Source: a virus
IMG/VR virus record: IMGVR_UViG_3300043395_000088
Coordinates: 1 to 22,488 of that record
Reading direction: 5' to 3' (one strand)
Length of the DNA stretch: 22,488 nucleotides
In this document: piece by piece, positions 1-22,488 of the stretch
Numbering within the stretch: the stretch's first letter is position 1
How the letters are laid out: each line of letters opens with the position of its first letter
Program-made: the position numbers and the translations under genes
The notes under the pieces: generated by a model
Databases searched by the model: none
Seen by the model: the letters and a program-made list of their open reading frames with translations, nothing else
What the model was told of the DNA's origin: nothing

Positions 1-1932
1 ACCTTGTATCCCGAGCGGTAGTTCGGCTTGTTCTTGTGGGAACAGCTCCATCTGTGTTGTTTCTTCTGGGGCGGTGCCACCTAGTGCAGCGATACGGTTG
101 TCAATGTCCCGGATTAAATCTTGAGCACCGGGTACTTCTGCACCCTGACGGACTATATAGTTGCGTACTTGCAACAGTTCTGGGATTGAGAACGGTATAG
201 TTGTGATGTCTTGTTTAACCCTAGCGGCGGTAGCCTGCACCACCGTATCAGCATCAGGCACACCAGCAACTGCAGCTCCTGAGGCTACACGAAGTTGACG
301 TAGGTTTTCTTCAAACTGAGCACGCTGACGAGCAAACTCGGCTTCGGCTCCTGTACCACGAGTACCCTGCTGAGTAGTAATTTCCCCAAACAAGTCAGGT
401 TGGGCTCCAGCAAGAGCTTCTCCACGAGTAACAGTTTCTACAGGTACGCCAAGTTTCTTTAACTGCTTTAATTGACTTGCGCTTTCTTTGCGCTCTTTCT
501 CAGTCTGTTTAGCCTCAGCCTCTATCTCATCAGCGGTCTTAATCCCTAATTGACGTAGCCGCTCAGTTGTCTGAGCAAGTTGTTGCTCTTTAGTGAGGGG
601 GGTAGGGGGAGGGGTGGGGGTAGGGGGTACAACGGCAGCTGGACCACGAGCCTGTAAGTTAGTAATTAATCCATCGAGGTATGCGTCAATGTCCTCGCCG
701 TTGTAATTCTTAACAACCAAAGTCTCAAATAAGTTGAGCGGTTCTCCAGCAATCTGCTTATCTAGCACCTTCTGGATAGTTGTAATGTCGTTAATCTTCT
801 GACGTGAGCCAGACAGGTAGTTATCAAAAGTTTTGCGAATAGCAGCAAGGTCATCCGGGTCGCTAAGGTTCTTACCTAACAACTTACTGTAGGTTGAATC
901 TGCTTTCTTGCCTGGCTTAAGACCTAGGGTAGACAGGTCGTCCTCATCAATGAGGTTAATGCCACGGTCAAGTTGCTTCTGTCGAATCTCAGCACGCTGA
1001 CGTTGTTTCTTCTCTTCTTCGGTAAGTTCTGGATTAGCAACTTCTTCCGCAATCTTTTCTGCAGCTTCTTGTGGGGTCTTGGCTTCTTGCGCCTTTCTAG
1101 CTGTCCGAACTGCTTTGCGACCTACCGTTAAATCAAGAGCTGCTTGGAATATTGCACCTGCACCAGCACCGTAAGCGGCACCTTCTCCAACACCCTCAAT
1201 GAGTTCTTGGTCAGGTTTGTAAACATTTTTAGCAATTAAATTCTGTAAGAAGTTTTGTGCAGCTTCTTGTGCGGCTTCTACACCACCAGTCAATGCGGCA
1301 TTGCGGACAATCTGCAAGCCTTGGTTCATTACCGAGCCAGGCATTAGTTTCATAGCTCGAGCAAACGCTAACTCGACAGGTAACGCTTCGGTCAGACCTG
1401 TAGCTGCGCCAAGAACAGACGCTGTCATACGCTGTGAAGGTAACGCACCTTCTTCAACAGCCCGTTCAATTTGTTCTCCAGCGCCCATAGCAGCACCAGT
1501 AGAAAGAGGAGCACCTTTACCAAGTCCTCTTGTAAGAGCAATACCCGCTACAGAACCTAACGCTCTACCTAATTTAGGTGCGACTTCGTAGCCTTCTCCG
1601 GGCTCAAAAAACTTACCTACAGGGCTTTCAGCTACCTTTTGGCTTAGACTTTGTATACCTCTAGCAACAGGCTCCGCACCGGGGCCGATTCCATATGCTC
1701 TTGCAAGGTCGGCATAAAAGCCCCCAATACCTGTAGCTGCTGATTCTGCTACCCCACCAATACCAGGGACAATTCCTTTAGCTACTTCTTTTACTTGCCC
1801 CAATGCGCTAGTTTTAGGCTTAGGGGTTAGAAGACCCATTAATCGATTGTCAATGTCAGCGTAAATTTGGGCATCGGACATGGAGTCCGGATACGTCAAT
1901 CTACCCAGTGTTGGGTCTTCAACGATTCTCAT
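1..1932 (-). CDS. Large multidomain phage protein, N-terminal 644 residues (runs off window)
   Basis: An open frame runs without a stop from an ATG at 1932 to the window edge, so the C-terminus is missing. The N-terminus reads MRIVEDPTLGRLTYPD. Residues about 55-280 are Gly/Ala-rich and moderately hydrophobic, ending in EAAQE (220-224) and GEGAAYGAGAGAIFQ (249-263). Residues 276-324 are highly charged and probably helical, 431-445 are a proline-rich linker, and the rest is helical with Lys/Glu-rich stretches. Two QxxLF motifs are visible: Q511-F515 (QPDLF) and Q627-F631 (QMELF). This layout is familiar from very long polyvalent or ejection proteins of aquatic phages, in which a small N-terminal helical part precedes enzymatic domains. 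No catalytic domain is visible here. The gene starts 3 bases after the 576-residue gene and has no strong Shine-Dalgarno, so coupling to it is likely. Role inferred: virion or ejected protein. Confidence 0.75.
   Translation of the reverse strand, partial: MRIVEDPTLGRLTYPDSMSDAQIYADIDNRLMGLLTPKPKTSALGQVKEVAKGIVPGIGGVAESAATGIGGFYADLARAYGIGPGAEPVARGIQSLSQKVAESPVGKFFEPGEGYEVAPKLGRALGSVAGIALTRGLGKGAPLSTGAAMGAGEQIERAVEEGALPSQRMTASVLGAATGLTEALPVELAFARAMKLMPGSVMNQGLQIVRNAALTGGVEAAQEAAQNFLQNLIAKNVYKPDQELIEGVGEGAAYGAGAGAIFQAALDLTVGRKAVRTARKAQEAKTPQEAAEKIAEEVANPELTEEEKKQRQRAEIRQKQLDRGINLIDEDDLSTLGLKPGKKADSTYSKLLGKNLSDPDDLAAIRKTFDNYLSGSRQKINDITTIQKVLDKQIAGEPLNLFETLVVKNYNGEDIDAYLDGLITNLQARGPAAVVPPTPTPPPTPLTKEQQLAQTTERLRQLGIKTADEIEAEAKQTEKERKESASQLKQLKKLGVPVETVTRGEALAGAQPDLFGEITTQQGTRGTGAEAEFARQRAQFEENLRQLRVASGAAVAGVPDADTVVQATAARVKQDITTIPFSIPELLQVRNYIVRQGAEVPGAQDLIRDIDNRIAALGGTAPEETTQMELFPQEQAELPLGIQG
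597..627 (+). other. G-quadruplex-prone G-tract cluster
   Basis: Five runs of G (6, 5, 4, 5 and 5 bases) are separated by loops of only one or two bases on the plus strand. This fits the canonical four-tract quadruplex pattern with tracts to spare. It lies inside the large left-edge gene, on the strand that serves as transcription template. In protein it encodes the proline/threonine-rich linker at residues about 434-445. Codon choice for Pro (CCC/CCT) makes the tract, so it could be incidental to the linker. Confidence 0.6.
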
Positions 1933-1935
1933 AGA

Positions 1936-3666
1936 TTAGCCAGGTACGTTTTGAATTGGAGGTCTGTTAGCTTGTATTCCGCCTATACCAGGGGTCGCTT
2001 GTTGCAAAATAGTATTAATAATACGCTGTTGATCTTGCATTGGTAATTTTCTAAATTCTGGATTAAGTTGTAAAGCCTTAACTCGTTCCGTAGCTGCGTC
2101 AATCATACCCTTGGCAACGACACGATCTACACCCATTGTGTAAGCTGCATATGACATGTCTGCTTTATATTTTTCAAGTTGAGCAGCCAAATAATTTTGT
2201 GAGGCTTTTTGTTCAAGTTCTTGACCTTTGGCAAAACGACCTTCAGAAGTAGCACGGTCAGATTTGTCCATATCAATCTGAGCCAAACGGAATTTATCGT
2301 TAGCATCACGCTCATACTTAGTGGCTTCTTTAAGCGCTTTAGATTTTTGAGATGCAGTCTCAAGAGCCATAGGAGCAAAAGTCTCACCAAAACGAGCAGT
2401 AGCTTGGGCAAGCCCAGAACCTCTTAAGAACTGAGGTGCAGCCAAAGCGGCATTAAGAAGCATATTTTCTTTAAACGACTCTTGAGCAGCGGCACGATCA
2501 GTTTCAGCACGAGTTTTACCCTCAGTACGGAACTCTTCCAAAGCTTTCTTAATATCGTCTTGACTTTTAATTTTGCCAGAAGCAACCTGACTTGCCATGT
2601 AGTCTTCTTGTTCTTTTGCATAGTCAGCGGCAGTGCGTGGCTTATAGGCAGATAAATCAATACCACTAATACCAGGAACACCAGGAACACCAGCACCCCC
2701 AGAACTAGAAGGAGGGGGAGTATTAGCAACCGCCGTACCTGCAGGGAAATACTTTGAAGTAAAACTTTCAACGCTAACTTTGGGTGACATAGCCAAGTCA
2801 CGAGCTAACTGTAACTCTTCACCTTTTAAGTTTAATGTATCAATCATACGTAATTTTGTAAGCGCCTCTCTTTCACCTGCATTTGCTTCAAGTGGTTGGG
2901 CTGCATACAAAAACGGAGTAGCTCTAGTTAAGAAATTAATTCCTCTACCAGCAAGCTTACTTACGTCTTTTACTTTATCAAGTAGGGTGGGTGGCGTCCC
3001 AGCCGTGGGGGTTGCCGCGGGAGACGGAGAAAGCGGCGTTGAGCCAGGAGCCACCCCTGGACGGTTAGTAAAGGCTTGTTCTGCGGATACACCAGGTGGC
3101 ATTGGCTTATTTAATTCAGACATTGGACGGAACCGATAATCAGACAGTTGCCGTTTAGTTAATTCTTCTGCTGCTCTAGGATCTCCAAACTGAGCAAAAC
3201 GAATTAAATCATCCATAGACGCAGTGGCTACATTGTATGGAGGAATACCACCCCCAAACATCTTAGTAATGCCACCTTTGGCATACTCGTCACGACCTAA
3301 CTCGTCATCATACGGATTGCCATCACGCATCACATCTTGAACTGCGCCACCGCCAGCTGCCATAAGAGCAGGGGGATTTAGACCAGCTTGGTTCTCCATT
3401 GAGGTTACAACGCCTTCAAAGCCTGGCACGGTAGCCTGAGGTTGCATCTGGGGTTGTGGCATTGCTTGAGCCATGATGTCGTCTTTGACGGTAGTCATGG
3501 GTGGGGTCTTACCTTTAGGGGCAGCCTTAATAATGTCCAACAAAGCCAGCATCGTGGGCAAATCGCCCTTCTTCTCAGCCTGGTTGTATTTAGTAATTAG
3601 GGTAGCTAAATCTACCCCTGCATACGCTTTTTTGCGTTCCTCGATTGGAACCCCTAGCATTTCCAT
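1936..3666 (-). CDS. Putative virion/ejection protein, 576 aa
   Basis: No characterised family is recognised with certainty. The start ATG at 3666 has a strong AAGGAG Shine-Dalgarno 5 bases upstream. Residues 1-50 form a helical N-terminus, followed by Met/Pro/Gln-rich low complexity (51-80) and a glycine-rich segment (103-145). That segment holds YAKGGI (128-133) and a GGGIPPYN stretch. Residues 205-230 and 310-335 are Pro/Ser/Gly-rich linkers. Residues 345-560 are almost entirely helical and rich in Ala, Lys, Glu and Gln. There is no signal peptide or clear membrane segment. Low-complexity linkers plus long helices, placed beside two similar proteins at the end of the late operon, suggest an internal virion protein ejected with the DNA, analogous in position to T7 gp14-16 or P22 gp7/16/20. 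That role is inferred from context. Confidence 0.7.
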   Translation of the reverse strand: MEMLGVPIEERKKAYAGVDLATLITKYNQAEKKGDLPTMLALLDIIKAAPKGKTPPMTTVKDDIMAQAMPQPQMQPQATVPGFEGVVTSMENQAGLNPPALMAAGGGAVQDVMRDGNPYDDELGRDEYAKGGITKMFGGGIPPYNVATASMDDLIRFAQFGDPRAAEELTKRQLSDYRFRPMSELNKPMPPGVSAEQAFTNRPGVAPGSTPLSPSPAATPTAGTPPTLLDKVKDVSKLAGRGINFLTRATPFLYAAQPLEANAGEREALTKLRMIDTLNLKGEELQLARDLAMSPKVSVESFTSKYFPAGTAVANTPPPSSSGGAGVPGVPGISGIDLSAYKPRTAADYAKEQEDYMASQVASGKIKSQDDIKKALEEFRTEGKTRAETDRAAAQESFKENMLLNAALAAPQFLRGSGLAQATARFGETFAPMALETASQKSKALKEATKYERDANDKFRLAQIDMDKSDRATSEGRFAKGQELEQKASQNYLAAQLEKYKADMSYAAYTMGVDRVVAKGMIDAATERVKALQLNPEFRKLPMQDQQRIINTILQQATPGIGGIQANRPPIQNVPG

Positions 3667-3671
3667 ATTGA

Positions 3672-3677
3672 CTCCTT
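3672..3677 (-). promoter_or_regulatory. Shine-Dalgarno AAGGAG overlapping a stop codon
   Basis: The minus-strand sequence reads TTAAGGAGTCAATATG. The TAA stop of the 361-residue gene forms the first bases of the AAGGAG ribosome-binding site for the 576-residue gene. This fixes the start at 3666 and implies that terminating ribosomes help initiate the next gene. Confidence 0.7.
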
Positions 3678-4761
3678 AAGCAGCACTAAATGCCTTAGAT
3701 AAGGCAAGGGCTGGAATACCATAACCAAGAACCTGTTGGGCTATATTAGGCTGAGCCTGATAGCTTGACGATGAAGTATCTGCTTTGACAGGTAAGCCAC
3801 GCAACATAGCGTTATAAAACTCAAGCTGACGATATGGGAACTCACGTTGAGCCAAGAAGTCTTGATAAGCCATATCAAGCGCTTTCTGACGTTGGCTCTG
3901 TTCTGAACCAGCAACTTGTTGTTGGGCTTGTAATCGAGCAAGGTCGGTAGCTTGTATATCTTTACCAAGTTGACCTAATTGACCGGCACCAGTAAGGGCA
4001 GTTTGTAGACCTTGTAATCCAAAGCCAGCACCAAACTGACGAGACTGTTCTGCGGCTTTTTGAGCCTCCATTGTTTGACCAATGTTTAATTGCTGCGCTG
4101 CCATACGACGGGCTTGGTCACGTTCAAACTGAGCTTGAGCATTTTCAAAAGCAGATTGCAAACCCTTAGTCTGAATATCGGATAGTTGAGTTCCTAAAGC
4201 TTTCTCTCGTTCTGTCTGAGCCAATACCTGACGAGCACCACCATAAGTGCCAGTGCGAGCCGCACCTAAATTAGTAGCTTGTTGAATCTTCATTGCGTCA
4301 AGAGCAGCCTGACGCTTAGCAATGTCCGTTACACCCTGTTGATAGGGGGACATATATTGTTGCATCTGATCCACGCCAAATGTATCAGAAGTGGCGCGCT
4401 CAGGAGTAAATTGCCCCGGTCCGTATTGGGCTCCTAGGGCACCAAGCGTTGCGGCACCGGTAGCCTGAGAAGCTCCTGTTAATTCACCAGGACGACCTAA
4501 ACCATAGGTTTGTTGAAATAAAGCTTGTTGCTGCGGACTATAACCTTCAATACGCTGCCCGGTGTAAGGTACATAACCTTCTTGAGAAAGAGCTTCGGCA
4601 CGCTCCATGCCACGTTCAAAATATGGACGAGCGTATTCAGGTAAATTACTTGTATTAGTAGTAGATGTTTGTGGACCACCACCGCCTCCACCACCGCCAG
4701 AATCTCTAAGGACGCCGCCATCGGCAAACATCACTTTTTGTTTCCATCTCAATAAGCTCAT
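3676..4761 (-). CDS. Putative internal virion/ejection protein, 361 aa
   Basis: Not assignable to a named family. The N-terminus carries MFADGGV (residues 11-17) and a run of eight glycines encoded by a GGN trinucleotide stretch. A segment with PEYARPYFERGMERA follows (about 41-55), then Gln/Ala/Gly-rich sequence. From about 140 to 330 it is a long helical region rich in Gln, Ala and Arg, ending in the conserved-looking QREFPYRQLEFYNAMLRGLP (about 310-329). The last 20 residues (IPALALSKAFSAA) are mildly hydrophobic. I have the impression of similar proteins, with this FPYRQLEFYNAMLRG element, in many uncultured aquatic phages near the tail genes. Its ATG overlaps the GNAT stop (ATGA). I infer an ejected helical protein comparable in position to T7 gp14 or P22 gp7. 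Confidence 0.7.
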   Translation of the reverse strand: MSLLRWKQKVMFADGGVLRDSGGGGGGGGPQTSTTNTSNLPEYARPYFERGMERAEALSQEGYVPYTGQRIEGYSPQQQALFQQTYGLGRPGELTGASQATGAATLGALGAQYGPGQFTPERATSDTFGVDQMQQYMSPYQQGVTDIAKRQAALDAMKIQQATNLGAARTGTYGGARQVLAQTEREKALGTQLSDIQTKGLQSAFENAQAQFERDQARRMAAQQLNIGQTMEAQKAAEQSRQFGAGFGLQGLQTALTGAGQLGQLGKDIQATDLARLQAQQQVAGSEQSQRQKALDMAYQDFLAQREFPYRQLEFYNAMLRGLPVKADTSSSSYQAQPNIAQQVLGYGIPALALSKAFSAA

Positions 4762-5195
4762 ACCATAGCCTCTTCTTCTTTCTTCATCCAGCGCATTGCT
4801 TCGCTTTGTAAGATACCGTAAATAAGCATGTCCTTATTACCATATCCTTGTCTAATAATTCCTTCACACTTAAAACCTAAACTCTCAAGCATCCGTCTAG
4901 CCTTAGCGTTGTCTGGCTGTGTTCTAGCAGTTACCCGAACACAACCTAGGTGATTAAATACATAGTTTGCAATTTCACCAATAACTCGCTTATTTAGCCA
5001 ATACTTAGAGCTTCCGTCACTAGCACCACCAAAATAAACATTTACCCCGTCGTAGTCAAACAGAATAACTCCGCCTAACAATTTTTTCTCATTGCCAATA
5101 CCAATTGTGTAGTACCAATGAGGCTTCCCGTTTTTAACGGGCATACGCTCCAAAATCCAGTCCGAAAAGTCACAGCCGTGAATTACTTGTAGCAT
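4758..5195 (-). CDS. GNAT-family N-acetyltransferase
   Basis: A 145-residue protein, the usual length for a single GNAT domain, predicted to transfer an acetyl group from acetyl-CoA to an amine; the substrate is unknown. The C-terminal half has the clearest family signal: VRVTARTQPDNAKARRMLES (residues 87-106), then LGFKCEGIIRQGYG (107-120), which match motifs A/B of the RimJ/RimL-like branch. The pyrophosphate-binding Q/R-x-x-G-x-G/A loop is degenerate (around KRVIGEI, 69-75), so activity is not certain. It sits inside the ejection-protein group, 2 bases after the 475-residue gene and overlapping the next by 4 bases. It may modify a virion or host protein (inference). Start ATG at 5195 has no strong Shine-Dalgarno. 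Confidence 0.78.
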   Translation of the reverse strand: MLQVIHGCDFSDWILERMPVKNGKPHWYYTIGIGNEKKLLGGVILFDYDGVNVYFGGASDGSSKYWLNKRVIGEIANYVFNHLGCVRVTARTQPDNAKARRMLESLGFKCEGIIRQGYGNKDMLIYGILQSEAMRWMKKEEEAMV

Positions 5196-5197
5196 AG

Positions 5198-6625
5198 TTA
5201 TGCGGGTAAGAATCTATCGCCTTTAATCTGTTTACCTTGTTTCTTCATCCCAGTTCGTGCTTTACGAACTCGGTCCATCATCTTGTATAACTTCTCAGCA
5301 CCTGCGTTACTTGAACCGTTTCCAAGTCCAGACACTACATCAGCAGGCACAATAAATTCGTCACGAGAAAGGGCTACTTTTTGTGTGCCTTCAATGTGAC
5401 CATAAACTTTGTCATCCATCCCATCACCATCCCCACGCACCTGACCTTCTTTTTGAATACGTGTAATGCCGCCGGGGGCATAGTAAGCGTTAGGAGTGCT
5501 GCCAGCAGTCATTTGAGTGGCAAAACGAGGTTGAGCTATGGGAGTAGCAGATTGAAGTAGTGGTGCAGGAGAACCTTTTGCATTAATCATTTGTTGCAAC
5601 TGCTGCATATACATTTTGTAATCTTCGGGCAACCCTGCAGGCAGGCCTACAACAGGAGGAGTACCGCCACCCTGCATCCCAATATGACCACCTTCTTTTA
5701 CATAAAGCGCGTTGGGTTGGAAATACTCAAACTCACGGCTGTCGTATGGGTTAGGGTTTTCCCTATACGTACGCTTGTATGGCGCAGCTTTGCCGGGCCC
5801 CGGACCTGTGCTTACTGAGGGTGGTTTATATGGTTGAGGCCCTTCTTGTGAACCGAGAGCAATAGAACCCACAGTAGAAAGAGTGCGCATTGGATCGGCT
5901 ATGATGGCTTTACCAGCAGCGGTGGGATCTGTAAATGCACGAGTAATACCCGAACCCATATTAGAGTAAGTAGTTGGGTTGTATTCAGAAACCCCTTTAG
6001 CAAGTGTTTGACCGTATTTAGCATATGATTCAGGGGTAATTTGCCCTGCTCGTAACATCTCACCGGCTTGATCTGGGCCTATGTTAGCAAGTGGAGCGGG
6101 TGGGGGTGGAAGACTTCCAGCAACTGAAGGGTTTATGATTCCCGGGGCTCCAGCGCCTGTCCCTGCACCCACTGCATAAGACTCACCAATTAAATCAACT
6201 GGAGGCACAGCTTGTAAAGTAGACGAAGCGCTAGGAATAGCAGAACTTAAAGCTGTTTGACCTGCTCCCTCTGCACCAAAACTAGCCAAACTTGTACCTA
6301 AACTAGCACCGCCGTAAGCCCCTAGAGCGCCTTTTAAGCCCCCCATCAAGCTTTTTGTACGTATGCCTTCTGTGGCACCCACTACCGCAGCGGCTCCGAC
6401 GGGGGTAATAAATGGGGATAGCGCAGCACCAGCAATCATGGGCATGAAGCGCATAAAGTTAAAAGCTTCGGGTAAACCCGTATCTGGGTTAATTGTCATC
6501 TTTGCGCCATACCGTTCACCTAAATACTGCAGCCCGGCGACTTCTCTTGGATTTACGTGGATAAGCATTGTGTCGCCATTGCGACCCCGTTTTGCAACCT
6601 CTGAACTAAGTTGTCTAATGCTCAT
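5198..6625 (-). CDS. Putative membrane-active virion/ejection protein, 475 aa
   Basis: No characterised homologue is named with certainty. The start at 6625 has a GAGGT Shine-Dalgarno. Residues 1-50 hold a conserved-looking opening with GRNGDTMLIHVNPREVAGLQ (14-33) and MTINPDTGLPEA (43-54). Residues 60-118 are hydrophobic and Ala/Gly-rich and could enter a membrane. Residues 130-280 are Pro/Gly/Ser linkers. GG motifs appear at YVKEGGH (308-314) and YYAPGGI (381-387). The C-terminus is the strongest signature: GDGDGMDD (398-405), then SRDEFIVPADVVSGLGNG (420-437) and a helix with KLYKMMDRVRKARTG (445-459). I have seen similar GDG...EFVIPADVV tails in many aquatic phage structural proteins. Role inferred: an ejection or tail protein that interacts with the host envelope. 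It follows a 50-base gap, the only sizeable spacer in this half. Confidence 0.7.
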   Translation of the reverse strand: MSIRQLSSEVAKRGRNGDTMLIHVNPREVAGLQYLGERYGAKMTINPDTGLPEAFNFMRFMPMIAGAALSPFITPVGAAAVVGATEGIRTKSLMGGLKGALGAYGGASLGTSLASFGAEGAGQTALSSAIPSASSTLQAVPPVDLIGESYAVGAGTGAGAPGIINPSVAGSLPPPPAPLANIGPDQAGEMLRAGQITPESYAKYGQTLAKGVSEYNPTTYSNMGSGITRAFTDPTAAGKAIIADPMRTLSTVGSIALGSQEGPQPYKPPSVSTGPGPGKAAPYKRTYRENPNPYDSREFEYFQPNALYVKEGGHIGMQGGGTPPVVGLPAGLPEDYKMYMQQLQQMINAKGSPAPLLQSATPIAQPRFATQMTAGSTPNAYYAPGGITRIQKEGQVRGDGDGMDDKVYGHIEGTQKVALSRDEFIVPADVVSGLGNGSSNAGAEKLYKMMDRVRKARTGMKKQGKQIKGDRFLPA

Positions 6626-6672
6626 ACGTACCTCGTATTGATGATTTGTTGAAAGTTTATCATGTAGGTCTT

Positions 6673-6680
6673 TATTTATA
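6673..6680 (-). promoter_or_regulatory. TATAAATA element, possible late-type promoter (weak)
   Basis: The minus strand reads CTATATAAATAAAGACC across the stop codon of the 322-residue gene, 48 bases before the ATG of the 475-residue gene. TATAAATA equals the T4 late-promoter consensus and also resembles a sigma-70 -10 box. No convincing -35 hexamer is spaced 16-18 bases upstream. The position, in one of the few intergenic gaps and ahead of the ejection genes, is the only other support. Confidence 0.2.
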
Positions 6681-7644
6681 TAGTGTTTGTAGCATCAACT
6701 ATTACAGTGCCTATCTGTCCAAATCCTGTGACACTAATTGGGGCTACTTCTTCAAAGTTATTGGCGTCGCCAGCCGTGGTTAGAGAAGACACGTAAGTAA
6801 GGGTTACAACCGCCGACGGTATGGCTGGATGGGGATATGGGTCTGGCGGGGTGGTAGCAGCTGCTTCGGCATATAAATACACCCCATCGACAGAGGAAGG
6901 GGTAGTCTGATAAGCCTGATCTGTAGCCCAGTAAAGTTTAATTACATCTCCTACATTAGCGTCCACATAAAAGTTACAAGCCCCAATTACATAAGAAAAT
7001 ATACCCGCACTTTTTCTAGCAGGAGTATCAAATCGACTGGCTGTACCCGGCACATCAGTGCTGTTTTTTCTTAGCCAAATAACAGTTTCATGCTCTGCGT
7101 TATCTGTGTTTATAAGCTGGACGCTAAACTGCAAATTGTATAAACCTGCAGTACTGACCGTTATATTCCCAGAGCTATTAGTTATGTTGTTGTTATAGTC
7201 TGTAACGTTCAAAGTGATTTGGGTAACGGTGTTATTTGTAGTCGTTTGATCTTGATTAGACTGAAACGCCCCGTACGGAAAACTTAGCCCTTTGCCCTGT
7301 CCAATAAAACTATTCCCATAGAAATTAGTGCCCATGAAAGAGCCACCGACAAAGTTACCCCCTAGAAAGCCTTTAGACCGAATAAACTCGGACATCATGG
7401 ATGCTACGTTACTATAAGTTGCAGTAAGTGTAGACGTAGCAACGTTCTCAGCGGTCATCACCGTGCCATCAAACTCGCCACCGTAAAAGTTATCCGCCCG
7501 ATAAGACTGAGCTTGGTTAGGGGTTAGAGAATCTAGTTGATTAAAGTAAAGACGCAACGCCCGAATAATATCGGTCATTGTGCGTTGGTCGTACTCCGCA
7601 GTCGGTATAGGTAATGCGGGGGCTTTAAATCTTTCTAATGCCAT
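6676..7644 (-). CDS. Fibre-like virion protein with pentapeptide repeats and C1q-like domain, 322 aa
   Basis: Likely a virion appendage or tail-tip protein. Residues 1-45 form a helical N-terminus (TMTDIIRALRLYFNQLDSL, 22-40) that could attach or trimerise the protein. Residues 93-115 consist of about five tandem F-x-G-x-[NS] units (GNFVG, GSFMG, TNFYG, NSFIG), the hallmark of a short pentapeptide-repeat beta-helix. A weaker pair occurs at NFYGGEFDG (52-60). Residues about 120-265 have the strand pattern of a C1q/TNF-like jelly roll (ITLNVTDYNNNIT, VSTAGLYNLQFSVQL, VGDVIKLYWATD), common in trimeric phage fibres. The last 55 residues are beta-rich. Its ATG overlaps the stop of the gp10-like gene by one base. 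Family naming rests on pattern recognition only. Confidence 0.7.
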   Translation of the reverse strand: MALERFKAPALPIPTAEYDQRTMTDIIRALRLYFNQLDSLTPNQAQSYRADNFYGGEFDGTVMTAENVATSTLTATYSNVASMMSEFIRSKGFLGGNFVGGSFMGTNFYGNSFIGQGKGLSFPYGAFQSNQDQTTTNNTVTQITLNVTDYNNNITNSSGNITVSTAGLYNLQFSVQLINTDNAEHETVIWLRKNSTDVPGTASRFDTPARKSAGIFSYVIGACNFYVDANVGDVIKLYWATDQAYQTTPSSVDGVYLYAEAAATTPPDPYPHPAIPSAVVTLTYVSSLTTAGDANNFEEVAPISVTGFGQIGTVIVDATNTI

Positions 7645-9551
7645 TACCGTTTACCATCAGCACGCCCGTCAAGACGTGGGCTACCTAACTGCCATTGAAC
7701 TCCTAAATCTTCAGAGCTAACTTTAATAGCCATTTGACGGGCACGAGCCCGTATAAATACTTGATCTGTATAGACCCCTACCGAACTTTCTACAACGCTC
7801 TGGCTATCAAACGGGTCAGTTTCAAAGCTACTACCTGGGAAGTTCCGAGGACGCATAGCAAAGTTAACCGTTGGGGTAGCAGCGGTAGAAGACGTAAAGT
7901 TAACGTCAGGAATCATACGACGCGTAAGAATAAACTTCTCACCATCATCTAAGTCAAAATCAGACGACTGGATATATGACACCATCGGTGCATCATCGTC
8001 ATTAATGCCAGATTCATGATTAAGTAAGTAGCCAATCTCATCGTTAAAGTCAGACTTTACAGCCTGTGGATACTCACGAGACGGAGAATCTAGCCATGCA
8101 GTGCGTTCAATATTACCGTAGTACCAGATCTTCTCTAAGTAGTTATAGATGACATAACGATTATTTTCAGTTGAATTGGCACTGGGGTAGAACCACCAGA
8201 CCTCGTTAAAGCCCTCATTAGTACCGGTAATAATCTTATCTGCCTGACTGTAATTAACGTCTTGGAAAATAAACGTACGCAAGGTGCAAGGTAGTGTTTC
8301 AACCCGACCAGAATAAGCATAAAACTTGTCATGCCCCATCCAATACGTGACGTTATTTGCCGATGTACAAGCACGGGGGCTAATAATAGATATATTGTCA
8401 GCGAGTTCTTGCAAACTAAACACATCTGTCGTGCCGGTATATTGGAACGAATACAAGTGCGAATCGGTCCACACAAGAATCTCTTGACGGGTTGGTAACG
8501 CCCGGACAATCTGAGAACCACGAGACACCCGTATAAACCCTGCCGTATTAGTAGGCAGTGGATTCCATACATTAGGCTGATCTTGAGTAGCCCAGCGAAT
8601 TAATAAAGGGTCAAAATCAGTTGTTAACCCGCCATATGGTTGAGTTCCAAACGCCAATAAGTGTTTATCGTTTTGCGACACAAGGATTTGCATCGCCTTA
8701 CTAGGCACAGAATTAGGTGCAATACTATTTAAAGTGAGCCCTGATAACAATACGGCACGAGACGCAAGAGCGGTATCAGGCGCAGAAGTGCCACGCTCCC
8801 AATAATAAATCTCACCATCACGGATATTAGCAACTAGGTCGTTGTCAAAGTTGTCCATCCACCAATCGCGTTGCGATAAATTTACTGGCGTAGGGCTATT
8901 TAACCCCCAACCATAATCTCCGTTCCATACTCCCGTACCAAAACCATACCCTAAAGTATTACCGGAATTACCAATAGCAATTTCATACTTGGCGGTTACT
9001 GCACCGCCACCGTTTCCGGAATCAGAACCATTAGCAAGTACAGGTAAACCCGTAGTAGGGCTTTTGGCAATAATGCTATATGCGTTGGCATTAATTGAGG
9101 TTACTTCATAGTTCTGATTAAGCACCGCTGCGGTAATGTTGCCACCAAGAGTTACTGCACCACTAAAGGTAACAAAATCACCTGTATTGGTATCTGATCC
9201 GGAGTCTGTAACTACAACAATAGCGGAACCATTTGTGGCACTAAAAGTAGCAGCGTTGACTGTTGTGGCTTTAAGTGGGGTTATATCGTAAAAAAGTCCG
9301 CCAACTTCAATATATAACTTTTTATCAGTGCCTAGGGATAAAAAATTGTCCCCGTAGGTAGTAATCCAATTCCACATATTGCGGCACACACCAAGAAAGT
9401 AATTAGGCGTAGCTTTAACCCACCCACCTATTTTCTGGGGGTAACCAGACAAAAACCGAATCTTATCGCACTCAAACCAACCACCTTCGTTAGAATAATT
9501 GGTCTGATCTCTATTGAGCCCCGGTTTAAATTGAAGTTTGATAAATGGCAT
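7644..9551 (-). CDS. Tail nozzle / packaged-DNA stabilisation protein (P22 gp10 / T7 gp12-like), 635 aa
   Basis: Predicted to form the tail nozzle or hub below the connector and keep packaged DNA in place. The N-terminus MPFIKLQFKPGLNR with GGWFECDKIRFLSGYPQKIG is the typical opening of gp10-like stabilisation proteins of aquatic podoviruses. The body has repeated strand pairs with aromatic residues, as in a beta-propeller. The C-terminus (about 590-635) ends in strands like those at the P22 gp10 end. A Gly/Thr/Val-rich insertion of about 85 residues (about 101-186) interrupts the first third. The frame is open four codons further, to a TTG at 9563. The ATG at 9551 is preferred because it gives the family-typical N-terminus and follows the oxygenase stop by one base. 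The Shine-Dalgarno is weak, so coupling is likely. Confidence 0.75.
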   Translation of the reverse strand: MPFIKLQFKPGLNRDQTNYSNEGGWFECDKIRFLSGYPQKIGGWVKATPNYFLGVCRNMWNWITTYGDNFLSLGTDKKLYIEVGGLFYDITPLKATTVNAATFSATNGSAIVVVTDSGSDTNTGDFVTFSGAVTLGGNITAAVLNQNYEVTSINANAYSIIAKSPTTGLPVLANGSDSGNGGGAVTAKYEIAIGNSGNTLGYGFGTGVWNGDYGWGLNSPTPVNLSQRDWWMDNFDNDLVANIRDGEIYYWERGTSAPDTALASRAVLLSGLTLNSIAPNSVPSKAMQILVSQNDKHLLAFGTQPYGGLTTDFDPLLIRWATQDQPNVWNPLPTNTAGFIRVSRGSQIVRALPTRQEILVWTDSHLYSFQYTGTTDVFSLQELADNISIISPRACTSANNVTYWMGHDKFYAYSGRVETLPCTLRTFIFQDVNYSQADKIITGTNEGFNEVWWFYPSANSTENNRYVIYNYLEKIWYYGNIERTAWLDSPSREYPQAVKSDFNDEIGYLLNHESGINDDDAPMVSYIQSSDFDLDDGEKFILTRRMIPDVNFTSSTAATPTVNFAMRPRNFPGSSFETDPFDSQSVVESSVGVYTDQVFIRARARQMAIKVSSEDLGVQWQLGSPRLDGRADGKR

Positions 9552-9552
9552 A

Positions 9553-10140
9553 CTAGTATTCAACCCATCCAGTCATAATATATTTAGTATTAGACAGTGG
9601 TGGATTGCCTCTGTGTGTATGTGTAAATGCAGCAGGCCAAATTAACAATGTTCCAGCCTTTGGTTTAATTCTTTTATGGAGATACAAAAATTCTGTTTCT
9701 CCTCCTTCTTCAACATCATTAAGGTAAAGCATCCAAGCCAAGATTCTTTGTGAATTAAAACGATTATCAGATTCAAAATGCCAAATGTGATAACCACCCC
9801 CAATATCTGTTTTTTGAATTTTTAAATGATAAGAGCCGTGACTGCCAGCACTCTGTAAAACAGAATAATTATCAGCATAATTTTTATAGTACTCTCCCCA
9901 AAATGGAGAATTAAATTTATTACATATATTGATACATCCATTAGCAGATATGATTTGAGAAGAATGACAAAATACAGCAGAATCATCTTTATTTAATTTT
10001 GGTGTTTGCTCCGTATTCTGCCTATTAAAACTAAAACCAGCGTTTTGCATGTCGTCAAAATATTTAATAACTGACGTGCAATATTCTTGCGAATACGCGC
10101 TTTCGTAAATACCAATAAATTGATCGTGTTTTACATTCAT
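9553..10140 (-). CDS. 2-oxoglutarate/Fe(II)-dependent oxygenase (prolyl-4-hydroxylase-like), 195 aa
   Basis: Predicted to hydroxylate an unknown substrate using Fe(II), O2 and 2-oxoglutarate. The core follows the P4H pattern: YHIWHFES (117-124) gives iron ligands H121 and E123 in an H-x-E version of the usual H-x-D. LYLNDVEEGGETEF (138-151) is the family's hallmark strand-turn. PKAGTLLIWPA (160-170) precedes the distal histidine (H174 or H176). K186 in NTKYIMTGW is the likely 2-oxoglutarate-binding residue. The gene is clearly more AT-rich than its neighbours: hand counts of several 60-base lines give about 23-37% G+C, against about 55% in a line of the adjacent lysozyme gene. It therefore looks like an acquired 'moron'. 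It lies between lysozyme and tail nozzle genes and starts at an initiation element shared with another gene at 16539. Confidence 0.8.
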   Translation of the reverse strand: MNVKHDQFIGIYESAYSQEYCTSVIKYFDDMQNAGFSFNRQNTEQTPKLNKDDSAVFCHSSQIISANGCINICNKFNSPFWGEYYKNYADNYSVLQSAGSHGSYHLKIQKTDIGGGYHIWHFESDNRFNSQRILAWMLYLNDVEEGGETEFLYLHKRIKPKAGTLLIWPAAFTHTHRGNPPLSNTKYIMTGWVEY

Positions 10141-10153
10141 TCGGGTTTACCCT
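10136..10153 (-). repeat. 18-base repeated translation-start element, copy 1
   Basis: Minus-strand sequence AGGGTAAACCCGAATGAA occurs identically here and at 16535-16552. It spans the upstream stop codon, the ribosome-binding region and the ATG. GGGT and ACCC form a short inverted repeat around the Shine-Dalgarno-like AGGG. Here it links the lysozyme stop to the oxygenase start. Confidence 0.65.
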
Positions 10154-10628
10154 AGGATAAAAATAACGCTCGTTCATCGTTTCTACGAGTGACTAAGCCT
10201 TTTAGTACTTTACCGCCAGCCAACGTATATTTCAAGAACTCTTCCGCAGCCTCTTCCATATCGCCCCGAATAACCTTCTGACGGAGCGTGCTTCGCTGTA
10301 GTGTTCCAAGCCCAACGTTAAAGCTAAAGCTAACAAGAGCATCGAACTGACCTTGAGTGAGCTTAACGGGACAGAAGCGTTCAACACCTCGTTCAAAGCG
10401 GTTAAGATCATCCCTAAGTATTCCATCTACTTCCTCCATAGAGAATGTGCGGTCATCTTTATATTCCAAAGGAACTGCGTCTCGTTCTTCCATCTTTAGC
10501 TGTGCCTGACGGGGATAAAGCACATGCCCGACACCAATCGTCCACAATTTAGCGGGACAGCGATAGGGACGCTGGCGAACACCCTCGTGATGTTTAATCA
10601 TCTTGATGGCTTTATCGCTTACTTTCAT
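10152..10628 (-). CDS. Endolysin: GH24 lysozyme (muramidase)
   Basis: Cleaves the beta-1,4 bond between N-acetylmuramic acid and N-acetylglucosamine in peptidoglycan for host lysis. The 158-residue length matches single-domain T4/P22-type lysozymes. The catalytic segment is HHEGVRQRPYRC...WTIGVGH: Glu15, then 8 residues to Cys24, then 5 to Thr30. This is the E-8-(D/C)-5-T triad, with Cys where T4 lysozyme has Asp20. LTQGQFDALVSFSFNVG (about 110-126) is the second family signature. No signal peptide or signal-arrest segment is present, so it should depend on a holin. The ATG overlaps the holin stop by 4 bases (ATGA), which places it in the lysis cassette. Confidence 0.93.
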   Translation of the reverse strand: MKVSDKAIKMIKHHEGVRQRPYRCPAKLWTIGVGHVLYPRQAQLKMEERDAVPLEYKDDRTFSMEEVDGILRDDLNRFERGVERFCPVKLTQGQFDALVSFSFNVGLGTLQRSTLRQKVIRGDMEEAAEEFLKYTLAGGKVLKGLVTRRNDERALFLS

Positions 10629-11107
10629 TTACGGAAGGCTTGAGTTCCAAACCAGAAAGCAATAATAGAAGCCAGAATCTGCATTTCCTGATCGTCAAAA
10701 ATCATCGTTACTGACTCAGCAAAAGCGGCTCCAGTAGACCATGCCCACCAGATAGAGGAGATGTCCACCACGATTAATAGGAAGACAAACAGATAAGTCA
10801 CCATCGGACGGACTGAGGCACGTAGGTTGATAACCCACTGGGAAGCACCCTTACCAATCTCGATGTCGTGCTGGTACATAGCCGTGCGTTCCTGAGCCTG
10901 AGTCTCCATCTGGACTTGTTCCGTGCGGATCTCTTCTACACGGGCTTGGGCAGCATAGCCAGCCTCCATCATCTTAAGCTCACGCTCCATCTGGAGTTGT
11001 GCCATCGCCATTTCGTGGCTTTTATCGGACTTGTCTTGGAAGAAGTCTAAAAGCTTAGGTAGTCCACCCATCAGGAAGGACAGTGCGGTCGATATTAAGG
11101 TAAGCAT
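10625..11107 (-). CDS. Holin, three-segment (GTA-type holin_3TM-like), 160 aa
   Basis: Predicted to permeabilise the inner membrane so that the cytoplasmic lysozyme reaches the wall. An N-terminal hydrophobic segment (about 1-16) is followed by a charged, Gln/Glu/Met-rich helix (25-85). Two further hydrophobic segments follow: 102-123 (MVTYLFVFLLIVVDISSIWW) and 143-156. The invariant-looking RASVRPMVTY entering the second segment and the C-terminal FWFGTQAFRK closely match the gene-transfer-agent/phage three-transmembrane holin family. It lies directly upstream of the lysozyme with a 4-base overlap, and its ATG overlaps the previous stop by one base, which supports the role. Inferred from family pattern and position. 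Confidence 0.82.
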   Translation of the reverse strand: MLTLISTALSFLMGGLPKLLDFFQDKSDKSHEMAMAQLQMERELKMMEAGYAAQARVEEIRTEQVQMETQAQERTAMYQHDIEIGKGASQWVINLRASVRPMVTYLFVFLLIVVDISSIWWAWSTGAAFAESVTMIFDDQEMQILASIIAFWFGTQAFRK

Positions 11108-11367
11108 TATTTCTTAGCCCTTTCTTCAAGGAGTTTGACCCGCACGTGCAGGTCATGGAGTTCTTTGTAAATCTCTTCCCGTTGCTTTGCTCTACGCTCG
11201 GCTGAAATGGGACTGTCGGTCGGTACACCTTCTGGGGTAATTAGGGCGGGCATCTTGCCTTCAATCTGGGTAAGACGGGTTTGGAATGAGGAGACCTGAC
11301 CTAGTAGCCATGCCAATGCAGCCACAATAATTGGAATTACCGCCTTTAGAATGTCTTGCATATTCAT
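11107..11367 (-). CDS. Small single-pass membrane protein, spanin-like or holin accessory, 86 aa
   Basis: Residues 6-23 (ILKAVIPIIVAALAWLLG) form one N-terminal membrane segment. A short helix, a conserved-looking ALITPEGVPTDSPISAERR (41-59) and a C-terminal charged coiled-coil helix follow (60-86, leucine-spaced in LHDLHVRVKLLEE). One membrane helix plus an extracytoplasmic coiled coil, between the holin and another membrane protein, is what an inner-membrane spanin or antiholin-like accessory would look like. No lipobox partner is encoded beside it. A second in-frame ATG (codon 3) is a possible start. It overlaps both neighbours, by 4 bases and 1 base. Function inferred from context only. 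Confidence 0.7.
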   Translation of the reverse strand: MNMQDILKAVIPIIVAALAWLLGQVSSFQTRLTQIEGKMPALITPEGVPTDSPISAERRAKQREEIYKELHDLHVRVKLLEERAKK

Positions 11368-11816
11368 TTTTTACTTCCCCATACTATGTAATAAGCAATC
11401 CAAGCAGCTACCAGAAAGCACCAGAACTGCACCCATTTAACCTTTGCCAACTCCGCGTCGAAAAACTCTTGGTCTGCCTTCTCAAGCTTTTCGATCTCGG
11501 CTTTGATCTGTATTAGCTTTTCCCATTCTTTCGTACCGTGCTGCTTTATAAAATCAACCCTTAATTTGTACTCCTCATCCGAAATTTTCTTACGATGACG
11601 GTACTCCTCAAGGGCTTTATATATTGCTCGTGACTTCTTTAGCTCGGCTTCTCTGCGTTCCCGTATCTTCTGGTTCGCCTTCTGCCTTGCTAGATCTACT
11701 GCCTCCTTTTGAACATCTTCGATGTTCTTACCAATTTCCTTACCAGCTTCCCTCCCAGTCTTAAATCCCTCACTGATGCCTTTAGCACCGGCACCTAGCC
11801 CGAGTTCGTCTGACAT
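11364..11816 (-). CDS. Helical protein with C-terminal membrane anchor, 150 aa
   Basis: I do not recognise a characterised family. Residues 1-30 are glycine-rich and flexible. Residues 33-127 are one long, highly charged helical region (Lys/Glu/Arg-rich, coiled-coil heptads likely). A single hydrophobic segment, 128-146 (VQFWCFLVAAWIAYYIVW), lies right at the C-terminus and is followed by GSKK. This is a tail-anchored topology with the bulk in the cytoplasm. It is first in the lysis/membrane cluster and its stop overlaps the next ATG (ATGA). Possible roles are lysis timing or membrane association; it could also be a virion protein. Start ATG at 11816 has only a weak Shine-Dalgarno. Confidence 0.7.
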   Translation of the reverse strand: MSDELGLGAGAKGISEGFKTGREAGKEIGKNIEDVQKEAVDLARQKANQKIRERREAELKKSRAIYKALEEYRHRKKISDEEYKLRVDFIKQHGTKEWEKLIQIKAEIEKLEKADQEFFDAELAKVKWVQFWCFLVAAWIAYYIVWGSKK

Positions 11817-11824
11817 GATTCAAT

Positions 11825-12046
11825 CTATTCACCCCAAAGTTTCGTGCCACCTTTAGGCACGGAAGTAGCCCAGACCGAAACCGACTGTTTAGGTGTAGAT
11901 AAATCAAACCCACAGTCATTGCATTTCTGTGCTGCAAGCTCAGCTTCGTCTACGTCCCGACTACAGTTAGGGCAATAGATTTCAACCGTGTGACGACACA
12001 CTTTAGTGCCATCTTCTAATTTAACTGCTGGGTTTTCTGAAATCAT
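11825..12046 (-). CDS. Small zinc-ribbon protein, 73 aa
   Basis: Two CxxC knuckles, C25-P-N-C28 and C42-N-D-C45 (followed by GFDL), form a classical zinc ribbon; an extra Cys lies at 17. The rest is short and polar, ending in WGE. Zinc-ribbon proteins of this size bind nucleic acid or protein, but nothing here says which. The start ATG at 12046 has GGAAAGG upstream, again overlapping the previous gene's TAG stop (TAGGAAAGG). It lies between tail-fibre accessory genes and the lysis cluster. Confidence 0.72.
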   Translation of the reverse strand: MISENPAVKLEDGTKVCRHTVEIYCPNCSRDVDEAELAAQKCNDCGFDLSTPKQSVSVWATSVPKGGTKLWGE

Positions 12047-12057
12047 TAATACCTTTC

Positions 12058-12381
12058 CTAACTTTGAGTTGTAGATTGATTTTGAATGGCTATTCGTGCT
12101 GCCAAGGCAGCGGCTTCTGCTTCTTCTGCGGCTAGTCTAGCGGTTTCGGCTTCGTCCCATTTTGCTAAACAATCGTTTACCCAAACAGGTAATACAGTAA
12201 TTAGTTGATTACCTGGTTTATTACCAAATTCATCGTCTTTAAACTCAATCCAACCTTTATTGGTTGCATCGTTGAACTGAAGCGCATGAATATCTGCAGG
12301 GATAAAAGAGAGATTTAACCCACTATAAGAATAACCATCTTTGTATACAGCTCCATCACTAGAAATAATCGTAATTTTCAT
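12058..12381 (-). CDS. Small protein next to fibre genes, possible tail-fibre accessory, 107 aa
   Basis: Residues 1-70 look like a compact alpha/beta domain (ITIISSDGAVYKDG, DIHALQFNDATNKGWIEFKD, LPVWVNDCLAKWDEAE). Residues 71-107 form an Ala/Glu-rich helix with a polar tail. The ALQ[WF]...GWIE[FY]...LP.W pattern is, to my recollection, common in short phage proteins beside tail fibres, and such neighbours are sometimes fibre-assembly chaperones. That role is a guess from position. Its ATG overlaps the preceding stop (ATGA). Confidence 0.65.
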   Translation of the reverse strand: MKITIISSDGAVYKDGYSYSGLNLSFIPADIHALQFNDATNKGWIEFKDDEFGNKPGNQLITVLPVWVNDCLAKWDEAETARLAAEEAEAAALAARIAIQNQSTTQS

Positions 12382-12692
12382 TGTTTACTCTCCAAAATCA
12401 TATGTTGTGCTTGCTGAGGTACCCCCGCAGCTGCTAATAAAACTCGTTGACCAACCTCGTTAGACTTAACCATCTCGTTCCTAAATGACTCAACTGCTGC
12501 ACCTGTTTGTCTTTGTTGCTGGCTATTTTCAATCATCAATATAGGGAGCCACGCCATTGAACATCCCCACTCATCTACTTCTTCACCAGTATTTGGATTC
12601 ATACCACGAATTTTCATAAACCAAGCGCAGTCCAATTGACGACATGGGTTAAAGTTATCAAGCGGGCAATTATTTTTTGTTTCAATTTTCAT
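12378..12692 (-). CDS. Conserved-looking four-cysteine phage protein, 104 aa
   Basis: Cysteines at 9, 17, 22 and 44 (NCPLDNFNPCRQLDCAWF and WGCSMAW) are spaced so that they could hold a metal or iron-sulphur cluster. Conserved-looking segments are KIRGMNPNTGEEVDEWGC (27-44) and MIENSQQQRQTGAAVESFR (53-71), followed by a helical C-terminus. I recall near-identical proteins in many aquatic phage contigs, always without function. It starts one base before the fibre gene ends (TAATG overlap), so it is translationally linked to the collar fibre. Metal binding is inferred from the spacing only. Confidence 0.7.
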   Translation of the reverse strand: MKIETKNNCPLDNFNPCRQLDCAWFMKIRGMNPNTGEEVDEWGCSMAWLPILMIENSQQQRQTGAAVESFRNEMVKSNEVGQRVLLAAAGVPQQAQHMILESKQ

Positions 12693-13786
12693 TAATTTTT
12701 GCTCGCTCTAATAACGTCAACATATAGAACATTTAATGTAATGGCTGAAGAAGTTGCTGAGCCTGAAATAGAGTGAGAGTGTGAACCGCCACCACCTGAT
12801 GAGGCTGTTGTTGCTGTTGTGCCACCGGCAACGTTGTCATCGTATCCCCATGCTGGATCTGCACCGCCAAAGTTACCACCATATTTACCCGCTAAAGTTA
12901 AAGTGTGAGTGTGGCCTGGAATTTGAGTATTAGAAAGTGTTGTTGCTCCAGCACTCAAACCACCAACGTTGATTGTCGGGGTTTGATTAGCAAACACAGT
13001 GCTAAAAGCAGTAGAACCACCAGTAGATGCCGCACCCGAAACAACACGCAGCGCATAGTCATTAAGGTTTGTTAATTTAGTCCAACCAGTCGGCGCAGAC
13101 GTTTGCGCAAAAATCATTACAGTACCAGCATCAAAAGCGGCGGCGGCGGCAGAAGTCCAAGCAGTGCCGTTAGAAGTTAATACGTTACCAGTAGTACCAG
13201 GAGAAACAAATTTAACTGCCGATGTGGTGTTGCCAATAATAACTGCTTCAGAAGTAAGAGTAACAGATCCAGTACCTCCATTAGCAACAGGCAAAGTTCC
13301 AGTTACATTTGATTGTAAATTAGCATAAGTAGTTGAGGTTGAACCCGTACCACCCGAAGCAATAGGAAGGGCAGAGCCAAGAGTCAACGAAGTTAAATGA
13401 GTTACCGCATCTACCACACCGGTACCGGTACTAAATACCCACATAGTTTTGGTAGTAGGCACAGCAATAGTAGCTCCGGTTGCATTCTTAACAGTTACAG
13501 TACCTAGCGTTGCGTTGTTAATAAGATATAGTTTTTGAATGGCAGGGACAGTTAAATTAGCTGCGCCTGAACCAGTCAAATTAAGACGTAACGCACGGGC
13601 ATTTTGTGCAGCGTTAGTGTCGGTTAAAGAAAGTGTAGTGTCAGAGTTAACAGTAACGTCAACCGAACCAGTAATAGCCTGTTCAAGTGCCGTTCCTAAG
13701 TTAGTATTAGTTACGTTGCCCCAGGTTCCCGAGTTTTCCCCGGTTGCCATAAGCTGAATTTTAAGATTACTATATGTACTTGCCAT
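12692..13786 (-). CDS. Tail fibre with collar domain and HxH tip motifs, 364 aa
   Basis: Likely a receptor-binding fibre. The N-terminus has the fibre signature GTWGNVTNTNLGTALEQAI (20-38). A beta-rich shaft follows, with two ASGGTG/ANGGTG turns (143-148 and 168-173) typical of trimeric phage fibres. Residues 219-250 (AGTVMIFAQTSAPTGWTKL...) match the phage tail-collar domain. HTH (292-294) and HSH (336-338) are paired HxH motifs; in T4 gp37-type fibre tips such motifs bind metal along a trimer axis. The C-terminus ends in a short strand (LNVLYVDVIRASKN), as in collar-type fibres. The AGGAG Shine-Dalgarno at 13793-13797 fixes the start. Host receptor unknown. Confidence 0.87.
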   Translation of the reverse strand: MASTYSNLKIQLMATGENSGTWGNVTNTNLGTALEQAITGSVDVTVNSDTTLSLTDTNAAQNARALRLNLTGSGAANLTVPAIQKLYLINNATLGTVTVKNATGATIAVPTTKTMWVFSTGTGVVDAVTHLTSLTLGSALPIASGGTGSTSTTYANLQSNVTGTLPVANGGTGSVTLTSEAVIIGNTTSAVKFVSPGTTGNVLTSNGTAWTSAAAAAFDAGTVMIFAQTSAPTGWTKLTNLNDYALRVVSGAASTGGSTAFSTVFANQTPTINVGGLSAGATTLSNTQIPGHTHTLTLAGKYGGNFGGADPAWGYDDNVAGGTTATTASSGGGGSHSHSISGSATSSAITLNVLYVDVIRASKN

Positions 13787-13792
13787 TTATTG

Positions 13793-13797
13793 CTCCT
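13793..13797 (-). promoter_or_regulatory. Shine-Dalgarno AGGAG overlapping a TAG stop
   Basis: The minus strand reads CTTAGGAGCAATAAATG. The TAG stop of the 424-residue gene is the start of AGGAG, 7 bases before the collar-fibre ATG. The same CTTAGGAGCAA string precedes the start at 17015. Confidence 0.7.
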
Positions 13798-15070
13798 AAG
13801 CCGCTATCGGCGTCCAATTTGGTGTTTGCGAAGTATCAATCAAGCCCCAAACTAACGGTCTAGAGACTCGACCTACTGCACTTACACCCGTTAAGTATAC
13901 GTTAGCATCGCTATTTACAGCAACACTACCCACAGAAACTGTACCTGCTACCCCGGTTACATTTACGGTAGACTTAGCATCAACTTCTACCTCGCCAAGA
14001 CCCATCGTGCCAGCTACGCCGGTCACGTTAACTACTGCTTTTCCTGACACCTGAGCGGTGCCAATTTGCCCTGTTCCAGCTACATTTGTTGGGAAGACAT
14101 TAGCTTTAGCATCTACTTCCTCTTCACCTAATAATGCAGAGGCTTCTACACCGGTTACATTAAAGTTATTAACTGTTCTAGTCGTGACAGTTCCTAAAGA
14201 AACCGTAACATCAAAACCAACTAAAGTTACGTTAGCTTTAGCATCAATTTCTACAGTGCCTTCAAACGCTGGGGCGGCTATACCGGTAACACCATGATTA
14301 GAACCGGCACTAACAGCTACTCCACTTATTTCACCAACCCCTTCTACCCCAATAACATTTACGCCAGCCTTGGCGTCTACTTCTACAGTTCCTACAAATC
14401 CATCGGCTTGTAATCCTACGAGAGTTACTGATTGCGTAGTATTAACTTGTCCAATATTGACAGTAGCAGCTATACCAATTACGCATACTTGGGTAAGTCC
14501 GCCATTCCAAGTGCCTTCACCCCAACCGTATGCACCCCAACCTTCTTCGTCCCCACATCCAACTACGCTAGATAGCAAAGTTGTTCCAACTACACCAGTT
14601 GGTTGTACGTTTCCTTTAGAAGCTACGGTTACTGTGCCAATAGATACAGAAGAATCTACCCCGGTTACGTTTACGTTAGCGTCAGAATCTATCTCTTCTT
14701 CACCAATAGCACCAGTAGCTTGCAGTCCAGTTACAGATATATTGTTATTAGACTGAGGAATTACAGCTCCTACAGTTCCGGACGCTTCAAGTCCAATGAC
14801 AGCGATACCAACGCCGGTTTTAACATCTCCAATAACCCCAGATGCAGATACACCCGTGACGTCTACATTAGCTTTAGCAGCTACAGTTTCAATGCCAATA
14901 GCCCCAGAGGCGGTTACGCCAGTGGGGCTTACATTAGCTAATCCTACTACATCTACAGTTCCAATTGAAGAAGACGAGGCTACCCCTGTTACGTTAACCG
15001 AAACAGAGATAGAACCCTCACCCCAGGCGCCTAGCCCCCAAGCGCCTTCGCCCCAATTGGCTGTTGCCAT
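13796..15070 (-). CDS. Repetitive fibre/adhesin-like virion protein, 424 aa
   Basis: Almost the whole protein (about residues 25-403) is about 17 tandem units of 22 residues. Each begins V-x-V-T-G-V, continues with small residues and I/V-G-x-V/E, and ends near D-A-K-A-N. This pattern of strands and glycine turns suggests a beta-solenoid or repeated hairpins. Two tryptophan/glycine modules break the array: WGEGAWGLGAWGEG at 6-19 and GWGAYGWGEGTWNGG at 177-191. Three units are shorter (18-20 residues). The last unit leads into a unique C-terminus with two Trp (residues 408 and 419). No family is named. Position directly before the collar fibre suggests a tail fibre, whisker or head fibre. The Shine-Dalgarno is weak. 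Composition is low complexity, so domain searches may miss it. Confidence 0.75.
   Translation of the reverse strand: MATANWGEGAWGLGAWGEGSISVSVNVTGVASSSSIGTVDVVGLANVSPTGVTASGAIGIETVAAKANVDVTGVSASGVIGDVKTGVGIAVIGLEASGTVGAVIPQSNNNISVTGLQATGAIGEEEIDSDANVNVTGVDSSVSIGTVTVASKGNVQPTGVVGTTLLSSVVGCGDEEGWGAYGWGEGTWNGGLTQVCVIGIAATVNIGQVNTTQSVTLVGLQADGFVGTVEVDAKAGVNVIGVEGVGEISGVAVSAGSNHGVTGIAAPAFEGTVEIDAKANVTLVGFDVTVSLGTVTTRTVNNFNVTGVEASALLGEEEVDAKANVFPTNVAGTGQIGTAQVSGKAVVNVTGVAGTMGLGEVEVDAKSTVNVTGVAGTVSVGSVAVNSDANVYLTGVSAVGRVSRPLVWGLIDTSQTPNWTPIAA
13862..14998 (-). repeat. Array of about seventeen 66-base coding repeats
   Basis: The DNA encoding the 22-residue units repeats with a 66-base period and keeps recurring strings such as GATGCTAAAG and ACCGGGGTAG-like codon runs, diverged from copy to copy. 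Lengths are multiples of three, so units can be gained or lost without a frameshift. The array is interrupted once, at the tryptophan/glycine module (about 14498-14542). Confidence 0.75.
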
Positions 15071-15076
15071 ATGCTA

Positions 15077-15553
15077 TTAAGCGATACGGATAATTGCGTT
15101 GCTCGCATCAAAAGCTGGGAAAATGATAGTGAAGTCACCTGCAGTAGAGGTCTTATCACCACCAAAGTCCAACACGCATACAGCTGCGTTAGTTAATGCA
15201 GAGTTAGCATTGTCTCTAGCTGATGGAGTGGTGTTATAAATTAACGCGCCACGAGCAGTTGTAGTGACGTTAGAGAAAGTTAAATCACTAAAGTCAGTAA
15301 AACCGGTACCAGCAGTAGCGTTGGTATTAGTAGTGCCAACCCCAATATTGGTCAATGCCAAACCACCAGCAGTAACACCAGAAGCCTCGTTAGAAGCAGA
15401 ATACGTAGTGGTATTTGCATCTAAAGAAGCAGACGATGTATACAACGCCAATTTAAAAGTATCGGCACCGGATTGAGCCGATGGACGAAAATCGTGAACA
15501 CCAAGCAAAAGCTGGGCTTTAAATGATGTGCACATTGCTTGAGTAATAGCCAT
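15077..15553 (-). CDS. Conserved-looking phage structural protein, 158 aa
   Basis: Function unknown. The N-terminus MAITQAMCTSFKAQLLLGVHDF leads into FKLALYTSSASLDANTTTYS and a beta-rich, Thr/Ser/Ala/Gly-rich body. The end has DFGGDKTSTAGDFTIIFPAF (129-148) followed by DASNAIIRIA. I recall this architecture (DTFKxALYTSSA ... FGxDKTSxAGxFxxxFP) in many uncultured phages beside tail or fibre genes, always unannotated; it is probably a virion component. AGGAG at 15560-15564 overlaps the TAG stop of the upstream gene and fixes the start. Confidence 0.72.
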   Translation of the reverse strand: MAITQAMCTSFKAQLLLGVHDFRPSAQSGADTFKLALYTSSASLDANTTTYSASNEASGVTAGGLALTNIGVGTTNTNATAGTGFTDFSDLTFSNVTTTARGALIYNTTPSARDNANSALTNAAVCVLDFGGDKTSTAGDFTIIFPAFDASNAIIRIA

Positions 15554-15562
15554 TTGAAACTC

Positions 15563-15853
15563 CTATTCATTGAGTAAAAAAGTTAGCTCAGGATGACCGG
15601 CTTCTCGTAAACGGTTAGCAATGGTCGTGCGGTCTGAGCGCACCGCTTCTTTTAGGTAAAACACTAAAACACTTTGTATGCTTTCTTTAAATGCTTCAGC
15701 CTGATCACGAATGGCAGGGTGAGATTTAGAGCCAACATAAATAATTTTGTCGATGGCGCGTTCTGCTATCTCTTCTGGGGTAAACCCTCTACCCTGTGAA
15801 GTCTTCACAATAACGTTGCCACCCATAAATCCTTCTACTGTATCGAAATTCAT
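15563..15853 (-). CDS. Small conserved-looking helical phage protein, 96 aa
   Basis: After a short N-terminal strand segment (VEGFMGGNVIVKT), residues 24-94 form a helical domain: PEEIAERAIDKIIYVGSKSH, then PAIRDQAEAFKESIQSVLVF and a C-terminal SDRTTIANRLREAGHPEL. It looks like the small proteins that follow the adaptor gene in aquatic podovirus-type contigs; no function is known to me. Its ATG overlaps the adaptor stop by 4 bases, so the two are probably made together. It could be a tail-assembly or completion factor, but that is only positional. Confidence 0.68.
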   Translation of the reverse strand: MNFDTVEGFMGGNVIVKTSQGRGFTPEEIAERAIDKIIYVGSKSHPAIRDQAEAFKESIQSVLVFYLKEAVRSDRTTIANRLREAGHPELTFLLNE

Positions 15854-16539
15854 CGTACTGGATACCTTGCCTGTAAAGTTCTATACATATCTTGACGGTT
15901 CTTGCCTTCACCAAGTTGTAATAACAAGGTCATACCCTCGTCATAACGTTTCTGGTAACTAGCAATAACATCCGCCTCCCCCTTCATAAATACATATGCT
16001 TCTAGCAACGAGCCATATAACAATACTTCATCAAAATTGTTACCAAGCCATGACTGACCGTTCGCAGCGTCCACAATAGATTGTGGATAGTAAAAATAAT
16101 GCAGTTCGCTGTTGTAGTCGGCGTCTGGTGTAGGTCCTAAAATAAACGTCGTGTTGTCAAATATGGCGTAATACTCAGGCGTCCCCGTATCATCAGGATC
16201 TGGATAACACGACCGAATAAACTCAACATCTTTGTTTAGTAAGTAAGTCTGAGCATTTGTTACCGGATTTATGATTGACAACGAAAACGTTGCTTTCCAA
16301 TCAGACGGCACATTTAGATACTTATTACCTGTAGTGCAATTACCAGTCACATTCTTACGAAATACAGGCAGTTGTACCGAGTTATAAATCCGCTGCTCAG
16401 CTTGCCGAATAAACGTATTGATCTGCTCTGTACTAGTAAACGTAACAGTGCCTGTCTCGGCAGTATCAGTCCAAGTAGTAGATGGGAAGTCGTTCTCGAC
16501 GTACCCTTTAATTGTTTCAAACAGAGTAGAGTAGTTCAT
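15850..16539 (-). CDS. Head-tail adaptor-like protein (T7 gp11 / P22 gp4 fold suspected), 229 aa
   Basis: Predicted connector component between portal and tail nozzle. Residues 1-50 hold an N-terminal helix and INTFIRQAEQRIYNSVQLP (39-57), characteristic of adaptor-type proteins. A central beta-rich section (about 60-145) contains YLNVPSDWKATFSLSI and ILGPTPDADYNSELHYFYYP. A C-terminal helical bundle follows, with DEVLLYGSLLEAYVFMKGEA (about 165-184) and YQKRYDEGMTLLLQLGEGKN. This helix-sheet-helix order matches tail tubular protein A / adaptor proteins of short-tailed phages. The start lies at the repeated element AGGGTAAACCCGAATG. Assignment is by pattern and neighbourhood. Confidence 0.65.
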   Translation of the reverse strand: MNYSTLFETIKGYVENDFPSTTWTDTAETGTVTFTSTEQINTFIRQAEQRIYNSVQLPVFRKNVTGNCTTGNKYLNVPSDWKATFSLSIINPVTNAQTYLLNKDVEFIRSCYPDPDDTGTPEYYAIFDNTTFILGPTPDADYNSELHYFYYPQSIVDAANGQSWLGNNFDEVLLYGSLLEAYVFMKGEADVIASYQKRYDEGMTLLLQLGEGKNRQDMYRTLQARYPVR

Positions 16540-16552
16540 TCGGGTTTACCCT
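16535..16552 (-). repeat. 18-base repeated translation-start element, copy 2
   Basis: Identical to 10136-10153 (AGGGTAAACCCGAATGAA on the minus strand). Here it joins the stop codon of the 88-residue gene to the adaptor ATG. Both genes it starts begin Met-Asn. Confidence 0.65.
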
Positions 16553-16818
16553 TAGCCCATCTTTCCACTAATCTTACGACCTTTAGTAGCCGCACCATAA
16601 CCACGCATCGTGCCAGTGCCATAAGGATTAATGGGTTTGTAATTACCTCTACTAATAGTTCCAACAGACATGTTTATCTGGGTCATTTCTTTAGCACCAG
16701 TCTCATATCCGCTGTAAGTATTAACGTTGGTAGCCTTGCCGTCCATAGTGTGTGGCGCAGCATAGAGCTCAGCAGGGCCGATCTCTTTGCCGCCACGTTT
16801 CATACTAAATTTAGCCAT
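16552..16818 (-). CDS. Small basic protein, 88 aa
   Basis: Not recognised. A basic, glycine-rich, probably disordered protein: MAKFSMKRGGKEIGPAEL at the N-terminus, a Thr/Asn/Tyr-rich centre and a Lys/Arg/Gly-rich C-terminus (GYGAATKGRKISGKMG). KRGGK at 7-11 resembles the KGGK motif of other small proteins in this window. Its ATG overlaps the preceding stop by one base (TAATG). Position among connector genes suggests a virion or assembly component (inference). Confidence 0.65.
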   Translation of the reverse strand: MAKFSMKRGGKEIGPAELYAAPHTMDGKATNVNTYSGYETGAKEMTQINMSVGTISRGNYKPINPYGTGTMRGYGAATKGRKISGKMG

Positions 16819-17015
16819 TATCTGCCCCTTCCAGCTGATTTCTTATATGTAAAAGATGATATACGCTGATTAGCTACTTTGGCTAGTCCACGACCTAATT
16901 TCTTCATCTCAAGGTTAGTTTTACCGCCCTTACGCATCTTCTTAACATCTGCGTCTGGGTGGGCACCTTTGCCTTTAGCCATGTGCTTTTTAAGCATGTC
17001 TTTCATTGTTGCCAT
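16818..17015 (-). CDS. Very small basic protein with KGGK motif, 65 aa
   Basis: About a third of the residues are Lys or Arg. Residues 1-27 are Met/Lys/His/Asp-rich (MKDMLKKHMAKGKGAHPDAD). MRKGGKTNLEMKKLGRGLAK (28-47) followed by VANQR looks like a conserved helix, and the tail is KKSAGRGR. I recall the GRxLAKVANQ pattern from small proteins of aquatic phages, without function. AGGAG at 17021-17025 overlaps the upstream TAG stop and decides the start. Possibly DNA-binding or capsid-internal (inference from charge). Confidence 0.68.
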   Translation of the reverse strand: MATMKDMLKKHMAKGKGAHPDADVKKMRKGGKTNLEMKKLGRGLAKVANQRISSFTYKKSAGRGR

Positions 17016-17023
17016 GTTTGCTC

Positions 17024-17452
17024 CTAAGTTGTCGTTACAGTTACAGAACCCACTGCCCCTGCCATAGTAAGCGTACTAGGGGTTAGCGGATTGTCAATAC
17101 CTCTAGGTCCACCAACGGGGTTCCAGCCCCACTGAATGACCCTACTACCTACAGAAGGGAATCCTAAAGAGTTAATACTTGTATTGTCCTCAATAGAGAT
17201 CTGAAGTCCAGTAGTTCCCGCCTGGTAATACCCTAAATCCGGTCTTGGATCCCGCACTGCTTGTGGGTCGTTGACGGGGTATAGACCTAGCGATAACTGT
17301 GGTTGATCAGGTTCCCAGCATTCTTTGCATACCTTGATATTGACGTTCTTAGTCTTAATGACCAGGGTACGAAGCTCTTTTAATCTAAAGCGAAACCCAC
17401 ATCGGTCGCACTGCGATATGGCTAAGTGACCGGATGTAAATTTAGTAGTCAT
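17024..17452 (-). CDS. Zinc-ribbon virion-associated protein, 142 aa
   Basis: C15-D-R-C18 and C42-K-E-C45 form an N-terminal zinc ribbon with GFRFRLKELRTLVIKTK between them. It is followed by WEPDQPQLSLGLYPVNDPQA (46-65) and RDPRPD, a motif I have the impression of seeing in many aquatic phage contigs beside adaptor genes. The C-terminal half is Gly/Pro/Thr-rich, probably beta or disordered, and ends in VTVTTT. Its ATG overlaps the stop of the 311-residue gene by one base. The constant place next to the connector suggests a structural or assembly role rather than gene regulation (inference). Confidence 0.72.
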   Translation of the reverse strand: MTTKFTSGHLAISQCDRCGFRFRLKELRTLVIKTKNVNIKVCKECWEPDQPQLSLGLYPVNDPQAVRDPRPDLGYYQAGTTGLQISIEDNTSINSLGFPSVGSRVIQWGWNPVGGPRGIDNPLTPSTLTMAGAVGSVTVTTT

Positions 17453-18387
17453 TAGTAGCCTCCGCTACCGATATACGTCTCTCTAGGCACAAAGCGCTGC
17501 GAAGCCTTCTCACGGTCTTCCCCAGCGGCTATATTCCACTGTTCTTCATAGGCTAACTTGAGCATTTCTGTGCGGTTCATGGCATCGGGAATTTTTAAGG
17601 ACAGGTGGTATGCCAATCCTGCAACCAAACATGGAAGAAAACGAAAGGGAATATCTGCTACGTTAGTGCCACCCTCACCCATGTTTTGCACCCTGCGCAT
17701 TCTCCAATACACAAACGTATACGGCGTAGAAGAATCTGGAGCGGGCCAAACATAAATAGCAGGTATGTTGGCTGAGTATATATCTGCACCGGATGTATGC
17801 GATGCTGCAGTAGTATTTGCCTGTCCACGGGTACAGTTCTGTAATTCGTTACCTGAGACGTTGGTATAGCCAATAATCTCAGAATCAATCTTAATAAAAC
17901 CAGCCGCAGCCAAGTTAGCTGCAGAGCTAACTGTAATAGTTGTTGCAGATGCGTTGATCGTAGTAGATAGCGTTGCACCTGCAGGGTTAGTTTGTCCAGA
18001 CTGTCGATTTACCCAGACTTGGATCGGCAACCCGGTAGTCGTCTTATTAGGGATAGCGGCATAAGTAGAAACACTAATACGGCTGATATTAATATCAATT
18101 TGATTAGTTGTATTGTCATTTCTGCGGATCACCTGATCTAGCAAATCAATCGTATCGACCGGCAATGGGTATAACGGATTGTTGTAGACCAGATCAATCT
18201 GCCCCTGCTCAATCGTCCAAAGGTTAATACCACGGTTAGCCCACTCAATGGCTAATAGATTCAAACTTCTACGGGCAGTTCTTAAGTCATAGCCCGTGCG
18301 TAACTCGGAGCCACAGCGCTCAAAAGCTTCCTCGACGATGTCTTTCACCTCGAGATTAAATGTAGATGCTCCAGAAGTATCACTCAT
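17452..18387 (-). CDS. Tail accessory factor / connector protein, P22 gp4-like, with inserted beta domain, 311 aa
   Basis: Predicted head-tail connector protein that completes the portal channel. The N-terminal helices contain VEEAFERCGSEL (18-29) and RTARRSLNLLAIEWANRGIN (36-55), then LWTIEQGQ (56-63). The C-terminal helices contain PFRFLPCLVAGLAYHLSLKI (247-266) and EMLKLAYEEQWNIAAGEDRE (274-293). Together these resemble the helical core of P22 gp4. P22 gp4 is only about 166 residues; the extra length here includes a separate domain at about 138-204 (TINASATTITVSSAA, IDSEIIGYTNVSG, NCTRGQANTTAASHTSGA) that looks like a self-contained beta module inserted between strands. The start has AGGA upstream and overlaps the previous stop (ATGA). 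Confidence 0.7.
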   Translation of the reverse strand: MSDTSGASTFNLEVKDIVEEAFERCGSELRTGYDLRTARRSLNLLAIEWANRGINLWTIEQGQIDLVYNNPLYPLPVDTIDLLDQVIRRNDNTTNQIDINISRISVSTYAAIPNKTTTGLPIQVWVNRQSGQTNPAGATLSTTINASATTITVSSAANLAAAGFIKIDSEIIGYTNVSGNELQNCTRGQANTTAASHTSGADIYSANIPAIYVWPAPDSSTPYTFVYWRMRRVQNMGEGGTNVADIPFRFLPCLVAGLAYHLSLKIPDAMNRTEMLKLAYEEQWNIAAGEDREKASQRFVPRETYIGSGGY

Positions 18388-18635
18388 TTTATTTTCCTGA
18401 AGGGCTTAACTTTCTTTTTAATGGCTTTGGGTTGGGCGACGAATTGTTTGCCAGCAGCTTTTCCTGCTCTCTTAGCTCTTGTTGTAGCTGCGTATTCAGC
18501 AGGAGACAACGCCTTGATTGCTCGCTCTGGTAAATATCTTTCTCCCGTGTCGCTTGAACGCTTCCCAGACTTAGTTCGCCACTTTTGAGCGGACCAAGCC
18601 TTAAGAGAACGCTGACTTTTTGCGAGCCCACTCAC
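18384..18635 (-). CDS. Small highly basic protein, GTG start, 83 aa
   Basis: The start is a GTG at 18635 that overlaps the stop of the upstream gene (GTGA); no ATG fits. Conserved-looking core: AQKWRTKSGKRSSDTGERYL (16-35), then PERAIKALSPAEYAATTRAK (36-55) and a Lys/Arg-rich tail ending KPFRKIK. I recall this 'KWRTKSGK...GERYLP..AIKAL...EYAATTRAKR' module from aquatic phages and some giant viruses, where it carries only a DUF label. It may bind nucleic acid through its basic surface (inference). It is the last of seven consecutive small genes before the connector. Confidence 0.72.
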   Translation of the reverse strand: MSGLAKSQRSLKAWSAQKWRTKSGKRSSDTGERYLPERAIKALSPAEYAATTRAKRAGKAAGKQFVAQPKAIKKKVKPFRKIK

Positions 18636-18901
18636 TTTTTCAACTTGCTCAATGTCTGTGCTAGACGAGCACGTTGCCCCATCTTGCCGGGTTTTTTAGC
18701 AGCTGCAGCCAATTTCTTAGCAGGGATCTTTTCGCCCTTCTTAACGCCCAAAGACTTCTTTAAAGCACCGGGCTTTTTGATTGCAGACTGAATCCACTTG
18801 GCAGAGCCACCCTTTTTAGCATATCCCATCTTATTGCGGACATCTTCGGGAAGCATAGCCAAACCTTTTTGGGTTTTTGGATCTGGTTCTTTAAGTGCCA
18901 T
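18632..18901 (-). CDS. Small basic protein with KKPGAL...KIPAKKL module, 89 aa
   Basis: The N-terminus (LPEDVRNKMGYAKKGGSAK, 17-35) carries YAKKGG. It is followed by WIQSAIKKPGALKKSLGVKK (36-55), then IPAKKLAAAAKKPGKMGQRA (59-78) and RLAQTLSKLKK. The C-terminal 55 residues look like a widespread small module of aquatic phages and giant viruses (W-IQ-AIKKPGAL...GQRARLAxTL); no function is known to me. Strongly positive, with about 20 Lys. It overlaps neighbours on both sides (GTGA and TAATG). Confidence 0.75.
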   Translation of the reverse strand: MALKEPDPKTQKGLAMLPEDVRNKMGYAKKGGSAKWIQSAIKKPGALKKSLGVKKGEKIPAKKLAAAAKKPGKMGQRARLAQTLSKLKK

Positions 18902-19191
18902 TATTTGTATCCTCCGCCTTTCTCTTTATAACGTTTAGCTAAGAGCTGCGCCTTGCGAGCAGACCATTGACCCGCCGCAGTACCATGCGTAGCCGACGCT
19001 TTAATACTATCAAATAAAGCTTTGCGCATACCAGGCTTCGTGTAGTTACCAGCTTTATTAACACTGGAAGTCTTTCCACCTTTTGCATATAGGGCAACGG
19101 GTTCATTACCATCTCGCTTAACAGTCTTGCGAGGCATAGATCTAGGCAACTTCTTAGGGTTTACTATACCCATACCACGGCTCGGTCTCAT
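18901..19191 (-). CDS. Small basic protein with YAKGGK and GQWSARKAQL module, 96 aa
   Basis: LYAKGGKTSS (34-43) is followed by KPGMRKALFDSIKASATHGT (about 52-71) and GQWSARKAQLLAKRYKEKGG (about 74-93). The second half matches, by memory, a short module found in aquatic phages and giant viruses (GQWSARKAQLLAxxYKxxGGGY), where it has only a DUF label. YAKGG is identical to residues 128-132 of the 576-residue virion protein. A second start at Met7 is possible. Its ATG overlaps the upstream stop (ATGA). Role unknown. Confidence 0.72.
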   Translation of the reverse strand: MRPSRGMGIVNPKKLPRSMPRKTVKRDGNEPVALYAKGGKTSSVNKAGNYTKPGMRKALFDSIKASATHGTAAGQWSARKAQLLAKRYKEKGGGYK

Positions 19192-19625
19192 ACTATTCTT
19201 CCTCTAGTTTTACCTCGCTGAGCTATGCCATCGGCACGCTTAGAGGCGGTAGGTGCTTTAACCTTACCACCTTTTTTCATTGGCACAGTATCAGTAGCCT
19301 TTATAGCTGTTTCATAGGTATTTGGCCTAATTCCACGAGTAGACTCACGTTTTATTTCATCTTCAGCAGCTTTAAAAGCTCTTCTGGCTTCGTTTGGAGT
19401 AAATGAAGAATCTTTGCCGTATGTTTTTAAATTGTGATAGTCCGAAGATTTATTTGATTCAATTGCGCTATCAATTTCTTTTTGTCGATCTTCGGGCGTT
19501 TTTGCTTCGGCTATACGTTTATATTGTTTATTTACACGTCTTTCAGAAGCACTAGCAGCAGCATCACGCACACGTTCACGAATTGCTTCATCTTCTTCTC
19601 TTGGGGTGAGAACTTTTTTTGTCAT
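19188..19625 (-). CDS. Helical protein with basic C-terminal tag, copy A, 145 aa
   Basis: Residues 1-115 are charged and helical (EEDEAIRERVRDAAASASERR, SDYHNLKTYGKDSSF, NEARRAFKAAEDEIKRE). Residues 119-145 form a tag identical to that of the next gene: GGKVKAPTASKRADG, then IAQRGKTRGRIV. The bodies of the two proteins are not obviously similar, so the tag has been copied or kept independently. No family is recognised. The likely place is inside the capsid or procapsid, with the tag binding coat protein or DNA (inference). Its ATG overlaps the stop of copy B's gene by 4 bases. Confidence 0.72.
   Translation of the reverse strand: MTKKVLTPREEDEAIRERVRDAAASASERRVNKQYKRIAEAKTPEDRQKEIDSAIESNKSSDYHNLKTYGKDSSFTPNEARRAFKAAEDEIKRESTRGIRPNTYETAIKATDTVPMKKGGKVKAPTASKRADGIAQRGKTRGRIV
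19199..19274 (-). repeat. 76-base duplicated tag-coding segment, copy A
   Basis: Aligns without gaps to 19633-19708 with four mismatches in 76 bases (72/76). All four are silent. It encodes the shared tag at the end of the 145-residue gene. Confidence 0.85.
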
Positions 19626-20053
19626 ACAATCCTTCCTCTAGTCTTACCACGTTGAGCTATGCCATCGGCACGCTTAGAAGCGGTAGGTGCTTTAACCTTA
19701 CCACCTTTACGAAATTCAGGGGTTTTTTTAAGCCCTTTTCCTCCACCACCCAACCCTTTTGGATCGGTTGCAAAGTAGATTGGTCTACCACTACCTACTG
19801 GTTGTTTACCAAGCTCTTTTGCTTTATCCGCACGAAACTGATCACTAATATCCCTAACCGTTTGTTTGGCTTCGTCTACTTTCATTTGATTACGCACGCG
19901 ATCAGCTTCTCGCTCTGTAACGCGTTCTAACGTCTTATCAAATTCAGACGGGGCAAGTTTGATCGGCATTTGTTTCTTAGCCTTTAGGTCTTCTTTACTG
20001 CCAAACCCAAGGTCAAGCTGATCAAGAGGGTTGATCGGAGGTACTTTTGGCAT
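19622..20053 (-). CDS. Helical protein with basic C-terminal tag, copy B, 143 aa
   Basis: Residues 1-85 are charged and helical (SEFDKTLERVTEREADRVRN, KVDEAKQTVRDISDQFRADK). A glycine-rich linker follows (about 99-108, GLGGGGKGLK). The tag at 117-143 is residue-for-residue identical to that of the adjacent 145-residue protein. Upstream of the tag the two proteins share only composition. No homologue is recognised. Helical body plus basic C-terminal tail recalls scaffolding proteins, such as P22 gp8 whose C-terminal basic hairpin binds coat, but the size is small and this is inference. Its ATG overlaps the previous stop by one base. Confidence 0.72.
   Translation of the reverse strand: MPKVPPINPLDQLDLGFGSKEDLKAKKQMPIKLAPSEFDKTLERVTEREADRVRNQMKVDEAKQTVRDISDQFRADKAKELGKQPVGSGRPIYFATDPKGLGGGGKGLKKTPEFRKGGKVKAPTASKRADGIAQRGKTRGRIV
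19633..19708 (-). repeat. 76-base duplicated tag-coding segment, copy B
   Basis: Partner of 19199-19274. Identity starts at the tag's KGGK codons and runs to within two bases of the stop region; sequence before the tag shows no such similarity. Confidence 0.85.
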
Positions 20054-20442
20054 TACTTGCAGGCCTTCCCGCCCATACGCATAGTCACTTGCTTAGCACG
20101 GGTCTTGCCTTTACGGGCAATTCCGTCAGCTTGCTTATGACCAGCAGATAAACCACCAGCAGCCATCTTCTTCATGGTCTTACCACCATGCTTCATGCCA
20201 GCCTCTTTCATCTCATGCTTAATCATAGACTTAGGAGCACCCTTCTTTTTCATGAACGATACTTCCTTCTTCATCATTGCTTTTGACTCTTTCATTTCTC
20301 CACCTTCCTTAAATTTTTTGCCTTTATCGGCAGTTAAAAATTCCTTCCCAACTGAGGAAGGTACACCAACCTTCTTAGCAAACCGTGGGTTATTAGCCAC
20401 GGCTGCCATAAACTTATGCTGTTTTGCGCTGACGCTGGGCAC
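20053..20442 (-). CDS. Lys/Met-rich small protein with tag-like C-terminus, GTG start, 129 aa
   Basis: The start is a GTG at 20442 giving MPSVSAKQHKFMAAVANNPR, then FAKKVGVPSSVGKEFLTADKG. This opening looks like small aquatic phage proteins that begin P-x-VS-KQ-xF. An internal ATG at codon 12 would lose it. GGGG lies just upstream. Residues 45-95 are Lys/Met-rich helices with KEGGE and KHGGK. ADGIARKGKTRAK (105-117) is a diverged form of the tag on the two following genes. The C-terminus adds TMRMGGKACK. The 5' end overlaps the upstream gene by 29 bases. Function unknown; probably virion-internal or DNA-binding (inference). Confidence 0.72.
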   Translation of the reverse strand: MPSVSAKQHKFMAAVANNPRFAKKVGVPSSVGKEFLTADKGKKFKEGGEMKESKAMMKKEVSFMKKKGAPKSMIKHEMKEAGMKHGGKTMKKMAAGGLSAGHKQADGIARKGKTRAKQVTMRMGGKACK

Positions 20443-20689
20443 TTACTTTCCCCTGAATAAGGAGGTCAATCTTACCTTCAAGTTTATTAAACCTTGCGTC
20501 AATATGCTCCATAAGTTTGTCAATTTCTGCTTGAGTGACGTTTTCACGAGCCACCTCCTCACGAGTCTTATTTAACAAAATACCTATTCGATGCAGTTCT
20601 GTGACTTTTTCTCTAGCCCAGAACCCTATGATTGCTATGAGGACAGCTAATCCTACATTCCATAACCATAAATACGTGCTCTCAGTCAT
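20414..20689 (-). CDS. Single-pass membrane protein with coiled coil, 91 aa
   Basis: Residues 7-25 (LWLWNVGLAVLIAIIGFWA) form an N-terminal membrane helix, followed by a charged helical region with heptad spacing (EIDKLMEHIDARFNKLEGKI, about 55-74) and a basic tail. The topology resembles the 86-residue protein in the lysis cluster, but the sequence is unrelated by eye. Finding a membrane protein inside the capsid-proximal cluster is unusual; it may act in lysis, in superinfection exclusion, or be packaged. The ATG at 20689 overlaps the preceding stop (ATGA). Confidence 0.68.
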   Translation of the reverse strand: MTESTYLWLWNVGLAVLIAIIGFWAREKVTELHRIGILLNKTREEVARENVTQAEIDKLMEHIDARFNKLEGKIDLLIQGKVSAQRQRKTA

Positions 20690-21006
20690 ACCATCTTCCC
20701 TTTGGTTTTGCCCCGGATTTCACATCCGCCACCACGAACTTTTCCACCAGTCTTGCAGTTCCAAGCACGCAAAGACTTATTAATCCGTGAGTTTGGGTCG
20801 TTGGCTGTTTTAGCTGAAGTAAGTTTCTTTTTCATGCCCTTCATGCGGGCACAGAAAGAATCTCGGCGTGAGCCGCCTTCTGGCTGCGGGCGTTTAAGCC
20901 CAGGCTTACCAGGATTGGCAGCATTGTAAGAAGCCCTACCTTTGGCGTTTAAGCCGCCGCTAGGGTTCTTACCTTCTTTACGTTGCCACGCAGGGGTCTT
21001 AGCCAT
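20686..21006 (-). CDS. Small basic protein, WQRKEGKNPSGGLNAKGR-type module, 106 aa
   Basis: The motif TPAWQRKEGKNPSGGLNAKG (4-23) followed by RASYN, SFCARMKGMKKKLTSAKTAN (50-69), then DPNSRINKSLRAWNC (70-84) looks like a small module widespread in phages and some giant viruses that, as far as I know, has only a DUF label. Cys52 and Cys84 are positioned to pair or bind metal with Cys95. The C-terminus GGKVRGGGCEIRGKTKGKMV (87-106) is a variant of the tag on nearby proteins. It overlaps the upstream gene by 8 bases. Function not known. Confidence 0.75.
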   Translation of the reverse strand: MAKTPAWQRKEGKNPSGGLNAKGRASYNAANPGKPGLKRPQPEGGSRRDSFCARMKGMKKKLTSAKTANDPNSRINKSLRAWNCKTGGKVRGGGCEIRGKTKGKMV

Positions 21007-21475
21007 AAAAAATACTCAAACGGCAGTTAGAAGCTAGGAAGACACGAATGCCGTCTCGAGCTAAAACACCTTCACCGGGAATAAGCACGTTAGTTACGAC
21101 CTGAATATCCGTATCAATCTCAAATAGCACATCGTTGTATACGGTTACGTTACCACTAGCACCGCCAGAATCAGCGACTGTTACAGTAAACGTATTTGCG
21201 TTTGCAACGGTTTGCACAGTATACGGGCCGTCAGTTAAGTCCCAATCAAGATATACACGATCACCAGCATCCAGTTGATGATTAACTGCGGTGATTGTTG
21301 CTACTGTAGTAACTCGTGCGTATGTCCCGCTAATACTAGCGTTATTTACAAGCGTGGAGGTTGAATCCGCACCCGTTTGTGGCATCGTGACAAGACCTTT
21401 TAGGCGTGTACGATAGTTAACCATCACACCGGAGTCATCACGGTGTGTTGACTTTACGTCATATTGCATTGCCAT
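20999..21475 (-). CDS. Beta-rich head protein, 158 aa
   Basis: Predicted virion protein. Residues 1-48 are an N-terminal arm (MAMQYDVKSTHRDDSGVMVN). Residues about 50-112 form a Thr/Val-rich beta module with HQLDAGDRVYLDWDLTDGPY (66-85), then TVQTVANANTFTVTVADSGG. The last 40 residues (LIPGEGVLARDGIRVFL...) contain more strands. The central GD-x-V ... GxYxV ... ANxFxV pattern recalls small beta modules common in aquatic phage structural proteins and resembles the insertion in the gp10-like protein. A strong AGGAGG at 21481-21486 fixes the start. Two genes after the capsid gene, it may be a decoration or head-completion protein (inference). Confidence 0.68.
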   Translation of the reverse strand: MAMQYDVKSTHRDDSGVMVNYRTRLKGLVTMPQTGADSTSTLVNNASISGTYARVTTVATITAVNHQLDAGDRVYLDWDLTDGPYTVQTVANANTFTVTVADSGGASGNVTVYNDVLFEIDTDIQVVTNVLIPGEGVLARDGIRVFLASNCRLSIFYG

Positions 21476-21488
21476 AGCGGCCTCCTAA

Positions 21489-21944
21489 TTAAGCAACTAG
21501 GTTATTAGCTTGCAAATAGACAATAGTAACAGTCGCGGCTCCTGTGCCATCTCCATCGGTAGCTGTGAAATAAGCGTTTACTTGTAAGTCAGTAGAGCCT
21601 ATATCAGTAGCTTGAACTTCTAACGCTGGAGCGTGCGTTGTAGCAACTGCTTTAGCATTGGTAGACGTTAAAAAAGCGTTCGTGTTACCGGTGTATCCAA
21701 CAGTAACCGTAGCTGCGTTTGTATCGGTGCTGCCGGTAGTTACGTTCAAAATACAATCAATAATCTGTGAATTGGCAGGAACAACAGCAACAGCCGTGTT
21801 CGCAGAAGTGCCAGAAATATCAATAACGGCAGACTGAGCCATTACTACGTAACCAACGTTAGTTACATTAGTACCAACAGTGGTACCGGTGGTATTAAAA
21901 ATGTTACCGGCTCTAATTGGGCCGGAGAAGGTAGTTGTACCCAT
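21489..21944 (-). CDS. Putative head decoration protein, 151 aa
   Basis: First gene after the capsid gene. The N-terminus TTFSGPIRAGNIFNTTGTTV (3-22) is followed by a beta-sandwich-like body: NVGYVVMAQSAVIDISG, VAVVPANSQIIDCILNVTTG (52-71), then VTVGYTGNTNAFL and VTIVYLQANN at the end. This FSGP(I/V)RAG...PANSQIIDxxLxVTT order looks like abundant structural proteins of aquatic phages; the fold is compatible with a jelly-roll decoration protein. GAGGA lies upstream of the ATG. The role is inferred from position and strand pattern. Confidence 0.7.
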   Translation of the reverse strand: MGTTTFSGPIRAGNIFNTTGTTVGTNVTNVGYVVMAQSAVIDISGTSANTAVAVVPANSQIIDCILNVTTGSTDTNAATVTVGYTGNTNAFLTSTNAKAVATTHAPALEVQATDIGSTDLQVNAYFTATDGDGTGAATVTIVYLQANNLVA

Positions 21945-22051
21945 AATAAATTGTCCTCGTGTTGTAGCACATCACCTTATCGTTTCTACAAAATCTGCTA
22001 GGTCAGTCGATAAAGTTAAAAATCCTAGTACCTAAATATTACTGCAAAAAA
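21945..22051 (-). promoter_or_regulatory. Leader between terminator and decoration gene; no clear promoter
   Basis: This 107-base gap holds the GAGGA Shine-Dalgarno of the 151-residue gene near 21951-21957. TTGCAG lies at the upstream end of the gap and could act as a -35, but no well-spaced -10 is visible. The downstream operon must be expressed by read-through or by a promoter I cannot recognise. Confidence 0.3.
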
Positions 22052-22079
22052 GCAAAAAAGGGGGGATTTCTCCCCCCAA
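22052..22079 (-). terminator. Rho-independent terminator after the capsid gene
   Basis: On the minus strand GGGGGG-AGAAAT-CCCCCC forms a perfect 6-bp G/C stem with a 6-base loop, immediately followed by TTTTTTGCTTTTTT. It begins 6 bases after the capsid stop codon. Its strength suggests that capsid transcripts largely end here, allowing more capsid protein than downstream proteins. Confidence 0.9.
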
Positions 22080-22082
22080 TTT

Positions 22083-22488
22083 TTAGGCTGCTCCGGGTGA
22101 TCCAAAGGCACCTAATGGATCTGACCAACCGAACGAATAACGCTCACGTGCTTTGTAGCGAACGTTACCAGTATCGAAGTCACCATCCATTGAGTTGCTC
22201 AAAGGAGTACGGACAAAATGCTTCAAGCCGTTTGGAACATCGGTGGTCAAGAACCATGCGTTGTTATCGGTCAGGTAGTGGTTAACAGTGTAACCGCCTG
22301 GGATAGAACCATTGTTCTTCAATGCGTTGATGTCGTTATCAGCAGTACCAACACGAAGTTCTGTTTCGAGGATACGGGTTGCAACGAACATTAATGAAGG
22401 TGGAACCACCAATTTGGTAGGACGAGCAGCGATCAAAAGACCACGTTCGTCTGTCCAAGCAGCGATCTGAATAACGGCGGCTTCCAAG
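22083..22488 (-). CDS. Major capsid protein, C-terminal fragment (runs off window)
   Basis: An open frame from the window edge to a TAA at 22083; the true start is beyond the right end. The leftmost possible start in this frame is an internal TTG (Leu), so it should not be used as a start. The visible ~135 residues include TKLVVPPSLMFVATRILETE, NNGSIPGGYTVNHYLTDNNA and the end RERYSFGWSDPLGAFGSPGA. 'Pro-Pro...FxAxRI' followed by a Trp/Phe-rich Asp-containing strand and a short Gly-Ser-Pro tail matches HK97-fold capsid proteins of aquatic podovirus-type phages by eye. The terminator directly behind it fits a highly expressed coat protein. Confidence 0.8.
   Translation of the reverse strand, partial: LEAAVIQIAAWTDERGLLIAARPTKLVVPPSLMFVATRILETELRVGTADNDINALKNNGSIPGGYTVNHYLTDNNAWFLTTDVPNGLKHFVRTPLSNSMDGDFDTGNVRYKARERYSFGWSDPLGAFGSPGAA

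Follow-up and report, generated by a model that had tools for sequence, protein, structure and literature searches.

A recurrent terminal tag on small basic proteins encoded between the capsid and adaptor genes of uncultured phages

Why should small proteins with different N-terminal parts, encoded together near a phage capsid gene, end in variants of one peptide? The question is raised by eight genes (18384-21006, minus strand; 83, 89, 96, 145, 143, 129, 91, and 106 aa) in the window, i.e. the whole stretch of 22,488 nucleotides of viral DNA analyzed here. As stated in the original prediction, seven of the eight proteins are strongly basic (Lys+Arg 23-29%, pI 10.0-11.4); only the 91-aa protein departs from this pattern (Lys+Arg 15%, pI 9.2). 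The features of this island and its surroundings are:

16552..16818, minus: 88-aa protein; family C-terminus conserved, GIKIRGTGAATKGVMARGPMA; window copy ends MRGYGAATKGRKISGKMG
16818..17015, minus: 65-aa basic protein; no tag in the window copy
17452..18387, minus: head-tail adaptor, bordering the island downstream; orthologue at L147:12546-13481 with a match to PF24175 SU10_adaptor
18384..18635, minus: 83-aa basic protein (phrog_14910) without tag; conserved island neighbour
18632..18901, minus: 89-aa basic protein without tag; conserved island neighbour
18901..19191, minus: 96-aa basic protein (phrog_17747) without tag; conserved island neighbour
19188..19625, minus: 145-aa tagged protein; no Pfam or PHROG family assigned to its body
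19191..19274, minus: C-terminal tag of the 145-aa protein, KGGKVKAPTASKRADGIAQRGKTRGRIV
19622..20053, minus: 143-aa tagged protein; body resembles one protein in locus L035
19625..19708, minus: C-terminal tag of the 143-aa protein; same protein sequence as the 145-aa tag
20053..20442, minus: 129-aa protein; N-terminal phrog_16759 domain, tag near C-terminus
20098..20157, minus: variant tag in the 129-aa protein, GGLSAGHKQADGIARKGKTR, followed by about 14 further aa
20414..20689, minus: 91-aa protein with hydrophobic N-terminus, without tag; conserved neighbour
20686..21006, minus: 106-aa protein, DUF6321 (PF19846) plus degenerate tag
20689..20754, minus: tag of the DUF6321 protein, C-terminal and degenerate, KTGGKVRGGGCEIRGKTKGKMV; predicted disordered (the only tag that was modelled)
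21489..21944, minus: cement-like protein, resembling the 'cement protein' of Phage DSL-LC04; gene adjoins that of the capsid
22083..22487, minus: major capsid protein, C-terminal part, bordering the island upstream and truncated at the contig end

The tagged proteins of the window

The last 28 residues of the 145- and 143-aa proteins are identical, and their tag DNA (93% identity) differs in six codons, all synonymously. Their N-terminal parts are unrelated, in keeping with the differences noted in the original prediction. Tag variants had also been claimed for the ends of the 129- and 106-aa proteins. These are weaker members: the core of the 129-aa protein, KQADGIARKGKTRAK, is less well conserved (E = 0.02) and lies about 25 residues before the C-terminus, and the C-terminus of the 106-aa protein is a degenerate form, GGKVRGGGCEIRGKTKGKMV. 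Possibly, the C-terminus of the 88-aa family is a further, distant variant, although this suggestion is a weak one (hhalign E = 0.008, yet a probability of 5%). The cluster lies in the same region as the capsid gene but not immediately next to it, as two genes (21489-21944 and 20999-21475) intervene.

Two of the proteins belong to families known elsewhere. The phrog_16759 domain of the 129-aa protein is also N-terminal in phrog_22033/25121, annotated as 'virion structural protein', and is similar to phiKZ PHIKZ165.1. The 106-aa protein matches DUF6321 with 68.2 bits (curated cut-off 28.5); a structural model (pLDDT 57) consisted of three helices and gave no fold match. The tag is sporadic on DUF6321 orthologues: six carry it in full, and 57 stop at ...WNC without it. 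In T4-like cyanophages, DUF6321 is located after a Glu in a head-region protein (T4-GC 119), annotated as 'structural protein' in S-E7 and as 'hypothetical protein' in S-SM1, and in S-CAM3 and Sf-FR1 it forms a protein of its own, preceded by the leader MKSFKxLRxDxxE. To judge from these sequences, the placement after Glu would be consistent with release by a prohead protease, a type of enzyme that cleaves after Glu (PMC5694885).

Occurrence, conservation, and position of the tag

The tag core was searched as a degenerate DNA pattern for DGIAxRGxTxG and was present in at least 120 IMG/VR stretches. At least 157 open-frame matches were obtained in viral contigs, the window included, and a stop codon followed 14-34 codons later in all those listed. 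For the exact pattern, about 5.6 chance occurrences are expected in 257 Gb on both strands. The tag might have been as common in non-viral proteins, but it is nearly absent from cellular genomes, with a single true tag in 257 Gb. Repetition of the tag exceeds chance, and the initial observation is confirmed as real and far larger than first seen. Carriers of the tag constitute a widespread group of uncultured water-borne phages; no cultured phage carrying it was found. A tblastn search of 50,697 phage records with the 28-aa consensus, a short query of low complexity, returned nothing even at E = 10, and the tag profile had no significant match in the PDB. A full-text literature search brought up the tag string RGKTRG in one unrelated paper and DUF6321 in none.

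Within the tag, residues D, G, A, G, and T are near-invariant and third codon positions are scrambled. Codon identity at identical tag residues was 0.45 within genomes and 0.40 between genomes, compared with 0.34 expected. Conservation of the tag is at the protein level and not at the DNA level.

In an enlarged set of 453 distinct tagged proteins, the stop follows exactly 14 residues after the tag D in 240 cases, and the final residues are mostly V, C, I, or L. The tag is almost always C-terminal, which was one of the checks originally proposed; the exceptions are three proteins with an internal tag and a conserved family of about 61 aa that bears the tag at the N-terminus. Because of this family, the signal has to be described as terminal rather than strictly C-terminal. 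The position of its members matches that of the related 65-aa protein of the window, which lacks the tag. The Walker A string GxxxxGK[ST] fits 429 of the 453 proteins. A reading as P-loop NTPase was rejected because the motif stands at the chain end without a domain, most tags ending about five residues past the T; among 106 tagged proteins, there was no Pfam NTPase match.

Genomic neighbourhood and turnover of the tagged bodies

Proximity to capsid genes, another proposed check, holds almost always, with tagged genes in the interval from the major capsid gene to the adaptor gene. Of 291 tagged ORFs, 283 follow the capsid side, precede the adaptor gene, or do both, on the same strand. In a tag-blind sample, i.e. 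loci retrieved through the adaptor gene, tags were present (mean 2.3) at 43 of the 46 informative loci, every one on the adaptor's strand and at most 2.9 kb upstream of it; none was on the other strand. A genome may encode up to five different tagged proteins, and in two records an additional tagged gene is located between the stabilisation-protein (stab) gene and the gene of a 322-aa type protein. Among the genes flanking the island are those of terminase, portal, scaffold, and adaptor, and the capsid matches PF25209 Phage_capsid_4 and PF10124. The head proteins of the group are acidic (pI 5.0-5.2 for the scaffold, 5.0 for the capsid, and 4.8 for the portal). No prohead protease was recognized by Pfam among the scaffold, hyp57, hyp4560, capsid, and portal genes of locus L147, a scan that a divergent protease could escape. 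DSL-LC04, HTVC027P, and 023Pt_psg01 have the same head-gene order without the tag, which is therefore dispensable for head assembly as such.

The bodies are basic, low-complexity chains without recognisable domains (median pI 9.7; 10.1 for whole tagged proteins). Family scans of the 106 tagged proteins yielded weak, likely chance matches in Pfam and essentially just the 129-aa family in PHROGs. Bodies are replaced rapidly: between relatives with 90-97% identical adaptors, a homologue was present in the partner for 17% of tagged bodies, compared with 95-99% of flanking genes. In one pair (L222/L226) with flanks 96-99% identical in DNA, the first tagged gene encodes unrelated bodies with the last 26 residues identical, i.e. 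a body swap with the tag retained. Changes in gene content have their breakpoints at tags. The earlier idea of different cargo proteins fits the interchangeability of the bodies, but they are not evident enzymes. One 261-aa tagged protein (L145:15926-16711) bears a by-eye likeness to ADP-ribosyltransferases (LYRGE ... TTNKDYARDYAGG), which we do not claim as an assignment; it had no PDB sequence match and no relatives, and its single-sequence model was poor (pLDDT 52).

Possible roles of the tag and comparison with known systems

On balance, we lean towards a terminal targeting signal that carries changing small basic late proteins into the head via one conserved partner. The tag, mostly C-terminal and N-terminal in one small family, would dock small, basic, largely unstructured late proteins onto this partner during head assembly. 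We infer that the docked proteins would then be carried into the head, and perhaps later ejected; the likeliest partner would be the inner capsid face or the acidic scaffold, with the portal also possible. The tag would stay constant because the partner is constant, and the fast replacement of the bodies would suit head-internal proteins confronted with host defences or involved in tuning DNA packing. The pairing of acidic head proteins with basic bodies, the sporadic tag on DUF6321 and on relatives of the 65-aa protein, the placement of DUF6321 after Glu in cyanophages, and the T4 precedent speak for this reading; the untagged relatives with the same head-gene order, the extra tagged gene of two records, the few internal tags, and the lack of recognisable domains in the bodies speak against it. 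The original prediction had proposed a capsid-targeting or DNA-condensing signal, and its head-targeting half fits the position of the tag, its confinement between capsid and adaptor genes, and its near-absence from cellular genomes. A more specific version, which we offer tentatively, is a protease-independent 'barcode' loading in which any unstructured basic protein would gain entry to the head once fused to one terminal peptide of about 14-25 residues. Bodies might then be exchanged by recombination between gene start and tag and could form strain-specific sets of injected anti-host proteins.

Several alternatives have to be weighed against head targeting. The tag might anchor its carriers at the neck or the portal vertex (adaptor, portal, needle) as connector-associated or ejection proteins, since the adaptor gene adjoins the island and an extra tagged gene is found in two records between the stab and 322-aa type genes. 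Neighbourhood by itself cannot separate capsid from neck, but up to five tagged proteins per genome are many for one vertex, and every kind of body is tagged while tail genes are not; we regard this as rather unlikely. Gly/Arg/Lys-rich tails, of which the tag has the character, are frequent nucleic-acid binders. The tag could thus neutralise or condense packaged DNA without any protein partner, and the basicity of whole tagged proteins, shared by neighbours such as DUF6321, would suit this role. However, the bodies are basic even without the tag, and generic condensation alone leaves the near-invariant D, G, A, G, and T unexplained, a charge tail requiring neither these nor a fixed distance to the stop codon. 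The condensing half of the original prediction is accordingly unlikely.

Display on the outer capsid surface, in the manner of decoration proteins, would be compatible with the adjoining capsid and cement genes and with fast turnover of the bodies. It is improbable for seemingly unstructured, strongly basic bodies without recognised binding domains, and for a tag found on DUF6321, in cyanophages a part of a head-region protein with apparent protease joints. The fixed C-terminal position and the prevalence of V, C, I, and L at the end might also point to a stability or turnover signal (degron) or a host modification site. C-degrons, however, rest on the last few residues, which are variable here, and the invariant core lies further in; N-terminal copies exist, and restriction to one head-gene interval would be left unexplained, so that we find this very improbable. 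Finally, the repeat could be a DNA-level cassette or recombination element at gene 3' ends, integron-like, with an incidental peptide. Breakpoints at tags and the DNA identity of the two window copies would agree with this, but amino acids are kept where third codon positions are scrambled, copies are seen only in frame, and the N-terminal family has the tag at the gene 5' end. Because of the codon evidence, we reject this reading as hardly credible.

If head targeting is correct, the sharing of a C-terminal signal by hypervariable proteins of a widespread uncultured group would point to independent origins of such signals; the terminal head-targeting signals already known in T4 and proposed in giant phages are mainly N-terminal and tied to a maturation protease. 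With the tag as a search handle, head-internal proteins could also be found in metagenomes, in which their bodies have no recognisable counterparts. Packaging can be tested in viral-fraction proteomes that already exist, as trypsin is expected to release the peptide ADGIAQR from the tag.

Scaffold and ejection proteins of the P22/T7 type enter the prohead through coat or portal contacts, and no proteolysis is needed. Both features may be shared by the tagged proteins, but each P22/T7-type protein is one conserved protein with its own contact, whereas the tag is common to many unrelated bodies. The inner head proteins of the giant phages SPN3US and phiKZ have terminal propeptides, whose proposed role is to direct ejection proteins to the prohead interior (PMC5694885). 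These are N-terminal, often longer than 100 residues, and cleaved after A-X-E, in contrast to the short, normally C-terminal tag. In T4, the capsid-targeting sequence (CTS) is constant on diverse basic internal proteins and is sufficient by itself to bring foreign proteins into the head (PMC3012670, PMC9026906). Like the CTS of IPI, IPII, IPIII, and Alt, the tag is a common short terminal signal on otherwise unrelated basic proteins, encoded in the head region and with bodies variable among relatives. Unlike the N-terminal CTS (about 10-20 aa, removed by the protease gp21), it is C-terminal except mainly in the family of about 61 aa, and differs in sequence; no prohead protease was recognized by Pfam in the head module of L147. 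Encapsulin cargo-loading peptides are likewise short, usually C-terminal, and direct diverse proteins into a shell of phage-capsid fold (for a review, see PMC7355545). The island resembles this system in that several of its proteins end in a short peptide and are encoded near a capsid-type shell gene; encapsulins, however, are cellular compartments with enzyme cargo and operons devoid of phage packaging genes, whereas the tag belongs to a tailed-phage head module with several tagged proteins per genome.

Tagged proteins of the window

The window, a fragment of a tailed phage, is an entire IMG/VR record of 22,488 bases. Its late genes are on the minus strand; read as transcribed, the capsid C-terminus is followed by a cement-like protein, a 158-aa protein, the eight small genes of the island (18384-21006), the head-tail adaptor, and more structural genes.

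22083-22487, minus strand: capsid C-terminus
17452-18387, minus strand: head-tail adaptor

Seven of the eight island proteins are rich in Lys and Arg (23-29% Lys+Arg), in line with the original prediction. A shared tag, i.e. a short, mostly C-terminal peptide with the core DGIAxRGxTxG, had been assigned to four of them. The 145- and 143-aa proteins carry it in full, but in the 129-aa protein the core is weaker and lies ahead of the C-terminal end, and the copy in the 106-aa protein, which holds the DUF6321 domain (PF19846), is degenerate.

An RGMG motif, perhaps a further N-terminal signal, opens several different small basic proteins (MRPSRGMGIVNP, MASRGMGIKT, and MAGRGMGCATRGG; window 18901-19191 and, in Phage DSL-LC04, L141:2468-2752 and L141:1315-1542). 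Over its first 39 residues, the window's 129-aa protein is 74% identical to a small protein of giant Pseudomonas phages (PHIKZ165.1 of phiKZ, L142:6001-6177). The 88-aa family (window 16552-16818, with members in about 30 loci) has a strongly conserved C-terminus of its own, GIKIRGTGAATKGVMARGPMA, possibly a second terminal tag. In DSL-LC04, which has no tag, a 114-aa protein between the portal and GroES-like genes (L141:7313-7657) ends in YAKGGLVTSKGQGRVIRSKKTRIC, tag-like but of other sequence. The window's 424-aa protein (13796-15070) is built of NVTGVxAxGxIGxVxV-type repeats, and a similar motif ends its 322-aa (6676-7644) and 142-aa (17024-17452) proteins (ISVTGFGQIGTVIV, MAGAVGSVTV). Finally, a tagged 261-aa protein away from the main island of its record (L145:15926-16711) contains LYRGE...TTNKDYARDYAGG; this likeness to an ADP-ribosyltransferase was confirmed neither by sequence search nor by folding.

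Position of the tag in proteins and genomes

A degenerate DNA pattern of the tag core was scanned over viral contigs irrespective of neighbouring genes and matched at least 120 stretches. All 157 matches listed, including the window's two, lay in frames open to a stop codon 14-34 codons past the D. The same pattern gave 15 matches in 257 Gb of cellular genomes (5.6 expected under even base composition), of which 14 were unlike tags, some being internal to long ORFs. The one true match is from a metagenome-assembled genome, on a contig of 5.9 kb (L123) that has three further tags. A profile built from 147 distinct tags matched strongly 205 times, and in 204 cases the match ended no more than 20 residues from a stop.

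When the set was enlarged to 453 distinct tagged proteins, the distance from D to the end was exactly 14 residues in 240, another length of up to 45 in 178, and more than 45 in 35. The original prediction had asked whether the tag is always C-terminal; it nearly always is, but the last group comprises mostly one family of about 61 aa with an N-terminal tag (MAYTRSADGIAKKGKTEGKNLGDSGP...), and in three proteins the copy is internal. The counting expression, widened after the first matches had been seen, governs the 453-protein, 291-ORF, adaptor-sample, and turnover counts, and the 157-match count is independent of it. ORFs were called mechanically, with uncertain start codons.

Gene-order maps gave a common order of terminase, portal, GroES-like, scaffold, two small genes, capsid, cement, DUF6321, 91-aa type, 129-aa type, tagged genes, 96-, 83-, and 89-aa types (named after their window relatives), and adaptor. 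A gene for 245-247 aa that by eye resembles a glycosyltransferase stands directly upstream of DUF6321 in L222:609-1346 and L226:1481-2218; in L147:9386-10129 it separates the 158-aa type gene from DUF6321.

Among the matches listed, 283 of 291 tagged ORFs followed the capsid side, preceded the adaptor, or did both, on the same strand. To avoid circularity, loci were also sampled by the adaptor alone (at least 80 loci, from the same collection as the tag-first sample), and the 46 with more than 2.5 kb upstream were scored. Among the loci listed, 43 of 46 carried tags upstream, 2.3 on average; none was on the opposite strand, and all lay within 2.9 kb. L203, one of the three negative loci, does hold tagged genes and was probably miscounted through a second adaptor-like match. 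All 30 downstream matches among these loci were members of the N-terminal family, and 29 of these sat some 450 bases beyond the adaptor. Fourteen long records contained 43 tags, with one island per record; two of the 14 have, in addition, a single tagged gene flanked by those for the stabilisation protein and the 322-aa protein. The tag was absent from all five named relatives (DSL-LC04, HTVC027P, 023Pt_psg01, ct7L0027, and HTVC033P), which makes it a feature of one sub-group.

Constant peptide and changing bodies

Turnover was measured as the share of genes with a detectable homologue in the partner locus (E 1e-3, half of the query covered, throughout), binned by adaptor identity of the pair. 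Partner loci had to contain DUF6321 to leave out cut islands, although some incomplete ones may remain. At 90-97% adaptor identity, homologues were found for 17% of bodies (i.e. tagged proteins without the tag), compared with 99% for DUF6321, 96% for the 142-aa type, 95% for both the 96- and 83-aa types, 82% for the 129-aa type, and 70% for the 91-aa type; homologues of low-complexity bodies are harder to detect, for which the 129-aa family, alike in composition, is a rough control. At 97-100%, the values were 56% for bodies and 97-100% for the others, except the 91-aa type (79%). As judged from these comparisons, bodies turn over between relatives. The clearest case is L222 versus L226, two loci with flanks 96-99% identical in DNA and the same adaptor protein: their first tagged genes share the start and the last 26 residues (KGGSVSSASKRADGCAMRGKTKGRMV) but not the body, and L222 has two tagged genes more. 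With the tag taken off, bodies are still basic (median pI 9.7), and they appear to be of low complexity; they contained no hydrophobic segments and matched no known family in Pfam/PHROG scans.

At near-invariant tag residues, codon bases 1 and 2 are fixed and base 3 varies (1.3-1.9 bits at four-fold sites). Where two tags have the same residue, codon identity was 0.45 within genomes and 0.40 between them (0.34 expected from codon usage). These codon patterns indicate that selection on the tag acts at the peptide level. Tags were barely more similar within genomes (0.671) than between (0.650; permutation P 0.026), so that recent duplication does not account for most copies. The pair in the window may be an exception. 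The last 28 residues of its 145- and 143-aa proteins are identical, with six synonymous and zero non-synonymous DNA differences.

Proposed packaging and known systems

A terminal peptide that stays constant while the bodies change, and that is confined to the head-gene interval, points to a partner that is itself constant and is made at the same step of assembly. Head proteins of this phage group are acidic (pI 5.0-5.2 for scaffold, 5.0 for capsid, and 4.8 for portal), and the basic tag could therefore dock on any of these three candidates. On this sequence evidence, tagged proteins are probably packaged into the head.

DUF6321 adds an indirect argument, since in some members its protein is itself tagged. 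In S-CAM3 and Sf-FR1, DUF6321 makes up a protein of its own, preceded by a leader of 13 residues, MKSFKxLRxDxxE. Judged by eye, this leader resembles the capsid-targeting sequence (CTS) of T4 internal proteins; if so, two different signals would bring the one module to the head. The head-region protein T4-GC 119 of T4-like cyanophages has DUF6321 as its last module, and in the examples read a Glu lies 0-2 residues ahead of it (VNE|G, TNE|G, SEE|A, and similar). This would be consistent with processing by prohead proteases, which cleave after Glu (PMC5694885). T4-GC 119 strings DUF6321 and other small basic Cys-containing modules in one protein (L158:4959-5240; L159:4959-5240; L160, L161, L163, L164, L165, and L167), often with a Glu ahead of a module, which would fit release by the prohead protease; in podovirus-like relatives, similar modules are separate genes.

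In 429 of the 453 tagged proteins, the tag string, GIAQRGKT, agrees with the consensus for Walker A. Since the motif comes almost at the chain terminus, a pattern-based annotation as a nucleotide-binding site would probably be wrong; the tag may have a phosphate-contacting role. The T4 CTS brings basic internal proteins of diverse kinds into the phage head (PMC3012670, PMC9026906), and the tag is proposed to work in the same way, likewise on diverse basic proteins. However, it differs from the CTS in position and sequence, so that the tag is not a member of the T4 system. Pfam recognised no prohead protease among the head-module genes of L147, where a divergent one may still be encoded. Its closest C-terminal analogy is with the cargo peptides of encapsulins.
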